A stretch of 64,000 bases of DNA, taken from Calothrix anomala FACHB-343. GTDB taxonomy: Bacteria > Cyanobacteriota > Cyanobacteriia > Cyanobacteriales > Nostocaceae. A program made the position numbers and the translations under genes. This document shows positions 1 to 64,000 of this stretch, one piece after another. The notes below the pieces were generated by a model that worked only from the letters and a program-made list of their open reading frames with translations, was not told the DNA's origin and did no database searches. The DNA lies in assembly GCF_014696435.1 (NCBI RefSeq), contig NZ_JACJQG010000020.1, forward strand, positions 1-64,000, in the 5' to 3' direction. Every line of letters begins with the position of its first letter. Positions within the stretch are counted from its first letter, which is position 1.

Positions 1-27
1 ATTACCCGAAACTTCAGAAACCTTTAT

Positions 28-288
28 CTACCTTGCTATGATCCGTATTATGGTGAGGCGGCTAGCATAAAATTTGACCCCTAAAAACTTTTCAAACACC
101 CTCTTAGCCTCAGCTAAAAAAGTTTGTTGCTGTAGGGAAGTGTAAATAGAGGTAACTAAAAGGCGTTGTTGTTGGGCAGATGCGAAATTGTCCGCAGGTG
201 TATCATCTTCAGTAACTAACTGGTTGGCATCTGGCACATAGTAATCATCATTATTGATTAGAAGTTGCTCAACCATGACTTTATCCAC
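28..288 (-). pseudogene. Uma2-family (DUF820) N-terminal fragment
   Basis: The 86-residue frame (probably starting at the internal Met of MVEQLLINN, near 276) resembles the N-terminus of cyanobacterial Uma2/DUF820 putative endonucleases: a short strand, then QLVTEDDTPADNFASAQQQ and a QQTFLAEA segment. Uma2 proteins usually run to about 190-240 residues and carry the catalytic acidic/Lys residues further on. Here the resemblance ends after LAEA, the tail (KRVFEKFLG...) is not Uma2-like, and a stop follows. I infer a decayed remnant with no nuclease core. The family assignment is from memory of the motif; a real short protein cannot be excluded. Confidence 0.5.
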
Positions 289-442
289 TATTTGAGGGCA
301 TTATTCATAGTTTAGTTGATGAGATAGATGGGAAGAAGACGATCGCACTCAGGAAAACAATGCTAAAAATGCGATCGCTTCCTTGTAACTCCTGTCACAA
401 TATTATTTAGCATTACCAGTGCATCCCCATTACACAACACTT

Positions 443-1906
443 ATGCTTACCCAACAACGTAACTGGAAACCAATCGTTAACGCTTTTGAGGCTGTTCTTG
501 GTAAAAATGGCGTGGTACAACGGCGCGAAGAACTCATCACTTATGAGTGTGATGGTTTAACAGGCTATCGTCAACGTCCGGCTATTGTTGTACTACCCAG
601 AACTACAGAACAAGTTGCAGCAGCTGTAAAGATATGTAACCAATTCTCTCTTCCCTTTATTGCGCGGGGTTCGGGAACTGGTTTATCTGGTGGTGCGTTA
701 CCGCTAGAAGATTCAGTTTTAATTGTTACTTCTTTAATGCGGCAAATACTCAGCATTGATTTAGATAATCAACGTGCTGTAGTGCAACCAGGAGTGATTA
801 ATAGTTGGGTAACACAAGCTGTTAGTGGTGCTGGTTTTTACTATGCTCCAGATCCTTCCAGCCAAATTATCTGCTCAATTGGCGGTAACATTGCTGAAAA
901 TTCTGGTGGAGTACATTGTCTCAAATATGGTGTGACGACTAACCATGTTTTAGGTTTAAAACTCGTGCTTCCCGATGGGGAAATTGTCGATGTCGGCGGA
1001 CAAATTCCGGAAATGCCTGGTTATGATTTAACAGGTATATTTGTGGGTTCCGAAGGTACTTTGGGAATTGCTACAGAAATTACCTTAAAAATTCTCAAAA
1101 CTGCTGAATCAATTTGTGTATTGTTAGCAGATTTTACAAGTGTAGAAGCAGCTGGGGCTACGGTTTCCGATATCATCAGTGCGGGGATTATTCCTGGTGG
1201 TATGGAAATGATGGATAACTTTAGTATTAATGCTGTGGAAGATGTTGTAGCTACAAATTGTTATCCCCGTGATGCAACAGCAATTTTACTCATAGAAATT
1301 GACGGTTTGGAAGTAGAAGTTGCAGGAAATAAACAACGAGTCATTGATATTTGTAAACGAAATGGTGCGAGAAATGTAACTTCTGCTAGCGATCCAGAAA
1401 CGCGCTTAAAACTTTGGAAAGGGCGCAAAGCTGCGTTTGCGGCTGCGGGACATTTAAGCCCTGATTATTATGTGCAAGATGGGGTTATTCCTCGGACACA
1501 ATTACCTTATGTGTTACAAGAAATTGAGGCATTAAGTCAGAAATTTGGTTACCGTGTCGCCAATGTTTTTCATGCAGGTGATGGTAACTTGCATCCACTA
1601 ATTCTTTATGATAATGCTATCTCTGGAGCTTTAGAAAAAGTTGAAGAATTAGGTGGGGAAATTCTTAAACTTTGTGTGAGAGTTGGCGGTAGCATTTCTG
1701 GCGAACATGGGATTGGTGCAGATAAAAAATGTTATATGCCTGATATGTTTAGTCAAGCTGATTTAGAAACTATGCAATGGGTGAGACAAGTATTTAATCC
1801 GCGAGGTTTAGCTAATCCAGAAAAAATATTTCCGACTCCTCGCACTTGCGGTGAAGCTGCAAATATAGCAAATATCAAGCAATTTGATGGTGTGGAACGT
1901 TTTTAA
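443..1906 (+). CDS. glcD: FAD-linked oxidase, glycolate oxidase subunit GlcD-like
   Basis: Flavoprotein of the GlcD/D-lactate dehydrogenase family, which oxidises 2-hydroxy acids such as glycolate (a photorespiratory product) or D-lactate. Visible are the FAD-binding type 4 (PCMH) motif RGSGTGLSGGALP, the PDPSSQ and GGNIAENSGG segments, and the C-terminal oxidase domain with FHAGDGNLHP and the terminal SGEHGIGADKK block. The frame is open from a GTG at 419, but the ATG at 443 (MLTQQRNWKP) is the more usual beginning. About 487 residues is full length for the family. No GlcE or GlcF partner is adjacent, so the physiological substrate is inferred from family only. Confidence 0.9.
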   Translation: MLTQQRNWKPIVNAFEAVLGKNGVVQRREELITYECDGLTGYRQRPAIVVLPRTTEQVAAAVKICNQFSLPFIARGSGTGLSGGALPLEDSVLIVTSLMRQILSIDLDNQRAVVQPGVINSWVTQAVSGAGFYYAPDPSSQIICSIGGNIAENSGGVHCLKYGVTTNHVLGLKLVLPDGEIVDVGGQIPEMPGYDLTGIFVGSEGTLGIATEITLKILKTAESICVLLADFTSVEAAGATVSDIISAGIIPGGMEMMDNFSINAVEDVVATNCYPRDATAILLIEIDGLEVEVAGNKQRVIDICKRNGARNVTSASDPETRLKLWKGRKAAFAAAGHLSPDYYVQDGVIPRTQLPYVLQEIEALSQKFGYRVANVFHAGDGNLHPLILYDNAISGALEKVEELGGEILKLCVRVGGSISGEHGIGADKKCYMPDMFSQADLETMQWVRQVFNPRGLANPEKIFPTPRTCGEAANIANIKQFDGVERF

Positions 1907-1910
1907 GAAA

Positions 1911-1945
1911 TCATTTGTCATTTGTCATTTGTCATTTGTCATTTG
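1911..1945 (+). repeat. Heptanucleotide tandem repeat (TCATTTG)5
   Basis: Five perfect copies of TCATTTG directly after the glcD stop. Short tandem heptamer repeats of this type are widespread in intergenic DNA of heterocystous cyanobacteria; no function is visible here. Confidence 0.9.
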
Positions 1946-1968
1946 TGTTTACTCATAGCCATAACTGT

Positions 1969-1989
1969 ATGGTGGGTATTACCCACCAT
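1969..1989 (+). terminator. Palindrome, probable terminator after glcD
   Basis: ATGGTGGGTA and TACCCACCAT are perfectly complementary around one base. There is no strong T run, so termination is inferred from position only. Confidence 0.4.
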
Positions 1990-2042
1990 ATTTAAATTTG
2001 GTAATTTCTAATTCAATACGGTTCAGTTAAGGATAATTGTAG

Positions 2043-2097
2043 CGAAACCCAACAAAGCTGCCTTGGTGTTGGGTTTCGTTCCTCAACCCAACCTACA
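2043..2097. repeat. Interspersed palindromic repeat (GTTGGGTTTCG type)
   Basis: CGAAACCCAACA (2043-2054) is complementary to TGTTGGGTTTCG (2067-2078), followed by TTCCTCAACCCAACCTACA. The same TGTTGGGTTTCG...CCTCAACCCAACCTACA block recurs at 15529-15557 inside a MITE, so it is an interspersed repeat. The rest of the 1907-2210 gap is AT-rich with nothing else recognised. Confidence 0.7.
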
Positions 2098-2210
2098 CAG
2101 CTGTATTGATTTATAATTCTATTGATTTTGTGTAATTACAAATTATTTTTGATATAAATAATCCGGATTATTTCATTTTATTTAGTAAATATATATATTC
2201 CTGATATCTT

Positions 2211-3479
2211 TTGAAAAGTAAGTCAAACCTACAAATGAATCGGTTTGCCCGCCGTTATTTTTGTTACTGGCTGTGTTTGGGATTACTATTATTTATAGTA
2301 ATATTTTCGCTTCCTTCTCAATCAGCTAATGAACCAAAAATTAGTCGTCCAACTACAACAGAAATTCGTGGGGTTTGGCTAACTAATGTTGCTAGTGGGG
2401 TGTTATTTATACCTTGGGGGATTAATCGTGCTATTAATCAACTTACAGCACTTAACTTTAATACGATTTATCCTGTAGTCTGGAATCGAGGACATACTTT
2501 TTATGATAGTGCAGTAGCTCAGAAATTTATAGGAGTAAATACTCAACCTTTCCTGAAATTCATGCATGGGGGAGATGATGTTTTAGCTAAGTTTATTAAA
2601 CTGGCTAAACCTAAAGGTTTAAGTATTATTCCTTGGTTTGAATATGGGTTGATGACGCCATCTAATTCGGAATTGGCGAGAAGATATACAGATTGGTTAA
2701 CAATTGGGCAAGCAGGAATTAAATCTGTTAACGAAATTACTCCGGAGGAAATCGAAAATAATCACACTACTAAGCAAGCTTGGCTAAATCCTCTACATCC
2801 GCAAGTACAGGAATTTATTCAAGAGTTAATTGTGGAAGTTGTGAGCAATTATGATGTAGATGGAATTCAACTTGACGATCATTTTGGGATGCCTGTACAG
2901 TTTGGTTACGATGCTTTTACTGTTGAGCTTTATCAACAAGAACATGATGGTAAAAGTCCACCAAACAATCCTTTTAACCCAGAATGGATGCGTTGGCGAG
3001 CCGATAAAATTACTGATTTTATGGCAGCAATTTATCAAGCTGTGAAGGCGATTAAACCATACGCTAAAATTTCTTTATCTCCTAATTCACAAGCTTTCGC
3101 TTACAAATATTATTTACAAAATTGGGAAGATTGGATCAAAAAGGGTTTGATTGATGAATTGATTTTGCAAGTTTATCGCGATGATAAAAATAGTTTTATT
3201 CGGGAATTAGAACAGCCGGCGCTGGAATTGGCGCGCAGTCAAATTCCGGTAGCAATTGGAATTACGACGGGAACTTTACGAAATTCTGTGGATATCGCGC
3301 AAATTAGAGAACAGGTACAAGTAGTACGCGATCGCAAATTTTCCGGTATTTCATTTTTCTACTGGGAAAGTTTATGGGGTTATATCTCCCCAGAAGCGCC
3401 ACAACATAGGCGCAGAGTATTTCAAGAAATATTTACAGCCAAAGCAACAAGACCAATCCTACTACCAAAGAGAATTTGA
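2211..3479 (+). CDS. Glycoside hydrolase family 10-like (GHL10) protein
   Basis: A probable exported carbohydrate-active protein of the GHL10/YddW-like group. After a short basic N-terminus there is a hydrophobic signal or anchor (YWLCLGLLLFIVIFSL), then the typical opening EIRGVWLTN and a TIM-barrel-like sequence with TIYPVVWNRG, IIPWFEYG, AWLNPLHPQVQEFI, VDGIQLDDHFG and SFFYWESLWGY. The acidic DGIQLDDH is the candidate active-site strand. The frame begins at a TTG (2211); the ATG at 2235 (MNRFARRYF) would give a cleaner signal peptide. The downstream gene starts on the last base of this stop codon, suggesting co-transcription. The substrate is unknown. Confidence 0.8.
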   Translation: MKSKSNLQMNRFARRYFCYWLCLGLLLFIVIFSLPSQSANEPKISRPTTTEIRGVWLTNVASGVLFIPWGINRAINQLTALNFNTIYPVVWNRGHTFYDSAVAQKFIGVNTQPFLKFMHGGDDVLAKFIKLAKPKGLSIIPWFEYGLMTPSNSELARRYTDWLTIGQAGIKSVNEITPEEIENNHTTKQAWLNPLHPQVQEFIQELIVEVVSNYDVDGIQLDDHFGMPVQFGYDAFTVELYQQEHDGKSPPNNPFNPEWMRWRADKITDFMAAIYQAVKAIKPYAKISLSPNSQAFAYKYYLQNWEDWIKKGLIDELILQVYRDDKNSFIRELEQPALELARSQIPVAIGITTGTLRNSVDIAQIREQVQVVRDRKFSGISFFYWESLWGYISPEAPQHRRRVFQEIFTAKATRPILLPKRI

Positions 3480-4054
3480 TGCTATTTGCACCAGCAAAAA
3501 CTCAATTTAGCTTTACATTACAATGGGCGATCGCTACTTTTAGCGGTTTTGTGCTGAGTTTACTCTTCATTGAAATTGGTGAAAAGCCGGATGTAGGGAT
3601 TTTACAAGCTTTTATTGGCTCTTTAGCGATCGCCTCAGCGCAAATGCTCATCCTCAAACACACTGGCTTTGCTGTACGCTGGTTATTTTTCACCGTTAGC
3701 GCTTGGATTGCGATTCCTTTTATGGGTGTAGGTGTATTAGGTTGGTATGTCCCCACTACAGAATTTTTCCCCTTCAGAATCCTTGATAGTGCATTTTCCG
3801 GCACATTAGGCGGTTTAGTTCTAGGTATCGCTCAATGGTTAGCGATTTATCAATATATCCCTCTCGCTTGGCGCTGGATATTTATGAGTGGGGTAAGTTG
3901 GGCGATCGCTTTATCTATAGGTTCGGCTATCGGTATGATTTTACACCAAATCAGCGAAATATTTTTAGGCGAAGTCATCGGTTTAGCGATCGCTTGGTTA
4001 GCAGTTGCTATCCTCACCGGAATGAATATGTATATATTGATCAATAGTCAGTAG
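3479..4054 (+). CDS. Multi-pass membrane protein, function unknown
   Basis: About 191 residues, mostly hydrophobic, with roughly five predicted membrane spans (for example WAIATFSGFVLSLLFIEI, IASAQMLILKH, LFFTVSAWIAIPFMGVGVLGW, GLVLGIAQWLAIY and LAIAWLAVAIL). ATG at 3479 shares one base with the TGA of the upstream hydrolase, so the two are very likely translationally coupled. I do not recognise a characterised family; similar small proteins with repeated AQW/LAxxY segments occur in cyanobacteria. Confidence 0.65.
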   Translation: MLFAPAKTQFSFTLQWAIATFSGFVLSLLFIEIGEKPDVGILQAFIGSLAIASAQMLILKHTGFAVRWLFFTVSAWIAIPFMGVGVLGWYVPTTEFFPFRILDSAFSGTLGGLVLGIAQWLAIYQYIPLAWRWIFMSGVSWAIALSIGSAIGMILHQISEIFLGEVIGLAIAWLAVAILTGMNMYILINSQ

Positions 4055-4074
4055 AGACGCGATTAATCGCGTCT
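4055..4074. repeat. Interspersed perfect palindrome AGACGCGATTAATCGCGTCT
   Basis: A perfect 20-bp palindrome immediately after a stop codon, followed by GTAC. The same palindrome recurs at 46556-46575 and, with one change, at 58925-58944; a half copy is near 39560-39578. All are intergenic, so it looks like a dispersed repeat that may also act as a transcription stop. Confidence 0.75.
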
Positions 4075-4096
4075 GTACAATTGTCAGTTGTAGCCG

Positions 4097-4124
4097 CAGT
4101 CAACAGTCAACAGTCAACAGTCAA
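4097..4124 (+). repeat. Heptanucleotide tandem repeat (CAGTCAA)4
   Basis: Four copies of CAGTCAA. The remainder of the 4055-4447 gap is AT-rich and shows no gene; a promoter for the downstream sensor is expected but I cannot pick one with confidence. Confidence 0.85.
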
Positions 4125-4447
4125 CCATAAAGAATTATTGCAAATCTTGACGTTCGGGCTTGATTGTACATAAAATATGTGCAAAAATCTTAAGGAATTG
4201 TTAACAATCAAAACTCGATTCTCTTTGCACTAACCTGTTCATGCATTTCAGTTTTTCATGAAGAGGAAAATTTTAAGCTTACTTTTATAGGCTTTTCGAG
4301 ATTTTTGATTGTCAATAGAAAAAGAAACAAAATACCCACAAATAAAGGCTGACAATCCTTTGCTGTAGGCGCTAAGGGGGATTTTTACTATCAGAAAAAT
4401 TACGAGAGCGCCTAGATGAGTCAGTAACACCATACAGGGACTCTCGC

Positions 4448-6697
4448 ATGAATATTAATCAATCCGAATCTATTGTAGAGATGAAACCACTATCACCGCC
4501 TTACTTTCTGTTCGGAACAAATGCGGATCAAAGTAGTAGCGAGCAATTTCTACTGAGCATCTACGATTCTGGGCAAGCATCGATTTTTGTGGTGGATGTT
4601 CTCGAAGATGGGGATTTTCGCTATGTGGCGTTAAACCCAACTCACGAACGCTGGATTGGAATTCGCTCGGATGAACTCAAAGGAAAAAAACCGGAGGATA
4701 TTCTCTCACCAGCAGATGCGGTTAAGGTACGTCAGCATTATAGCGATTGCGTGCGGTTTGGTAAAACTATTTCCTACGAACAATGCTTGCAATTTCAAGG
4801 AGTGAAAACTTGGTGGAGTACGACTTTAACGCCCTTGCGAGATGCTAACTCAAGGATTTATCGCTTAATTGGCACTAGCAGTAATATTACACCAAGCAAA
4901 CCAGTAGAACGCAGCGATCGCTTGCAACAGCAAAGAGCAAAACTAGTAGAAGCGATCGCCCAAAGAATAGGTCAAGCTGAAGATTTAGATACGATTCTCT
5001 CACAAATAGTTAAAGAAGCGCGGAATTTATTAGATAGCGATCGCGTTTTAGTTTACCGATTCATAGTTGATGGGGATGATGCGATCGTTGCTGAAGCTAC
5101 TATAGCTGCTAGCGGCCCCTTATTAAATCAAAATATCACCGATCCTTGCTTTAGTAGTAAAAATCGCGATCGCTATCAACGAGGTGGAATTCAAGTCATT
5201 GAAGATATCTACGCAGCTGGGTTACATCCCTGTCAAATTGACTTTCTCGCCTCTTTGCAAGTCAGAGCGAATTTAGTTGTCCCCATTCTCTCCCAGCAGC
5301 AATTATGGGGATTATTAATTGCCCAGCATTGCCATCAACCCCATCAATGGCAAGATTCAGAAATAGACTTACTTAAGCATCTCGCCAATCAAATTGGTAT
5401 TGCCACCCAGCAAATAGAACTTCAGCAGCAAGTACAGCAACTCAAAGCTGAAATCGAGTTACAAAGGCATAACTATACAGCCCAGTTGCAGAGAATCCAA
5501 GTATTTCAACAGCTGACGCGATGGATTACAGCACAACTTCGCGACAATGTAGATATTAACCAGATACTAGAAACAGTAGTTGCAGAATTAGCTCAATTAT
5601 TACAAAGCGATCGCTGTCATCTGGAACTTTACGATAGTAACAGCACCACAGCAACCATCGTCTATGAATATAGCAATAGCCCCCCATTCTGTGCAGGATT
5701 AACGAAATCAGTTGCAGACTTCCCCGAAATTTATCAAAAATTATTGCAAAAACAACCTCTGCATTCTGTAGAAATTTTACCGGGATGGCAACCCAAAATC
5801 CGGTTAATTACGCAGATAGCTTACCCGATATTTGATGCTCAAGGAACGATTGGTAATCTTTGGGTGATTCGCGCCACACAACAACCATTTGATGAATGGG
5901 AACAGGAAATAGTGGCGCAAATCGCCAATGAATGTGCGATCGCTCTACGTCAATCTCGCTTGAATGAAACTATCCAAACCCAGGCGCAAGAATTAAATAA
6001 AAGCGATCGCCGCAAAAGCGAATTTCTCCGCACCCTCGCCCAAGAATTGCGTACACCCATCACCAGCATCAGCCTTGCAGCCCAAACCCTAGAAAGTATC
6101 CTCACAACCGAGAAATTAGCCGATAAAGATATAGTTTCCCAACTATTGCAGATTCTCCATAGCGAATGTGGCAGAAGTAGCAAATTAATCAAAGACTTAC
6201 TGACACTCACCCAAACCCAAACCCCACTCGATCGCCATACCCTCATCCCCATCGATTTACAAACCTGGCTGCTACCGATTATCCAATCCTTTCGCGAAGT
6301 CACAGCCTGTCAGCGTCAGCATTTAAAACTGGAGATTCAAACAGCACTCCCACCTTTAGAAACAGATATCACCGAATTAGAGCGCATTGTCACCGAAATT
6401 TTAAGCCATGTCTGCAAATACACACCAGCAGGCGAGACAATTACCGTATCTGCATACTTGATAGCAGATATGATGCAGATTAGCTTCCACAATTCCGGGT
6501 TAGAAATATCCGCCAAACAACAGGCAAAAATTTTCCAGCCGTTTTATCACCTTGCCAAAAACGATCCTTGGAAACATAGCGGAACTGGGCTAGAACTAGC
6601 ATTAGTCGAAAAAATGGTGAAACATTTAGGCGGTGCAATTCAAGTAGAAACTGTAGCCGGGGGAACCAGCTTTATCGTGAAATTCCCGACAGCCTAA
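4448..6697 (+). CDS. PAS-GAF-GAF sensor with degenerate histidine-kinase core; first GAF cyanobacteriochrome-like
   Basis: A cytosolic signalling protein of 749 residues with no membrane segment. Order: PAS (about 35-148), GAF1 (about 165-320), coiled coil (about 320-350), GAF2 (about 350-500), and a kinase-like region (about 520-749). GAF1 has the phytochrome/cyanobacteriochrome signature: DPCF at 232-235 (a DXCF motif), a second Cys at 262 in HPCQID where the bilin-linking Cys lies, then QVRANLVVPI and LWGLLIAQHC. The kinase core is eroded: the H-box reads AQELRTP, with Gln532 in place of the phospho-acceptor His; the N-box has LSHVCKYTP instead of the usual SNA; and the G1 box is HNSGLEIS. 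The GTGLELAL G2 box remains. It may be a light-sensing protein that signals without autophosphorylation. Bilin binding is inferred. Confidence 0.8.
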   Translation: MNINQSESIVEMKPLSPPYFLFGTNADQSSSEQFLLSIYDSGQASIFVVDVLEDGDFRYVALNPTHERWIGIRSDELKGKKPEDILSPADAVKVRQHYSDCVRFGKTISYEQCLQFQGVKTWWSTTLTPLRDANSRIYRLIGTSSNITPSKPVERSDRLQQQRAKLVEAIAQRIGQAEDLDTILSQIVKEARNLLDSDRVLVYRFIVDGDDAIVAEATIAASGPLLNQNITDPCFSSKNRDRYQRGGIQVIEDIYAAGLHPCQIDFLASLQVRANLVVPILSQQQLWGLLIAQHCHQPHQWQDSEIDLLKHLANQIGIATQQIELQQQVQQLKAEIELQRHNYTAQLQRIQVFQQLTRWITAQLRDNVDINQILETVVAELAQLLQSDRCHLELYDSNSTTATIVYEYSNSPPFCAGLTKSVADFPEIYQKLLQKQPLHSVEILPGWQPKIRLITQIAYPIFDAQGTIGNLWVIRATQQPFDEWEQEIVAQIANECAIALRQSRLNETIQTQAQELNKSDRRKSEFLRTLAQELRTPITSISLAAQTLESILTTEKLADKDIVSQLLQILHSECGRSSKLIKDLLTLTQTQTPLDRHTLIPIDLQTWLLPIIQSFREVTACQRQHLKLEIQTALPPLETDITELERIVTEILSHVCKYTPAGETITVSAYLIADMMQISFHNSGLEISAKQQAKIFQPFYHLAKNDPWKHSGTGLELALVEKMVKHLGGAIQVETVAGGTSFIVKFPTA

Positions 6698-6758
6698 AAA
6701 TTGCTCAGATTTAGGACTAGCAAAGCCGCCAGCCATTTGCTATAATCACTTTTTATAT

Positions 6759-6830
6759 GGGTGACTAGCTCAACGGTAGAGCATCGGACTCTTAATCCGC
6801 TGGTTCTGAGTTCGAATCTCAGGTCACCCA
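6759..6830 (+). tRNA. tRNA-Lys (anticodon CTT)
   Basis: A 72-nt cloverleaf. Acceptor GGGTGAC pairs with GTCACCC plus discriminator A. The D arm is GCTC...GAGC, the anticodon loop CTCTTAA carries CTT at its centre, and the T arm CTGAG-TTCGAAT-CTCAG is perfect. CCA is not encoded (TCA follows). It reads Lys AAG codons. Confidence 0.95.
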
Positions 6831-7009
6831 TCACCTGTCAGTTTTTTCACGAGTTAAATAGCGATCGCACTTTCTCCTCTAGCTATTCTCATTTCCAGCA
6901 ATATCTGTAGGGACAAGTCATTCATGATATATCTATTTCAACGCCAGACGTTTAGTACTGTGCCCTGACTGTGTCGATAATCTAATTGGTGCTATTTTTT
7001 GTAATTAAC

Positions 7010-7303
7010 CAGTATCAAAGACTCGTTAACCAGCCTCAAAGACTCATTAACCAGTATCAAAGACTCGTTAATCAGCCTCAAAGACTCATTAACCAGTATC
7101 AAAGACTCGTTAATCAGCCTCAAAGACTCGTTAATCAGCCTCAAAGACTCCTTAATCAGTATCAAAGACTCATTAATCAGTATCAAAGACTCATTAACCA
7201 GTATCAAAGACTCGTTAACCAGCCTCAAAGACTCGTTAATCAGCCTCAAAGACTCATTAACCAGTATCAAAGACTCGTTAACCAGCCTCAAAGTTTGATG
7301 AGT
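7010..7303. repeat. 21-bp minisatellite, 14 units, encoding a heptapeptide repeat
   Basis: Fourteen 21-bp units of the form CAG(TAT/CCT)CAAAGACTC(G/A/C)TTAA(C/T). The unit is a multiple of three, so both strands stay open: the + strand would read Q(Y/P)QRL(V/I/L)N from a GTG at 6986 to 7348, and the - strand reads NESL(R/I)L(V/I) from 7291. Variation is confined to three or four fixed positions in each unit, as if two or more unit types have been shuffled. I do not claim a gene: neither frame has a convincing ribosome binding site, and the upstream 6831-7009 has no recognised promoter. Confidence 0.9.
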
Positions 7304-7314
7304 TATCAGCAGTC

Positions 7315-7413
7315 ATCTAATTTCAAAAAAGAATGCGACAGATCGTAGGGGCATGGCACTGCCATGCCCTCTAGAATATATTGATGTGCCGCAAAAACTA
7401 TTTAAATTGGTAT
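7315..7413. mobile_element. MITE-like element, copy A
   Basis: It contains AAAAAAGAATGCGACAGAT, GTAGGGGCATGGCA and a facing TGCCATGCCC palindrome, and ends with AAATTGGTAT (7404-7413). The left end is a degraded version of ATACCAATTT. The same family is at 15447-15587 and from 31441. There is no coding capacity; it is presumably mobilised in trans. Confidence 0.7.
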
Positions 7414-7503
7414 CAAATACCCGAATTCTTGAGAAAGTCGGGTATCTTGTAGCACCGCAACTGTTTCGTTAATTCTCTTTCAGATAGTTAACCCTCAAAT
7501 AGT

Positions 7504-7539
7504 AAAGAGCCAAGATATTCATGAATCTTGGCTCTTTTA
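7504..7539 (-). terminator. Strong hairpin terminator of the iaaA unit
   Basis: AAAGAGCCAAGAT (7504-7516) pairs perfectly with ATCTTGGCTCTTT (7525-7537) around an 8-nt loop, just beyond the 3' end of the peptidase gene. A/T runs flank both sides, so it could work in both directions. Confidence 0.75.
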
Positions 7540-7571
7540 ATCTTAGTGATAATTACTGAATTTTAAATACT

Positions 7572-8537
7572 TCAATCAGGATTAACGATAGAACCAACAT
7601 TTGTCGCTACTGGTAGTTCTAAGGTATCGCCTAGCTTATAACCGTCATGGTAAGCGGCGAGTAAAACTTGACTGGTTTTACCCCAAGCGATCGCGCCTGT
7701 TGCATCCAATGCGATCGCGCCAAAATCCCGTTGATTGTCATCGGCTTCCGCAAATGAGCGTTGCATCGCCTCTTGCAACGACATCCCATCAGTTACACGC
7801 ACAACTATTTTGGCGGCTAGACATTCATCAATAATATCTTCCCCAATTCCCGTACAGCTTACTGCAGCTTTAGTTGTGGCATAATTACCCGCAGGCATAG
7901 CCGAATCGCTCACTCTACCAATCCGCTCAAAGCCTTTACCACCAGTAGAAGTACCAGCAGCTAATCTACCATAAGTATCTAAAGCGACTACCCCGATAGT
8001 GCCGCGTCCAGCATTACTGCTTTCCACAAGTTCCGGCTCGGCAACCACTCCAGCCATTGTACTTTTAAAATTATCCTGCCGTTCCTGTATCCATTCTTGC
8101 AACCGCAAATCAGTCAAAGCATTATAGCTAGGAATTTGTAACTCTCTTGCCAATTCTGCTGAACCGTAATCTGACAGTACCCTGTCTGGAGATGTTTGTA
8201 AAAATTGTGCTAACTGGATCGGATTTTTTACCCGCGAGACATTAATGACACCACTAAAGCGTCGTAATGTTCCATCCATCAGAGATGCACTCATGCGAAT
8301 TTGTCCGTCAGATTGCAGTACCGAACCAGTACCAGCATTAAAGCGGGGGTTATCTTCCAATAATTGGCAACCTAGCACCACAGCTTCAGAAGCATTTGCT
8401 CCCGAAGCTAGCAGAGAATACACTTCCTCTACCACTTGATAAAGCGCTTGGCGCACCGCCTCCACTCCACCTTTACCGTGTAGTGAACTCCCAGCCCCTC
8501 CATGAATAATTAATTTTGGCTGCACCTGTAACTTCAT
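7572..8537 (-). CDS. iaaA: Isoaspartyl peptidase / plant-type L-asparaginase
   Basis: An Ntn-hydrolase that cleaves isoaspartyl dipeptides and asparagine; the precursor cuts itself to expose an N-terminal Thr. The start MKLQVQPKLIIHGGAG contains the family IHGGAG motif. The autocleavage site is AGRGTIGVVALD, with Thr180 as nucleophile; substrate-binding motifs RIGRVSDS and GTSTGGKG follow, and later CTGIGED. 321 residues is full length. It lies 32 bp after the small DUF2256 gene on the same strand and probably shares its transcript. A strong hairpin follows the stop. It is likely to recycle asparagine or isoaspartyl peptides, possibly including cyanophycin-derived ones (inference). Confidence 0.92.
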   Translation of the reverse strand: MKLQVQPKLIIHGGAGSSLHGKGGVEAVRQALYQVVEEVYSLLASGANASEAVVLGCQLLEDNPRFNAGTGSVLQSDGQIRMSASLMDGTLRRFSGVINVSRVKNPIQLAQFLQTSPDRVLSDYGSAELARELQIPSYNALTDLRLQEWIQERQDNFKSTMAGVVAEPELVESSNAGRGTIGVVALDTYGRLAAGTSTGGKGFERIGRVSDSAMPAGNYATTKAAVSCTGIGEDIIDECLAAKIVVRVTDGMSLQEAMQRSFAEADDNQRDFGAIALDATGAIAWGKTSQVLLAAYHDGYKLGDTLELPVATNVGSIVNPD

Positions 8538-8569
8538 ATATTGTTTGCGCTATTTGCGTCTGTGTGGTG

Positions 8570-8740
8570 TTAGTTTGAGTTGGTTTTATTTTTAACTTCA
8601 GAACGCCGACGGCGGCAACGTTCTGAGCAGTATTTAACTTCGTCCCAGCAATCTTGCCATTTCTTGCGCCAAGTAAAGGGACGTTCGCATACCGGACAAA
8701 TTTTGCTAGGCAAGTCAGATTTAGAACTTGTACGCCCCAT
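8570..8740 (-). CDS. DUF2256 small zinc-finger-like protein
   Basis: A 56-residue basic protein starting MGRTSSKSDLPSKICPVC. It has two CxxC-type pairs (ICPVCERPF and YCSERCRRRR) and the conserved middle FTWRKKWQDCWDEVKYC, matching the DUF2256 family. The arrangement suggests one zinc knuckle; the function is unknown. It ends 32 bp before the isoaspartyl peptidase start and is probably co-transcribed. It is easily missed because of its length. Confidence 0.88.
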   Translation of the reverse strand: MGRTSSKSDLPSKICPVCERPFTWRKKWQDCWDEVKYCSERCRRRRSEVKNKTNSN

Positions 8741-9108
8741 GTGAATACTATGCAGATAAAAGAAAAAATGCGAGAGCGATGGAACAACATTATAACTAAA
8801 TTGTTACAAACGGAGGATACTTTTGCCAAATAAATGTGGGGTGACTCCCCCTAGAGGGTGATTTCCCCTCATTCTGCCGAAAGATTGCGGAAGATTTGGG
8901 GTATCTGAGACTCTCTATCAATTGTCCAAGCCCTGATTTAAAGAGATTTTAGTGGTATTCCCGCGATTTACATCGAGAAAAATCTCAGTCAGTGTCAGGA
9001 TTTGCTAGTAGTAAAAAGTCTGCAAATTTGTGGGTTATACCCCTCACAAATCAAGTTTAAATATAATGTTGTTTTAATAACTTATTAATAAAGTGTATAT
9101 ACGTAAAT

Positions 9109-9141
9109 AGATCCCCGACTTCTTCAAGAAGTCGGGGATCT
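9109..9141. repeat. Perfect 16-bp inverted repeat (GATCCCCGACTTCTT type)
   Basis: AGATCCCCGACTTCTT and its exact complement are separated by one base. It sits 12 bp past the 3' end of the following minus-strand sensor gene and can act as its terminator. From general knowledge, this sequence is a common dispersed palindrome in cyanobacteria. The rest of the 8741-9152 gap is AT-rich with no gene seen. Confidence 0.8.
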
Positions 9142-9152
9142 AGGTTTTGAGT

Positions 9153-12041
9153 TCAAGAATTTGCTAAAGGCAACAATAAACGGCTGACTATGCGACCATC
9201 TTCTAATTGATAGAAATTTAATTCGCCTTTCATTTGGCGGCTGAAATTTTTGCAGATGAGTAAGTGCAAACCCGGAGGTTTATCGAGGCTAGATACAGCT
9301 AAGACATCTTTAGGTTGAGTTTGATTGAGTTCTGCTAGAATCTGTGGTGCGATTTCGCCGTTGTCGGTAATCGAAATATCTACCATACCTTCTTGTAAAC
9401 GGCGACACCAAATATCAACTCTACCGCCAGATGGAGAACGGTGACAGGCTGTCAGCAATAATTCATGCAACAGTAGTTCGACTTTTACCATGTCGCCAGC
9501 GATCGCCATTGCGGATCGATCGGCTAAGGTTTGAGTATTATGCAAATCTGTAGCAGTTTTGTTCGAGTCTTGATTGGCGTCTGACGATCCTAAACCATGT
9601 ACGCCAATCCACAGCTTATTTTGTTTGAGTAAATTATCTAATCTAGCGATCGCTCTTTTCAATAAACTGGCTATGGGTACAGTTTCCCATTTTACTTGTA
9701 ATTCCCATTGCTCATGTTGAAGCAGGTGAGCGATCGCAGCTGTTGTCTGCTCTAATTGTCGCAGTATTGGCTGGGTGCGTTTATCTTTATTTTCTGGCGC
9801 ATTAATCGCCAAATCGTTGATTTGGGCGATTAATGGTGTTGTTGCTTTGTAAATTTCTTCCAAACTGCGGTGCTTATACCAATTGAGTTGTTGTAAATCC
9901 TTGGTTGTCGCCGCTAGAAGTTGCGTAATGTCCTGTTGACGCTGTAACCAAGCCAGTTGAAAAACCAGAGTTTCCGCCGCACTCAGGCTTTGTTCTGACC
10001 AATAACGTTGTCGATGATCGGCTAAAATAACTACGCTGGTAGGCTGACTATATGTGTAAGTACGTAACCCTATTAATAAAATTTGACCGATATCATAACC
10101 AGACAACCAATTTCTCGTTGGTGGCGGTAAATCATCTATAGTTAGGCTTAAGTAACTTTCTTGGCTGATTGTCCACTGAATTAGCGCTTCAGTGTGGATA
10201 GGAATCGATGTATTAACAACCACCTCAAATCCCTCATTGGAGACTAATCCAGGAATGATTGTGGCGCGATCGTCACCAGGCGACCAAGACAGCATAATTG
10301 CCAAGGGACAATTGACAACAGCTGCAATTTGTTGCAGTGCAGTGCGCTCTAAAAGATATTCTCCTGTCTGCGTTGTTTGATTCTGATTTTGTCCCAAAAT
10401 ATCCAAGCATTGTTGAAAGCTTTGCAAAATAGTTTTTTGCTGCTCGTTATTGCCTTGTAGCTGCCATTGACGAACAATTACACCAACTTGTTGACTGACA
10501 ATCCACAGCAGTTCCTTTTCTAAATTCGTCCATGAACGATATCTTTCATGAGCAACGACGACAAGGGCTGTAGGCGAACTACCTTGAGCGCAGTTGCAAA
10601 TTAACAAGGAATGGACGCCATTTTCGCTGAAAAACGGACGCCAGTTAAAAAATCGTAAATCGTCGTCTAAATTCTCAATTTCGACGGCTTCTGTAGCTCG
10701 TTGCAGTAGCTGTCTATCTAAATCTTTGAGTGCATTGAGAGTATATGCCAAAGGTCGGCGATTTGCAAGTTGGCTTTGGTGGAGAATTTGATAATGATTT
10801 TGATCGGGATCGTAGCGCAACAATAAAAAGCGGGTACTAGCTAATCGCTCTAAAACTCGCTGGGCACAGATGTGTAGTACTTGTTGTAAGTCATGCTCGC
10901 CATAAATAGCTTGAGCTACTTGACTAGTTAACTGAGCATCGGCGCGAATTTGGCTGATGGTAGCTTCCATGTTTTCCGTGGGCGCTGTTAAAGAGATGAA
11001 TCCCGCAGCACTTTGAATAAAATTCTTGTCTGCATCAGTCCAAATACGCGATTGATAGCCTTCCACTGCTAAAAAACCCAGCAAGTCTTTTTGACAGATG
11101 ATGGGAGCTGCTAAAAGCGATCGCACTCGCAGCCGTTGTAGTAGTTTACCTGTCACATGAGTGTTGAGAGAACTACGGGATTCACCAATCCAGACAATTT
11201 GATTGACCGCTAAAGCATAATAAAATTCCGTCAAATCTTGGGCAGAAATTCCTAATGGTGGTTGACCTGGCGCAGCAGCATTACGACTAGGATTGACCTG
11301 CTGATTGCTTGTCCGACACCAAAAGGAGCGTCCTTCGCGTTGAAACCAATAAATATTTGTCCTTGAGGGCGCAACAAATTGATGGGTGGCTTCAACAACT
11401 GTTTCTAGTTTTTCCTCAAAGTTAGTTAAAGAGCGTAAACTATCTAGCAATCGCAACAAAGGCTCATCAATGCGCTTGGCTTGCTTTTGTTGTAAATCTA
11501 TCTCGTATTGATAAAGTACTGCCCCCAATTCAGCTAATACTATCGATAATCTGGCCTTAGCATCTCCACCCAGTAAAAAGCCCCAATTTTGGGAACCGAG
11601 TAATACTAAACCCAAACATCGGTCTCGATAGCGAATGGGTAAAATTACCGTACCTTGGATTTTAAATTTTTTTGCGACTTCTTTTAATGTTTCTGCCCGA
11701 TGTTCAACTCTTAAATCTGCTAATCCCAACGGGCGTTGTTCAATTACGACTTGTTCTAATAAATCGCCAGGACTAAGCACTAGGCGCTGATATAAAAAAT
11801 TACTTTCTCTTGTCGGCGTAATTCCGCCTTTACCGAATAATGTATGATTCAGGCGATCGTAAAGAGCAATCCAAATTAGCTGGTAATCGAAGTGCTCTCT
11901 AATATAAGCAATAGTGGTTTCGATTAAAACTTCAACATTATCTTCTTCCCTGAGTTGTTGAAGGACACGCCCCAAGGAATGTATCTGTTTTTCAGCAGCT
12001 ATCGATTTTTCTGGCGGCCCCATCTGTTTATTATGCAACAT
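9153..12041 (-). CDS. Multi-GAF sensor with histidine-kinase-like C-terminus
   Basis: A 962-residue soluble protein. About four GAF-like modules occupy residues 30-180, 205-360, 375-520 and 540-710, each with the usual GAF pattern (for example GTVILPIRYRDRCLGLVLLGSQ and SLLAAPIICQKDLLGFLAVEGY). The C-terminal 250 residues look like a divergent kinase: a helical region with LNWYKHRSLEEIYKATTPLI, where the only candidate acceptor His lies, and an ATPase-like part with ELLLTACHRSPSGGRVDIW in place of the N-box, ITDNGEIAP as a G1 box and PPGLHLLICKNF as a poor G2 box. No bilin-binding CH motif is seen. The ligand and partner are unknown. It probably starts at ATG 12041, since the GAF order leaves no room for a longer N-terminus. 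Confidence 0.75.
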   Translation of the reverse strand: MLHNKQMGPPEKSIAAEKQIHSLGRVLQQLREEDNVEVLIETTIAYIREHFDYQLIWIALYDRLNHTLFGKGGITPTRESNFLYQRLVLSPGDLLEQVVIEQRPLGLADLRVEHRAETLKEVAKKFKIQGTVILPIRYRDRCLGLVLLGSQNWGFLLGGDAKARLSIVLAELGAVLYQYEIDLQQKQAKRIDEPLLRLLDSLRSLTNFEEKLETVVEATHQFVAPSRTNIYWFQREGRSFWCRTSNQQVNPSRNAAAPGQPPLGISAQDLTEFYYALAVNQIVWIGESRSSLNTHVTGKLLQRLRVRSLLAAPIICQKDLLGFLAVEGYQSRIWTDADKNFIQSAAGFISLTAPTENMEATISQIRADAQLTSQVAQAIYGEHDLQQVLHICAQRVLERLASTRFLLLRYDPDQNHYQILHQSQLANRRPLAYTLNALKDLDRQLLQRATEAVEIENLDDDLRFFNWRPFFSENGVHSLLICNCAQGSSPTALVVVAHERYRSWTNLEKELLWIVSQQVGVIVRQWQLQGNNEQQKTILQSFQQCLDILGQNQNQTTQTGEYLLERTALQQIAAVVNCPLAIMLSWSPGDDRATIIPGLVSNEGFEVVVNTSIPIHTEALIQWTISQESYLSLTIDDLPPPTRNWLSGYDIGQILLIGLRTYTYSQPTSVVILADHRQRYWSEQSLSAAETLVFQLAWLQRQQDITQLLAATTKDLQQLNWYKHRSLEEIYKATTPLIAQINDLAINAPENKDKRTQPILRQLEQTTAAIAHLLQHEQWELQVKWETVPIASLLKRAIARLDNLLKQNKLWIGVHGLGSSDANQDSNKTATDLHNTQTLADRSAMAIAGDMVKVELLLHELLLTACHRSPSGGRVDIWCRRLQEGMVDISITDNGEIAPQILAELNQTQPKDVLAVSSLDKPPGLHLLICKNFSRQMKGELNFYQLEDGRIVSRLLLPLANS

Positions 12042-12150
12042 ACTTGTAATATATAAGATGCCCAGAAACGCACCATGATACTAACTGGCGTTTAAAAATA
12101 GCATTGAAAAATTAGGGGAGATAAAGAATTTTTTTGGAAAATAATGTTAA

Positions 12151-12185
12151 CTGTTGACTGTTGACTGTTGACTGTTGACTGTTGA
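12151..12185 (+). repeat. Heptanucleotide tandem repeat (CTGTTGA)5
   Basis: Five perfect copies directly upstream of pyrD. The frame reading through it into pyrD has a TTG at 12182, but that is repeat sequence and not a likely start. Confidence 0.85.
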
Positions 12186-12223
12186 CTGTGGACGAGCAAC
12201 CAACGCCCCATCCCCCAACCCCA

Positions 12224-13372
12224 ATGGAAATGGATATTTATCAATTAGCAATTAGACCACTTTTGTTTAATCTGCTGAAAACAGATCCAGAGTGGTTACA
12301 CCACAAAACAATTAACACTCTTAGCTGGCTTTCCCAAACAAGCGATCGCCCCCCTGCTAGCTGGGTGAAACACTTGCTTGAGCAGTCATTATGTGTATAT
12401 GACCCCCGTTTAGAACAAAATCTCTTTGGGTTAAACTTTCCCAACCCTTTAGGTTTAGCAGCTGGGTTTGACAAGGATGGTCTTGCTAGCCAGCTTTGGT
12501 CAAGCTTTGGTTTTGGTTTTACTGAATTAGGAACGGTAACATTTGTTCCCCAACCAGGCAATCCTCGTCCCCGGTTGTTTCGCTTGCCTTTAGACCAAGC
12601 TGTCCTCAATCGCATGGGCTTTAATAATAGCGGTGCGGCAGCAATGGCGGCAAGATTGGCATCAGGGAAACAAGAATTAAACCAGCGCATACCTATAGGT
12701 ATCAATTTAGGTAAATCTAAGGTCACCCCCCTGGAAGATGCTGCAAACGATTACCTGAATAGTTTTCGGTTACTACAGAATTTGGGAGACTATTTTGTTG
12801 TTAATGTTTCTTCTCCGAATACGCCAGGGTTGCGATCGCTCCAAGATGCAGCCATGCTCGGCTCTATCTTAGATTTATTGCAACAAGACAATAACACACA
12901 AAAGCCGATTTTTGTCAAGATAGCACCCGATTTAGAATGGGAAGCGATCGCGGATATTATTACTCTGGCTCATACATATCAAATTGCGGGGTTAATTGCC
13001 ACTAACACCACTATTCGCCGAGATTTGCTGAAAACGCAAATTATTGCTAAAACTGGCAAGCCTGTAGAAGAAGAAGCTGGTGGAATTAGCGGCGCACCAT
13101 TACGCGATCGTTCAACCGAAGTAATTCGTTTTATTTGGCAGCAAACCCAAGGGCAATTGCCCATTATTGGCGTAGGTGGTATCTTTTCCGCAGCCGATGC
13201 TTGGGAAAAAATTACTGCTGGTGCAAGCCTAATTCAAGTTTACACAGGCTGGATTTACGAAGGCCCGATGATGGTACGCCGCATTCTCACAGGTTTACTT
13301 TCTAAATTAGAAGAAAGCGGATTAACTTCTATTAATGCTGCTGTTGGTATAGCAGCAAAAGCTAAAAATTGA
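12224..13372 (+). CDS. pyrD: Dihydroorotate dehydrogenase (quinone), class 2
   Basis: Oxidises dihydroorotate to orotate in pyrimidine synthesis and passes electrons to membrane quinone. The N-terminal amphipathic helices ([22 protein letters not shown]) mark the membrane-associated class 2. Downstream are [38 protein letters not shown], the catalytic-Ser region [11 protein letters not shown], and the FMN phosphate-binding GGISGAPL and [11 protein letters not shown] motifs. The frame extends upstream to 12182 through a repeat, but ATG at 12224 (MEMD) or 12230 (MDIY) fits the family start. About 382 residues is normal. A perfect hairpin follows the stop. Confidence 0.95.
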
Positions 13373-13396
13373 CAAGATTTAGCAGTGATGATTGTT

Positions 13397-13436
13397 GTAA
13401 GTTTGAGTTGTGATTTATATTCCAACTCAAACTTAC
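13397..13436 (+). terminator. Hairpin terminator after pyrD
   Basis: GTAAGTTTGAGTTG (13397-13410) pairs perfectly over 14 bp with CAACTCAAACTTAC (13423-13436). The rest of 13373-13699 holds heptamer repeats (TGACTAA type near 13630-13658) and no gene. Confidence 0.65.
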
Positions 13437-13699
13437 GCATTCCAGAAATGGGCTAATATATCCCATCTGAAAAGTTCCTCACTGTTAACTGTTGACTGAT
13501 TGTTGACTGGTTGTTGACTGATGGATGATATTTTTCCTTGGCAAAAGCAAGACAAAATTAAGTAGCTAAATAAGTAGGCGGGAATGAACCAAACTATGTA
13601 CTTTACGTAAACATATTTGAAACCCTGACTAATGACTAATGACTAATGACTAATGACAGTCCTAGCCAGTGGTCTTCAATTGCGCCAACTTACTTAAGT

Positions 13700-14488
13700 T
13701 TAACTTTTATCTTCTTCGTCCAAAGGGAAAAATTCTTTATTTCTCCGGGAAAATGACCAAGCAATACCATCAGGATCGCGGCTGCGACTCCATTCAGGAA
13801 AATCAGGATCGTTGCGCCGTTTATATACCGTACTGGAATAAACATTTAATCTCTTAGCCAGTTCTGATTGAATCAGAGAGCCAAAAACTAACTGTTTTTC
13901 CAAAGGAACTGTAACCGCTGCATGAGTTACCGGGGGTAACAATTCAGCTTCAGTTTCTACTGCTAGTTCTTCTACTTCTACTTCCGCTGCTTCGGCTTCA
14001 GGCTGCGTCTGTGGTAGCGTGGGTGCTAATAATACAGGCTCAGTCGGGACAAATGATTTAGCCGGAAGTTCTTTAACTGGTTCGCTACTTTCGAGTATGC
14101 TTCCCAAAATGGTGGCATTGATAAAGTAATAAACCAGATTGCCATCTTCCAAATTCTGAATACTCGCACCAAATTCGCTGGCTTTTGTATCTAGGTAACG
14201 TTTGGCGACTGTTCCCGAAAAATTACCCTTAATTGCCAAGTCCATTGGCGTGACTTTACCTTGATTGTCCAGAACTAGACGATTGAAAATTGGATTAACT
14301 TGCCCACACCAGTTTTGCCATTGACGCCATTGCCAAAGATTAAAGCCGGTTAGCAAGAAAATCAAAGCTAGCAAAAATTTCCAAGTAGTTACCAGGAAAA
14401 TAATCAAAAACGAGATGGGCAAAAGCAGAACGAGAAAAGCCTTCCCGCCGCCTTCTAATGTCTTTTCACTCATGCTCATTGCTGCCAA
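13700..14488 (-). CDS. Membrane protein with C-terminal HTH-like segment, unknown function
   Basis: 262 residues. One or two membrane helices lie near the N-terminus (KAFLVLLLPISFLIIFLVTTWKFLLALIFLL). A region predicted to be soluble follows (about 60-140), then an acidic, Pro/Glu-rich linker (about 150-195), and a basic C-terminus reading SLIQSELAKRLNVYSSTVYKRRNDPDFPEWS. The last segment has the shape of a winged-helix or MerR/excisionase recognition motif (AKRLNVYSSTVYKRR). A membrane-anchored DNA-binding protein is possible but is inference only. The start may be one of three close Met residues (14488, 14479 or 14473). It is divergent from the Y-RNA-like cluster. Confidence 0.6.
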   Translation of the reverse strand: MAAMSMSEKTLEGGGKAFLVLLLPISFLIIFLVTTWKFLLALIFLLTGFNLWQWRQWQNWCGQVNPIFNRLVLDNQGKVTPMDLAIKGNFSGTVAKRYLDTKASEFGASIQNLEDGNLVYYFINATILGSILESSEPVKELPAKSFVPTEPVLLAPTLPQTQPEAEAAEVEVEELAVETEAELLPPVTHAAVTVPLEKQLVFGSLIQSELAKRLNVYSSTVYKRRNDPDFPEWSRSRDPDGIAWSFSRRNKEFFPLDEEDKS

Positions 14489-14871
14489 GTGAATTGTAAA
14501 AAAAGAAATAACTATTATCTTGGCAAAAATTGTGACATTTTTTTGTATATTTTGGCAAAGTCACGGCAAATTTGTTGGAAAAATATAACATCAATATTTT
14601 TGATACACTGTAACCAGCCTGAATAATTGACAAAATATCTAGGCTATAGTGACGTTAAATCAGGCTTTTTGCCGAAAAAAGCATTTTTTGCCGTTAGCAA
14701 TTATTGGCAAAAATAGATACGACAGTGTTTATCTATACTTCGCCGGATAAAAGCAGTCCTAGAGAGAAAATTATCATTAGCTGGCATTTCTAGAAATGGG
14801 ATGAAAACGGCTGTAGTTGTAACTTGCTTATTTGTTTAGGCAATCAATTACAAAATTAGTGTCGGAGATAC

Positions 14872-14900
14872 TTGACAGCGCATACTACATAAATTACATT
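14872..14900 (+). promoter_or_regulatory. Candidate sigma-70 promoter of the Y-RNA-like / Ro unit
   Basis: TTGACA (14872-14877), a 17-nt spacer, then TACATT (14895-14900), about 50 bp before the first tRNA-like element and on the same strand. A consensus -35 in this otherwise gene-free 14489-14949 stretch makes it the best promoter candidate. The -10 box is weak. Confidence 0.5.
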
Positions 14901-14949
14901 AATAATACAAGGCGATGTTCCCAAAGGAGTAAGCTTTTAACTTTTAACC

Positions 14950-15086
14950 GTAGCGGATAGCTCAAATACCAGAGCGCCCACCTTGCCCGTCATGGCCGAC
15001 ATATCGAGGGTTATCGCAAATTACTTAACAACAAAAATCCTTGATTATAAGTTCTGGAGGTGTAGGTGAAAATCCTGCTCCGCTAC
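14950..15086 (+). ncRNA. tRNA-like / Y-RNA-like element, unit 1
   Basis: GTAGCGGA (14950-14957) pairs over 8 bp with TCCGCTAC (15079-15086) as an acceptor stem. The D-like arm is GCTC-AAATACCA-GAGC (14960-14975). The T-like arm is GTAGG-TGAAAAT-CCTGC (15062-15078), whose loop lacks the normal TTCRA. Between D and T arms, in place of the anticodon arm, are 86 nt containing GCC-CGTCAT-GGC and the shared motif GGCCGA...GAGGGTTATCG (14994-15016). No CCA is encoded. The motif resembles the GGUCCGA...GAGUUAUC element of vertebrate Y RNAs. Function is inferred from the adjacent Ro gene. Confidence 0.7.
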
Positions 15087-15121
15087 AATCAAACCTAATT
15101 TTTTTAATTTTGAATTTTTAT

Positions 15122-15244
15122 GTGGTGGGTAGCCAAGTGGTAAGGCGCTTATCCTTATTCACCTTTTGCCTGCAAAGGCCGACGAATTGAGGGTTATCGA
15201 TTTAGGTTCGAGCGATCGCAGGTTCGACTCCTGCCCCACCACCA
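15122..15244 (+). ncRNA. tRNA-like / Y-RNA-like element, unit 2
   Basis: GTGGTGGG (15122-15129) pairs with CCCACCAC (15235-15242); alternatively GGTGGG/CCCACC leaves A plus an encoded CCA at 15242-15244. The D-like arm is GCC-AAGTGGTAA-GGC (15132-15146), very tRNA-Gln-like. The T arm GCAGG-TTCGACT-CCTGC (15218-15234) has a canonical loop. The insert carries the GCCT-GCAA-AGGC hairpin with a GNRA loop, and GGCCGA...GAGGGTTATCG (15177-15199). No anticodon hairpin is present. Confidence 0.75.
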
Positions 15245-15275
15245 ACAATCTAAATCTAATTTTGAATTTTTACAT

Positions 15276-15416
15276 GGATGGGTAGCTCAATTTGGTAGAG
15301 CGTTGAATGGGTTAACACCCATAGTCCTTGGTTCACAACCTTGCCTGAAAAGGCCGACGAGTTGAGGGTTATCGTCAATTCAAAAGTTGCAGGTTCAATT
15401 CCTGCCCCATCCGCCA
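15276..15416 (+). ncRNA. tRNA-like / Y-RNA-like element, unit 3 (most complete, CCA encoded)
   Basis: GGATGGG (15276-15282) pairs with CCCATCC (15406-15412), followed by discriminator G and an encoded CCA (15414-15416). The D arm GCTC-AATTTGGTA-GAGC (15285-15301) and T arm GCAGG-TTCAATT-CCTGC (15389-15405) are fully tRNA-like. An extra hairpin ATGGGT-TAAC-ACCCAT (15307-15322) occupies the anticodon-arm position. Then come CCTTGGTTC, the GCCT-GAAA-AGGC GNRA hairpin and GGCCGA...GAGGGTTATCG (15352-15374), with GACGA...TCGTC able to close around it. At 141 nt it is too long for a tRNA and has no anticodon loop of seven. Confidence 0.8.
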
Positions 15417-15446
15417 AAATTTAATTTTGAATCATCCGAAAAACTT

Positions 15447-15587
15447 ATACCAATTTAAAAAAAGAATGCGACAGATGCGTAGGTTGGGCTTACCGTGTGT
15501 AAACCCAACATATACAAGGCTTTGGGATGTTGGGTTTCGTTCCTCAACCCAACCTACATTTGTAGCGATCATTCTTCAAATTGGTAT
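15447..15587. mobile_element. MITE-like element, copy B, between units 3 and 4
   Basis: Terminal inverted repeats ATACCAATTT (15447-15456) and AAATTGGTAT (15578-15587), with inner AAAAAAAGAATG and CATTCTT. The core is a long imperfect palindrome built on GTAGGTTGGG and CCCAACCTAC. It is non-coding. Its presence separates unit 4 from unit 3. Confidence 0.8.
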
Positions 15588-15612
15588 TAGTACAAGTTCT
15601 GAGTTTGTACGT

Positions 15613-15720
15613 GGATAGGTAGCTCAATTGGGTAGAGCATTGAACGGGTTAATTACCCGTAGTCCTTGGTTCATGCCCTGCCACCTTTCATTTTTGCCCG
15701 CAAGGGCCGGGAGATGAAGT
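15613..15720 (+). ncRNA. tRNA-like / Y-RNA-like element, unit 4 (5' part only) forming the leader of the Ro gene
   Basis: GGATAGG (15613-15619), D arm GCTC-AATTGGGTA-GAGC (15622-15638), hairpin ACGGGT-TAATT-ACCCGT (15644-15660) and AGTCCTTGGTTCA match the 5' half of unit 3 almost base for base, including a compensatory T-A to C-G change in the hairpin. After that it diverges. GCCC-GCAA-GGGC (15697-15708) resembles the GNRA hairpin of the other units, but the T arm and 3' acceptor strand are missing and the Ro start codon follows at 15722. The hairpin abuts the purine-rich GGGAG ribosome site, so it could influence Ro translation (inference). Confidence 0.65.
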
Positions 15721-15721
15721 C

Positions 15722-17326
15722 ATGAATTATAATTTTTTTACTAAAAAGAAAACTAATACACCGCAAACTCAGCCTATCCCCGGACGGGAAGCAGAGATGA
15801 TTCAAGGACGTTCCGGCGGCTATATGTTTGATGCTGGTATTTGGAAAATGCTGCGCCGTTGTCTGTTGATTGGTACAGCTAAAAGCACTTACTACGCCGG
15901 AAAGCAGGAATTAACAGAAGATTTTGTTACAGTTATCAAACAAGCTGTGGCGGAAAATCCAGGGCGAGTTGCTGAGGAAATTCTCTATGCTAGCGATGGA
16001 CGTGCCATCAACAACAGTGCGCCGATATTGGCATTAGTGCTGCTATCAATGGGTGAAACACCAGAAGCTAAAAAGGCGTTTGGTGAGATATTTGGGCAAG
16101 TTGTACGTACAGGTAGCCATTTTTACGAATGGCTGAACTACACTAAATCTCTGCGTGGATTTGGTAAGGTGGTGCGCGAAGCTGGGAAAACTTGGCTATC
16201 GCGGGAAGATGTTAAAGGTTTGGCTTATCAATTGTTGAAATATCAACAGCGTCAAGGCTTTTCTCATCGAGATGCATTGCGGTTATTCCATGTCAAACCA
16301 CCTACAGAAAATCACCGTCAATTATATGAGTGGGTTGTCAAAGGTTGGGAAGATTTGCCAGCCGATATCCCTTCAGAAGCGTTGGCGCAGATTTGGTGGT
16401 ATGAGTGGCTCAAGCGCAATCCTAGCGAAACTCATACAGCGATCGCACAAGGACGGCTAACTCACGAAATGGCTGCGCCTGTAGGTAAAATGGATCGGCA
16501 AGCTTGGCAGTTACTCTTCCAAGAAATGCCCATTGGCGCAATGCTGCGTAACCTTGGTTCTTTGACAGAATTAGGTGTATTACGCGCTGATGAAAGTGCT
16601 AATATTTTGCGAGTAGAAAGCGTTCTCAACAAGCAAGAACATCTGCGTAAAGGTCGAATACATCCGATTGATGTTTTAAAAGCTTTGAAAACTTATCAAT
16701 CTGGTGGGAAATTAGGACGCAGCCAGAAAACATGGGAACCAGTACCTCGGATTGTAGACATTTTAGAAAAGGCGCTAGAACTATCTTTTGATGTTGTACA
16801 ACCCACGGGTAAAGTTTTTATGCACGCTGTGGATGTATCTGGCTCTATGTGTTGGGGTGTGGTTGATTCAGTTGGCTTAACCTGCTGTGAAATTGCCACG
16901 ACAATGGCGCTAGTCACAGCCAAAGCTGAAAAAAACTACATGATTCGCGGCTTTGCAACGGAATTTAGAGAATTAGGTATCACCGCTAAAGATACTTTTA
17001 GTTCTGCACTTAGCAAAGCTAGCAATCAAAACTTTGGTGGTACAGATGCTTCTGTCGCTTACGACTGGATGATTCAAAATAAGTTCAAAGCCGATGTCAT
17101 TTGCTTTTGGACAGATAACGAGTCATGGGCTGGTTACAAGCATCCTAGTCAAGCCTTGGCGCAGTACCGCGAGAAGGTGAATCCCAATGCTAAGGCAGTG
17201 TATATCACTCTGGCACCTTACAACATTACCTTAGTAGATCCAAAAGATCCCCTATCTTGGGATTTAGCAGGGTTCGATCCAGGAACGCCTCGCATCATCC
17301 AGATGCTAGCTACTGGTGAACTTTAA
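15722..17326 (+). CDS. rsr: Ro60-like TROVE domain RNA-binding protein (Rsr)
   Basis: A ring-shaped RNA-binding protein that holds Y RNAs and takes part in RNA quality control and decay; bacterial relatives work with exoribonucleases such as PNPase. Residues 25-360 form the TROVE HEAT-like repeats, starting GREAEMIQGRSGGYMFD. Residues 365-534 form a von Willebrand A domain with an intact MIDAS: D371, S373 and S375 in VDVSGSM, T441 in GGTD, and a later FWTDNES. 534 residues is full length. The start ATG follows a GGGAG ribosome site. It lies directly downstream of four Y-RNA-like elements and upstream of a fifth, which strongly suggests a Ro/Y ribonucleoprotein locus. Confidence 0.93.
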   Translation: MNYNFFTKKKTNTPQTQPIPGREAEMIQGRSGGYMFDAGIWKMLRRCLLIGTAKSTYYAGKQELTEDFVTVIKQAVAENPGRVAEEILYASDGRAINNSAPILALVLLSMGETPEAKKAFGEIFGQVVRTGSHFYEWLNYTKSLRGFGKVVREAGKTWLSREDVKGLAYQLLKYQQRQGFSHRDALRLFHVKPPTENHRQLYEWVVKGWEDLPADIPSEALAQIWWYEWLKRNPSETHTAIAQGRLTHEMAAPVGKMDRQAWQLLFQEMPIGAMLRNLGSLTELGVLRADESANILRVESVLNKQEHLRKGRIHPIDVLKALKTYQSGGKLGRSQKTWEPVPRIVDILEKALELSFDVVQPTGKVFMHAVDVSGSMCWGVVDSVGLTCCEIATTMALVTAKAEKNYMIRGFATEFRELGITAKDTFSSALSKASNQNFGGTDASVAYDWMIQNKFKADVICFWTDNESWAGYKHPSQALAQYREKVNPNAKAVYITLAPYNITLVDPKDPLSWDLAGFDPGTPRIIQMLATGEL

Positions 17327-17427
17327 AATGGGGCATGGGGCATGGGGCATTGATTAAATATCTCTTTTGCTTCCTCTGCTTCCTCTGCTCCTGTGTCCCC
17401 CTGAATATTTGAGAATTTATACTATAT

Positions 17428-17494
17428 GGCGGGTTATCCTGGTTCGCAACTTGCCTTTGAGGACGAAGAACTTAGGGTTTGAAACTGTAAGTTG
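17428..17494 (+). ncRNA. tRNA-like / Y-RNA-like element, unit 5, 5' part (split by transposon)
   Basis: GGCGGGT (17428-17434) is exactly complementary to ACCCGCC at 19107-19113 on the far side of the TnpB element. It is followed by ATCCTGGTTCGCAACTTGCC, which matches TCCTTGGTTCACAACCTTGCC of unit 3, then a degraded GGACGA...CTTAGGGTT. The D arm is missing. It starts about 100 bp after the Ro stop codon. Confidence 0.6.
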
Positions 17495-17519
17495 AAATCT
17501 GGACAAAGCTATCCAAAGC

Positions 17520-17702
17520 TTACTGATTGTCCATATCTTCAAGCAATTTATCAACGTATTCTCTCAGCCGTTCTTGCCAGTCTGGAACGGCTTTAAGTTT
17601 TTCTTTTTGTCCCAGTCTTCCTTTAAAGCATATTGGTAGTTGGTCTAATTCTTGCTGAATAATTTTTTTAGCACCAATTTTGTTATTTTTCTGAAATGGC
17701 AT
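17520..17702 (-). CDS. Small conserved-looking protein divergent from tnpB, unknown
   Basis: 60 residues, starting MPFQKNNKIGAKKIIQQEL and ending KAVPDWQERLREYVDKLLEDMDNQ. It is charged, with no Cys cluster and no membrane segment. It lies inside the inverted ends of the TnpB element and is divergently transcribed from tnpB, 61 bp apart. I recall similar short GAKK...VPDWQERLRE proteins in cyanobacteria, but no function. It could be a transposon accessory or a regulator. Confidence 0.55.
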   Translation of the reverse strand: MPFQKNNKIGAKKIIQQELDQLPICFKGRLGQKEKLKAVPDWQERLREYVDKLLEDMDNQ

Positions 17703-17763
17703 TTACTTTAGGATTATCTGTTGGTATACTGACTATGCTATAACATTTGAGAGGTCGAGTCAA

Positions 17764-18987
17764 ATGCAATTAGTAGAAAAACACATTATCAATCGACAGC
17801 ATAAATTCTGGAAGGAATGCGATTATCTGGCATTACAATCCAAGCATCTTTACAATGCTGCTAACTATGTACAGCGTCAATACTTCTTTGAAACCAGTAA
17901 ATATTACAACTCTATTGATATTTACCACCAAACCAAGAATTTAGAAGCTTATCGATATCTGCCTACGAAGGTTAGTAAGCAAATTGTTCGGAGATTGTCT
18001 GAAGCTTGGAAAGGTTGGTTAGCTGCATTAAAAGATTGGTCAAAGCATCCCGAAAAGTATTTAGGTAAGCCAAAAATGCCTGGATACAAACATAAAAAGC
18101 GTGGGAGAAATATTGTCATTTATCCAATAGATGCAATATCAAAACCTGCTCTAACTAAAAGAATCATTAAGTTATCTCAAACTCATATTGAGTTCCCAAC
18201 TCAAGCTAAAAATGTAGACCAAGTCAGGATTGTTCCTAAGATTGACCACTATGTTATTGAAGTTATTTACACCGTTGCAGATGCCATGAAATCAAGTGGT
18301 AAATACTCTGCTGGTATAGACCTTGGTTTAAACAATTTAATGGCTGTAACTTCCAATCATCCCGCTATTAGATCGCTTTTGATTAACGGTAGACCATTGA
18401 AAAGTATTAACCAGTTCTTCAATAAACGAGTAGCCAAAGCACAATCAATCGCGGCAACAAGACAGGTAAAAAAGCTCAACAGCAAGCGTGATAGACGGAT
18501 TGATAATTATCTCCATACTGTCAGTCGTAGAATAATTGATTGGTGTCAGTTAAATGCTATTGGTCAATTAATCATCGGCAACAATCTCCGATGGAAACAA
18601 GATATCAATATCGGGAAAAAGAATAATCAGGATTTTACTAAGATTCCTCACGCTAAATTAATTAGTTTGTTGACCTATAAAGCACAGTTAGCAGGTATTG
18701 AAGTTGTACTAACTGAAGAAAGCTATACCTCAAAAGCTAGTGCTTTAGATGGTGATGAGTTGCCAGTATATCACAGCAAAACCAATCATCAACCTGTGTT
18801 TAGTGGTCAGCGTATTCAACGCGGTTTATATAAAACTCACACTGGTAAATTCATCAATGCTGATACCAATGGCAGTCTCAACATAGCTCGTAAAGTAATC
18901 CCAAACTTTATGGATGGGATAGAGGGATTGCCGTTTATCCCTGTAGTTTTAGGACTTTGGACTAAGATTACAAACATAGTTGTCTAG
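17764..18987 (+). CDS. tnpB: TnpB-family RNA-guided endonuclease-like protein (IS605 OrfB type)
   Basis: 407 residues. The RuvC-I motif GIDLGLNNLMAVTS gives D186, and RuvC-III INADTNGSLNIARK gives D367. The usual RuvC-II Glu (VxEDL) is replaced: the strand reads LIIGNNLRWKQDINIGKKNN (269-288). Acidic residues E318/E319 in LTEESYTSKAS could act instead, as proposed for some TnpB branches with rearranged active sites. The four-Cys zinc finger typical of TnpB is absent; the region contains IQRGLYKTHTGKF. It is therefore a divergent TnpB branch, intact in length. The start ATG follows GAGAGGTCGAGTCAA. Confidence 0.88.
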   Translation: MQLVEKHIINRQHKFWKECDYLALQSKHLYNAANYVQRQYFFETSKYYNSIDIYHQTKNLEAYRYLPTKVSKQIVRRLSEAWKGWLAALKDWSKHPEKYLGKPKMPGYKHKKRGRNIVIYPIDAISKPALTKRIIKLSQTHIEFPTQAKNVDQVRIVPKIDHYVIEVIYTVADAMKSSGKYSAGIDLGLNNLMAVTSNHPAIRSLLINGRPLKSINQFFNKRVAKAQSIAATRQVKKLNSKRDRRIDNYLHTVSRRIIDWCQLNAIGQLIIGNNLRWKQDINIGKKNNQDFTKIPHAKLISLLTYKAQLAGIEVVLTEESYTSKASALDGDELPVYHSKTNHQPVFSGQRIQRGLYKTHTGKFINADTNGSLNIARKVIPNFMDGIEGLPFIPVVLGLWTKITNIVV

Positions 18988-19021
18988 ATTTGCCTATCAT
19001 TGGGTAGCTTTGTCTAGATTT

Positions 19022-19113
19022 CTATGAGCGGTTATCGGTTGTATCTCCACCATTGTGGGGATAGCGGGTACCCTACGGGAAGCCGCTTCGCGTCTACAAT
19101 CCCCGCACCCGCC
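19022..19113 (+). ncRNA. tRNA-like / Y-RNA-like element, unit 5, 3' part
   Basis: It begins just after the transposon end and contains GAGCGGTTATCGG, a version of the shared GGGTTATCG motif. The T stem 5' strand GTGGG (19055-19059) pairs with CCCGC (19102-19106), with one T-G pair, and ACCCGCC (19107-19113) completes the acceptor started at 17428. The T loop is enlarged by about 36 nt (19063-19098) containing GGGTACCC and GAAGCCGCTTCGCGTCTAC, a known type of dispersed cyanobacterial repeat. Confidence 0.6.
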
Positions 19114-19227
19114 TTTAAAAGATTCATAACTTGCTAATAAAAGCTTATATAGGTTGAACATTGCATTGAGCAAAAAAATATTTCACCGGATAGATGTCTA
19201 ATGTTGTGGTAGCTTGTTGTTAGATTC

Positions 19228-19261
19228 CCAAGAGGCAGTTAGATATAGCTGTCTCTTGGGA
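19228..19261 (+). promoter_or_regulatory. Leader hairpin before the response regulator gene
   Basis: TCCCAAGAG...CAG (19228-19240) pairs with CTG...CTCTTGGGA (19250-19261). It is followed by TTCCTCC (19263-19269), which could pair with the GGAGG ribosome site at 19291-19295. The arrangement could allow alternative structures controlling translation; there is no experimental support. Confidence 0.4.
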
Positions 19262-19298
19262 GTTCCTCCGTAATTGATGCAGGCAACTAAGGAGGCAC

Positions 19299-19769
19299 AT
19301 GTTAAAAATGACAAGTAACACTGGCAACTCGCATCTCCAAGAAGATACAAAAGACTTTCCATCTCTTGATGGCTTGCGAGTTTTATTAGTAGATGATAAT
19401 GAAGATAGTTTAATTTTAACTACGTTTATCTTAGAAAACAATGGCTTGGAAGTACAAACAGCAATGTCGGTATTTCAAGCTTTGGAAACAATTAAGCAAT
19501 TAAAATTTGATATTTTAATTTCTGATATTGCAATGCCAGAAGTGGATGGTTATTCTTTAATTCGTCAAATTAGAGAAGGCAGTATTTGTGACCAAAAGGC
19601 GATACCAGCTATTGCTTTAACTGCTCTTAGCTCTGATGAAAGTCGCAGCATAGCCTTAGCTTCTGGTTTTCAAAGTTATGTCAATAAGCCTGTAGAACCG
19701 ACAGTTTTATTAGCAGAAATTAAACGATTAATTACTACAAATAAAATTGTTCCGCAATCACCTCAATAA
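19299..19769 (+). CDS. CheY-like single-domain response regulator
   Basis: 156 residues: a 25-residue lead-in, then one receiver domain. LLVDDNEDS supplies the acidic pair, LISDIAMPEVDGYS carries the phospho-acceptor Asp, AIALTAL the switch Thr, and YVNKPVEP the conserved Lys. There is no output domain. It is convergent with the neighbouring hybrid kinase, whose own receiver is similar in sequence (DIxMPxxDGYxLxRQxR), so it may share that phosphorelay (inference). The ribosome site AAGGAGG is only about 3 nt from the first ATG, so the second ATG at 19308 is also possible. Confidence 0.9.
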   Translation: MLKMTSNTGNSHLQEDTKDFPSLDGLRVLLVDDNEDSLILTTFILENNGLEVQTAMSVFQALETIKQLKFDILISDIAMPEVDGYSLIRQIREGSICDQKAIPAIALTALSSDESRSIALASGFQSYVNKPVEPTVLLAEIKRLITTNKIVPQSPQ

Positions 19770-19848
19770 AAAATATTCAGAGCGATCGCCTACATTAAAC
19801 TACTTATACTTAAATCAATAAAAATTGCAATTCTCAAATTAGCATTCA

Positions 19849-21969
19849 TTAGCTAACGAGTTTCACAATAGCCGCCACTAATTCTTCAGGGTTTACAGGT
19901 TTAGGTAAATGAACCTGAAAGCCAGCTTGCATTGCTTGTTGGCGATCGTATTGTCGCGCAAAAGCAGTCAGCGCGATCGCGGGAATTTGTCCCCCTTGTT
20001 CTGAACTCCAAGTTCTCAGTTGACGCAATAAGGTATAGCCATCCATATCAGGCATACTAATATCGGTGACTAATATATCCGGCTTTTCCTGTTCTATGGC
20101 TTGTAATGCTGCTAATGCAGAAGATGCTGTTCTCACCTGTGCGCCATCTTCTTCTAAGACAAACGCCACAAAATCTAGGGAATCTGCATCATCATCAACA
20201 AGTAAAATTTGCACCCCAGCTAGAGACAAAAACTTAGATTTTAAGTCTGAGGAAGAATCTTGTGCTGCGATTAAATCTTGATTTTCGGTTTTCGCTAGCG
20301 GTAAATTTACAGTAAAAGTTGCACCTTGATTTTCGCCTTGACTCAGCGCTGTCACTGTACCGCCATGCATTTCCACTATATTCCGAACAATTGCTAAACC
20401 TAAACCTAAGCCGCCAAATCTTCTCGTAGAACTGCTATCTGCTTGACGGAAGTAATCGAATGCATAAGGTAAAAATTCAGGGCTAATTCCTTTACCTGTA
20501 TCGCTGACGATAATTTGAGCATAGCTATCAGCCTTGCTCAAGCGTACTTCTATCCTACCGCCGTTGGGAGTAAACTTAACGGCGTTAGAAAGTAAATTCC
20601 AAACTACTTGTTGCAAGCGAGTTGCATCACCTAATACTGGCCCTACATTGGCTGCAAATACTGTACTTACCTGAATTGACTTGGTTTGTGCAGCTACAGA
20701 CATTGTTTCTAGTGCAGCCCAGATGATAGATTCTAAGTAAATAGTGGTAACATTTAGTGTTAATTTACCTTGTAAAATTCTGGAGATATCTAATAAGTCC
20801 TCAATGAGTTGCATCTGTAATTTCGCATTACGTTCTATAGTTGCTAGAGCTTGCAATGTTTTTTCTGGTTCTAAATTGCTAGTTTGTAACAACTTTGACC
20901 AGCCTAAGATTGCATTCATTGGGGTGCGTAGTTCGTGAGAAAGTACTGCGAGAAATTCATCTTTAATTCGATTCGCTGTTTCTGCTTTAGCTCTGGCGGC
21001 TTGTTCTAATTCTAGTAATTCAGCGCGCTCTTGTTGGATCTCTTTTTGTTCATGAATATCTGTAGAAGTGCCAAACCACTTAACTACATAACCTTGGTTA
21101 TCTTTTAAGGGTAAACCTCGTGCTAATTGCCAACGATAGGTATTATCAAATGCCCGTTTAAAGCGGTATTCTGTTTCATATAAACTGCTATTGCTGATAG
21201 CATTTAACCAAGTTTCATAAGTAATTTGTACGTCATCGGGATGTAATGCAGCTACCCAACCAGAACCTAAAGATTGTTCTATTGTTAACCCAGTATAATT
21301 ACACCAATTTTCATTGAAAAAATCACATTCACCGTTAGCATCAGCTGTCCATACAAGTTGAGGAATAGCCTCAGCTAAATAACGATAGCGTTCTTCGCTT
21401 TGACGCAAAGCTTCTAAAATGCGTTGACGTTCTGTGACTTCTTGCTGAAGTTTTTGGTTAGTTTGAACAATCTCGTTAGTACGAATATTGACTAACTCTT
21501 CTAAATGATTTTGGTATTTTCTCAGTTCGGCTTCGATTTTTAAGCGCTCAGTTATTTGTGTTTGCAGTTGTTGGTTAGCTTGTTCTAATTGAGCAGGGCT
21601 AGGAAGTGCTAAAGCTTGGGGAACTAAAGGAACAAGTTGTAAGGCTGTAAATAAAGATATAGTTGCAGTTAAGGCTTTAATTAATCCTGATAGCCAATAA
21701 GTTGGATGCCAAAGCGTCCAAATTTCCATGAGATGAGTAGTGCCACAAGCTACAATAAATCCGCTAAAAAGTAGAAATACCCAATGGAAGGGAAGATCTT
21801 GACGCTTGTTAACGAAGTAAAAAAGTGTCGCGGGAATAGAATAATATGCGATCGCAATAACTGCATCAGATAGGATGTGTAGCCAAACTAAATCCGTTTT
21901 CCACAGATAGCAGTGCCCATGCGGGATAAAAGTTTCGGAACTAAACAAGATATTCCATAATTCTGACAT
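19849..21969 (-). CDS. Ethylene-receptor-like hybrid histidine kinase (EBD-PAS-HisKA-HATPase-REC)
   Basis: 706 residues. Residues 20-110 have three membrane helices with the residues typical of the plant ETR1 ethylene-binding domain: D35 in LSDAVIAIAYYSIP and the copper ligands C75 and H79 in IVACGTTHLMEIW. A coiled coil (about 125-190) is followed by a PAS domain (about 193-310), HisKA with H345 in LSHELRTPMNA, HATPase with SNAVKFTP, DTGKG and GLGLGLAIV, and a receiver with D636 in VTDISMPDMDG. All catalytic motifs are intact. Related proteins in other cyanobacteria bind ethylene through Cu(I); binding here is inferred. The nearby single-domain regulator is a candidate partner. Confidence 0.92.
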   Translation of the reverse strand: MSELWNILFSSETFIPHGHCYLWKTDLVWLHILSDAVIAIAYYSIPATLFYFVNKRQDLPFHWVFLLFSGFIVACGTTHLMEIWTLWHPTYWLSGLIKALTATISLFTALQLVPLVPQALALPSPAQLEQANQQLQTQITERLKIEAELRKYQNHLEELVNIRTNEIVQTNQKLQQEVTERQRILEALRQSEERYRYLAEAIPQLVWTADANGECDFFNENWCNYTGLTIEQSLGSGWVAALHPDDVQITYETWLNAISNSSLYETEYRFKRAFDNTYRWQLARGLPLKDNQGYVVKWFGTSTDIHEQKEIQQERAELLELEQAARAKAETANRIKDEFLAVLSHELRTPMNAILGWSKLLQTSNLEPEKTLQALATIERNAKLQMQLIEDLLDISRILQGKLTLNVTTIYLESIIWAALETMSVAAQTKSIQVSTVFAANVGPVLGDATRLQQVVWNLLSNAVKFTPNGGRIEVRLSKADSYAQIIVSDTGKGISPEFLPYAFDYFRQADSSSTRRFGGLGLGLAIVRNIVEMHGGTVTALSQGENQGATFTVNLPLAKTENQDLIAAQDSSSDLKSKFLSLAGVQILLVDDDADSLDFVAFVLEEDGAQVRTASSALAALQAIEQEKPDILVTDISMPDMDGYTLLRQLRTWSSEQGGQIPAIALTAFARQYDRQQAMQAGFQVHLPKPVNPEELVAAIVKLVS

Positions 21970-22560
21970 ACAAGCGTGGACTCCCTTACCCTTGAAAGCT
22001 CTGTCATCGCTGAATTCTCACAGCTAGCACTGATATTATTGTCATCTATTCCCGTAAGAACTATCAAAAATATCTTAAGGTTTAAATGCTGCTATGGAAA
22101 AAGCAGCTAACTGCTACATCATATCTAGATAACATTTCAATGGAGCATGAAAGCGCATACACACTATCTGCTAAGAAACGTTGTGGTGATTATTGTATAT
22201 TGCTTGAGATTGACTAGAAGGAATTTATTTTCATTTACAATAAAGGCAGAGGGCAGAGGGCAGAGGGCAGAAGGAAAAAAGTATTAATAAAAACTTTAGT
22301 TCTAGATTTAGAGCAACAGTCAAAAAAAGATGTTTTTCGAGACGCAAAGCGCGATAAAAACATAACAATAGGATATTTTTAATTAAGAATTGTCTGAACT
22401 CGATAAAAACTTAGCCATAAAAATTAACAAATAACCCTCTGAAAACTACCTAGCATATCAGGCAAAAATTCAGAGGGTTGAGGATTACTGAGATACCGTT
22501 TCTCACGCTTGATAGTCTATCGGACTTGCAGAGAAGATTAATGGTGAAGTTACCTATTGG
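21970..22560. other. Intergenic region with GGCAGAG heptamers and a hairpin
   Basis: No gene seen. It holds a (GGCAGAG) tandem repeat around 22245-22272. The hairpin AACCCTCTGAA (22433-22443) with TTCAGAGGGTT (22469-22479) lies 80 bp past the 3' end of the downstream amt gene and may be its terminator. The first 100 bp next to 21969 should contain the kinase promoter, which I cannot place. Confidence 0.5.
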
Positions 22561-23979
22561 CTATGAAACATTAACGCGATCGCTAAACTCGGAGTTGTAG
22601 CCTTCTTCTCCATGTTCGTTAATATCCAAACCTTGGTATTCGGCTTCTTCTTTGACACGCAAACCAACTGTGGCTTCAATAATCTTCAAAATTATCCAAG
22701 TACCGACTGCTGCAATTACATAGGCAATGATAATAGCTACTAGTTCAACTCCTAGTTCGCTAAAATTGCCCTTGAGTACACCATTTTTACCAGCCGAGTT
22801 GACTTCTAGGGTGGCAAAGATTGCGGTTAAAATTGCACCGACTGTACCACCAACGCCATGCACTGGGTAAGTATCTAAAGCATCGTCAACTTTTAATTTG
22901 TGCTTGAAGCTGACAGCATAGAAGCAAACAAAAGAGGTAATGAAGCCAATTAAAATCGCTGATAAAGGTGTAACAAATCCGGCTGCTGGGGTAATACCGA
23001 CTAACCCAGCGACGGCTCCGGTAGCTGCACCTACTGCGGTAGGTTTACCGCGTAAAGCTGCTTCCAAAATCAACCACATTAAAGCGCCTGCTGCGGCTGA
23101 GGTATTGGTGGCGACAAAAGCTGTTGTGGCTGCATTGGTGACGAAGTTTCCAGAAGTTCCACTAGCAATAGATAATGCACTACCAGCATTAAAGCCGAAC
23201 CAACCAAACCACAGCAAGCCCGCACCTAGCAAAATAAAAGGAACGTTGTGCGGTGGGCTGAGACGATCGGGATGGCTTTTACGAGGGCCAAGAACGATCG
23301 CGGCGACGAGAGCAGAAACGCCCGAACTAATGTGAACTACTGTTCCACCAGCAAAGTCAAGCGCACCCAAACCACCATACAAGCCTAAAAATCCGCCTTT
23401 AGCCCAAACCATGTGAGCTAAGGGAGTATAAATAAAGGTTGACCATAGCAGCACAAACAAAGCATAAGCTTTAAAGCTCATCCGTTCGGCGATCGCTCCA
23501 GAAATTAAGGCTGGGGTGATAATGGCAAACATGGCTTGATAAATCATGAATGCTTGGTGCGGTATTGTCCCTGCATAGGAAACAACCTCAGGCGGGTTGG
23601 AGCCTTGGAGATAACCAGTCACATCCAAGCCAACGCCATTCAAACCGAGCCACTGCAATCCACCAATAAATGGCGTTCCTGGGGCAAAGGAAAGGCTATA
23701 GCCCCACAAAACCCAGGTAACTCCGACAATGGCCATTAACACAAAGCTCATCATCAATGTGTTGAGGATATTGCGCGATCGCACAAATCCACCATAGAAA
23801 AATGCTAATCCTGGTGTCATCAACAGCACTAGTGCTGCCGAAATCAGCATAAATGCTGTATCTCCAGTATCAGCTGTCGGTGGAGGAGTAGCCGCCGCTT
23901 GGGCTAAAGCATCGCCCATGAGCGGGCCTCCTAGCAGTAATAGGGTTATCACCCCAATCATGACAACTTTCTTCAACAC
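22561..23979 (-). CDS. amt: Ammonium transporter (Amt family)
   Basis: 472 residues, eleven expected membrane helices after a signal peptide ending ALAQAAA. Family motifs include FFYGGFVRSRNILNTLMMSF, GGTVVHISSGVSALVAAIVLGPRK, the twin-His helix with DTYPVHGVGGTVGAILTAIF, and FGFNAGSALS. Amt proteins move ammonium across the cytoplasmic membrane and recapture leaked ammonia. The frame starts at GTG 23979, preceded by GGGG about 8 nt away; ATG at 23961 is an alternative. Two GTAN8TAC sites upstream point to nitrogen control by NtcA. A second amt gene lies upstream on the same strand. Confidence 0.95.
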   Translation of the reverse strand: MLKKVVMIGVITLLLLGGPLMGDALAQAAATPPPTADTGDTAFMLISAALVLLMTPGLAFFYGGFVRSRNILNTLMMSFVLMAIVGVTWVLWGYSLSFAPGTPFIGGLQWLGLNGVGLDVTGYLQGSNPPEVVSYAGTIPHQAFMIYQAMFAIITPALISGAIAERMSFKAYALFVLLWSTFIYTPLAHMVWAKGGFLGLYGGLGALDFAGGTVVHISSGVSALVAAIVLGPRKSHPDRLSPPHNVPFILLGAGLLWFGWFGFNAGSALSIASGTSGNFVTNAATTAFVATNTSAAAGALMWLILEAALRGKPTAVGAATGAVAGLVGITPAAGFVTPLSAILIGFITSFVCFYAVSFKHKLKVDDALDTYPVHGVGGTVGAILTAIFATLEVNSAGKNGVLKGNFSELGVELVAIIIAYVIAAVGTWIILKIIEATVGLRVKEEAEYQGLDINEHGEEGYNSEFSDRVNVS

Positions 23980-24028
23980 TTTTTTGTCCCCGATCGCCTA
24001 GATAGTTGATTTCCTTCTCCAAATTAGA

Positions 24029-24042
24029 GTACTTTTTTATAC
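24029..24042 (-). promoter_or_regulatory. Candidate NtcA-binding site, proximal to amt
   Basis: GTACTTTTTTATAC fits the NtcA consensus GTAN8TAC exactly, within the wider palindrome AGAGTA...TACTCT. It is 50 bp before the amt start codon. Confidence 0.5.
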
Positions 24043-24217
24043 TCTATATTTCTTCAGGCTATCAACTTTAGTTATTTAGAAAGGTTAATAGAAATATAAT
24101 ACTAATTGCTTATGATAAATATTGAATAATCGTATAAAGATACAATAATTACATTTTTATATTCGATAAATGTAATGTAATGTAATTTATTTTCTCAAAA
24201 TTTTTTAGCTTTTTATG

Positions 24218-24231
24218 GTATGTTACATTAC
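24218..24231 (-). promoter_or_regulatory. Candidate NtcA-binding site, distal to amt
   Basis: GTATGTTACATTAC fits GTAN8TAC exactly, about 240 bp before the amt start in a gene-free, very AT-rich stretch. I could not find a good -10 box at the standard distance, so regulation is inferred from the consensus and the known nitrogen control of amt genes. Confidence 0.5.
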
Positions 24232-24452
24232 CTTTTCACAGAGCAGTTACTACTAATCAGTACTAAATCAGTAATAAATCAGAAAGATTCTCATTAGTCT
24301 TAACAGCAAAATCAATTATTTGGGTAGTAATTTTGATTGCTCTCACCTATAAATGCTGCCATAGCTATACTCAATAACTCTTAAAATGATTAATTGTTGA
24401 TATCTCAATACCAGTCTCTACAATAATGTCCGAATCAATCAGTATCGGATTT

Positions 24453-24775
24453 CTATATGCTGCGTCCATACATAATTACAAAGACACTAATCAAGCTGAA
24501 ATATGCGCCAATTAAATCATATATATCTGGAGCTACACCGTCTACTCTCCATCCCCAAAGCATTGCCATAACTATAAATACACCACCATAAGCAGCATAA
24601 ACTCTGCCAAAATTTGCAGGTTGAATGTGGCTATAATTCCATAAATAGCTAAAGCAATTCCACCCGCAATTCCCCACAAAATAGATTTACCTTCTCACAA
24701 CCATAACCAAATTCAGTAACCACCTGCTATTTCAAATAAACCAGCCCAGAAAAAATAAACTAGAGACTTAATCAT
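24453..24775 (-). pseudogene. UPF0060 / YnfA-family membrane protein, inactivated
   Basis: From ATG at 24775 the frame reads MIKSLVYFFWAGLFEIAGGY, then meets a TGA, continues IWLWL, meets a second TGA (where the family has Arg), and continues EGKSILWGIAGGIALAIYGIIAT. A one-base loss then shifts the frame, and the remaining QPANFGRVYAAYGGVFIVMAMLWGWRVDG...DLIGA and IMYG are in another frame. Together they cover a full YnfA-like four-helix protein of about 107 residues. Two stops and a frameshift make it a clear pseudogene, lying between the two amt genes. Confidence 0.85.
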
Positions 24776-24810
24776 GTTCACTATTTTTTAGAGGGAAAAT
24801 AGAAAATAAA

Positions 24811-24857
24811 AATCCTACCACCTGTATGAGCATCAAACTCCTAGGGGTAGGTTTTTA
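24811..24857 (-). terminator. Probable terminator of the upstream amt gene
   Basis: On the minus strand AAAACCTACC is complementary to GGTAGGATTTT across an internal region with CCTAGG. It lies about 40 bp after the amt stop at 24893. Confidence 0.5.
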
Positions 24858-24892
24858 GCTAGAAAATCAACAGATTTGAAATTTACAACCAG

Positions 24893-26524
24893 TTACAGAG
24901 TATTTGGTATATCGCTACCTTGGGGAATATCTCCAGAACTATAGCCTTGAGAAAATCCGTCTGTACTGGATTCGGTAATAAATCCGCTGTAGGCTTCCAT
25001 ACCATGTTCGCCAATATCCAAGCCTTCCAACTCTTCTTGGCGAGTAACACGGATACCTAAGGTAGCTTTTAATGCTAGCCAAAATATACTGCTGAGAAGT
25101 ACAGTAATACCACCTACAGCTAGAATGCCAACAATTTGGGGAATTAATGTGCTGAAGCCACCACCCATGAATAATCCATGCGGCCCTACTGGTTTACCTG
25201 CTAAGTCAACCATCCAAGGATAACCACCAGGCCCAACAGAAAATAAACCAACTGCTAGAGTTCCCCAAACACCACAAACTAGGTGAACTGAAGTTGCGCC
25301 TACTGGGTCGTCAATGCCAAGTTTGTCAAAGAAGGGGACAGCGAAAACTACAATTATTCCCGCAATTAAGCCAATAACTACAGAACTACCAATGCTGACG
25401 TAAGCACAAGAGGCTGTAACACCAACTAAACCTGCCAAGATACCATTGATAATCATTGATAGGTCTGGTTTACCCAAGTACAGCCAAGCTGTAATTGTCG
25501 CAGCAATACCGCCAACTGCTCCCGCCATATTGGTTGTTAAAGCAATGTGAGTAATTGCACTGGGGTCAGCAGCCATTACTGAACCGGGGTTAAAGCCAAA
25601 CCAACCCAGCCAGAGAATTAAACAGCCTAAGGTAGCAATACTCATGTTGTGGCCGGGTAGGGCGACAACTTGCTTATCTTGATATTTACCAATGCGGGGG
25701 CCAAGAAATGCTGCGCCCATTAAAGCCGCCCAACCACCGACTGAGTGGACTACTGTAGAACCAGCAAAATCCCAAAAACCCATATCAGCTAACCAACCAG
25801 CACCCCAAATCCAATGTCCGGTAATGGGATAGGCAATACCTACAAGTAAGACGCTGAAAATTAAGAAGTCAACAAATTTAATTCGTTCTGCAACTGCACC
25901 AGAAACAATTGTGGCGGCTGTACCAGCAAACACTAACTGAAATAAAAACTTAGCTGCTAAAGGAACGCCTGTCCAACTCAGTGCGCTAAAAACACCTTTG
26001 TAAGCCTCGCCAGTCGCGGGACTGTTATCTTGGCCTGCAAGGAAAAATCCATTCAGCCCGATAAAATCATTGCCATCGCCAAACATCAAGCCAAAACCAA
26101 TTGCCCAAAACGCTACTGTCGAGAGGGCAAATACAATCAAGTTTTTGGCTAGGACGTTCACAGCATTTTTTTGGCGACAGAAGCCGGTTTCTAACATACA
26201 AAAACCAGCGTTCATGAAGAATACCAAAAAGGCGGCGATCGCTACCCATAAAGTGTCAATCGCAATTTTTAGATCTGCTGTTGTTGGCCCGGCTGGCGCT
26301 GTAGCTGGAGCCTGAGCAACGGCTGCATATCCCCATCCCATGACGATGACAGCAGCTAATAATAGACAAGCTTGCCAATTGGGAGATAGTCGCTTAATTT
26401 TTGTGAATAGGTTAGTTTTTGATTTATATTGTGAAGTTTTAGAAACAGCCTTTATAGACCTACGCCTATTTTGTGTTTTTAATTTCTGCTTGTGCATTAA
26501 GTTGAACATCTTACTCCAAACCAT
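24893..26524 (-). CDS. amt: Ammonium transporter (Amt family), second copy with long N-terminus
   Basis: 543 residues. A basic, Lys/Arg-rich leader of about 45 residues precedes a hydrophobic signal ([22 protein letters not shown]), then the Amt core: [53 protein letters not shown], and the twin-His region [24 protein letters not shown]. The frame starts at 26524, but ATG at 26509 follows GGAG and may be the true start. It differs clearly from the second amt copy (FCMLETGF against FYGGFVRS), so they are older paralogues rather than a recent duplication. It is the upstream member on the strand. Confidence 0.95.
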
Positions 26525-27416
26525 TGTTAATGGGACAAATATGTCAGCACTGAAAAAACAGGGCTTGAATTGACATCAAGACAATTTTTACATTTGCATT
26601 TCAAGCAATTTGTTTGCCAACCAGAAACTCAAATAACCTAAATAAAAGTTTAAGAAACAATTGCTACTTTTGTAAATAACTTGGCAAATTTTTTGGGAGA
26701 TTTCAAAAATTCGTTATTATGTCGCTCATGCAACAATCAGTCAAGTCTTTTTCATTGAATCTTTAATTTTTGAACTGTCAAGCTGAAAATCTAGACATTG
26801 CTGAATTTCGACTGCGATTAGTCACTATTTATTGTTCATTGGTTATTTGTGTTAACCAACGATAAAGTACAAAGTTTGATTGGAGAACCTGCGTTAAGAA
26901 TTTAATTGCAGATAACTAATGTTTCATTACGTTCTTGTCCTGTTGGCAGGCTAGAGAACCAGAACAAATATTAAATTTACACTGAGATTAACTGATGATG
27001 GCAACTCCACTTGCTACAAAAGGTTGGTTGAGAATCCATAAAATGTTGTACTTAGGAATTAGATATATTTCTTCCTCAAGACAAATATTTATAAACTCAT
27101 TGATAAATTTGATTGATTGTCTATGTTACCAAAAACATAATTCTGTATCAGGATATACGATTTGTTTTTTCTATCTCTGGCTAAAGTAGCTAGATTGGGG
27201 ATCGTAGTAAACTGAATCTCTGTATTTCAGCATTTCCTGACATCACAGGCAAAATACCAAAAAAATATTAAATTTTTATACAGAAGATTAAAGAAACTTT
27301 GTTTAGAAGGTTTGGAATCTCTGTAGGGAATAAATAATAACAATACAAATATAGTAATTTTACTACATGTTAAGTAATAAAATTACAATTTACTCTCAAA
27401 TTGGGTTGTAAAAATC
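26525..27416. other. Gene-poor AT-rich intergenic region
   Basis: 892 bp between divergent or downstream genes, with no convincing gene. A 64-codon frame at 26995-27189 has no ribosome site and a low-complexity composition. I found no exact GTAN8TAC site. The region next to 26525 must carry the promoter of the longer amt gene. Confidence 0.4.
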
Positions 27417-27935
27417 TTACAATTCTTCTTTTAAATATTGTTCGTAACCAAGTTGTTCTAGTTTGGCTTGCTTTGTCAGAACTGATTCAGCCAATGTTTG
27501 ACGGTATTTTTGGACTTTTTCAAGTAATTCTGGTTGCTGAGTCGCCAGAATTTGTACTGCTAACAAACCAGCATTTTTAGCATTACCTATGGCTACTGTG
27601 GCTACAGGTATACCAGCAGGCATTTGTACAATTGAATACAAAGAATCAACACCTTGTAAATTACGAGTAGCTACCGGCACACCAATTACTGGTAGTGGTG
27701 TTAAAGAAGCTACCATTCCCGGCAAATGGGCTGCACCACCAGCACCGGCAATAATTACTTTAATACCCCGTTGATGGGCAAGTTGCGCGTACTGCACCAT
27801 GCGTTCTGGGGTACGATGAGCAGAAACGATCGCCACTTCGCGCTCAATGCCAAATTCATCACAAATTGCGATCGCATCTTTCATTGTGGGCAAGTCAGAA
27901 TCACTGCCCATGATAATACCGATAAGGGGAGCCAT
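27417..27935 (-). CDS. purE: 5-(carboxyamino)imidazole ribonucleotide mutase
   Basis: Converts N5-CAIR to CAIR in de novo purine synthesis. 172 residues with the class I PurE motifs: [12 protein letters not shown] near the N-terminus, SAHRTPERM, and [17 protein letters not shown], then [30 protein letters not shown]. The active-site His lies in SAHRTP. It is divergent from nagA, with 88 bp between starts containing a short TGACTAT heptamer repeat near 27965-27990. No purK is adjacent. Confidence 0.96.
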
Positions 27936-28023
27936 AGGAATTTTAGATTTTGGATTATTTGGACTATTGACTATTGACTATTGACTATTGACAAATCAGA
28001 TTTAGCTATTTTCCCGCCAATGT

Positions 28024-29199
28024 ATGACTAAAGCAACACCAACTGCGATCGCGCAAAATTTAGATATCATCAATGCCAGAATTCCAGGTTATCAAGGCTT
28101 GCAAATGCTCTTGATTAATTCTCAGGGGATAATTGAGCAAATATTACCGATGACGACAGTATTTAAACGGGTTTCATCTGCTGATTTGCCAGTTTTAGAT
28201 GTTGCAGGTGATTGGATTTCTTTAGGTGGTGTTGATTTGCAGATTAATGGTGCATTGGGGTTAGCATTTCCGGAATTACAAGCAGATAATGCTCACTTTT
28301 TACCAAAAATTACGCAATTTTTAGGTAATGTGGGCGTAGATGGATTTTTACCAACATTAGTCACAACTTCAATAGAAAATATCCAGCGATCGCTTTCTAT
28401 CATTGCTGATTTTATTACCAGTCAAACAGCAGATGCGCAAATTCTCGGCGTACATTTAGAAGGGCCATTTTTAAATGCGCAAAAACGCGGCGCACATCCA
28501 GCAGAATACTTGTTACCTTTAACAATTGACCAAGTTAAAAGATTATTGGGCGATTATAGCCAAATTGTTAAAGTTATCACCCTCGCGCCAGAATTAGATC
28601 CCACTCACCAAGTCATCCCATATTTGCGTTCTTTGGGGATTACAGTCAGTTTAGGGCATTCTCAAGCCACAGCTGCCCAAGCTCAACAAGCTTTTAAATT
28701 GGGTGCAACAATGGTTACCCATGCCTTTAATGCTATGCCACCATTACATCATCGCGAACCAGGATTATTAGGCGCAGCCATTACCCATCCTGGTGTAATG
28801 TGTGGTTTTATTGCCGATGGGGAGCATGTGACACCAACTATGCTGCAAATTCTCCTGCGTGCTACTTCAGGATTATTTCTCGTCAGCGATGCTTTAGCAC
28901 CTCTGGGGCTACCCGATGGAGTGTATCCTTGGGATAGTCGGCAGATAGAAGTCAAAAATGGCACAGCTAGATTGCCTGATGGGACTTTATCAGGGACAAC
29001 ATTACCTTTATTGATTGGGGTACAGAACTTGGTAAAATGGGGGATATGTGACGTAGAAAGAGCGATCGCATTAGCTACCGATGCACCGAGAAAAGCGATC
29101 GGTTTACCCGCAATTGCAACCCATCAACCCGCTAATTTATTACGCTGGCATTGGGATGAGACGACAAAAGAACTAACCTGGCAGCGATTGTTAAGCTAG
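28024..29199 (+). CDS. nagA: N-acetylglucosamine-6-phosphate deacetylase
   Basis: An amidohydrolase that removes acetate from GlcNAc-6-P during amino-sugar and cell-wall recycling. 391 residues. Metal and substrate motifs: GGVDLQINGALG (in place of the common DxHxHG), HLEGPFLNAQKRGAHP with the metal-binding Glu, GHSQATAAQ, VTHAFNAMPPLHHREPG with metal/substrate His residues, and the catalytic Asp in LVSDALAPLGLPDG. The usual DLHxH is replaced by DLQIN, as in many single-metal NagA enzymes. It is followed by a hairpin. No nagB is in view. Confidence 0.93.
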   Translation: MTKATPTAIAQNLDIINARIPGYQGLQMLLINSQGIIEQILPMTTVFKRVSSADLPVLDVAGDWISLGGVDLQINGALGLAFPELQADNAHFLPKITQFLGNVGVDGFLPTLVTTSIENIQRSLSIIADFITSQTADAQILGVHLEGPFLNAQKRGAHPAEYLLPLTIDQVKRLLGDYSQIVKVITLAPELDPTHQVIPYLRSLGITVSLGHSQATAAQAQQAFKLGATMVTHAFNAMPPLHHREPGLLGAAITHPGVMCGFIADGEHVTPTMLQILLRATSGLFLVSDALAPLGLPDGVYPWDSRQIEVKNGTARLPDGTLSGTTLPLLIGVQNLVKWGICDVERAIALATDAPRKAIGLPAIATHQPANLLRWHWDETTKELTWQRLLS

Positions 29200-29264
29200 A
29201 TTTTGGCTATAGATAGAAAAATATCTAACTAAACCACATCTATTTTGAGAACCATAGTTTTAAA

Positions 29265-29291
29265 AGTAGTGGGAGCATCTTGCTCCCTACT
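29265..29291 (+). terminator. Hairpin after nagA
   Basis: AGTAGTGGGAGCA (29265-29277) pairs with TGCTCCCTACT (29281-29291) around TCT, with one bulge. It lies about 65 bp past the nagA stop. Confidence 0.5.
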
Positions 29292-29374
29292 CTGAGTAGC
29301 GGGCTAGAGAGCCATCACTACTCCAGGTTTCAAAATGGACGAAGTTTAATTAGAGATTTTGGCAAGCTTGAGCT

Positions 29375-29830
29375 TCAAGTTAATTTAACAATCCTTGCGG
29401 GAAGTCCCCCAGTGGAGTCTTCGTCCCTTTGGTGATGAATCTTGGGCGAATCTTGATTACACAACGAGAATGTGGGAAAATACTTATGGTTGTTGACCCA
29501 CCCGACCGTATTGAACAGACAGGCTAACTTCAAAGTAGGTGTACGAACCTTGCCGCAGATAGATCGGTAGATCGGGGAATCTGAAAACCTAGCTGGTTGA
29601 CCATTGTCGTAAATCCAAGGCGAGTAGGACGATAAGTAATCAAACTGTCCCAGGAAGTGGGATGGCTGCGCGGGTTCTCCCTTAAGGAGATAAACGGTGT
29701 AAACCGAGAGACGCTGTGTAAGACCAATCTGTACTTGTACAAGGAGGCAACGGCGAATGAGACGCGAAGCCCCAGACGTAGCGCAAGCGGAGTCTGTGGG
29801 TACTTCACCAGTATTAAACTTATCAATCTC
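29375..29830 (+). other. Structured-looking, G+C-richer stretch of unknown nature
   Basis: About 450 bp that differ in base composition from the AT-rich intergenic DNA around them. Several short hairpins follow one another: TCCCA-GGAAG-TGGGA near 29647, TCTCC-CTTAA-GGAGA near 29678, CGGT-GTAA-ACCG with a GNRA loop near 29694, and CTTGTACAAG near 29733. Open frames on the minus strand exist but overlap each other in two frames and look like nothing known. It may be a remnant of a group II intron or another structured RNA; no domain V was found, so this is a guess. It ends at the ribosome site of the next gene. Confidence 0.35.
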
Positions 29831-29841
29831 AGGAGGCATCG

Positions 29842-30558
29842 ATGATGTCTAATCATCAAGATGCAGCAATGGTTACGCAAAATAGACTGCTTGCCCAATT
29901 ACCTCCTGATGAGTTAAACAGCTTATATCCTCATCTGGAGATAGTCTCCCTATCACTAGGACAAGTAATAATTGAGGCTCATGAGCCTATTCCCTATGCC
30001 TATTTTCCTGTGAATTCATTGCTGTCTCTCGTGGCAATGATGGAGGACGGTTCTACAGTCGAATCCGGCTGTATTGGACGAGAAGGAATGGCTGGCGTAC
30101 CAATTATATTGGATGCAAGCACAACACCGATGCAAACGTTAGCACAAATCCCCGGAAAAGCCGTGCGGATCAAAGCAGGTATTCTCAAAGAGGCTTTCAA
30201 AACTAGCAACGCACTACAAAAGATTCTCTACCGTTATATACATACAGTAATTGTCTTAGGCTCGCAAAGTACAGGCTGTAACCGTCTTCATAATATAGAA
30301 GCTAGGCTAAGTCGCTGGTTATTGATGAGTAGTGATGGTATCGGTTCCGAGTCACTTCCCCTCACCCAAGAATTTTTATCTACGATGCTGGGTGTGCGAC
30401 GTTCTGGCGTCAGCGAAACAGCGAGTAAACTGCAAAGTAGAGGCTTAATTTCTTATCAGCGAGGAAATATCCAGATTGTTGATAGAAAAGGCTTAGAAAC
30501 AACCGCTTGTGAATGTTATGGCATAGTCAAAGCAGAATACCAGCGCTTGTTTAATTAA
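29842..30558 (+). CDS. Crp/Fnr-family transcriptional regulator
   Basis: 238 residues: an N-terminal cyclic-nucleotide-binding-like beta roll (about 20-140, with GQVIIEAHEPIPYAYFPVNSLLSLV and ESGCIGREGMAGVP) and a C-terminal winged helix with LTQEFLSTMLGVRRSGVSETASKLQSRGLISYQRGNIQIVD. The conserved cAMP-binding RxS pocket of CRP is not evident, and there is no Fnr-type Cys cluster, so the signal is unknown. AGGAGG at 29831-29836 serves ATG 29842 or 29845. Related regulators are common in cyanobacteria. Confidence 0.88.
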   Translation: MMSNHQDAAMVTQNRLLAQLPPDELNSLYPHLEIVSLSLGQVIIEAHEPIPYAYFPVNSLLSLVAMMEDGSTVESGCIGREGMAGVPIILDASTTPMQTLAQIPGKAVRIKAGILKEAFKTSNALQKILYRYIHTVIVLGSQSTGCNRLHNIEARLSRWLLMSSDGIGSESLPLTQEFLSTMLGVRRSGVSETASKLQSRGLISYQRGNIQIVDRKGLETTACECYGIVKAEYQRLFN

Positions 30559-31009
30559 AGTGATAAGATCATCTTCATTTTGTCTGTACGCAACCGGATA
30601 GAAGAATTGGGAATGTCTATATAAACTGGATTGTTGTAGACTTTATCGCTACTTTTCTGATTTAAAGTGTGAGAAATAGGCACAGATAAGACTAATAATT
30701 TAATCTCTATGATTTGTTGATTAATGATTATTTCTTGTCTATGCGATAGTTGTTAGTTCAGAGCTTTACGAAGTTACAAAAAATTGAATTTTGGAAATAT
30801 CTAAGGGCAATATAAAGATATTTATATTGTTCAAAAATGCTATTTTTTGTTTAAAAAAGATGTGATTTTATAATTTTATTTTCCAATAAATACAAATATT
30901 TCTTCAGCAATAAAATGAATATACTTAAAGGCTGAAGTTTTTATTTTAGATAATGTCAATAATATATGAAATACCATTTACCAACTGTTCATGTAAGGGA
31001 GTTACTATT
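30559..31009. other. AT-rich intergenic region, no gene seen
   Basis: It contains no convincing frame or repeat. The last 20 bp hold the AAGGGAG ribosome site for the next small gene. Confidence 0.4.
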
Positions 31010-31207
31010 ATGTTTACTCTGGAAGACAACGTAATCAATCAAAAAACTGGACAATTAGGTAAAGTCATTGGTTACGGTCATCAGATCGTAAATAATGTTT
31101 ATACAGTTACGCTGAAAGTTTTAGTTTCTGACAATGGTAACTCCCGCAAGCGAGTATATGTAGTGGAAGATAAAATTTCCGCATGGAGTCCTTGGTCTAT
31201 GGCTTAA
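31010..31207 (+). CDS. Small conserved-looking soluble protein, unknown
   Basis: 65 residues, starting MFTLEDNVINQKTGQLGKVIGYGHQIVNNVYTVTLKVLV and ending WSPWSMA. AAGGGAG lies 8 nt before this ATG, which decides the start over an upstream ATG at 30953. The composition and alternating pattern suggest a small beta barrel (for example KOW- or SH3-like: TGQLGKVIGYG...YTVTLKVLV). I do not recognise a named family; no partner is adjacent. Confidence 0.65.
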   Translation: MFTLEDNVINQKTGQLGKVIGYGHQIVNNVYTVTLKVLVSDNGNSRKRVYVVEDKISAWSPWSMA

Positions 31208-31397
31208 TTTATTAAGCTAATGATGTAGTTTTAAAATTTCTACCTCTCTAAAAAAGCCATTTTTCTCAATTTTTAGATGAACTAGAGTTTGCCATACTGA
31301 TGTCTACTTAGGCAAGAGTTATGGCACTTTTTTATAACCCCAAAAATCATACTCTCTAGAATTAGGGGAGCCATAGCACAAAGTAGCAAAATCAAAA

Positions 31398-31431
31398 TAA
31401 GGTGCATTACCACGAAGTGTAATGCACCTTA
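31398..31431. repeat. Perfect 13-bp inverted repeat
   Basis: TAAGGTGCATTAC and GTAATGCACCTTA flank an 8-nt loop. It looks like a dispersed palindrome and may terminate transcription of the small upstream gene. Confidence 0.7.
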
Positions 31432-31440
31432 CATATACTT

Positions 31441-31528
31441 ATACCAATTTGAAAAAAGAATGCAACAGATGGTAGGGGCATGGCATTGCCATGCCCTCTA
31501 GAATATATTGATGTAACACAAACATTAC
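31441..31528. mobile_element. MITE-like element, copy C (left part)
   Basis: ATACCAATTTGAAAAAAGAATG and the GTAGGGGCATGGCA / TGCCATGCCC palindrome, closely matching copy A at 7315-7413 including the CTCTAGAATATATTGATGT segment. Its right end is interrupted by another palindromic element at 31529. Confidence 0.65.
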
Positions 31529-31660
31529 TTACAGCAATTTTCAGGTAAATAGACCACACTGTAGGGGCACGGCACTAGTAAAATTATTGTATGTCCCAAA
31601 AGATTGTCGGTGCCGTGCCCCTACGACAGATGTGGTTTAAATAGGTGAAAACTGCTGTAA
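31529..31660. mobile_element. Second MITE-like element inserted in copy C
   Basis: It starts TTACAGCAATTTTCA and ends TGAAAACTGCTGTAA, with long imperfect inverted arms of about 45 nt that also include GTAGGGGCACGGCA and TGCCGTGCCCCTAC. It is non-coding. The TTA/TAA ends suggest a TA-type target. Confidence 0.7.
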
Positions 31661-31777
31661 ATTAGTATTAAATTTTTTCAATAATCAAATCGGATTCCTG
31701 TATATAACCTAACAAATGACAAATGACCAATGACAAATGACAGCCCTTGCCAATTATATTTAATAACACCGAGCTAC

Positions 31778-33877
31778 TTAAGAATTAGGCTCTCCTAACA
31801 AAACTATTGAACATTTCAATTCTCTAATTACCTGAGTTGTCACATGGCTGACAGCTAATCCCCCAGCTGTACGATAACGTACAGAACGTAGTACAGCTAA
31901 ATCAAACTTCTGCGCTTCGTGAATAATGACTCTCGCAATATCATCGCCTTTAATGGTTTGAATATGAGTATTTACCTGTAACTGACCTTTATCAACGATT
32001 TCTGACAATTGAGCGGTAAATCTATCTACCAATTGTGGGGGAGTTTTGCGATCGCTCACATGTAAGAGTACCACTTCTGCTTGGTTGACATCCGCTAAAA
32101 TTTGCGCGAACCTGACAGCGCCTATGGTTTGTTTGGTTAAGTCCCCAACAGGTACCATAATTCTTTGAATAGTCGCCGGACTACTTAACAAGCGTGTTAC
32201 TGCTACCGGACAGTGAGAAGACCAAAACACGCTATCAATCACACTACCAAACAAACGGGCACGCAAACCAGTTGTCCGCGACCAACCCATCACCACTAAA
32301 TTGGCATTTTGTTCGCGACTAGTGCGGCTAATTCCTAAAGCTGCATCATCATCTATCCGAATTACAGGCAATACTTCTACATTAAATTCCTGACTAATTT
32401 CTTTAGCCAAATTTAGTCTTTTCTTATTTTCTTCCAACGCTAGTACTAATTGCGGATCGTCCATTTGAATGTGAGCTTTAGTAATCGCTAATGGCACAAT
32501 TTTCCCAGATTCATGCCGAGCTAATAAAGCTGCCATTTCTATGAGATAGCGTTGAGTTTGGGGATTATATATCGGCACTATAATAGTAAAATTTTCGGCG
32601 TGTTTTTCTAGCAATTCTTCCTCAGAACTTTCCCACCAAGTTGTCAATTTATCTGCCGCCAAATCTGCCTCAGATACTTGCAACAAAGTAGCACTTCTGG
32701 CTGTGATTACTGGCCCCATTATGGAAGTAACCAACATCAGAACAATTACACTATTTAATACACCTTCATTAATTAACCGCTCGCCAGCAGGATTGACAGT
32801 TTGATAAGCAACTAATGCTGCGGCTAGGGTTGCTGCTACTTGTGGTAACGATAACGACCACATTGTTAGCAATTCTGCATTGTTGTAACGGTAAAGTAAT
32901 TTAGCTATGAATGCGGCGATAAATTTGCTACCAATTAAGGCGATGACAATCACTACAGTCAGCCAAATTGAACTGAGAGTTTTTAAGAAAGCTGGAATAT
33001 CAATTAATAATCCCATGTCTATAAAAAAACATGGGATAAATAATGCACTGCCAATAAATTCAACTTTTTCTTTAACTGGACTTCTCCCTAGTACATCGTT
33101 AACAGCTAAACCTGCTAAAAATGCACCAACAATTTTTTCAACGCCAATGACTTGTGCCCCCACAGAGGCGAGAAATAATGCTAGTAATATAAATAGAAAT
33201 TGATTACTTTGTTCATCTCCAGAACGCCGAAAAAACTGTTTTCCTGCCCAATCAAAGCCAAAAAGAACAACAGCAGAATATATTGCTAAACCACCTAACA
33301 AAGTTGCTAAACTTAAAGCTGAAAAATCTCCACCATGAATGCCTACACAAATTGCTAATACTAATAAAGCACCTGTATCAGTAAAAATTGTTGCCCCAAT
33401 TGTGACTGTTACAGCTTCATTTGTAACAACTCCTAACCGACTCACAATTGGATATGCTAAGAGAGTATGAGAAGCTAGCAATGAACCAATTAATAGACTA
33501 GTATTCCAACTAAAGTTAAATAAACGTCCGGCAATAATACCAAAAATCAAGGGTACTATAAATGTTAAAATGCCAAAACCTATTGAGCGATTCCTGGTTC
33601 TGCGAAATTGTTCTAAATCAATTTCTAGTCCCGCTACAAACATTAAATAAATTTTCCCAATCTCCGAAAGAAGATTGATAGTTTCTGACTCAGAATTTAA
33701 TAGCTTTAAGCCATTTTCTCCCAAAATTACACCTGCTACTAGTAAACCTACTAATCCAGGTAGCCGCAATCGTTCAAATATTGGCGGTACAGTCAAGATG
33801 ACTGCTAAAAGAATGGTAAATGCAATAATCGGACTATTTACTAGGGATTCTAGTGCCATTGTTAATAAAAAACTCAA
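31778..33877 (-). CDS. Cation/proton antiporter (CPA2, NhaS/Kef-like) with two universal stress domains
   Basis: 699 residues. The first 400 or so form a Na+/H+ exchanger domain with about 12 membrane helices (PPIFERLRLPGLVGLLVAGVILGENG, IGSLLASHTLLAYPIVSRLGV, FTDTGALLVLAI, CFFIDMGLLIDI). The C-terminal 280 residues hold two UspA-like domains: NFTIIVPIYNPQTQRYLIEMAALLAR...NLVVMGWSRTTGLRARLFGSVIDSVFWSSHCPVAV, then RIMVPVGDLTKQTIGAVRFAQILA...LAVLRSVRYRTAG. These could bind nucleotides and regulate transport. The inner-membrane location and ion homeostasis role are from family knowledge; which cation is moved is not known. Confidence 0.9.
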   Translation of the reverse strand: MSFLLTMALESLVNSPIIAFTILLAVILTVPPIFERLRLPGLVGLLVAGVILGENGLKLLNSESETINLLSEIGKIYLMFVAGLEIDLEQFRRTRNRSIGFGILTFIVPLIFGIIAGRLFNFSWNTSLLIGSLLASHTLLAYPIVSRLGVVTNEAVTVTIGATIFTDTGALLVLAICVGIHGGDFSALSLATLLGGLAIYSAVVLFGFDWAGKQFFRRSGDEQSNQFLFILLALFLASVGAQVIGVEKIVGAFLAGLAVNDVLGRSPVKEKVEFIGSALFIPCFFIDMGLLIDIPAFLKTLSSIWLTVVIVIALIGSKFIAAFIAKLLYRYNNAELLTMWSLSLPQVAATLAAALVAYQTVNPAGERLINEGVLNSVIVLMLVTSIMGPVITARSATLLQVSEADLAADKLTTWWESSEEELLEKHAENFTIIVPIYNPQTQRYLIEMAALLARHESGKIVPLAITKAHIQMDDPQLVLALEENKKRLNLAKEISQEFNVEVLPVIRIDDDAALGISRTSREQNANLVVMGWSRTTGLRARLFGSVIDSVFWSSHCPVAVTRLLSSPATIQRIMVPVGDLTKQTIGAVRFAQILADVNQAEVVLLHVSDRKTPPQLVDRFTAQLSEIVDKGQLQVNTHIQTIKGDDIARVIIHEAQKFDLAVLRSVRYRTAGGLAVSHVTTQVIRELKCSIVLLGEPNS

Positions 33878-34486
33878 GAGTAAAATTAATCAATAGGAAA
33901 TAATCATGACTTATCTTCATCATGCTTAATTGATAAATTTTCTAGTCAAAAGGCAGACATAAAAAATTAAATCGTTAACAGCATAAATGTTGCGATCGCT
34001 TTTCCGATTCTCTCTAAAGTTAGTTTTTTAAATATCGTTGGTAAGAAATAATTAAGCAGATTTGATAGTAAAATTGTATATTTGTCAATAGCCAATATTT
34101 AATTAGTAAAACACGCTGAACTATTAGAGCTATTAATTTTTCGCTGGTTACATATTTTCTGAGATTTTTTCGCGATCGCCATTTTTTAGTACATTAGAAC
34201 TAACTGCTCTGCTAAAATGCGATCGCGCCGGATATAGTCCTAGCTAGATAGATTAAAACATCAAGTTAACATAAAATCCTTTTAAGTCTGTCAACAGTCA
34301 ACAGTCAACAGTCAACAGTCAACAGTCAACAGTCAACAGCTATAAATAACAGCCTTCCCCAGGTAACTTTGTTTATCCTGACCTACTGAAGCCAATAAAA
34401 ATCGAAAAATCTTTAAACAGAAACGTTCTTGGCGGTTTCCATCAATGATAATTTTAAGCATTGGGAAACCTTAGAAATCGAACTTT
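33878..34486. other. Intergenic region with (GTCAACA)7 repeat
   Basis: Divergent promoters for the antiporter and chlM must lie here. The only clear structure is seven perfect GTCAACA heptamers at 34290-34338. The rest is AT-rich with two HIP1-like sites and no gene. Confidence 0.6.
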
Positions 34487-35173
34487 ATGAACGCAGCCGA
34501 CGATAAAACGATTGTTCGTGAATATTTCAATTCCACAGGGTTTGACCGATGGAAGCGGATATACGGCGATGGAGAAGTCAACAAAGTCCAGCTAGACATC
34601 CGCAACGGACATCAACAAACTGTGGATACAGTCATCGGCTGGTTAAAAGCTGATAACAATTTAGCAGAATTATCAATCTGCGACGCTGGATGTGGTGTAG
34701 GTAGTCTCAGCATTCCTTTAGCCACAGAAGGTGCTAAAGTCTATGCTAGCGATATTTCCGAAAAAATGGTCACAGAAGGCAAAGAAAGAGCCTTACAGAC
34801 CTTGGGAAACAATGATAATCCTACCTTCGCCGTGCAAGATTTAGAATCTCTAAGTGGTAGCTATCACACGGTGATTTGCTTAGATGTTCTCATCCATTAT
34901 CCCCAAGAAAAAGCAGATGAGATGATTTCTCACCTCTGTTCCTTAGCACAGTCCAGGATAATTATTAGTTTTGCACCGAAAACCTGCGCTTTAGCCTTAC
35001 TCAAAAAGATTGGTAGTTTCTTTCCCGGGCCGAGTAAAACAACTCGCGCCTACTTACATCGTGAAGCTGATGTCTTGCAAATTCTCCAAAAGAATGGCTT
35101 CTCAGTACAACGAAAATCAATGACTAAAACCCGCTTCTATTTTTCTCGTATCTTAGAAGCTACTCGCGGTTAA
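34487..35173 (+). CDS. chlM: Magnesium protoporphyrin IX methyltransferase
   Basis: Transfers a methyl group from S-adenosylmethionine to Mg-protoporphyrin IX, an early step committed to chlorophyll. 228 residues. It opens DDKTIVREYFNSTGFDRWKRIYGDG, typical for ChlM; the SAM motif ICDAGCGVGSLSIPLA is near residues 62-78, then VYASDISEKMV and VICLDVLIHYP. The C-terminus RAYLHREADVLQILQKNGFSVQRKSMTKTRFYFSRILEA is also family-typical. It marks the host as a chlorophyll-making phototroph. It is transcribed alone and ends in a hairpin shared with the convergent protease gene. Confidence 0.96.
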   Translation: MNAADDKTIVREYFNSTGFDRWKRIYGDGEVNKVQLDIRNGHQQTVDTVIGWLKADNNLAELSICDAGCGVGSLSIPLATEGAKVYASDISEKMVTEGKERALQTLGNNDNPTFAVQDLESLSGSYHTVICLDVLIHYPQEKADEMISHLCSLAQSRIIISFAPKTCALALLKKIGSFFPGPSKTTRAYLHREADVLQILQKNGFSVQRKSMTKTRFYFSRILEATRG

Positions 35174-35188
35174 AGTCATTAGCAAAAC

Positions 35189-35218
35189 ATGAGGATGGGC
35201 TTTTTAACCCATCCTCAA
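35189..35218. terminator. Bidirectional terminator between chlM and htrA
   Basis: GAGGATGGG (35191-35199) pairs with CCCATCCTC (35208-35216) around CTTTTTAA, located between convergent genes. Confidence 0.65.
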
Positions 35219-35263
35219 CAATTTAGTTAAATTTACCTTTTTGAATTAATCCCACTGACCGCT

Positions 35264-36532
35264 TTATTGCACTCTATCGGGTAAAGCCCCTGGTTGCACA
35301 GCTACACTAACATTCTGCCCATTACGGCGTAAATCTAGACGCACTTGACCACCAATTTCGCTATTATCGACAAATTGTTGGATATTGCTGGGATTGGAGA
35401 CTGCTTGACCATTGAGTTTTTGGATCACATCACCAGGGCGAATTCCGGCTTTAGCTGCGGGAGAATTGGGTATGACTCGCACCACTAATACCCCTTCATC
35501 CTCTTGAACATTTAAATCAAGATTGGGATCTGAGTTAATGTTTCGCTTTAATTCTGGTGTCAAGCCTACCATTTGAATTCCGAGATAAGGATGCTGTGCC
35601 TTACCTGTAGCTATCAGTTGGTTAGAAATCCGTTGGGCTGTGTTGATAGGAATAGAAAAGCCCAATCCTTGCGCACCTTGAATAATAGCTGTATTCATAC
35701 CTATAACTTCACCACGGGCATTAAGTAAAGGCCCGCCAGAATTACCTGGGTTAATAGCGGCGTCAGTTTGAATAAATTGTACTCGTTTATCCGGCGCACC
35801 AATTTGATTGCTACTGCGTCCGGTGCCGCTAATAATCCCAGTGGTGACACTATTATCTAATCCTAAGGGGTTACCAATTGCGATCGCCCATTGTCCCGGT
35901 TGTAATTGGTCTGAATTCCCGATAGTTACTGTTGGTAAATTCTCTGCCTGAATTTTTACCACAGCCACATCTGTTAACTCATCTTTACCCAATACCTTAC
36001 CTTGAAAGCTGCGCCCATCCTTGAGAACAACTGTCACTGTATCAGCACCATCAACTACGTGGGCATTAGTCAAAATTCGACCATCTTTACTCACGATAAA
36101 CCCTGAACCTGTACCCCTTTGTACCTGTCTTTCTTGAGGTATAGGGACTTGGGAACCAAAGAAACGGCGGAAAAATGGGTCATTAAATTCCTCTGGTATC
36201 CGACTTCTCACAGTGCGGGAAGAGTTGATTCGCACCACAGCCGGGCCTACCCTTTGCACCACCTCAGTAATAAAATTCGGGTCTGTAGCTGCGGGTAATG
36301 GCGGTGCAGCATTGACTGGGCTAACTGCTAAATTTGATGCACTCTGAGATAGCTTCTCTTGGTTTCCCGCTAAATAACCACCTGCCAATGTCATCCCAGA
36401 TCCCAGCAGCACCAGCGATAGAGAAGCAGCTGCTTTTTTCCAGGGTGCATAATTGTTGTGGTATTTAGCGCTATCAGTATGAGAAGAATTAGTATTTGTG
36501 AGCTTTTCTCCGTCGCGAGGTTGGTTTTGCAT
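35264..36532 (-). CDS. htrA: HtrA/Deg-family serine protease (HhoA/HhoB/HtrA type)
   Basis: A periplasmic or thylakoid-lumen quality-control protease. 422 residues: cytoplasmic lead, membrane helix or signal (AAASLSLVLLGSGMTLAGGYLAG, about 34-56), trypsin-like domain with triad H158 in TNAHVVDG, D188 in LTDVAVVK and S265 in GNSGGPLL, and one PDZ domain (about 310-405, EGVLVVRVIPNSPAAKAGIRPGDVIQKLNG). The insertion RRFFGSQVPIPQERQVQRGTGSGF is typical for this group. It lies downstream of leuS on the same strand, with a hairpin between them, so it probably has its own promoter. Confidence 0.95.
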   Translation of the reverse strand: MQNQPRDGEKLTNTNSSHTDSAKYHNNYAPWKKAAASLSLVLLGSGMTLAGGYLAGNQEKLSQSASNLAVSPVNAAPPLPAATDPNFITEVVQRVGPAVVRINSSRTVRSRIPEEFNDPFFRRFFGSQVPIPQERQVQRGTGSGFIVSKDGRILTNAHVVDGADTVTVVLKDGRSFQGKVLGKDELTDVAVVKIQAENLPTVTIGNSDQLQPGQWAIAIGNPLGLDNSVTTGIISGTGRSSNQIGAPDKRVQFIQTDAAINPGNSGGPLLNARGEVIGMNTAIIQGAQGLGFSIPINTAQRISNQLIATGKAQHPYLGIQMVGLTPELKRNINSDPNLDLNVQEDEGVLVVRVIPNSPAAKAGIRPGDVIQKLNGQAVSNPSNIQQFVDNSEIGGQVRLDLRRNGQNVSVAVQPGALPDRVQ

Positions 36533-36710
36533 TTGCTATCTGGAAGGATATTTTAGATCTACTACTAATATAGATAGCGTTTTTGAAGCTTTTGTTGCAG
36601 GACTATTACGCTAGTGTGAAATACCTCTTGATGCTAAACCTGAATTTTTTACAAATTGTCTGGGCAGGTTAGTCTCAAAGACACCATCTCATCATGCACG
36701 ATAACAATAA

Positions 36711-36737
36711 GGCATTACGAGAAAATCCCATAATGCC
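36711..36737 (-). terminator. Hairpin between leuS and htrA
   Basis: GGCATTA (36711-36717) pairs with TAATGCC (36731-36737), with A/T flanks on both sides, shortly after the leuS stop. Confidence 0.45.
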
Positions 36738-36775
36738 CTAAAAATTCTTCTTCCCTAGTCCCTAGCCCCTAGCGA

Positions 36776-39406
36776 TTAGCCAAGGACAAAATTAACTAAC
36801 TTCCCAGGGACGACAATTACCTTTTTAATCTCTTTGCCCTCAATATAACGTTGGGCAACTTCTGATTCTCTGGCATATTTCTCTAAAGCAGCTTTATCGG
36901 CTTGCGATGGCACTTGAATAGCACCGCGAGTTTTGCCCATAATTTGAATTACCAAGGTAATTTCATCAGCTACTAAAGCCGCCGGATCGAAACCAGGCCA
37001 AGATTGGGTGTGAACAGAATCCCTATTCCCTAATGAATGCCACAATTCATCAGCAATATGCGGTGCAAATGGGGCTAATAACACGACTAAAGTTTGAATT
37101 CCTTCCCCATAAACTAGTGAATTTTTGCAGCTAGCATCAGTTAAGGCATTACTCAACTTCATTAATTCGGAAATAGCGGTGTTGAATTGATATTCATCTT
37201 CCACATCTTCCGTTACTGCTTTGATGGCTGTATGAATTGCCCGCCGTAATTCTTTTTCTGGTTTCGTTAAATTTGAGATGTCAGCTTTCTTTTTCGATAC
37301 CCCAGCCGCGATATAGTCTGTTACCAAGCGCCAAACCCGGTTTAAAAAGCGGAATTGTCCCTCAACATCGGCTTCATCCCACTCTAAATCTTTTTCTGGT
37401 GGCGCTTTAAACAAGATGAACATCCGCGCCGTATCTATACCGTATTTGCTAATTACATCTTCTGGCGCTACCCCGTTACCTTTGGATTTGGACATGGTAG
37501 CGTACAGCCGTTGTAATGGTTCCCCTGTTTGGGGATCGCGGGGATCGGTAGGATTAACTAAATGGGAGGGAATCCATTTATCTTTACCGCCCTTTTGGGG
37601 GTTCATGTAAGTTAAACCCTGAACCATCCCTTGAGTTAACAAGCGTTGGAAAGGTTCGTCAAAGTTCAACAAACCGCGATCGCGCAGTACTTTGGTAAAG
37701 AAGCGCGAATATAATAAATGCAAAATCGCGTGTTCAATTCCACCCACATATTGATCTACAGGCATCCAGTCATTAGTTTTACTGGAATCAAACACCTGTT
37801 TTTCGTTTTGCGCATCCGTAAACCGCAAGAAATACCACGAGGAATCAATAAAGGTATCCATCGTATCGGTTTCGCGCTTGGCTGGAGTACCACAACTAGG
37901 ACATGGCACATTTACCCAGCTTTCTAACTGCGTCAATGGCGAACCACCACGCCCAGTAAATTCCACTTCTTCTGGTAACTGAACGGGTAAATCCTTTTCT
38001 GGAACTTGAACTACACCACAGTTAGGACAGTGAATCACGGGGATTGGCGCGCCCCAATACCTTTGTCGGGAAATTAACCAATCCCGCAGGCGATATTGTA
38101 CCCGCACTTTGCCAAAACCTTGTTGTTCGGCATATTCCACTATGGCTTGTTTGGCATCTGTGGAAGCCATACCAGTAAATTGCCCGGAATTAATCAAAAT
38201 TCCTGGTTCTGTGTAGGCTGCGTTATATTCCACCTGAATGACGTTAGAAACTTCGCCGTTTTCATCAGGAACGGTGGCAGTTAAATCTTTATCAGCAAAT
38301 GCTTCTGGTTCAACAATGACAAACTCAATCGGTAAGTTGTACTTATTAGCAAACTTGAAGTCTCGTACATCGTGGGCAGGTACGCCCATAACTGCCCCTG
38401 TACCATATTCATACAGTACATAGTCAGCAATCCAAATCGGCAATTCTTCCCCAGTAAAAGGGTTGATTGCCTTACCGCCTGTGGGAATTCCCCGCTTGGG
38501 TTTATCTTCTGCAGTTCGTTCCAATTCGCTTTGATTGGCAACTTCTTGAATAAATGCTTCTACGGCTGCTTGCTGTTCCTTTGTGGTGACGCGCTTTGTT
38601 AAAGGATGTTCTGGAGCTAATACCAAATAGCTGACGCCATATACTGTATCTGGGCGCGTAGTGTAGACGCTAATTTTTTCCTCAAACCCCACAACCGGAA
38701 ATTCCAGGTACGCACCTGTGGATTTACCAATCCAGTTAGCCTGCATCAATTTGACTCGTTCTGGCCAACCTGTTAATTTATCTAGGTCATTGAGTAATTC
38801 TTCGGCGTAATCGGTAATCTTAAAAAACCACTGCCGTAATAATTTCCGCTCAACTTTGGCACCGCTACGCCAGGAACGGCCTTCATTATCGACTTGTTCG
38901 TTGGCTAATACAGTTTGGTCAATAGGGTCCCAGTTCACAGCCGCTTCTTTTTGATAAGCTAACCCAGCTTCTAAGAACTGCAAGAAAATCCATTGTGTCC
39001 ACTTGTAATAGTCTGGCGAACAGGTAGCTAATTCGCTGTCCCAATCAATGGACAAGCCAAGACGCTGCAATTGTTGGCGCATCTGGGCAATGTTTTGATA
39101 AGTCCACTTGGCTGGCGGGACACCTCTATCGATAGCGGCGTTTTCTGCTGGTAAACCAAAAGCATCCCATCCCATTGGGTGCAGTACCCGGTAACCTTGC
39201 ATCCGCTTGAGGCGAGCAATCACATCAGTAATGGTATAATTACGAACGTGACCCATGTGTAAGCTACCCGATGGGTAAGGGAACATGGATAAAGCATAAA
39301 ATTTTGGCTTGGCTGTATCACCAGGTGTTTTATCTAAGCCAAGTTCTGCCCATGTTTGTTGCCATTTTTCCTCAATGGTACCAGGGTTATAGGTCAAATC
39401 CACCAA
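36776..39406 (-). CDS. leuS: Leucyl-tRNA synthetase
   Basis: Class I synthetase charging tRNA-Leu. 876 residues, full bacterial length. HMGH is at residues 50-53 in [15 protein letters not shown] (the HIGH signature), and MSKSKGNG is near residue 637 (KMSKS). The CP1 editing domain includes [43 protein letters not shown], with the editing motif GTG and catalytic Asp in PAHDVRD. The zinc-binding CPNCGVV...CPSCGTP knuckle is intact. The C-terminal anticodon domain ends [14 protein letters not shown]. It is a single-copy housekeeping gene. Confidence 0.98.
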
Positions 39407-39449
39407 AAAATACTCCTACTGGAATCTTTGTCTATCTTTGCCTCCATAT

Positions 39450-39890
39450 TTTGACACTCCATCCAAGTTTTACTTGGAGGATTCTTGGGCTGACATTGCC
39501 TTTTCAGGTTACCCCCGATCGGGTCTTACATATCATGTCTAGTCCGAGCTTACTAGAATTACGTGATTAATCGCGTCTCTAGTTGCCCTGTTTGTGGACT
39601 ACTCCCCAAGCGTTTGTCCATTTCCGGACACGTTCGCGTATGCCCTACGCTACGTGGATTACTCCAAAAGCCTTTCGTGAATTAACTCAGCCTTGTTGAA
39701 GACTTACTGCGCTGTTTTACGAGTGTTCGCTGCTCGTGGTCTTTATTTTTTTCTAGTCTGTCCTGTGGCCTACCGTAGCAGAACTCATGACTGCCGAGCC
39801 AAATTAGTTGGGCAGTTACTAGCGGCTTTTCAACCTGAAACCTTATAAATTGTATCAAAAAGCCGCCCTTTTAGGACGGGGCTTTAGACC
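39450..39890 (-). mobile_element. Remnant or non-autonomous IS200/IS605-like element
   Basis: Read on the minus strand it begins near CTGGGTCTAAAGCCCCGTCC with an imperfect hairpin (39861-39885) and ends with a TCCAAG-TTTTA-CTTGGA hairpin (39462-39476) followed by GGAGTGTCAA. This hairpin-plus-GAGTGTCAA end is typical of cyanobacterial IS200/IS605 right ends. No tnpA or tnpB survives, so it resembles a palindrome-associated remnant. It fills most of the 39407-39941 gap; a partial AGACGCGATTAATC repeat is also embedded. Confidence 0.5.
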
Positions 39891-39941
39891 CAGTTTTTTG
39901 GTAATAGTAGTCCAACAAATTCAGGTGGCTAAGATTGAGTT

Positions 39942-40394
39942 ATGACTGAATTAAAAATAAAATTTTCTGGTCAAGTGCGTATTTTTGTCTATGGCACCTT
40001 AAAACCAGGTGAAGTAAATTATAAAAGATATTGTGCGGCTCAAGTAATAGATACCAAAAGAGCGATCGCCCCAGGTAAACTGTTTGCCCTACCGATGGGT
40101 TATCCAGCCATGACTCTGGAAGATAGCCAAGTTCACGGTTATTTACTTGTATTTGCCGATGGGGAAATTTTCACTCAGCTAGATGAACTGGAAGATTACC
40201 AGCCTCACCGACCAACTGATGAAAATCTTTATAACCGCCAGGAAATTGAGATTAGGGATTTACAGGGACTATCCTTAGGGTTGGCTTGGGTTTACTTTAT
40301 GTGGCCACAAAGAGTCAGCCAATTCCGGGGTATCCCTCAGCCAGATGGCTGGTGGAGTGGCTGTGGTTTGACAGCCGACAAAAAGGAGTTATGA
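39942..40394 (+). CDS. Gamma-glutamylcyclotransferase-like (AIG2/GGCT fold) protein
   Basis: 150 residues. The substrate-binding loop FVYGTLKPGEVNY and the candidate catalytic Glu in LDELEDYQP match the GGCT/AIG2 family, which forms 5-oxoproline from gamma-glutamyl compounds or gamma-glutamylamines. The C-terminal ...GLAWVYFMW strand is also typical. The real substrate is not predictable. It stands alone, just after the transposon remnant. Confidence 0.85.
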   Translation: MTELKIKFSGQVRIFVYGTLKPGEVNYKRYCAAQVIDTKRAIAPGKLFALPMGYPAMTLEDSQVHGYLLVFADGEIFTQLDELEDYQPHRPTDENLYNRQEIEIRDLQGLSLGLAWVYFMWPQRVSQFRGIPQPDGWWSGCGLTADKKEL

Positions 40395-40430
40395 TAGTTT
40401 GTTATCTATTAACTCGGCTGAACTCGGCAA

Positions 40431-41057
40431 TTAGTTAATATTATTTTCCCAATCTGCCTGTTTCGGTTTTTGATGATTGGCAGGTTTGCTCGGAGAAGTT
40501 ACTGCTGCTTTGGGAATTTCGACGACCGGGTTGTTTAAAGCCACCATTAAGGGTGATGCTGGCTCTTCAACCGCTGCAGGTTCCGACGCAGTTTGTGTTG
40601 GTTCTATGCGTTGTTGCGCTAGTTGTAAGGTTTTGCTATTTCCTCCAGGAATAATGCCTGTGAGGGAGCCAATCACACAAGCCGCAACTGCTGCACCACC
40701 AAATAGCCAAGTTAACTGGGAACGCCGATTGATCCGCGCCATTACATGCTGGACTGTTTTTTCTAGCGGCTGTTCGCAGGCTGGTACAGGCATAGCCTGT
40801 AAGCCTTGCCGTAGCTTTAACAATCGAGCATACAAGCATTTGACAGAGGCATCGTTTGCCAGCCATTCTTCTACTTGTTTGCGCTCGGCGGCTGTTAGTT
40901 CACCATCGAGGTAAGCACTTAATAACTCGAAGCGATCGCGCTTCATCATATCATCCATAGCACCCGTTGATTCGTTGGTAGGCATCGCTATTCCATCTGC
41001 CCAATTTTCAGGAATTTGCAAGCGAGAACGGTCATAAAACTGAGAATCAGTAGTCAT
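40431..41057 (-). CDS. Putative anti-sigma factor for the adjacent ECF sigma factor
   Basis: 208 residues. The N-terminal cytosolic part has the anti-sigma helix pattern RFELLSAYLDGELTAAERKQVEEWLANDASVKCLYARLLKLRQGL (about 40-85). One membrane helix follows (LTWLFGGAAVAACVIGSLTGIIPG, about 115-138), then a Pro-rich tail of about 70 residues outside. The zinc-binding HxxxCxxC of ZAS proteins is absent, so it is of the zinc-free type. It lies 167 bp downstream of the sigma gene on the same strand, the usual order for a sigma/anti-sigma pair. The signal and any processing protease are unknown. Confidence 0.8.
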   Translation of the reverse strand: MTTDSQFYDRSRLQIPENWADGIAMPTNESTGAMDDMMKRDRFELLSAYLDGELTAAERKQVEEWLANDASVKCLYARLLKLRQGLQAMPVPACEQPLEKTVQHVMARINRRSQLTWLFGGAAVAACVIGSLTGIIPGGNSKTLQLAQQRIEPTQTASEPAAVEEPASPLMVALNNPVVEIPKAAVTSPSKPANHQKPKQADWENNIN

Positions 41058-41224
41058 CTTAACATTATTACCAATTCATACACGGGTAGAGACGGCGAAT
41101 ATTTTTGAGAAATTCATCAATGTTCTTCCTAATGACAGACTCTCTTTAAGACTTCTACACAATTAGTAACTATTGTTAATTAATCCTTAAATCCTGCCAT
41201 GTAGCAGGGGATAGATTCTGTAGC

Positions 41225-41881
41225 TTAAGAGTCTAGGTAATTTTGCAACTGAGCTTGCAATCTCGATCTCGCGCGAGCAATTCTCGACTTGACTGTTCCC
41301 AAGGAAACGCCCGTAATTTCGGCAATTTCTTCGTATGCCATACCTTCGATTTCTCTGAGAACAATGGTAGTACGGAACACTTCGGGCAAATCAGCGATCG
41401 CTTCTCGCAGTTGTTCGTAAAATTCTCTGGTGGTTAGTTCTTCTTCTGGACCTGGAGTATCTCCAGCAATTTCCCAATCCATCTCGCCGTCATCTACCGA
41501 GCGGGGAGCATCCAGCGATAAGGGACTGACAACCCGCTTGCGTTTGCGCAACTCGTCGTAAAACAAGTTGGTAGCAATGCGGCTTAACCAGCCCCTAAAT
41601 TTAGCTGGTTCTTGTAATCGGTTAATATTCCGATACACTCGAATCCAAACTTCTTGAGCTAAATCGGCTCTGTCAGCCCAATCTGGTGCTAAGTGGTATA
41701 ACACCCGATCGACCTGTGTTTGGTAGCGACGTAATAATTCTGCAAAAGCAGCACGATCTGGGCGCAGTCCTGTTTGACAGCGCAAAATTAAATCGTGATT
41801 AGAGAGTTTGTCAACTTGCACTGATGCTTCCGGAAAATTCGCATCAACCGTTGACCAGGATACAGTAATCGATTGACTCAT
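41225..41881 (-). CDS. sigG: ECF-type RNA polymerase sigma factor (SigG-like)
   Basis: 218 residues. Region 2 (DRAAFAELLRRYQTQVDRVLYHLAPDWADRADLAQEVWIRVYRNINRLQEPAKFRGWLSRIATNLFYDELRKRKR) and region 4 (ADLPEVFRTTIVLREIEGMAYEEIAEITGVSLGTVKSRIARARSRLQ) are complete; regions 1.1 and 3 are absent, as in group 4 factors. The resemblance is closest to cyanobacterial SigG, linked to envelope stress. A putative anti-sigma gene follows. The symbol rests on similarity recalled from memory. Confidence 0.9.
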   Translation of the reverse strand: MSQSITVSWSTVDANFPEASVQVDKLSNHDLILRCQTGLRPDRAAFAELLRRYQTQVDRVLYHLAPDWADRADLAQEVWIRVYRNINRLQEPAKFRGWLSRIATNLFYDELRKRKRVVSPLSLDAPRSVDDGEMDWEIAGDTPGPEEELTTREFYEQLREAIADLPEVFRTTIVLREIEGMAYEEIAEITGVSLGTVKSRIARARSRLQAQLQNYLDS

Positions 41882-42400
41882 AGATCGTACTGGCTTTAAA
41901 TCATCCCTTACTATTAGACCTGGTAATTGGCTGTATGTTCCTGAATCAGGGACGGATTTATGACTGGAACAATTTGGTATATAAGTTTAAGCCAAGCTTT
42001 GAGAATTAATTCAACCTTTTTATGACTCTATGTCTTACACAGCAAGATTCTTAGCCATAATTTACCAGATGCTAGAATTACGGCAATGTTACTTATATAT
42101 GTGCTGCTCCTAATATCTGTCACATACGCTTGACATTAAGAGCAAAACTAGTTAAAGAAGAACGGGAAAAATTTGATAATGGAGAGCAAAAAAAATTGAG
42201 GTTTTTCTAGAAAATAAAACAATCTAGTGAATTGGCGATCGGCAACATTTTACCTAGAACCACAAGGCGGAATGGATTCATCATGACCTTTTTGGTGATT
42301 TTGGGGGAAATTGACCCTGATGTGGTTGATTTCCGCACCCGTTGTACTAGGAGCAAAGTAGGAATTTCTTTACTTGAGGCTGCTGTAACTACTAGGACTG
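41882..42400. other. Intergenic region, no convincing gene
   Basis: 519 bp upstream of the sigma gene. One 62-codon plus-strand frame (42232-42420) begins in a HIP1-like site and has no ribosome site, so I do not call it. No repeats of note. Confidence 0.4.
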
Positions 42401-42553
42401 TTATTTATCCGGTCTTGTGACTAAAATTGTTGCTGATGTTTCTGTTGGCTGCTGATAAGTAGCATCGGTCTGTTGTTGATTGGGTACGCGAACTTGCAAA
42501 AAGAAATTAAGGGAAAATGTAATCGTGACTGCTAGCAATAGTTTTTCAAACAT
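42401..42553 (-). CDS. Small single-span membrane peptide
   Basis: 50 residues, starting MFEKLLLAVTITFSLNFFLQVRVP and ending with a polar TQQP/TSATILV tail. GGGAG lies 7 nt before the ATG, which supports translation and decides the start over an upstream in-frame Met. One hydrophobic helix covers about residues 4-20. I recall similar short MxEKLLLA peptides in cyanobacteria but no function. Confidence 0.45.
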   Translation of the reverse strand: MFEKLLLAVTITFSLNFFLQVRVPNQQQTDATYQQPTETSATILVTRPDK

Positions 42554-42790
42554 GGTCTTACTCCCACACACACCATTAATGATTGATTGCTGCACCCCAA
42601 TAGTTCCAAGTAATGAAGTCTCTTATTTAGAGTTATTCTTGCTGGGACTTCTGCATAGCCTTAGTGTGCCCAAAGGTATTAATAGATTCATAAGGCAACT
42701 AATAAGTATTGATAAATTTTTGATGAGTAAACGGTAAAGATAACAAATTAGCCAACCGGAAATGTCAGGGATCAATAAAAGGTGGTGGCA

Positions 42791-43585
42791 ATGGTCAGAA
42801 ATGAATCTGTAACAAAAATAATTATGTGGCTGTGTTTTGGTACAGCAATTTTGTCTCTGGCTGTCCATTGGCACGTAATAAAAGCAGGACAGCAGTTTGA
42901 GCAGCAAGCCGCTACAAAACGCAACTCATCGTCAACAGAGGCTTTAGGTGCGTCTGTACCCTCAGTTAAAAGGACACAGAGGAAATCTACATCTCAATCT
43001 CCGATGACAACAAAGTTTCATCATCCTAAGCCGGAAACTGCGAGTAAAAATGTAGCTATGGCAACTGAGGCGTCTCAAAGTAATCGATTAGTATCGCCAG
43101 AACGAAAACTTAACGCCACATCTTTTTTGCCGCAGTCACTGTTACCTCAGATTTCTGCGCAACAACAATTTTTTAATAGTAATAAACAGACAGCCGATCG
43201 CAATCAAGTAGTGGTTGATTTAAGCGATCGCCGCGCTTATGTTTTTCAACAAGAAGTTGTCATAGCAAGTTACCCAATTGCTGTGGGTAAAAAAGGTTGG
43301 GAAACGCCTACAGGTACTTTTCAAGTGATGCACAAGCAGCACAACCCTATATGGCGTCATCCAATTACTAATAAAGTATTTGAACCTGGAGCTGATAGTC
43401 CTCTCGGAGACCGATGGATTGGTTTTTGGTCAGATGGACACAACGAAATTGGTTTTCACGGTACGCCAGATAACAGCAGTATGGGAACTGCAATTTCTCA
43501 TGGCTGTTTAAGAATGCGCAATCCTGATGTCCGATTGTTATACCAACAGGTAGGTGTAGGGACACAAATTGTGGTGCGCGAATAA
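42791..43585 (+). CDS. L,D-transpeptidase (YkuD domain), exported
   Basis: About 264 residues. An N-terminal membrane anchor (IIMWLCFGTAILSLAVHW) is followed by a polar, Ser/Thr/Gln-rich spacer (about 30-130) and a YkuD catalytic domain. Motifs: VVDLSDRRAYVFQQ, HGTPDNSSMGTAISHGCLRM with the catalytic Cys in SHGCLRM and its His, and the terminal VGTQIVVRE. Such enzymes make 3-3 cross-links in peptidoglycan or attach proteins to it. The frame begins at GTG 42782, but ATG 42791 follows AGGTGG. It lies near a ComFB-type protein and an M23 peptidase, both on the other strand. Confidence 0.9.
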   Translation: MVRNESVTKIIMWLCFGTAILSLAVHWHVIKAGQQFEQQAATKRNSSSTEALGASVPSVKRTQRKSTSQSPMTTKFHHPKPETASKNVAMATEASQSNRLVSPERKLNATSFLPQSLLPQISAQQQFFNSNKQTADRNQVVVDLSDRRAYVFQQEVVIASYPIAVGKKGWETPTGTFQVMHKQHNPIWRHPITNKVFEPGADSPLGDRWIGFWSDGHNEIGFHGTPDNSSMGTAISHGCLRMRNPDVRLLYQQVGVGTQIVVRE

Positions 43586-43676
43586 TTTTTGAAATTGGTC
43601 AACGGTCAACGGTCAACAGTCAACAGTCATTAGTCATTAATTATTTGACTATTGACTATGGACTATGGACTTTTGA

Positions 43677-44234
43677 CTAGGAAGCAAATTGAGATTTTTC
43701 CTCAAAGGAGGGGGCGTAAGCTTGTAGCAAAGTACTAACTTGGCGTAAAACTTCTTTACCTGTGTTTTTAGGCATGACAGGGGTTCTTGTGTTATTCGGG
43801 CGATCGAGGTTACGGTCAATCGCCTCACTGATTTGCTGGGCAATTAATTCTTGAAGTTCTGCCTTAGCCCGTTGACGCTGGTAATTAGCGCCTTCTTCGG
43901 TTGTGGCGTATAGGGGCGGTAGACGGTTGAGGGCGTAAGCTGCAATATCCCCAACATCTAAGGAACTTTCGCTAGTAGCTTCGATTTCTGCTACTCTGGC
44001 GATCGCTTCTGTCAGTACCAACTCTTCCATGACGTTAATGAATTGTTTGCGAGGTACCGCCACAACTTCTCCTGTCAGTAGCGCCCCCATTAGTCGATCT
44101 AACGCCATATATTCTTCGATTGAGAGTTCCGAGGCGTTATCACAGATGCGCCCGACTTCTGCTTCCATTGCTGGTGTCAGATAACCATCCTGGAGAGCCT
44201 GTTCAACAATTTTTTCAATACTCATAACGCTCAT
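43677..44234 (-). CDS. ComFB-family protein (putative cyclic-dinucleotide receptor)
   Basis: About 185 residues. The core FINVMEELVLTEAIARVAEI...DVGDIAAYALNRLPPLYATTEEGANYQRQRAKAELQELIAQQISEAI is the late-competence ComFB domain; ALNRLPPLY is its signature. From family knowledge, cyanobacterial ComFB proteins bind cyclic dinucleotides, and a Nostoc relative limits cell size. The helical N-terminus (SIEKIVEQALQDGYLTPAMEAEVGRIC) and disordered tail are extensions. The frame opens at 44273, but Met at 44234 or 44225 is more plausible. It is separated from the M23 gene by a hairpin. Confidence 0.82.
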   Translation of the reverse strand: MSVMSIEKIVEQALQDGYLTPAMEAEVGRICDNASELSIEEYMALDRLMGALLTGEVVAVPRKQFINVMEELVLTEAIARVAEIEATSESSLDVGDIAAYALNRLPPLYATTEEGANYQRQRAKAELQELIAQQISEAIDRNLDRPNNTRTPVMPKNTGKEVLRQVSTLLQAYAPSFEEKSQFAS

Positions 44235-44279
44235 TTTTTTTAAGCCACCGCAGCAAAGTAGGGACGGTACCAATCTAGT

Positions 44280-44307
44280 TTATTTTGCCTAATTATAGGC
44301 AAAATAA
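44280..44307 (-). terminator. Palindromic terminator of the M23 peptidase gene
   Basis: TTATTTTGCCTA and TAGGCAAAATAA pair perfectly over 12 bp around ATTA, just after the peptidase stop codon at 44347. Confidence 0.65.
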
Positions 44308-44346
44308 TATACAAATGATGTACAGTCGCGATCAATATTATCTATG

Positions 44347-45282
44347 CTACTCAAAAATCTGAGTCCGCCAAGGTGTTGGATCAACGGATTTGCCATTAAC
44401 ATATAGACCCCAGTGTAAATGAGGCCCTGTTGATGCTCCTGTTGAACCGACTGCGCCGATTAACTGGCCAGCCTTGACAATTTCGCCTTCTTTAACATTA
44501 ATGCGACTGAGATGCATGAAAATACTTGTCACTCCTTGACCATGATCGATACCTACGACATTGCCATGAACCCGAAAACCTTCAGATACTGTGCCAACCA
44601 AAGCTACTTTCCCTGCGGCTGGAGCAATTACAGCTGAACCCTGTGCACCAGCGTAGTCAACGCCACGATGATAATAATCATTGGCGAATTTACCATTATA
44701 GTAACGGCGTACACCATAAATTGTACTCATACGTCCAGCATTTGGCTTTAAAAACTTGCCACTCCAATATTTTTGTGGAGTTTGTAAGGCTTTAAAAGCT
44801 GCTACTCGCTTTAGTTCCAGTTCTGTAGCTTGTACTCCGGCTTTTCCTGGGGGTAAATTAATCCGTTGGACGGGAAATTTGCGATTTCGCACCTGCAAGG
44901 ATAGGTTTTCTACCTGACCATCCCCAGAGATTTGGATTGTTCTAGTTCCAGGTTTTTCTAGGGGAGTGGTGGGGATAAAAGCGCGGTATTGATTGGGCGC
45001 TATTTCAAATGCTGGGTATGTTTGATCGCCAATTACCACTGTTGGGTTATTATCATTTGCTGGATTGTCTAAATTGATCTCAACTGAAATAGTATCGCCC
45101 AACTGGGGATTCTTCGGAGTTACCTCTACCTGCAATGCATCTACAGGCGCAGCTAAAGCCATGGGAAATGCTGCAAACATTCCCATAACTAAGTTTGCTG
45201 TCCAGCGATTGGCTGTCAAACCTTTGTTATTAAAACCAAGCAAGTTTTTTTGATTATTATCAGTCCGATCCTTGAGAGTCAT
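44347..45282 (-). CDS. M23 (LytM-like) peptidoglycan endopeptidase, exported
   Basis: 311 residues. A signal or anchor (NLVMGMFAAFPMALAAPVDA) leads to an Ig-like beta domain (about 50-145, VEVTPKNPQLGDTISVEINLDNPANDNNPTV) and a C-terminal M23 domain with zinc ligands in YYHRGVDYAG and PHLHWGLYVNG. The active site is intact. It cleaves cross-bridges in the cell wall or activates amidases (family knowledge). Close to an L,D-transpeptidase gene on the opposite strand. Confidence 0.92.
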   Translation of the reverse strand: MTLKDRTDNNQKNLLGFNNKGLTANRWTANLVMGMFAAFPMALAAPVDALQVEVTPKNPQLGDTISVEINLDNPANDNNPTVVIGDQTYPAFEIAPNQYRAFIPTTPLEKPGTRTIQISGDGQVENLSLQVRNRKFPVQRINLPPGKAGVQATELELKRVAAFKALQTPQKYWSGKFLKPNAGRMSTIYGVRRYYNGKFANDYYHRGVDYAGAQGSAVIAPAAGKVALVGTVSEGFRVHGNVVGIDHGQGVTSIFMHLSRINVKEGEIVKAGQLIGAVGSTGASTGPHLHWGLYVNGKSVDPTPWRTQIFE

Positions 45283-45575
45283 AGAGCCACAAAAACTTTA
45301 CGTCTGTGGACAACAGACTAGCTTACTACTACTCATGTTTCCTCATGAAAAAAAATGTTCTGTAGAAAGATAAATCTCTCTAAATTGTTCAGAGGCTAAA
45401 CTCTAATTGTTTATTTGTCAAGAATCGGGAACGTTAAATAATGTAGCTATCTTACTACCTAAGATGTGCAAGAGGTAACCCCAGGCAAAGCTATTTTGGC
45501 AACAACGGGTAGTTTAACTGTATTTTTTATTTTAACTATCGATCTGTGGCAATTATTTTTATAGTGTTACAAATT

Positions 45576-46547
45576 TTAGCTAAACCAGACCAGCCATAGG
45601 GGAAGCGCTAGCAATAATCCCACAAAACTTAAGGCAATACTGCTGGCCAATAAACTGCGATCTAGGTCGTAAACTTCTGCCAAAATCAGTACAGAAAGTC
45701 CTGTGGGTGTTCCTGACATCAGTACTAGCACTAAACGTTGTTCGCCAATTATACCTAAATAAGTGGCACATAGACCCACTAATAGTGGCACTATCAAAAC
45801 TTTGAGCAGGCTGGCTACTAAAGCCATCTGAAAATTTTTCCAGCCTTTCATGGCTTGCATTCGCAGACCAACTAGCAATAAAGCAAAGGCTATGACTACC
45901 CAAACTGCTTGTTCTAAACCTGACTCAACTACTGGTGGCAATTTGATAAATTGAGTATTCAACCCAATAAAAAATGTCCACAAACTAGGGACAGTTAGCA
46001 AATCTCGCAACTGAATCCACCAATGATTTGTGGTTTGTCTGTTGCCAAAATAGCTGGCGATGAGAACAGCAATACCGTATGTGCCGACAACGTTGTTAGT
46101 TACACTAAATAATACTGCCCAATCCATATTGGCTGGGCCTGTCAGCACTTGTGCGAGTGTTAAGCCAACGAAGCCTGTATTACCTAAAATTGTCGCTAAA
46201 ATAAAACTGCCTAAACTGGCTCGGTCTAAGGAGTTAACGCTAGGTAAATCGAGATTTGTCTGTTCTAAGCTTGTTTGACGCTGGGCTAAAAATTGTAAAC
46301 CCCAGCCAATTAATGATGCAAGAACCAGACTCACAATTAAAATGAGGATAGCGATCGCAGGTATTAATCCCCCATGCGATGAATCTGTGTGACGGGCTAA
46401 AACAAAAAGTTGTAGAGGAACTCCTACCCAGTAAAGCATATACCCCAGTAATTTGAGAAAACTATCGGGTATAAACCGAGACAGTATCATTCCTAGACCA
46501 ATCCAGGTGAATAGAGGAGTATAAGCATTGACTAGGTTTTCAATCAT
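45576..46547 (-). CDS. AEC (auxin efflux carrier) family transporter
   Basis: 323 residues, about ten membrane helices in two halves. Family features include LGNTGFVGLTLAQVLTG in the first half and the second-half motif VLVLMSGTPTGLSVLILAEVYDLDRSLLASSIALSFVGLLLALPLW, which resembles the MPxGxNxxIxAxxY segment. The family includes malate, malonate and auxin transporters; the substrate here is unknown. The stop is followed by a gene-free stretch. Confidence 0.85.
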   Translation of the reverse strand: MIENLVNAYTPLFTWIGLGMILSRFIPDSFLKLLGYMLYWVGVPLQLFVLARHTDSSHGGLIPAIAILILIVSLVLASLIGWGLQFLAQRQTSLEQTNLDLPSVNSLDRASLGSFILATILGNTGFVGLTLAQVLTGPANMDWAVLFSVTNNVVGTYGIAVLIASYFGNRQTTNHWWIQLRDLLTVPSLWTFFIGLNTQFIKLPPVVESGLEQAVWVVIAFALLLVGLRMQAMKGWKNFQMALVASLLKVLIVPLLVGLCATYLGIIGEQRLVLVLMSGTPTGLSVLILAEVYDLDRSLLASSIALSFVGLLLALPLWLVWFS

Positions 46548-46555
46548 TTAGTCAG

Positions 46556-46575
46556 AGACGCGATTAATCGCGTCT
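46556..46575. repeat. Interspersed palindrome AGACGCGATTAATCGCGTCT
   Basis: Identical to the copy at 4055-4074. It is followed to 46690 by clusters of CAGTTGT- and TTGACTA-type heptamers. Confidence 0.8.
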
Positions 46576-46674
46576 GTACGGTTGTCAGTTGTCAGTTGTC
46601 AATCGTCAGTTGTTCAGTGTCAGTTGTCAAGGTTAATTAATTTGAATTAGAGATTGTTGACGGTTGACTGTTGA

Positions 46675-47400
46675 CTATTGACTATTGACTATTGACTGTT
46701 GAGTTTTGATTTTTGGTTTTAATTTACCGTCTTCGAGATGGACTATGCGATCGGCAATATCGAGGATGCGGTTGTCATGGGTGACCATGAGGATAGTACA
46801 GCCTTGCTCTTTAGCTAATTTTTGCATGAGGTTGACTACATCTCGACCAGATTGACTATCGAGGGCGGCTGTGGGTTCATCGGCTAAGACAATTGGCGGA
46901 TGGCTGACTAATGCACGAGCGATCGCTACTCGTTGTTTTTGACCGCCTGAGAGTTGATCGGGATAATAATGTAAGCAATGTCCTAATCCTACCTGCTCTA
47001 GGATCTGGGCTGAACGCATGAGTATTTCTGGTAATTCAATCTGCTGGTGTAATTCCAAGCCCATTTTCACGTTTTGGAGTACGGTTAAACTTCCATGTAA
47101 ATTATGTGCTTGAAAAATATAACCGTTATGCCGTCTCGCTGCTAATAGTTCTCTTGGACTAGCACCGCAGAGTTCCCTATCTAATATGCGCAAACTACCA
47201 GCTTGAGCAGAACGCAAGCCACCTACTAAGGTAAGAAGCGTAGTTTTACCCGATCCAGATGGCCCGGTCATAATAATAATTTCGCCGCTATTAATTTCTA
47301 GGTTGATATTAAATAAAACTTGCTTGCGGAGTTTACCGTGACCAAAATAGTGATGAAGATTTTTGATAGAAATGGGGATTGGGCATGGGGCATTGGGCAT
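46675..47400 (-). CDS. devA: DevA-family ABC transporter ATP-binding protein
   Basis: 241 residues with a complete nucleotide-binding domain: Walker A TGPSGSGKTTLL, signature LSGGQKQRVAIARAL, Walker B IVLADEPTAALD, H-loop MVTHDNRI. It is the last gene of a devB-devC-devA set on the minus strand. In heterocystous cyanobacteria DevBCA exports glycolipids through the outer membrane with TolC; many paralogues exist and their cargo differs, so the substrate is inferred. The C-terminal residues run into a TTGACTA heptamer repeat (SIVNSQ), indicating the repeat encroached on the gene end. Confidence 0.93.
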   Translation of the reverse strand: MPNAPCPIPISIKNLHHYFGHGKLRKQVLFNINLEINSGEIIIMTGPSGSGKTTLLTLVGGLRSAQAGSLRILDRELCGASPRELLAARRHNGYIFQAHNLHGSLTVLQNVKMGLELHQQIELPEILMRSAQILEQVGLGHCLHYYPDQLSGGQKQRVAIARALVSHPPIVLADEPTAALDSQSGRDVVNLMQKLAKEQGCTILMVTHDNRILDIADRIVHLEDGKLKPKIKTQQSIVNSQ

Positions 47401-47471
47401 GGGACAAGGGGGACAAGGAGGACAAGGAGGACAAAGGGGACTAATGACTAATGACTAATGACTAATGACAT

Positions 47472-48707
47472 TTAAAACATATCAGCAGGGTCGGTAGAAC
47501 GGAGTTTACGTGTAGCGATCGCTCCTGAAATTGCACACATAATTATTGTCAAAATTAATACTTGAAAAGCTCTAGCTATAGTCATATACATGGGTAAGTT
47601 TGTGGCATTGCGAGTCAGATAGTAAAGCCCTAAAGATACTGCTGTACCTGGAATAAAACCTAACATTGCCAAAATTACTGCTTCTTCAAAGACTATGCCT
47701 AATAGGTATAAATTGCGATAACCCATTGCTTTAAAGGTGGCATATTCTTTGACATGGGCGTTCACATCTGTAGATAGGACTTGATAAACCAGAATTACGC
47801 CTACAGAAAAACCCATTGATACACCTAAGTTAAAAATAAATCCGATGGGAGAGTTGGTACTCCAAAAGTCATTTTCAAATTCAATAAATTCTTCGTGGGT
47901 GAGTATTTTAACTTCATTTCCTAAATGAGATTTTAACTGTGCTATTACCTGTTGTTTATCAACACCTGGTTGGACTCGAATTAAACCAAGACTGACGCTA
48001 CCTGCTGGTTGTTGGGGAAGTAATCGCAGAAAGTTTTCATCACTAGTGATTAAAGTCCCGTCAGCGCCAAAGGAAGCACCAACTTTAAATAGTCCGCTAA
48101 TAGTTACTGTCTGGCGTTCGATTTCAGTTTTTATCGAGTTACCCTGTTCAATTTGGGTAATAGTTTGTTGATATTCTCCTCTTGCACCCCGATCAAAAAT
48201 GAAGCTGTATGGCTGTTTAATTGTCTGCAATTGTTGATTAACTTCTGGTAAGTTAAAAACTGGTTTATCTGGATTAAACCCAATAACGAGAATGTCTGTA
48301 TTTTTTCTGGTTTGGGGATTTTTCCAAACCATAATGCTGGTATAAATTCCCTCGGCTGACTTTACCCCTGGTACATCCATTGCTTGGTAAAGTCGCCTGC
48401 GAGAAAAGTTAGACATTCTTTGAAAGTTACGGCTATGGGAACCGATGACAACAATATCTGTGCGTAAACTGCGATGTAGTCTGGTGTTGCTGTCATATAA
48501 TGCACTTTGAAAGCCAAATTGCATAAACATCAGAACATCAGCAAAAGCAATTCCTGACAATGCTACTAGTAGGCGACTTTTTTCATGACTTAGTTGTAGC
48601 CATCCTAACGGTGTTCTTCGTTGCAATTGCTGGATGAATTGTTTCATAGGTTCTGATGGAGACATAATTTCGTAGTGAGTTAGCGCAGTCTTGGAGGTTT
48701 CCCCCAT
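47472..48707 (-). CDS. devC: DevC-family ABC transporter permease
   Basis: 411 residues. One N-terminal helix (LLVALSGIAFADVLMFMQFGFQ), a large periplasmic loop (about 60-280), then three C-terminal helices of the FtsX/MacB fold (GFSVGVILVYQVLSTDVNAHVKEYATFKAMGYRN, EEAVILAMLGFIPGTAVSLGLYYL, ILTIIMCAISGAIATRKL). It partners with DevA and DevB in a type I-like exporter. The gap of 71 bp to devA holds (GGACAAG) and (TGACTAA) heptamer arrays. Confidence 0.93.
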   Translation of the reverse strand: MGETSKTALTHYEIMSPSEPMKQFIQQLQRRTPLGWLQLSHEKSRLLVALSGIAFADVLMFMQFGFQSALYDSNTRLHRSLRTDIVVIGSHSRNFQRMSNFSRRRLYQAMDVPGVKSAEGIYTSIMVWKNPQTRKNTDILVIGFNPDKPVFNLPEVNQQLQTIKQPYSFIFDRGARGEYQQTITQIEQGNSIKTEIERQTVTISGLFKVGASFGADGTLITSDENFLRLLPQQPAGSVSLGLIRVQPGVDKQQVIAQLKSHLGNEVKILTHEEFIEFENDFWSTNSPIGFIFNLGVSMGFSVGVILVYQVLSTDVNAHVKEYATFKAMGYRNLYLLGIVFEEAVILAMLGFIPGTAVSLGLYYLTRNATNLPMYMTIARAFQVLILTIIMCAISGAIATRKLRSTDPADMF

Positions 48708-48794
48708 GAGTAACTAACGAACTCTAAGAGTTAGGACTTTATTCCTGTGTTTTATAACTACGAATGCATCAAAATTCATGTAGCAAATTGGATT

Positions 48795-49994
48795 TTAAAG
48801 TTGAATGATTACTTTGACTTGCATATTGGTAAATTTGGCGGCTTTATTACTGGAAGCTGGATCTAGACGCACGCGCACTTCAATTACTCGTCCATCAATG
48901 TTGCTGGAGGGATCGGTATTAACAACGTTTTGGCGGCGTACTTGTAAGCCAATCCAATCTACTGTTCCTTGTAATTGTTCGGGGAAAAAATCATTGATTA
49001 CTTGCACTTTTTGTCCTGGTTGGACTTTGCTGATATCGCTTTCGTAAACTTCAGCAATAGCGTACATTTGCTTAGTTTGTCCGAGATTAATAATTCCGTC
49101 GTCGGAAATGATTTCTCCGGGATGGGTATGAATTTCAAATACTTGACCATCTTGGGGCGATCGCACGTAAGCTTGTTGTAAGTTTACTTTGGCTACATTC
49201 ATGGCGGCTACAGCACGTTGCACTTCGGCTTGTGCTGCGGCGACATCTACACCGCGAACTTCTGCAATCTGTTCTAAGTTGGCGCTGGCTTCTTTAATTT
49301 GTTGCTGGCTGGCTGACTGGATTTGCTGTAACTCGGCTTTGGCGGCTTGTAAAGTTTTGCGTTCTGTTTCTAAATTGAGGCGTTTGCTGTCTTTTTGGGA
49401 AGCGGAAACGGCTCCTTGTGCGTATAATTGCTGATAGCGGTTGTCTTCTTCAGTGGCGTTTTTGACTTGAGCTTCCAGGCGTTCAATTGTGGCGATTTGG
49501 GATGCAATCTGGCCTTTGCGTTCAGCTGTTAAACGCGCGATCGCGGCTTTTTGGGCGACAATTTCACCTGGTTTGGCTCCAGCTTGGGTTTTGGCTAAAT
49601 TCGCCTGAGCTACTTTGACTTGTTCTTGTGCTTCTTGTAACGCTGCTTCTAAGCGATCGCGGCTGTCTAAAATTGCAATAACTTGATTTTTTTTGACTCT
49701 ATCTCCTTCTTTAACTAATAACTGTTCTACCCGGCTACCTTGGGCAGTTACAGTAGCAGAAATTTTAATTATTTCCCCCTTGGGTGATAGCTTGCCTAAA
49801 GCTGTTACCGTTTTAATTTCTGGTAGTTGTTTTGCTGTTATTTGTAAATTTGCATTCTCGGAATATCGCCACTTTTTTACTGTATAAAAGCTGATTCCGC
49901 TCGCTAATAAAGATGCAACCACACTGATAAAGAAAGATATACGCAGAATTGATTTAGGGGACAATCTGTACCCTAACTTTGAGTGTTGCACCAT
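48795..49994 (-). CDS. devB: DevB-family periplasmic adaptor (HlyD-like)
   Basis: 399 residues. N-terminal membrane anchor (ILRISFFISVVASLLASGISFYTV), lipoyl-like halves (ATVTAQGSRVEQLLVKEGDRVKKNQVIAILDS and YVRSPQDGQVFEIHTHPGEIIS), a long alpha hairpin (about 110-250, rich in EAQEQVKVAQANLAKTQAG and AELQQIQSASQQQIKEA) and a beta-barrel C-terminus. It links the DevCA pump to an outer-membrane channel. First gene of the set. The upstream 50000-50180 has TTCGTAA and GAATTTT heptamers but no certain promoter. Confidence 0.93.
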   Translation of the reverse strand: MVQHSKLGYRLSPKSILRISFFISVVASLLASGISFYTVKKWRYSENANLQITAKQLPEIKTVTALGKLSPKGEIIKISATVTAQGSRVEQLLVKEGDRVKKNQVIAILDSRDRLEAALQEAQEQVKVAQANLAKTQAGAKPGEIVAQKAAIARLTAERKGQIASQIATIERLEAQVKNATEEDNRYQQLYAQGAVSASQKDSKRLNLETERKTLQAAKAELQQIQSASQQQIKEASANLEQIAEVRGVDVAAAQAEVQRAVAAMNVAKVNLQQAYVRSPQDGQVFEIHTHPGEIISDDGIINLGQTKQMYAIAEVYESDISKVQPGQKVQVINDFFPEQLQGTVDWIGLQVRRQNVVNTDPSSNIDGRVIEVRVRLDPASSNKAAKFTNMQVKVIIQL

Positions 49995-50565
49995 ATATTA
50001 CCTCTTACTGGTGGCGCAGGAAGTTTAATAATTCGTAGTTCGTAATTCGTAATTCGTAATTATCGTACATAAAAGGGTTTAAGACCCCTACGTCTATACG
50101 TAGTATCATTTTCAGTCGGGTTTAAATCCCCGTCTGAAAATGTCTTTAATTTTGAATTTTGAATTTTGAATTTTGAATTGTTAACAAAGTTTTCCTGAAT
50201 CTAGATTTGGGCAGTTTGGAGAATTGGTATAGCATGATGTGAATTTATACAGCAAAAACAAGCCTTTCTGAAAATGGAAAGACTTATGTTTTTTTGAACT
50301 ACTTTTGTTGTTTAAACCTATGGCAGTATGTTAAATTAGAAAATTTTTCGTGGCTGTAACAGTGCCAACAGTCATAGTTAAATAATGAGATTTGGTGACT
50401 TTGGAATGGGGCATTGGGCATGGGGCATTGGGCATTGGGCATTGGGCATTGGGCATTGGGCATTGGGCATTGGGCATTGGGCATTGATTATTCTCCCTTG
50501 TCTCTCCTGTCTTCCTTGTCTCCCTTGTCCCCCTTGCTCCCTGCTCCCTGCCCCCTTTCCCTAAA
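49995..50565. repeat. Repeat-rich intergenic region
   Basis: (TTCGTAA) units near 50035-50060; a palindrome CATTTTCAG(T)CGGG / CCCCG(T)CTGAAAATG at 50108-50142; (GAATTTT) heptamers near 50152-50180; and a long (GGGCATT) array at 50409-50485. Some of these give artificial open frames. An imperfect hairpin AAGCCTTTC...GGAAAGACTT near 50260-50287 could be a terminator. No gene seen. Confidence 0.75.
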
Positions 50566-52560
50566 TCAACTCCAATTGCCAATTTCTGCTTCTGTCAATG
50601 GTTTCTCTAATTTGCTGTATTCTGTTTGTGCGGCGCGGAGTACGTGTTTCATCTGTACGGCTTCGCCAGCGTCGGCGGCTAGGAAGGCGGCATTAAGAGC
50701 GATGTTACGAATGTTACCGCCGGCTACGTTGAGGCGGGCTAATTTAACTACGTCTAAGTCGGCTATGGGTGTGTTGGGTGGAAAGATTCGCCGCCAAATT
50801 TCGGCTCTTTGGGCGGCGTCGGGGAAGGGGAATTGCACAACGAAGCGAATGCGGCGGAGGAAGGCGGTATCAATGGCACTTTTTAGGTTGGTGGTTAATA
50901 AGGCTAATCCTGGGTAGGATTCCATGCGTTGTAGTAGATAGCTGACTTCTATATTGGCATAGCGATCACGTGCATCTTTTACTTCAGAGCGTTTGCCAAA
51001 TAAAGCATCGGCTTCATCAAATAATAAAATTACTCCGCCTTGTTCGGCAGCATCAAAGACTCGGCGTAAATTTTTCTCTGTCTCGCCAATATATTTACTA
51101 ACTACTGATGATAAATCTATGCGATACAAATCAAGCCGTAATTGATTCGCTAAAACTTCTGCCGCTAAGGTTTTACCTGTACCGCTCGCACCTGCAAATA
51201 AGGCACTAATTCCTAAACCTCGCGCACTCTTCCCGGCAAATCCCCATGTGTTATATACAGTACTTCTCTGACGGACATGGGCAGCAATATCACGGAGAAT
51301 TTGTTTTTGGGTTTCTGGTAATACTAAGTCTTCCCAATTGGCAACTGGCTCAATCCACTGGGCTAATTCATCTAAGCGCGGTCTTGCTTGAATGCGGCAA
51401 GCATCCCATAAAATATCAGTAAGGTTGTTATTTTGTGACTGTGCTAATTGTCCTGCGGCTTCAGCACAAGCAGCGTGAATAGTTGCGGGGCTAAGGTTAA
51501 ACTGTTCGACTAAAATTTTTACTTGTCCGTTAAGTTGGGGCGCAATGTCGGATAATGCTGCTTGCCAAACTGCGCTTTGTTCTTTGGCGGTTGGTTGCTG
51601 GATGTCAAAACTAACTAATAGGCGTTGGGGTAAACGCATTCTTTCGCGGCTGTTGATGAAGATATAGCCATTGGTGCGTTCGATGAAATGAGCGATCGCA
51701 TTTAATCTGGCGGCATCATTTATATCTAGTTCATCGCAATCTATAATTAAAGCACTTTTACTTAATATCGTTTCCCGCGTCCACAGCCGAATCAAGTTAT
51801 CTAATTCTGATGGTAGTAAAGGTATGACTTGGGCAGGCATTACCCACAAATGCATTTTCTGGATCTGACAAATTTGACTGGCGATCGCTCTTTTACTACT
51901 GCTTTCATTACCACATAATTGCACTATTGGCAAGGTAGTAGTTTTAGTTTGATTCCAGACGGCTGTAACTTTTTGGGCTAAAGCGGCGTGTGATGGCACT
52001 AATTCACCCAACTGGGGTACAGGTTCGATAATTCCAGCGAGGCGTTCGTCTAGATATTGAATACCTACTAAATAATGGAGAATGCGTTCGTCAAGTCTCA
52101 GGGGGCTAAGGGTTAAGGTGTGAGCTTCCCCGACTTGAATTAAGCGCCAACGCCTTAAAGCTGCGTTAGGTGCGATCGCATCCCAATGGGGGTAAGCAAG
52201 GGCGGCTAAAGCTAAACTAAGAGTAGGATAAGCTTTTTGGGCATCTCCTTGAGCGATCGCGCACAACCGCGCAAAATCTCCGTTTAATTCCATCCCAGCA
52301 CACAATAGTAATAAATCCCGTTCAAAGCCGGATAGCTCAAATAATCGGCAGAGATTCTCTAAAGCTGATGGTGCAGGCATAGCCGCAGCTGCTTGCTGTA
52401 CAGCTTGTTGTCTGGCGGCGGCTTGGGCTGTTAGCTCCGGTGGATGGGGTAAACTCGTCGTATAACTTTCTAACGCACCACGTACCACGGCTAAAGCGGC
52501 TGAGAGATATTGCTGGTTTGCGTCGTGCCAATTCTGGTTAATAAATGTTTCAGTATTCAT
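50566..52560 (-). CDS. AAA ATPase of contractile-injection-system type (Pvc15-like)
   Basis: 664 residues. The N-terminal half (about 1-400) is helical with a degenerate P-loop-like region; the second half is a classical AAA module: Walker A LFAGASGTGKTLAAEVLA, Walker B GVILLFDEADALFGKRSEVKDARDRYAN, arginine finger region FLRRIRFVVQFPFPD. This FGKR(S/T)EVKD(A/S)xDRYAN form is typical of ATPases encoded with extracellular contractile injection systems. The start codon overlaps the stop of the DUF4255 gene by 4 bp, so the pair is translationally coupled. No sheath, tube or baseplate genes are visible here. Confidence 0.85.
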   Translation of the reverse strand: MNTETFINQNWHDANQQYLSAALAVVRGALESYTTSLPHPPELTAQAAARQQAVQQAAAAMPAPSALENLCRLFELSGFERDLLLLCAGMELNGDFARLCAIAQGDAQKAYPTLSLALAALAYPHWDAIAPNAALRRWRLIQVGEAHTLTLSPLRLDERILHYLVGIQYLDERLAGIIEPVPQLGELVPSHAALAQKVTAVWNQTKTTTLPIVQLCGNESSSKRAIASQICQIQKMHLWVMPAQVIPLLPSELDNLIRLWTRETILSKSALIIDCDELDINDAARLNAIAHFIERTNGYIFINSRERMRLPQRLLVSFDIQQPTAKEQSAVWQAALSDIAPQLNGQVKILVEQFNLSPATIHAACAEAAGQLAQSQNNNLTDILWDACRIQARPRLDELAQWIEPVANWEDLVLPETQKQILRDIAAHVRQRSTVYNTWGFAGKSARGLGISALFAGASGTGKTLAAEVLANQLRLDLYRIDLSSVVSKYIGETEKNLRRVFDAAEQGGVILLFDEADALFGKRSEVKDARDRYANIEVSYLLQRMESYPGLALLTTNLKSAIDTAFLRRIRFVVQFPFPDAAQRAEIWRRIFPPNTPIADLDVVKLARLNVAGGNIRNIALNAAFLAADAGEAVQMKHVLRAAQTEYSKLEKPLTEAEIGNWS

Positions 52561-53831
52561 GAAATTATCACCTGTGGTGCATCATATTCCCCAGCTTGAT
52601 TAAGATGTAGTGGACTTTCCGCCCCGTCTACTCGCACCCTAACTAAGTAAGTTCCCGGTTTAATATCTGTGACAGGAATTGTGATGGCGTCAGTATCTTC
52701 ATTTATTAATGTAACTGGGAAAGAATAAAAACTCGGATTTTGATTTAACATTTCATGAAGTAGTAAAACTAATCGCTGTGTCTTGCCTACTTTCGGTTGA
52801 AATTTCACCGTTATTTTAGCTGCGCGTAAATTTTCCCCAGTGTTTACGACTTCAGCAATGGCTACTGTAATCTGTGGATGCAGTACAAAAGCTGTGATAT
52901 TTGATTCAATTTCCTGCTTTTGTTTTTGGTTTCCCATTGTCAGGTGAACAACTTGTACACCATGTACGCCTACAGATAAATCTGATGGTACTAAAAGACT
53001 AATTTGAGTTTCTTTCACATCTTCGGGGACAACTAATTTCTCCGAATTATCTAAGCGGATTTTGGTAATTTCACCGCGTAACCGTTTCCCGCGAATGACT
53101 AAGGTACTGTTAGTAACTATTAATTGTTCTGGTTCGGCTGGGGCGATAACTTGCTCGATGATTGGTTGGGAAGATAGAACAGATAAACCTTCAGCTTGAT
53201 AAGCATCATTACTCTCAATTAAAACCATCGATGCTTGATAGCTAGCCGATGGGCGATAGTGAGTTTGTAATGCTGACCAAAGTTTAGAAGTATCTTCCAT
53301 ATTAAAAAACTCTGGGGACAGTTTAATCTGTCCAATTTGTTCGGCTAAATCAGAGACAGATACACTAGCTAATGCTTGGGAAAAAACATTGGCGCTACTT
53401 CTAGTCGCGGCATTTTTTAAAGCATTTTCAATGGCACTAGTAGCGATCGCGGGTGTTTTATGCAAAAGTTGCATAGCATAGCCGAGTAATAGCTCTGCTT
53501 GAAAATCTTTAGCACCATAAGCTGTGAGTAAATAATGCAAATCTAAAGCCAGTGGCGGATTAGTCGTGCGGGAATTTTTACCGATACGTGAACTTTTGCT
53601 CCGAAACTCTGGAGACACCCAATCAACATTGCGATTTTGTGTCACTTGATAAAGAAATAAATTCAGTTGCGCTCGCTCATCAGTTCCGACTGTAATTAAA
53701 TCTGGTGGGAGAGCTGTGACAGTCACATCACCCACACTCGCCGTAATTGAGTCACTGACTAAACCATTTTCCAGCACGTCTTTTAAGACTGCTGTAACGG
53801 CGGCTATCGAGAGTGCATTACTCATCCTCAT
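52557..53831 (-). CDS. DUF4255 / Pvc16-type protein (contractile injection system tail terminator-like)
   Basis: 424 residues. The N-terminal 180 residues (ALSIAAVTAVLKDVLENGL...PDLITVGTDERAQLNLFLYQVTQNRNVDWV...LALDLHYLLTAYG...AELLLGYAMQLLHKTP) match DUF4255, found in tail-terminator proteins of phage-tail-like particles. The second half has Ig-like beta domains (TNSTLVIRGKRLRGEITKIRLDNSEKLVV and later PGTYLVRVRVDGAESPL). It is the first gene of a pair with the AAA ATPase. The role in sheath termination is family knowledge, and its partner genes would have to lie outside this window. Confidence 0.85.
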   Translation of the reverse strand: MRMSNALSIAAVTAVLKDVLENGLVSDSITASVGDVTVTALPPDLITVGTDERAQLNLFLYQVTQNRNVDWVSPEFRSKSSRIGKNSRTTNPPLALDLHYLLTAYGAKDFQAELLLGYAMQLLHKTPAIATSAIENALKNAATRSSANVFSQALASVSVSDLAEQIGQIKLSPEFFNMEDTSKLWSALQTHYRPSASYQASMVLIESNDAYQAEGLSVLSSQPIIEQVIAPAEPEQLIVTNSTLVIRGKRLRGEITKIRLDNSEKLVVPEDVKETQISLLVPSDLSVGVHGVQVVHLTMGNQKQKQEIESNITAFVLHPQITVAIAEVVNTGENLRAAKITVKFQPKVGKTQRLVLLLHEMLNQNPSFYSFPVTLINEDTDAITIPVTDIKPGTYLVRVRVDGAESPLHLNQAGEYDAPQVIIS

Positions 53832-54895
53832 TCCTCACATACAGCACTTATGAATTGTTAAGAGCAGGCAAAACTGAGACAACATTTTTCCGCAATACTT
53901 GCAACATTCTGCTCAATGGTAATTCCCGATAAAGATGAGAAAATATACAATTTACTATTGTCAAGTAGCTATTTATCTATTCAATGTAACGTTCTAAGAA
54001 ATTTAATATTGGCGTTCTTAATTTTGATTCATCAATAATCAGCACAAAGCTGGCTTGATGCTCGATTGCATAAATCCCGAATGACAAATTTATTTCGCTT
54101 TGCGTGTCAGTTGTCAATTGTCAGTTGTCAGTTGTTTTTTGAAAGGAGTCTAATACCCCATCCATGTCTTGAAAAATTCACATCTAAGGAAGCCTTATCT
54201 CTGACTTTTCGCTTTATGGGTGGTTTTTACAAATCTTTGCTACTGACCACTGACTACTGAACTACTGACAAAACTCCATCCCTTTATAGGTGGAGTTTTT
54301 TATTCACTTAAGAGAACTACTGAAACAGAGTATGAGTGCGTTGTCAAGCCAATTTTGATATATTTTCAGAATTTCCGTCTTTTTTCTCGCTCATGCTCTG
54401 TCATCAAGGTGTAAGTCCTGGACTGAAGTCTTGAATTCAAAACAATGCGCATCAAAAAATTAATACCATAGACTATTAGTTCATTTTTCTACAATCCAGA
54501 GAAAAGAACTGACAATCTCAGACTAAAGTATAGGTGAAGAACTGATTCACCCATCAAGATTAATAACAATTTGCTATTACTGAGTCAAGAAGTAATAATT
54601 TTTACTTAATACTCATTTTGCTCCTAACTTGAGTAGATTAAATTTAACATGAGGAACAAGTTAACAAGATCTCCAGTCTTGTATTTAAGGTTTTATTAAG
54701 CATTGGGATAGGATAAGTAGTATTTGTTGAACTTCATTAATATGTTAAGCTGGACGTAGAACATTAACTAAATATCAGTAAAATAAAATACTAGTATTTA
54801 ACTAGATATTTTGTAGAAAAAAATTGGCTGCGTAAATAATCTTTACTTTTTGTTAGTAGTTAAAATTATCAAGTAACTAGGATCGGTTCGATCAA
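53832..54895. other. Long intergenic region with repeat and one terminator-like hairpin
   Basis: 1064 bp. It contains (CAGTTGT)-type heptamers near 54107-54133 and a hairpin AAAACTCCA...TGGAGTTTTT at 54270-54300 ending in a T run, which looks like an intrinsic terminator on the plus strand although no gene precedes it. A small plus-strand transcript ending there is possible. The rest is AT-rich and must carry divergent promoters for the Pvc16-type gene and the kinase. Confidence 0.5.
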
Positions 54896-57067
54896 ATGAC
54901 ATCCCCACCATCTTCAAATTCTTGGAATGGGCGCTTTATTGGTGACAACCAGCGATACCGTTTAGACAAACGGTTAGCGGGTGGTGGTATGGGAGAAGTT
55001 TTCCTAGCAATGGATACCCGTGTCGGTCAACATGTAGCGTTAAAGTTACTCAAAGATACCCTTGTAGCATCCCAGGAGATGCGCAAGCGCTTTGAACGAG
55101 AAATCGCAGTTTGTGCGGCACTACAAAGCGACCATATTGTCAAAATTAGTGATTGTGGGGTAACTGTTGAAGGGTATCCATTTTATGTAATGGAGTATCT
55201 GCGCGGACAAACCCTCAGACAATTATTACTGCGGGAAAAGCGGTTATCTGTAGAGCGGACGGTAAGTATTATTGCTCAAGTTTGCAAAGGTTTACAGTTA
55301 GCTCACGCAGGTGTAACTTTACAACGGGATGGTGGTAAAACTGCGGAGCATATTCAAGTAATTCACCGCGACCTCAAGCCCGATAATATCTTTTTAGTCC
55401 CCACCGATTTGGGAGAGTGGGTGAAAATTTTGGATTTTGGCGTGGCGAAAATCCGCAATGACTCTTCCGAACAAACTAATATTACCAATACGTTTATTGG
55501 TACGTTTCGCTACGCCGCACCAGAACAAATTCAAAGCGATAAAAATCTAGATGCGCGAGCGGATATTTATAGTTTGGGATTGATTCTCTATGAAATGTTG
55601 AGTGCAGCCGATCCCTTTGGTTTAGGTATCAAAGCTAATAATATCAGCGAGGCTTCTTGGGTATTAGCTCATGCTTACGAACCGCCGAAACCATTGCGGG
55701 AGCAACCAGGGTGTGAATATATCCCCGAACAACTAGAGGCGGTAATTCTCAAATGTCTGCAAAAGAATCCCAAGAACCGCTTTGGTTGTGTGGCTGAATT
55801 AGATGAAGCTTTGCAAGCTGCGGCTAAAGCGGGTGCAGGTAATGTGGGTAACGTGGATTATGACGAAGCGATCGCGCTTTATCCCACAGTACCCAGACCA
55901 ACACCTGATTCGGAAACCATACCCAGAGTAGTAACGCCAGAGGCAGGTAATCTTGATGATACCATACCACCTTCACCAGCTATATATCAGCCAGGGTTAG
56001 ATAACGAAACTATACCGCGAGCGATCGCGCCAGAGGAACAAAATTCAGGAGAAGATGAAACCATCTTGCGCTTGCGACCTTTGCAGCATCAAAATCTTGA
56101 TGACGACACTATAGCGCGACCAGTAATCCAAATTGAACCGAGCAAAGGACAGAATGAAACCATTCCCCGTCCCCAACCTTTTGTGAATCAAGGTTCAGAC
56201 CATCAAACTATACCGCGATCGCAGACACCAATTGTCAACAACCGTCCAGAGGGGACAATTTTTCAACCCCGTCCTGGACAAAATCACGGTGCAAATCATG
56301 ATGAAACTGTACCGCGTTCAGGAGAATCTGCGCCAAGTCCAGGACAAGATGAAACGATTCCTCGTCCCCAACCTTTTGTTAATCAAGGTTCTGATAGAGA
56401 AACCGTACCACGACCTTTACAACAGTTTGTGCAAAATCAGCCAGAAGGGACAATTTTTCAACCCCGTCCCCAACCACAGCCAGAAAATACTCCTGTAACT
56501 CCTCCCCAGACAGGTAAACCAGAAGGGACGATTTTTCAACCCCGTCCCCAACCACAGCCAGAAAATACCCCTGTAACTCCTCCCCAGACAGGTAAACCAG
56601 AGGGGACAATTTTTCAACCCCGTCCCCAACCACAGCCAGAAAATACTCCTGTAACTCCTCCTCAGCCGGGTAAACCAGAGGGGACAATTTTCCAACCCCG
56701 TCCCCAACCACAGCCAGAAAATACCCCTGTAACTCCTCCTCAGCCGGGTAAACCAGAGGGGACAATTTTCCAACCCCGTCCCCAACCAGTAACAGAAGGG
56801 ACAATTTTTCAACCCCGTTCCCAACCAGTAACAGAAGGGACAATTTTTCAACCCCGTTCCCAAAGCATACCAGAGGAGACAATTTTTGAGCCAAAGAAAA
56901 ACCAAGGTACGGCGCAGCCAGTTCCTAGTAATTTTTGGCGGGTTATCGGGATAGTTTTGGCGATTGGATTTGCTTTAGGTGCGGTTATTTATCTATATCC
57001 ACATCTAAAACCAAAGCAAGAAACTAATCAGAACAGTTTGCAAAATCTTAACTACCATCAGTGGTAG
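54896..57067 (+). CDS. Ser/Thr protein kinase with Thr-rich repeat tail and C-terminal membrane anchor
   Basis: 723 residues. The kinase domain (about 18-305) is complete: glycine loop LAGGGMGEVFLA, Lys in VALKLL, HRDLKPDN, DFG in ILDFGVAKI, APEQ. From about 325 to 675 is a low-complexity region with repeated short Thr motifs: (D/E)(T)(I/V)(P/A)R, then EGTIFQPRP seven or more times, several within near-identical 27-residue units. A membrane helix (FWRVIGIVLAIGFALGAVIYLY, about 680-702) is near the C-terminus. The repeated Thr may be autophosphorylation or FHA-binding sites (inference). It ends 9 bp from the convergent antiporter operon. Confidence 0.93.
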   Translation: MTSPPSSNSWNGRFIGDNQRYRLDKRLAGGGMGEVFLAMDTRVGQHVALKLLKDTLVASQEMRKRFEREIAVCAALQSDHIVKISDCGVTVEGYPFYVMEYLRGQTLRQLLLREKRLSVERTVSIIAQVCKGLQLAHAGVTLQRDGGKTAEHIQVIHRDLKPDNIFLVPTDLGEWVKILDFGVAKIRNDSSEQTNITNTFIGTFRYAAPEQIQSDKNLDARADIYSLGLILYEMLSAADPFGLGIKANNISEASWVLAHAYEPPKPLREQPGCEYIPEQLEAVILKCLQKNPKNRFGCVAELDEALQAAAKAGAGNVGNVDYDEAIALYPTVPRPTPDSETIPRVVTPEAGNLDDTIPPSPAIYQPGLDNETIPRAIAPEEQNSGEDETILRLRPLQHQNLDDDTIARPVIQIEPSKGQNETIPRPQPFVNQGSDHQTIPRSQTPIVNNRPEGTIFQPRPGQNHGANHDETVPRSGESAPSPGQDETIPRPQPFVNQGSDRETVPRPLQQFVQNQPEGTIFQPRPQPQPENTPVTPPQTGKPEGTIFQPRPQPQPENTPVTPPQTGKPEGTIFQPRPQPQPENTPVTPPQPGKPEGTIFQPRPQPQPENTPVTPPQPGKPEGTIFQPRPQPVTEGTIFQPRSQPVTEGTIFQPRSQSIPEETIFEPKKNQGTAQPVPSNFWRVIGIVLAIGFALGAVIYLYPHLKPKQETNQNSLQNLNYHQW
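56439..56870 (+). repeat. In-gene tandem repeats of about 81 bp and shorter units
   Basis: Units coding EGTIFQPRPQPQPENTPVTP plus PQTGKP or PQPGKP are repeated four times at DNA level with few changes, then two or three shorter EGTIFQPRSQPVT units of 36 bp follow. The near-identical DNA indicates recent expansion by slippage or unequal exchange. Confidence 0.85.
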
Positions 57068-57076
57068 TTATGTGGC

Positions 57077-57739
57077 TTACAATAACCCCCGATAGCGAAT
57101 AAACACCAAAATCACTGCCCAAGAACCTAAGGCGACTTTGACAGCAACTAAGATATTCAGTATGGGAAGCACTCCACCACTGAACAGCGCGCCCATCTCG
57201 CCATGTGGTAACTCTATCCCCATCAGGGTGATTGCTGCCAGAATAATAAATACGAGAACTGAAACTTTCTCCCATATAGCCGCATACCAGCGCTGATAAA
57301 TAGCTTGCATCCATTCTGTTGATGAGGTAATCGCAATCAAGCCGATAGCTGTTCCCCCCGCTACCCCAGATGCAAAACCACCACCGGGGCTGAGATGTCC
57401 GCGAATCGCTAATTCAATACTTACCATCGTAGCGATGGTGGCTCCTAGACGCGCCAGTACAATAGATGGTTGATCGGTAAACTGATAGATAGAGCAAGAA
57501 GGCCTTTCATTCGCCAGTAGAAAGTAAGCACCCATAATCGCAATGGTAAATACTACTACCTCAAAAATCGTGTCATAGAGGCGATTACGGAGAATGACGA
57601 CTGTGACAGCGTTGGGGATACCCCCATCTTTAACAATGGCATCTACAATCGAAAAATCTGGTATTTGTGGGGCTGCATTGGGAAAAAATAGCATTTTAAC
57701 ATATAAAGCTATGCCTGCGGCGATGTAGATCCATTTCAC
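57077..57739 (-). CDS. mnhB: Mrp/Mnh-type antiporter subunit B
   Basis: 220 residues, about six membrane helices. The MnhB-typical segment is RLGATIATMVSIELAIRGHLSPGGGFASGVAGGTAIGLIAIT (GHxxPGGGFxxG). An N-terminal extension (about 1-95) includes another segment often found fused or separate in this family (IVDAIVKDGGIPNAVTVVILRNRLYDTIFEV), which is the MbhE-like/MnhB N-part. Last gene of the operon, starting on a 4-bp overlap with the gene before it. Confidence 0.85.
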   Translation of the reverse strand: MKWIYIAAGIALYVKMLFFPNAAPQIPDFSIVDAIVKDGGIPNAVTVVILRNRLYDTIFEVVVFTIAIMGAYFLLANERPSCSIYQFTDQPSIVLARLGATIATMVSIELAIRGHLSPGGGFASGVAGGTAIGLIAITSSTEWMQAIYQRWYAAIWEKVSVLVFIILAAITLMGIELPHGEMGALFSGGVLPILNILVAVKVALGSWAVILVFIRYRGLL

Positions 57740-58359
57740 TGCTGTACCTCCCCTGAATCTGTGACATTTACATAAGTTAGTTTGATCGCTGGTGATGTAA
57801 GTTCGGTTTGGATAATTTCATAGATGCGTTTGAGTCTGACGGTGGTGTGACACAACTGACTGGTATCAACACTGCTCATATCCTCTGAATCTATCTGTTT
57901 TGCTGGTATACAAGTGGCGTGAACCTCTTTTTCCATCAGCGCCCGTTCTAAGGCTTGGGTATTAGGATAGGGAACTAATTCGACGCGCATGTGCCATTTA
58001 CGAAAAATTTTGCGTAAATCGGCGATTAATTGCCCCAAATCAGGGTCGGCTGCGACTTTAGCGAGGGTATCTTTATCTGTTGGCGATAATTCCTGTGTGA
58101 GTACACCCAGACGCATCACCAAGGATGAACGCACCGCTACCGCATAGAGGGTAATTGCCAACATTGTGCCTACTAATGCTTCGGTTAAAGCCACATCAGC
58201 AGCTCCTAAAAGGGCATATAACATGGCGGCGACGGCTCCTAAAATGCCACGAATTACTAAGGCGTGGTAGGGATTAGCTTGGGTGACTACCATCGACGCA
58301 GCTAAGGGTAGCAAGGCTGTGATGGCATAAATATAGGTATCATTCATAACTTTCATCAT
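57736..58359 (-). CDS. MbhD/DUF4040-type antiporter subunit with soluble C-terminal extension
   Basis: 207 residues. Membrane segment (about 1-85): ALLPLAASMVVTQANPYHALVIRGILGAVAAMLYALLGAADVALTEALVGTMLAITLYAVAV, with the conserved GAADVALTEA that corresponds to the C-terminal part of MnhA/MrpA. It is followed by about 110 residues of soluble sequence (LRKIFRKWHMRVELVPYPNTQALERALMEKEVHATCIP...) of unknown role. It overlaps the preceding mnhG by 20 bp and the following mnhB by 4 bp. It replaces part of MnhA, which is otherwise absent. Confidence 0.82.
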   Translation of the reverse strand: MMKVMNDTYIYAITALLPLAASMVVTQANPYHALVIRGILGAVAAMLYALLGAADVALTEALVGTMLAITLYAVAVRSSLVMRLGVLTQELSPTDKDTLAKVAADPDLGQLIADLRKIFRKWHMRVELVPYPNTQALERALMEKEVHATCIPAKQIDSEDMSSVDTSQLCHTTVRLKRIYEIIQTELTSPAIKLTYVNVTDSGEVQQ

Positions 58360-58618
58360 TGGGGGAACAGTATGCCAACACGTAGCCCAACATAGTATTC
58401 CAAATGGCTAAGGAAATAATGGCGAGGAGGAGCAGCGGCCATTTGCTGGGTATCTTTAATAACAGCCCGAACATGATACTCATGGAGCCGAGAGTATCTG
58501 CTACCGAGAGACTATGGAGCTTGAATAAGAGCGATCGCTTTCCCAACAGATGAGAAGTTCCCCAAAAGGAAAAAAAGATGCCAACGCCAATGCAGCTATA
58601 ACTCAAGATATCGATCAT
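58340..58618 (-). CDS. mnhG: Mrp/Mnh-type antiporter subunit G
   Basis: 92 residues, three membrane helices, with the MnhG pattern (GVGIFFSFWGTSHLLGKRSLLFKLHSLSVADTLGSMSIMFGLLL; the HxxxxADTLG motif). Fifth gene in the operon. It overlaps the next gene by 20 bp, suggesting tight coupling. Confidence 0.85.
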   Translation of the reverse strand: MIDILSYSCIGVGIFFSFWGTSHLLGKRSLLFKLHSLSVADTLGSMSIMFGLLLKIPSKWPLLLLAIISLAIWNTMLGYVLAYCSPNDESYE

Positions 58619-58632
58619 AGGATTAATTTAGA

Positions 58633-58896
58633 TTAATTTGATACATCGCTCAAACGTTTGAGTACATGGGCTAACAGCATCAACGCCGCATTTCCCACAC
58701 TGAGAATAATTACCCCAACCACACCGATCATCCAATCATCACGTAATACCGATACCACCAAGATGAGAATTGATGCTTTAGTGGCGATACTCGCAAATGC
58801 TAGTAATTTCTGCCAAACATCCTCATCTCGCCATGCTTCATACATCGGTATCAGCATCGCCAAAATCATCGCGATCGCAATTAAATTTAGATTCAT
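58633..58896 (-). CDS. mnhF: Mrp/Mnh-type antiporter subunit F
   Basis: 87 residues, three membrane helices (LIAIAMILAMLIPMYEAWR, AFASIATKASILILVVSVL, GVVGVIILSVGNAALMLLAHVL). Position between E and G and size fit MnhF/MrpF. It starts 158 bp after mnhE; the gap carries repeats. Confidence 0.8.
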   Translation of the reverse strand: MNLNLIAIAMILAMLIPMYEAWRDEDVWQKLLAFASIATKASILILVVSVLRDDWMIGVVGVIILSVGNAALMLLAHVLKRLSDVSN

Positions 58897-58924
58897 GTTT
58901 TATTGGTTAGTTGTCAGTTGTCAG

Positions 58925-58944
58925 AGACGCGATTCATCGCGTCT
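58925..58944. repeat. Interspersed palindrome AGACGCGATTCATCGCGTCT between mnhE and mnhF
   Basis: One base different from the copies at 4055 and 46556, with a second partial copy near 58973-58996 and CAGTTGT heptamers. It lies inside an operon, so if it terminates transcription it would reduce expression of the distal genes. Confidence 0.75.
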
Positions 58945-59054
58945 GTACAATCGTCATTTGTCAGTTGTCAGAGACGCGATGAACCCTTGTCTGTACAAAT
59001 CCTCATTTGTCCTCCTTGTCTCCCTTGTCTCCCTTTTCCCCCTTCTCCCTCTCT

Positions 59055-59480
59055 TCATGGCGATGAAACATCAGTACTGCCTGAGGACAAACTCTGGGGT
59101 TTGCGTCGTCGTACTCGGTGTACTTCGTACAAACCATCCTCTGTGTATTTAACGACGATTGTTTTGGGTGTAAAGGTAATCAAAAATATATCGAGAAATA
59201 TCAAAGCTGGCGTGCGGTTGGGTTTGACTTGTTCTATCGTTATCTCTTCGTAGTTGTGGGGACGAAAGATAATTTCCAAAGCCTCCATATAAGCTTGGGG
59301 AATGGCTACTAAGACTTCACCCAGTACGCGCAGCCAATCTTGTAATGCTTCCTTCGCTTTCTGTCTACCTGGTAAGAGAAAAGCAATGCTGATACCAATC
59401 ATGATATTGGCTGGACTTAAATCAGCCGTCAGCAAAAACCAGATAACTAATCGCAATATCAAATTTAAATGCCCAACCAT
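59055..59480 (-). CDS. mnhE: Mrp/Mnh-type antiporter subunit E
   Basis: 141 residues. N-terminal helices (LILRLVIWFLLTADLSPANIMIGISIAFLL) and the conserved soluble portion IPQAYMEALEIIFRPHNYEEITIEQVKPNRTPALIFLDIFLITFTPKTIVVKYTEDGLYEVHRVRR, which is typical of MnhE. It overlaps the mnhD stop by 16 bp. Confidence 0.86.
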   Translation of the reverse strand: MVGHLNLILRLVIWFLLTADLSPANIMIGISIAFLLPGRQKAKEALQDWLRVLGEVLVAIPQAYMEALEIIFRPHNYEEITIEQVKPNRTPALIFLDIFLITFTPKTIVVKYTEDGLYEVHRVRRRKPQSLSSGSTDVSSP

Positions 59481-60904
59481 GCAAATCCCTTCCAGAACAG
59501 CAAGATTAAAATGAGACTCATGACACCAATCAGATGATCAAATTCCTCTAAAACCCGAGGTAATTTGACTACTGTATGTTTAAAAATCAACAAGTAAGCT
59601 AACCAGCCGATACCAATGGTGGCGAGGGGTTTAATGATATTTGTCAGGCTATAGGCTTCGTAATACACCACATTGGCGACAATCAACCCAACTATTAATA
59701 AGCTGACTGCAGGCCAAAATCCCGGCTTGACTTTTCCTGTCCCCCCTCGTGGGAGAAAGATAAATTTGGCAAAGGAGATTGCAGTACCTAAAGCAGCAAT
59801 ATTCATCACAATTACTTGCCAAGGTAATAAATTCTTTGATGTTAATACCTTTGCTCCAAAACCAGATAACATGGGAAAACCGGAAATTGAGAAGCTGGCA
59901 ATTACCAAGGCAATCCAAATCGAGTTACTTAAAGGTTGATGTTGGAGTTCCTTGAAGTTACGACTCGGTAAAGCCCCAGCAATTAAAAACAATGCCGATT
60001 TCACCAAACCATGTGTCAGGGCATAAAAACCAGCAACAACCGGTGCAGCCAGGATAAAGCCTAACTGGGAAACGGTGTGAAAGGCCAGCATTCGCTTGGT
60101 ATCCTTTTCAAACACGGCATAAAATACCCCTAGCAACGCCGTACCAACGCCAAAAATTCTCACGATGGTATCTACTTCTTCCACCATCAAAGCGCACCGC
60201 ACTAAGGGATAGACACCGGCTTTGACTACAATCCCGGAAAGCATGGCGGAAACCGGGGTTTCTGATTCGGAATGTGTCAAAGGTAACCATAAACCAGAGA
60301 CGAAAATACCGCCTTTGGTGACTAAGCCGAGGAAAATCAGTGCCAAAGCCTCTGGTGGAGCGACACGCAGACCAGCAAAACTAAAGGAATGATGGGCTTG
60401 ATATACCAGCACCGCACCCACCAAATAAAACAGCATGGCGACGTTGCTCACAAATAGATAGCGTAAGGCTACCCAAATTGATCTGTCAGTCCGGGGATAG
60501 GCTATTAACAGAAAAGCCGCAATCCCGCTCACCTCTAAGGCTACGTACAAGCTGATTAAATCGGAACAAGCAAAGGCGGCATTTATACTGCCATGTAAAA
60601 TGATTGTCTGGGCGTAAAAAAAAGCTGTTTTATCGCTGTACCAACAGTAGAGAATGACTGCCGCCGTAACTATGGCATTGGTTAAAATAAAATAGCCACT
60701 GAGTTGATCGATTGTTAAATTAACACCGAAATGATCTAATAATTGCAGTTCCAGAGGCGATCGCTCAACAAATACCAGCGCCGCATAGCCTGCGGTCGCT
60801 AAACTAACGCATAAAGCTAAATATTTGTCAAGCTTGGGGAGTAAATAAATTACAAACCCCAGAAAAAACGGTAAGACAATCCAGGCGATCGTAATGTTAG
60901 TCAT
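59465..60904 (-). CDS. mnhD: Mrp/Mnh-type antiporter subunit D (NuoL/M/N-like)
   Basis: 479 residues, about 14 membrane helices. Proton-channel motifs of the ND2/4/5 family include the conserved Glu in LYVALEVSGIAAFLLIAYPRT, the Lys in LGLVTKGGIFVSGLWLPLTHSESETPVSAMLSGIVVKAGVYPLVR, and DTKRMLAFHTVSQLGFILAA. This is the ion-translocating subunit. It starts on a 4-bp overlap with mnhC. Confidence 0.92.
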   Translation of the reverse strand: MTNITIAWIVLPFFLGFVIYLLPKLDKYLALCVSLATAGYAALVFVERSPLELQLLDHFGVNLTIDQLSGYFILTNAIVTAAVILYCWYSDKTAFFYAQTIILHGSINAAFACSDLISLYVALEVSGIAAFLLIAYPRTDRSIWVALRYLFVSNVAMLFYLVGAVLVYQAHHSFSFAGLRVAPPEALALIFLGLVTKGGIFVSGLWLPLTHSESETPVSAMLSGIVVKAGVYPLVRCALMVEEVDTIVRIFGVGTALLGVFYAVFEKDTKRMLAFHTVSQLGFILAAPVVAGFYALTHGLVKSALFLIAGALPSRNFKELQHQPLSNSIWIALVIASFSISGFPMLSGFGAKVLTSKNLLPWQVIVMNIAALGTAISFAKFIFLPRGGTGKVKPGFWPAVSLLIVGLIVANVVYYEAYSLTNIIKPLATIGIGWLAYLLIFKHTVVKLPRVLEEFDHLIGVMSLILILLFWKGFAWLGI

Positions 60905-61236
60905 GGGGTATTATTTTTTTCGATCTCGTTACTTTCCAAGGTCGGATTATCCCGTGCTAGTTTCATCACGCCAACCAACATCACAGCCTGAATTGACAGT
61001 CCGATCACAATCGCCGTCAAGATTACCGCTTGGGGAACCGGATCGGCATATTCGCTATTTTGGACATTACCAATAATCGGCGTGACTAGACCATTTCGCG
61101 ATGCAACTAGCACATAATAGGCAATAACCCCCGTACTCATGACATCCATAGAAATGATCTTCATGACCAGGTTTTTTTTCAGAATGATGCCGAAAAATCC
61201 GCACAGTACTGTTGCAAATATGTACGCTTCTAACAC
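60901..61236 (-). CDS. mnhC: Mrp/Mnh-type antiporter subunit C (NuoK-like)
   Basis: 111 residues, three helices. It has the NuoK/MnhC pattern FFGIILKKNLVMKIISMDVMSTGVIAYYVL and DPVPQAVILTAIVIGLSIQAVMLV. First gene of the operon C-D-E-F-G-(MbhD)-B. The system exchanges Na+ or K+ for protons; in cyanobacteria such operons have been tied to salt and pH tolerance. Confidence 0.9.
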   Translation of the reverse strand: MLEAYIFATVLCGFFGIILKKNLVMKIISMDVMSTGVIAYYVLVASRNGLVTPIIGNVQNSEYADPVPQAVILTAIVIGLSIQAVMLVGVMKLARDNPTLESNEIEKNNTP

Positions 61237-61651
61237 GGGAATAGGTTGTTAATTAAAGGTTGGCGGCTCAGATGTTAATCTGAGATTGATTGTCACTCTC
61301 AACAAGTATTTTCGCTTATTTAGGGATTGATTTTTTACCACTTCCCATTGCATTTCTAATGCAAATCATTGATGCGAGTCTATGGCAAAGTGGTAATATA
61401 CCTAGCAATATTCAATTATAACCTGTTATGCATTTCAATGTTGACGGTTAACGGTTGACTGTTGACCATGCCCCATGCCCCATGCCCCATGCCCAATGCC
61501 CCATGTCCTATGCCCCATGCCCATTTTCATAGACAATATATTCAGTAATAAACTTTTGCTGAGAAATCTCCAGGTGCTATTGTCAAAAATTGTGTTATTT
61601 ATTACTTTCTAATAATGCTGACTCCGCAGCATTAATTAATATTAAATTTCT
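61237..61651. other. Divergent intergenic region with CCCCATG heptamer array
   Basis: It separates the antiporter operon from the WD40 gene. A (CCCATGC)-type array lies at about 61466-61520, and a TTGACGG/TTGACTG cluster at 61439-61465. Promoters for both directions should be here but cannot be placed. Confidence 0.6.
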
Positions 61652-63889
61652 ATGCAAAATCACGGTATAAATGCTAGCGTATCTACTCAAAATTTAACAT
61701 TTCGTCCTGGTGGAACTCCAGCTATATTTGAGGTAATTGTCAACAATGACAGCGATCAACGTGCCAATTTTCAAATAGAAATTACCGCCGCAGGAGAAAT
61801 TCGCAATCCTGACTATCGCTGGTATAAGCTGGAACCTGAGGTAGCAGCAGCTAAACCTCCCGGTAGTAGTACGATTTTTCAAGTCTTTGTGTTGAATAGT
61901 CCGATTCCTGGGTTTGTGGGTACAGTGAACCTGACTGTGACAATTTTCTCACCCCAGTTAGGGCAACAACGCAGACTGGTGCTGCGGTTAAAAATTGAAC
62001 CGGATAATCAACCAACGATGTTGAGTGTGGAATTACCTGTCAGGGAGTTCCAAGTATATCCGCGCAATACGGTAGATATCCCCGTTAGAGTCCGCAATTT
62101 GAGTCAACAAACTGTTAATGTAACCTTGCGATTTGCCGGGGTGGATGTTTCTTGGCTAGTTAGCAGTGCGGAACGACGGTTTGCTTTAGATCCGGGAGGA
62201 CAAACAGAAGCGGTATTTCAATGTCAACCTTTATCTGTAGTGCAAGCACCTAGCGATATTTATCCTTTTACAATTGAAGCTACTAGTATTAGCGGTTATC
62301 CAGCTAGCGCGGAAGGAAATTTAGAAGTTTTACCTGTGGGTTTTGTGGAGTTTTCTGTACCGCAAAACTCACAGACAATACCTCAGCAAGGTGGATGGTT
62401 ACCTAACTGGAAAGCTGATAACACTACCTTTGAATTAGTATTTAGAAATGCTAGTAATCTTTTTCAAGAAATTAATCTAAAACTGCAAGGGCGAGATTGG
62501 CGAAAATGCACTTTTAAGACTTTACCAACAACGGCTAATCTTAATTTAGGAGAAACAACTAAATTAATTTTGGATGTTCAAACTAAACGCCATTGGTTAG
62601 GAATAAGAAAAACTCTATTCTTGGAAGCGAAACCAGAATTATCCGACCAACGTTTGGGAAGTACAGACCCAGCTACCCAGAATTTAGAGTTACGAGTATT
62701 GCCAATTTTACCTTTATGGTTACAGTTGGCGATTTTACTTTTACTATTGGCATTACTAGCATTATTATTCCGACCAGAGCCAATTATGCATACTCGCTCT
62801 GTGAAATCTGTCGGGTTTAGCGGTACTAGTTTATCTGTGGTGAGTGGTGCAGATGATTGCACTTTAAGATTGTGGAATATTAATGGCGATCGCTTAGAAC
62901 CTGCTAGTATTAATTATGATGGACTTTCTGTGGCTTGTGAGAGACAGCACAAGCCTAAAGGGTTGTTAGCAATTACCGATGATGCGGTAGAAGTCGCCCG
63001 TTTTATCCCCCTAGAAAACGATCGCGTGGCGGTGGGTTTAGATAATGGGGTGATTGAACTCAGAGATGTGCCTACAGGGAAAAAACGCAACGAACTGCAA
63101 GACCAAAAAGACCCGAAAGCAAAAGGCGATCGCGTCTTTGATTTAGCCTTTACCAAAAAAGATTCCTTAGATTTATTTAGCGGTTATGGTAGTGGTAAAG
63201 TCAGACAATGGACAAGAGCATCTATCAACGATAATTTTCAGCCAGAACCAAAAGTAATTGATCTGCAAACGCAACAGCAGTTATCAGGGTTTCAAGTGCG
63301 GGGTTTAGCTCTGTCCTCAGACGATCAAACATTGGTAATGTCAGGAAACTATAAACGGTTCTTATTATGGCAATGGAATCAACCACCTACTAAGAATAAA
63401 ATACCCAATTTATCGGTGCAAAAATTAGAAAAGTTAGACCAAAGAATTGGGAGAGAAGATTATATTTGGGGGCTAGCTTTTGTCCCTAATTCTTCTGAGA
63501 AAATCCTCGCTACTTCTGATTCGGCGGGATATATTACGATTTGGAATTTAGATAAATGCCAAAACCAAGCAAATCCCCAAAATCAAATCAGTGAATTAAA
63601 TTGTCCCATCTTAGACCGTTGGTCAGCATCAAAATTATCTGTACGCAGTTTAGCATTTAATGAAACTGGTCGCCTATTAGTCAGCGCTGGTGATGATGGC
63701 AGAGTAATGATGTGGTATTTAACTCCAGAACACAAGCTCGATAAAATTAAAGCCGCTACAGGTGAAATAATTTATCAAAGTACCCAGAAAATCAATACTA
63801 TTGCTGTAAAAACAATTAATCAAACCAGTGCCATTGTTAGTGGTAGTGAAGATTCTCAGGTACGACTACATCCACACAAGATTAAATAA
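61652..63889 (+). CDS. Ig-like / transmembrane / WD40-repeat protein
   Basis: 745 residues in three parts. Residues 1-350 form three or so Ig-like beta domains (VSTQNLTFRPGGTPAIFEVIVNNDSDQRANFQIEIT, LPVREFQVYPRNTVDIPVRVRNLSQQTVNVTLRFAG and so on). A single membrane helix follows (LPLWLQLAILLLLLALLALLF, about 355-375). The rest is a WD40-type propeller (VSGADDCTLRLWN, LATSDSAGYITIWNLD, LVSAGDDGRVMMWYL, IVSGSEDSQVRLH). No signal peptide is evident, so the Ig part may be cytosolic, which is unusual. The next gene also begins Ig-like. Function unknown. Confidence 0.8.
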   Translation: MQNHGINASVSTQNLTFRPGGTPAIFEVIVNNDSDQRANFQIEITAAGEIRNPDYRWYKLEPEVAAAKPPGSSTIFQVFVLNSPIPGFVGTVNLTVTIFSPQLGQQRRLVLRLKIEPDNQPTMLSVELPVREFQVYPRNTVDIPVRVRNLSQQTVNVTLRFAGVDVSWLVSSAERRFALDPGGQTEAVFQCQPLSVVQAPSDIYPFTIEATSISGYPASAEGNLEVLPVGFVEFSVPQNSQTIPQQGGWLPNWKADNTTFELVFRNASNLFQEINLKLQGRDWRKCTFKTLPTTANLNLGETTKLILDVQTKRHWLGIRKTLFLEAKPELSDQRLGSTDPATQNLELRVLPILPLWLQLAILLLLLALLALLFRPEPIMHTRSVKSVGFSGTSLSVVSGADDCTLRLWNINGDRLEPASINYDGLSVACERQHKPKGLLAITDDAVEVARFIPLENDRVAVGLDNGVIELRDVPTGKKRNELQDQKDPKAKGDRVFDLAFTKKDSLDLFSGYGSGKVRQWTRASINDNFQPEPKVIDLQTQQQLSGFQVRGLALSSDDQTLVMSGNYKRFLLWQWNQPPTKNKIPNLSVQKLEKLDQRIGREDYIWGLAFVPNSSEKILATSDSAGYITIWNLDKCQNQANPQNQISELNCPILDRWSASKLSVRSLAFNETGRLLVSAGDDGRVMMWYLTPEHKLDKIKAATGEIIYQSTQKINTIAVKTINQTSAIVSGSEDSQVRLHPHKIK

Positions 63890-63906
63890 ATCAGGGAGTT
63901 AGTCAA

Positions 63907-64000
63907 ATGCAAGCTAAACCCAGTCCTTTACAAGTATTTATCACCCCTGCTGGCGTTCAAGATGCGAACCCAGGAGATACAATTGAACTGCATGTAGTGG
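63907..64000 (+). CDS. Ig-like domain protein, N-terminal part (runs off window)
   Basis: ATG at 63907, preceded by GGGAG. The visible 31 codons read MQAKPSPLQVFITPAGVQDANPGDTIELHVVV without a stop. The pattern (LQVFITP...NPGDTIELHV) resembles the Ig-like start of the preceding gene, 17 bp upstream, so they are probably co-transcribed and related. The gene continues beyond the window. Confidence 0.7.
   Translation, partial: MQAKPSPLQVFITPAGVQDANPGDTIELHVV

Follow-up and report, generated by a model that had tools for sequence, protein, structure and literature searches.

tRNA-ordered Y RNA-like elements linked to the Ro gene in Calothrix anomala and other cyanobacteria

A row of Y RNA-like elements upstream of a Ro60 gene was confirmed in the window analyzed here, a stretch of 64,000 nt from Calothrix anomala FACHB-343. 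Each complete element combines the acceptor, D and T arms of a tRNA with a Ro-binding Y-RNA module that takes the place of the anticodon arm. We consider it quite probable that the elements are tRNA-ordered Y RNAs of the adjoining Ro protein, with the processing and autoregulation proposed below. Judged from sequence, a tRNA-ordered Y RNA would be a new topological variant, with good support both for its structure and for a family linked to Ro, and a candidate as an RNA species. Neither a tRNA-ordered nor a cyanobacterial Y RNA was found in the literature searched; a prior description may exist in key Y RNA papers outside that search.

The element array and the adjoining Ro gene

Three complete elements and one deletion remnant precede the Ro60 gene (sequence read over 14900-15721), all on the forward strand. 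This is the arrangement of three elements and a 5' partial one immediately upstream of Ro that a preliminary description had reported. With limits given to include an 8-bp acceptor stem, element 1 occupies 14950..15086 (137 nt), element 2 15122..15242 (121 nt) and element 3 15275..15413 (139 nt). The Rfam tRNA model (RF00005, gathering score 29) matched element 2 at 42.0 bits and element 3 at 53.7 bits, and its alignment left 61 and 70 nt, respectively, at the anticodon arm position, where the preliminary description had located a Y-like GGCCGA module. The same model gave no match to element 1 in the window, which was recognised through alignment with other copies of its layout (layout B, below) and by its shuffle-tested 3'-side pairing. 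The tRNA arms attributed to all three elements thus held by the Rfam model for two and by alignment for the first. Acceptor, D and T arms and the elbow residues of tRNA were present, the D stem being poorly aligned in a set of 22 copies; the anticodon stem-loop was replaced by the module, and ARAGORN called no tRNA on any element of the window. No single tRNA isotype emerged as the source of the bodies: the best 5' matches varied (Gly-, Thr-, Ser-, Arg-, Asn-, Lys-, Leu- or Gln-like) in a comparison that covered only 59 tRNAs.

In the remnant (15611..15685, forward strand), a fourth element has kept its 5' half, which is fused to the final nucleotides of a fifth; both elements are complete in locus L009, the closest Ro locus among the best 80 of 167 relatives. 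The best Ro locus match in this set was Tolypothrix sp. FACHB-123, with 98% Ro identity, and the nearest Ro loci place the window in the Nostocales. Between element 3 and the remnant lies a MITE-like repeat (15443..15591, no strand assigned), which recurs in the same genome, holds most of the 55 same-genome repeat matches and also matches itself on the reverse strand. A truncated element downstream of Ro (17428..17479, forward strand) retains the acceptor 5' strand and the module and lacks the T arm. It is cut by an IS605-type insertion (17474..19050, right end approximate, no strand assigned) with OrfB_IS605 at 17764-18987, the repeat similarity beginning at 17474. The downstream element is complete, without a D arm, in the five loci aligned (L009, L010, L051, L064 and L065), and many loci have one more copy 3' of Ro among the R1 matches listed (R1 is described below). 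The array of the window is therefore eroded, by the remnant and two insertions. The T loop of some elements contains an inserted short palindrome (GGTACCCTTCGGGAAGCC... or GGTATGCCTTCGGCACGC...), seen at L010 4343-4506, L060 4641-4809 and L051 4617-4773; we take these inserts to resemble the small dispersed repeats of cyanobacteria.

The Ro60/Rsr gene (15722..17326, forward strand) encodes 534 aa. Its identity as a TROVE/Ro gene, already recognised from the sequence alone, was borne out by matches to vWA_Ro60 (7e-38), TROVE (4e-18) and the D. radiodurans Rsr structure 2nvo (8e-78). Alignment with D. radiodurans Rsr and with vertebrate Ro60 spanned almost the whole protein, and H187, K170 and R174 (X. 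laevis numbering) were conserved, counted along the alignment. K170 and R174 are presumably Y RNA contacts. H187 is described as essential for Y RNA contact (PMC4030889, excerpt).

Module layouts, pairing and order of the unit

The module consists of a helix with a bulged C followed by GGGUUAUCG, and two layouts were distinguished. The layout A arm is composed of CCUUGUUC, an internal loop, UUG CCU [loop] AGGC C GA, an A, GAAUGAGG and GUUAUCG. The inner-hairpin loop is mostly GNRA, the bulged C precedes GA, and helix 2 is formed by the last strand pairing back with the first. Element 2 displays this layout (CCTTATTC ... TTGCCT-GCAA-AGGC-C-GA ... GAATTGAGG GTTATCG), and so does element 3, in which CCTTGGTTC pairs with GAGTTGAGG. 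Of the 21 layout-A copies scored, 11 had a helix 2 with 7 or more contiguous pairs on the expected side (maximum 10); in the remaining ones it was shorter and often bulged, and bulges are expected.

In layout B, represented by element 1, the inner hairpin stands separately and the second helix is a local downstream hairpin (ATCGAGGG...TCCTTGAT in element 1) with GUUAUC in its loop. Element 1 forms 8 contiguous pairs on the 3' side, compared with a shuffled mean of 4.8. At least 7 such pairs were found in 13 of 18 chosen layout-B candidates and in 5% of shuffles, and the candidates of L060, L069, L078 and L164 had only 4-6. The layout-B pairs co-change across species (GAAUUGAGG/CCUUAAUUC, GAAUCGAGG/CCUUGAUUC and GAAUGAGG/CCUUAUUC). 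L054, taken as layout B, turned out to be layout A, and an earlier tally of the two layouts was set aside as its pattern took leader hairpins too and left about one fifth of the upstream cases undecided. As read from the copies, one continuous strand from GGCCGA to GUUAUC is common to both layouts, and the origin of its partner differs.

Single-sequence folds often fail to show the module, and its pairing was assessed on alignments. The first contained 22 non-redundant copies, the three layout-B copies among 25 representatives being excluded, and served to build the covariance model R1; the second contained 147 distinct rows from the best 150 of 334 R1 matches. Among the 22 copies, 89.6% of cells were paired and the covariation score was 0.451 (0.216 in shuffles); these copies were chosen partly by acceptor and T-stem pairing, so those two helices are flattered. 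In the 147 rows, 94.4% of cells were paired, with a covariation score of 0.246 versus 0.146 and 267 versus 67 cells changed on both sides. The D stem was paired in just 46.6% and 73.8% of cells in the two sets. The columns of the Ro-binding helix (bulged C, GG(U/C)CCGA-type strand) were invariant or nearly so in the 22 copies, and paired in 96.9% of cells there and 99.0% in the 147 rows. The elements therefore possess the Ro-binding helix with bulged cytosine of Y RNAs; their 5' and 3' ends form a tRNA acceptor stem in place of the terminal stem of Y RNAs. A further motif considered was GNCGAAN(0-1)G / CNUUGNC. Of 150 rows, 48 had both halves in the right sequence, compared with 6 of 2940 shuffles, and the motif was dropped as a defining test, being absent from the literature searched. 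The bulged C9 within GGUCCGA is reported as the main Ro60 site and as kept in bacterial Y RNAs (PMC11277228 and PMC4030889, excerpts).

A tandem array alone leaves the repeat frame ambiguous. As a control for selection bias, copies were located by their D- and T-arm letters only. Among the 148 copies obtained from 69 loci, 138 showed acceptor pairing within the copy at 7 of 7 positions. Where neighbours had different 5' strands, there were 132 cases in which the 3' strand fitted its own copy, 20 in which it fitted the neighbour and six in which it fitted neither. An eighth acceptor pair, G-1:C73, was present in 118 of the 148 copies, and its partners co-change in others. The module separates the acceptor strands, which lie about 104-124 nt from each other. 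Moreover, a single complete tRNA-ordered unit lies upstream of Ro in L075, L077 and L087. The own-copy acceptor pairing and the single-copy loci indicate that the tRNA order is the unit, in agreement with the unpermuted order first proposed.

The functional RNAs could alternatively be Y RNAs of YrlA order that span the copy junctions, the tRNA order being merely the framing of the repeat. The Rfam YrlA model (RF02553) indeed matched across copies 2 and 3 of the window at 42.3 bits and across junctions in relatives at 31.4-52.1 bits, the highest in L009, and gave no match in L010 and L086; its gathering score (69 bits) was reached by no match in the loci scanned. However, three tandem E. coli tRNA-Gly genes (glyVXY) used as a control scored 40.3 bits across a junction, nearly equal to the window, and YrlA-model matches were therefore not counted as evidence of Y identity. 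Of the covariance-model check suggested beforehand, the YrlA half was uninformative. The single-copy loci, the acceptor strands that fit their own copy and the Ro helix, locally closed in 166 of 174 copies, also stand against junction-spanning RNAs, which we regard as very unlikely.

Distribution, linkage to Ro and relation to other Y RNAs

An R1 scan of the window and 80 relatives gave 334 matches, of which 300 were used for counts; the 80 Ro loci are the best 80 of 167 relatives. Among the matches listed, one above 41 bits was present in 78 of the 80 loci. No R1 match was obtained for L073 at E 0.1, and in L044 no match exceeded 30.0 bits. Conservation of the stems beside Ro in related genomes, on which the preliminary description had made its reading depend, was thus found, together with covarying pairing. 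In the own genome, elements 2 and 3 scored 119.2 and 100.4 bits, which as training sequences of R1 they did not do independently, and the next 12 matches were tRNA-sized and reached at most 40.3 bits. R1 missed element 1 in this search, and element 1 was also absent among the 300 of 334 matches.

In 15 other genomes without any stronger match, tRNA-sized R1 matches reached up to 53 bits, and a line of 60 bits, above these matches, was set after the fact for strong elements. Such elements were detected in 53 of 291 cyanobacterial genomes of the class, spread over 14 families; the 291 genomes share some contigs with the 80 loci and are not an independent sample. The Ro vWA domain was detected in 57 of the 291 genomes and occurred together with a strong element in 52. 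In G265, the 53rd genome with elements, a Ro broken by frame shift and truncation lies just downstream. Five genomes had Ro without a strong element: in G010, G251 and G267 the Ro reading frames were merely 117-200 aa, and G025 and G040 had element-length R1 matches of 38-45 bits just upstream of Ro. By eye, strong elements were usually on the contig and strand of Ro; the elements of G083 and one copy of G077 were on contigs other than that of Ro. The number of upstream copies ranged from one (L075, L077, L087) to at least 11 (L082). The elements thus share with Y RNAs the linkage of their genes to the Ro gene.

That the elements are tRNA pseudogenes or intron-bearing tRNA genes, as the Rfam tRNA matches might suggest, is hardly credible. 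The anticodon arm is missing and ARAGORN made no call, the same module recurs across the copies aligned with its internal pairing kept as well, and in the own genome scores above those of tRNA-sized matches were obtained only beside Ro.

The cyanobacterial elements resemble YrlA (RF02553; Salmonella, PDB 6CU1), likewise a modular RNA beside Ro with a Ro stem and a tRNA-like domain (PMC8394870, excerpt). When superposed on tRNA, YrlA proves to be a circular permutant, whereas the cyanobacterial elements have their ends at the acceptor and a Ro stem closed by a small loop (for YrlA, PMC11472068, excerpt). The permuted tRNA-like domain with capped acceptor that defines YrlA was accordingly not found in them. 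In Salmonella, Ro and its Y RNAs belong to one stress-inducible unit, the RNA-repair operon rsr-yrlBA-rtcBA (PMC7790460, excerpt), to which the cyanobacterial arrangement is comparable. Unlike there, the flanks (at most 5 kb) of the 80 Ro loci and of L164 contained no RtcB. RtcB adjoined an array only in G265 (L160 1-1008), directly upstream of a Y element and the broken Ro. A Rhizobium rhizogenes plasmid (L168 563-6257) carries rtcR, Ro, YrlA-type matches (59.8, 40.4 and 26.7 bits, all under the gathering score) and rtcB.

The vertebrate Y RNAs hY1-hY5 share the bulged-C helix in a GGUCCGA strand; in contrast to the cyanobacterial elements they have no tRNA body, their stem is formed from the RNA ends and they carry a 3' oligo-U (PMC11277228 and PMC4030889, excerpts). 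For a comparison outside cyanobacteria, 11 Ro loci were used, three from plasmids or viral contigs and eight from phages. In vertebrate Y RNAs the GGUCCGA strand is followed by GUUAUC. The combination of a GGNCG..GGUUAU/C strand with a T arm gave 18 matches in 9 of the 11 loci, and none in the two plasmid loci. Two of the 18, in L166, overlap, and one in L175 is an annotated tRNA-His; without the duplicate and the tRNA-His, 16 sites in 8 loci remain, 4 with local closure and 12 with distal closure of at least 6 bp. The median offset from the strand to the T arm was 43 nt in both the 174 cyanobacterial copies and the non-cyanobacterial matches, with search ranges of 25-95 and 25-75 nt, respectively, so the T-arm half is collinear in both forms.

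The copies of Gordonia, Mycobacterium and Microbacterium phages and of viral contig L171 therefore resemble the cyanobacterial ones in strand and T-arm distance, and also sit beside Ro, sometimes in tandem. The two groups differ in closure. The Ro helix was closed locally (at least 4 bp) in 166 of 174 cyanobacterial copies and in 5 of 18 others, the remaining 13 being without local closure; a distal 3' strand could close the helix over at least 6 bp in 19 of the 174 and 14 of the 18, respectively. The two copies of Gordonia phage Cashline have capped acceptors, with UUCG as the cap in one and a short loop in the other. The phage copies thus have their ends at the Ro helix and the cyanobacterial elements at the acceptor, and the closure pattern, capped acceptor and collinear half are as expected of circular permutants. 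On L171 (4780-6000), about six permuted Y-like copies lie in a row downstream of Ro, apparently split by a small ORF. In Gordonia phages Mareelih (L172 3820-4400) and Sixama (L177 3980-4572), Y-like copies alternate with tRNA genes; an annotated tRNA-Leu (L172 4158-4246) consists of a tRNA end and a Y-like start and is probably a misannotation.

Leader hairpin, proposed function and origin

Between the remnant and Ro, a hairpin GCCC-GCAA-GGGC followed by C-GGGAG (15690..15713, forward strand) overlaps the Shine-Dalgarno sequence of Ro and looks like the Ro-binding helix. The leader pattern is G(C/U)C(C/U)-loop-(A/G)GG(C/A), with C or U next and GGGAG after it in most cases. The fixed stem pattern was conserved in 80 of 82 loci, compared with 2.3% of shuffled leaders, with a GNRA loop in 72; L087 and L164 have other stems. 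A looser test (82/82) was discarded since it took almost any 4-bp stem. The bulge position of the 80 loci is C in 57 and U in 23, and the bulged base mostly precedes GG, not GA as in the module. In Paraprochloron (L086), the leader UUGCCUGAAAAGGCCGUAGA almost repeats the module UUGUCUGAAAAGGCCGUAGA of one of its own elements. The hairpin was not unusually stable (folding z -0.3). The conservation of a Y-like hairpin over the ribosome-binding site suggests that Ro regulates its own synthesis.

Upstream of the whole array, a promoter-like region (14872..14912, forward strand) contains TTGACA and then repeated TACTACA/AATACA-type units, and TACTACA with TTGAC just upstream was located 5' of the array in 60 of 81 loci; this region may serve as the promoter. 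The overlapping repeat units are a possible operator of a regulator. A LexA box was a poor fit to the repeat by eye.

Instead of being separate Y RNAs, the elements might act in cis as structures of the Ro mRNA leader, forming a tandem tRNA-like regulator. Such a role would agree with their same-strand position, flanked by one promoter-like region and Ro, and with the conserved hairpin as the last feature ahead of the start codon. It accounts poorly for the extra copy downstream of Ro in many loci, the conservation, as in free tRNAs, of acceptor stems and elbow residues, and an upstream copy number varying from one to at least 11, and we consider it unlikely.

As Y RNAs of the adjoining Ro, the elements would fold as a tRNA elbow of acceptor, D and T arms, the anticodon arm being extended by the Ro-binding stem (bulged-C helix, small and mostly GNRA loop, internal loop, second helix and GUUAUC). 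Ro would bind this stem by its outer surface, so that the tRNA-like body stays accessible to enzymes that handle tRNA or to a tether partner, as in the Rsr-YrlA-PNPase machine. The tRNA body may be the effector domain, as the analogy to YrlA and PNPase suggests (PMC8394870, excerpt). Transcription is expected to yield a single stress-inducible transcript Y-Y-Y-Ro. Because both ends lie at a normal acceptor stem, tRNA-type end processing is proposed, in which RNase P and RNase Z would cut the transcript into Y RNAs and Ro mRNA. The processed mRNA would begin with the Y-like hairpin over the ribosome-binding site, and Ro left over without Y RNA would bind this hairpin and so shut down its own production. 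A TROVE-domain gene, which may differ from the array-linked Ro, rises dramatically with erythromycin in Chlorogloeopsis PCC 9212 (PMC6424891, excerpt), and one, with the same reservation, rises together with RtcB in coculture (PMC11423583, excerpt). We infer from this induction that the cyanobacterial Ro RNP is stress-induced. The array is present in PCC 6912 (L060), a sister strain of PCC 9212.

A wider reading is put forward tentatively, as possible but short of probable. It holds jointly that Ro reads one strand and two short helices whatever their connectivity, that the tRNA form came first and YrlA later, and that the leader is autoregulatory. Within it, one Y RNA would exist in at least three strand orders, that of YrlA, phage and vertebrate Y RNAs and those of cyanobacterial layouts A and B. 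On this view, the tRNA-ordered form points to an origin of bacterial Y RNAs from a tRNA that acquired a Ro stem in its anticodon arm, with YrlA as a later permutation through tandem arrays. The forms would constitute a natural circular-permutation series of one RNA-protein system; as they are comparable across the series, the minimal element read by Ro becomes testable. This also bears on the kinship of Y RNA and tRNA, a Ro stem in the anticodon position of an unpermuted tRNA being the simplest imaginable ancestor of YrlA. The leader hairpin provides a testable model of Ro dosage control, and Picosynechococcus PCC 7002 is a model strain. Its plasmid pAQ7 (L164) carries Ro and three Y elements, flanked by phosphonate and siderophore transport genes.
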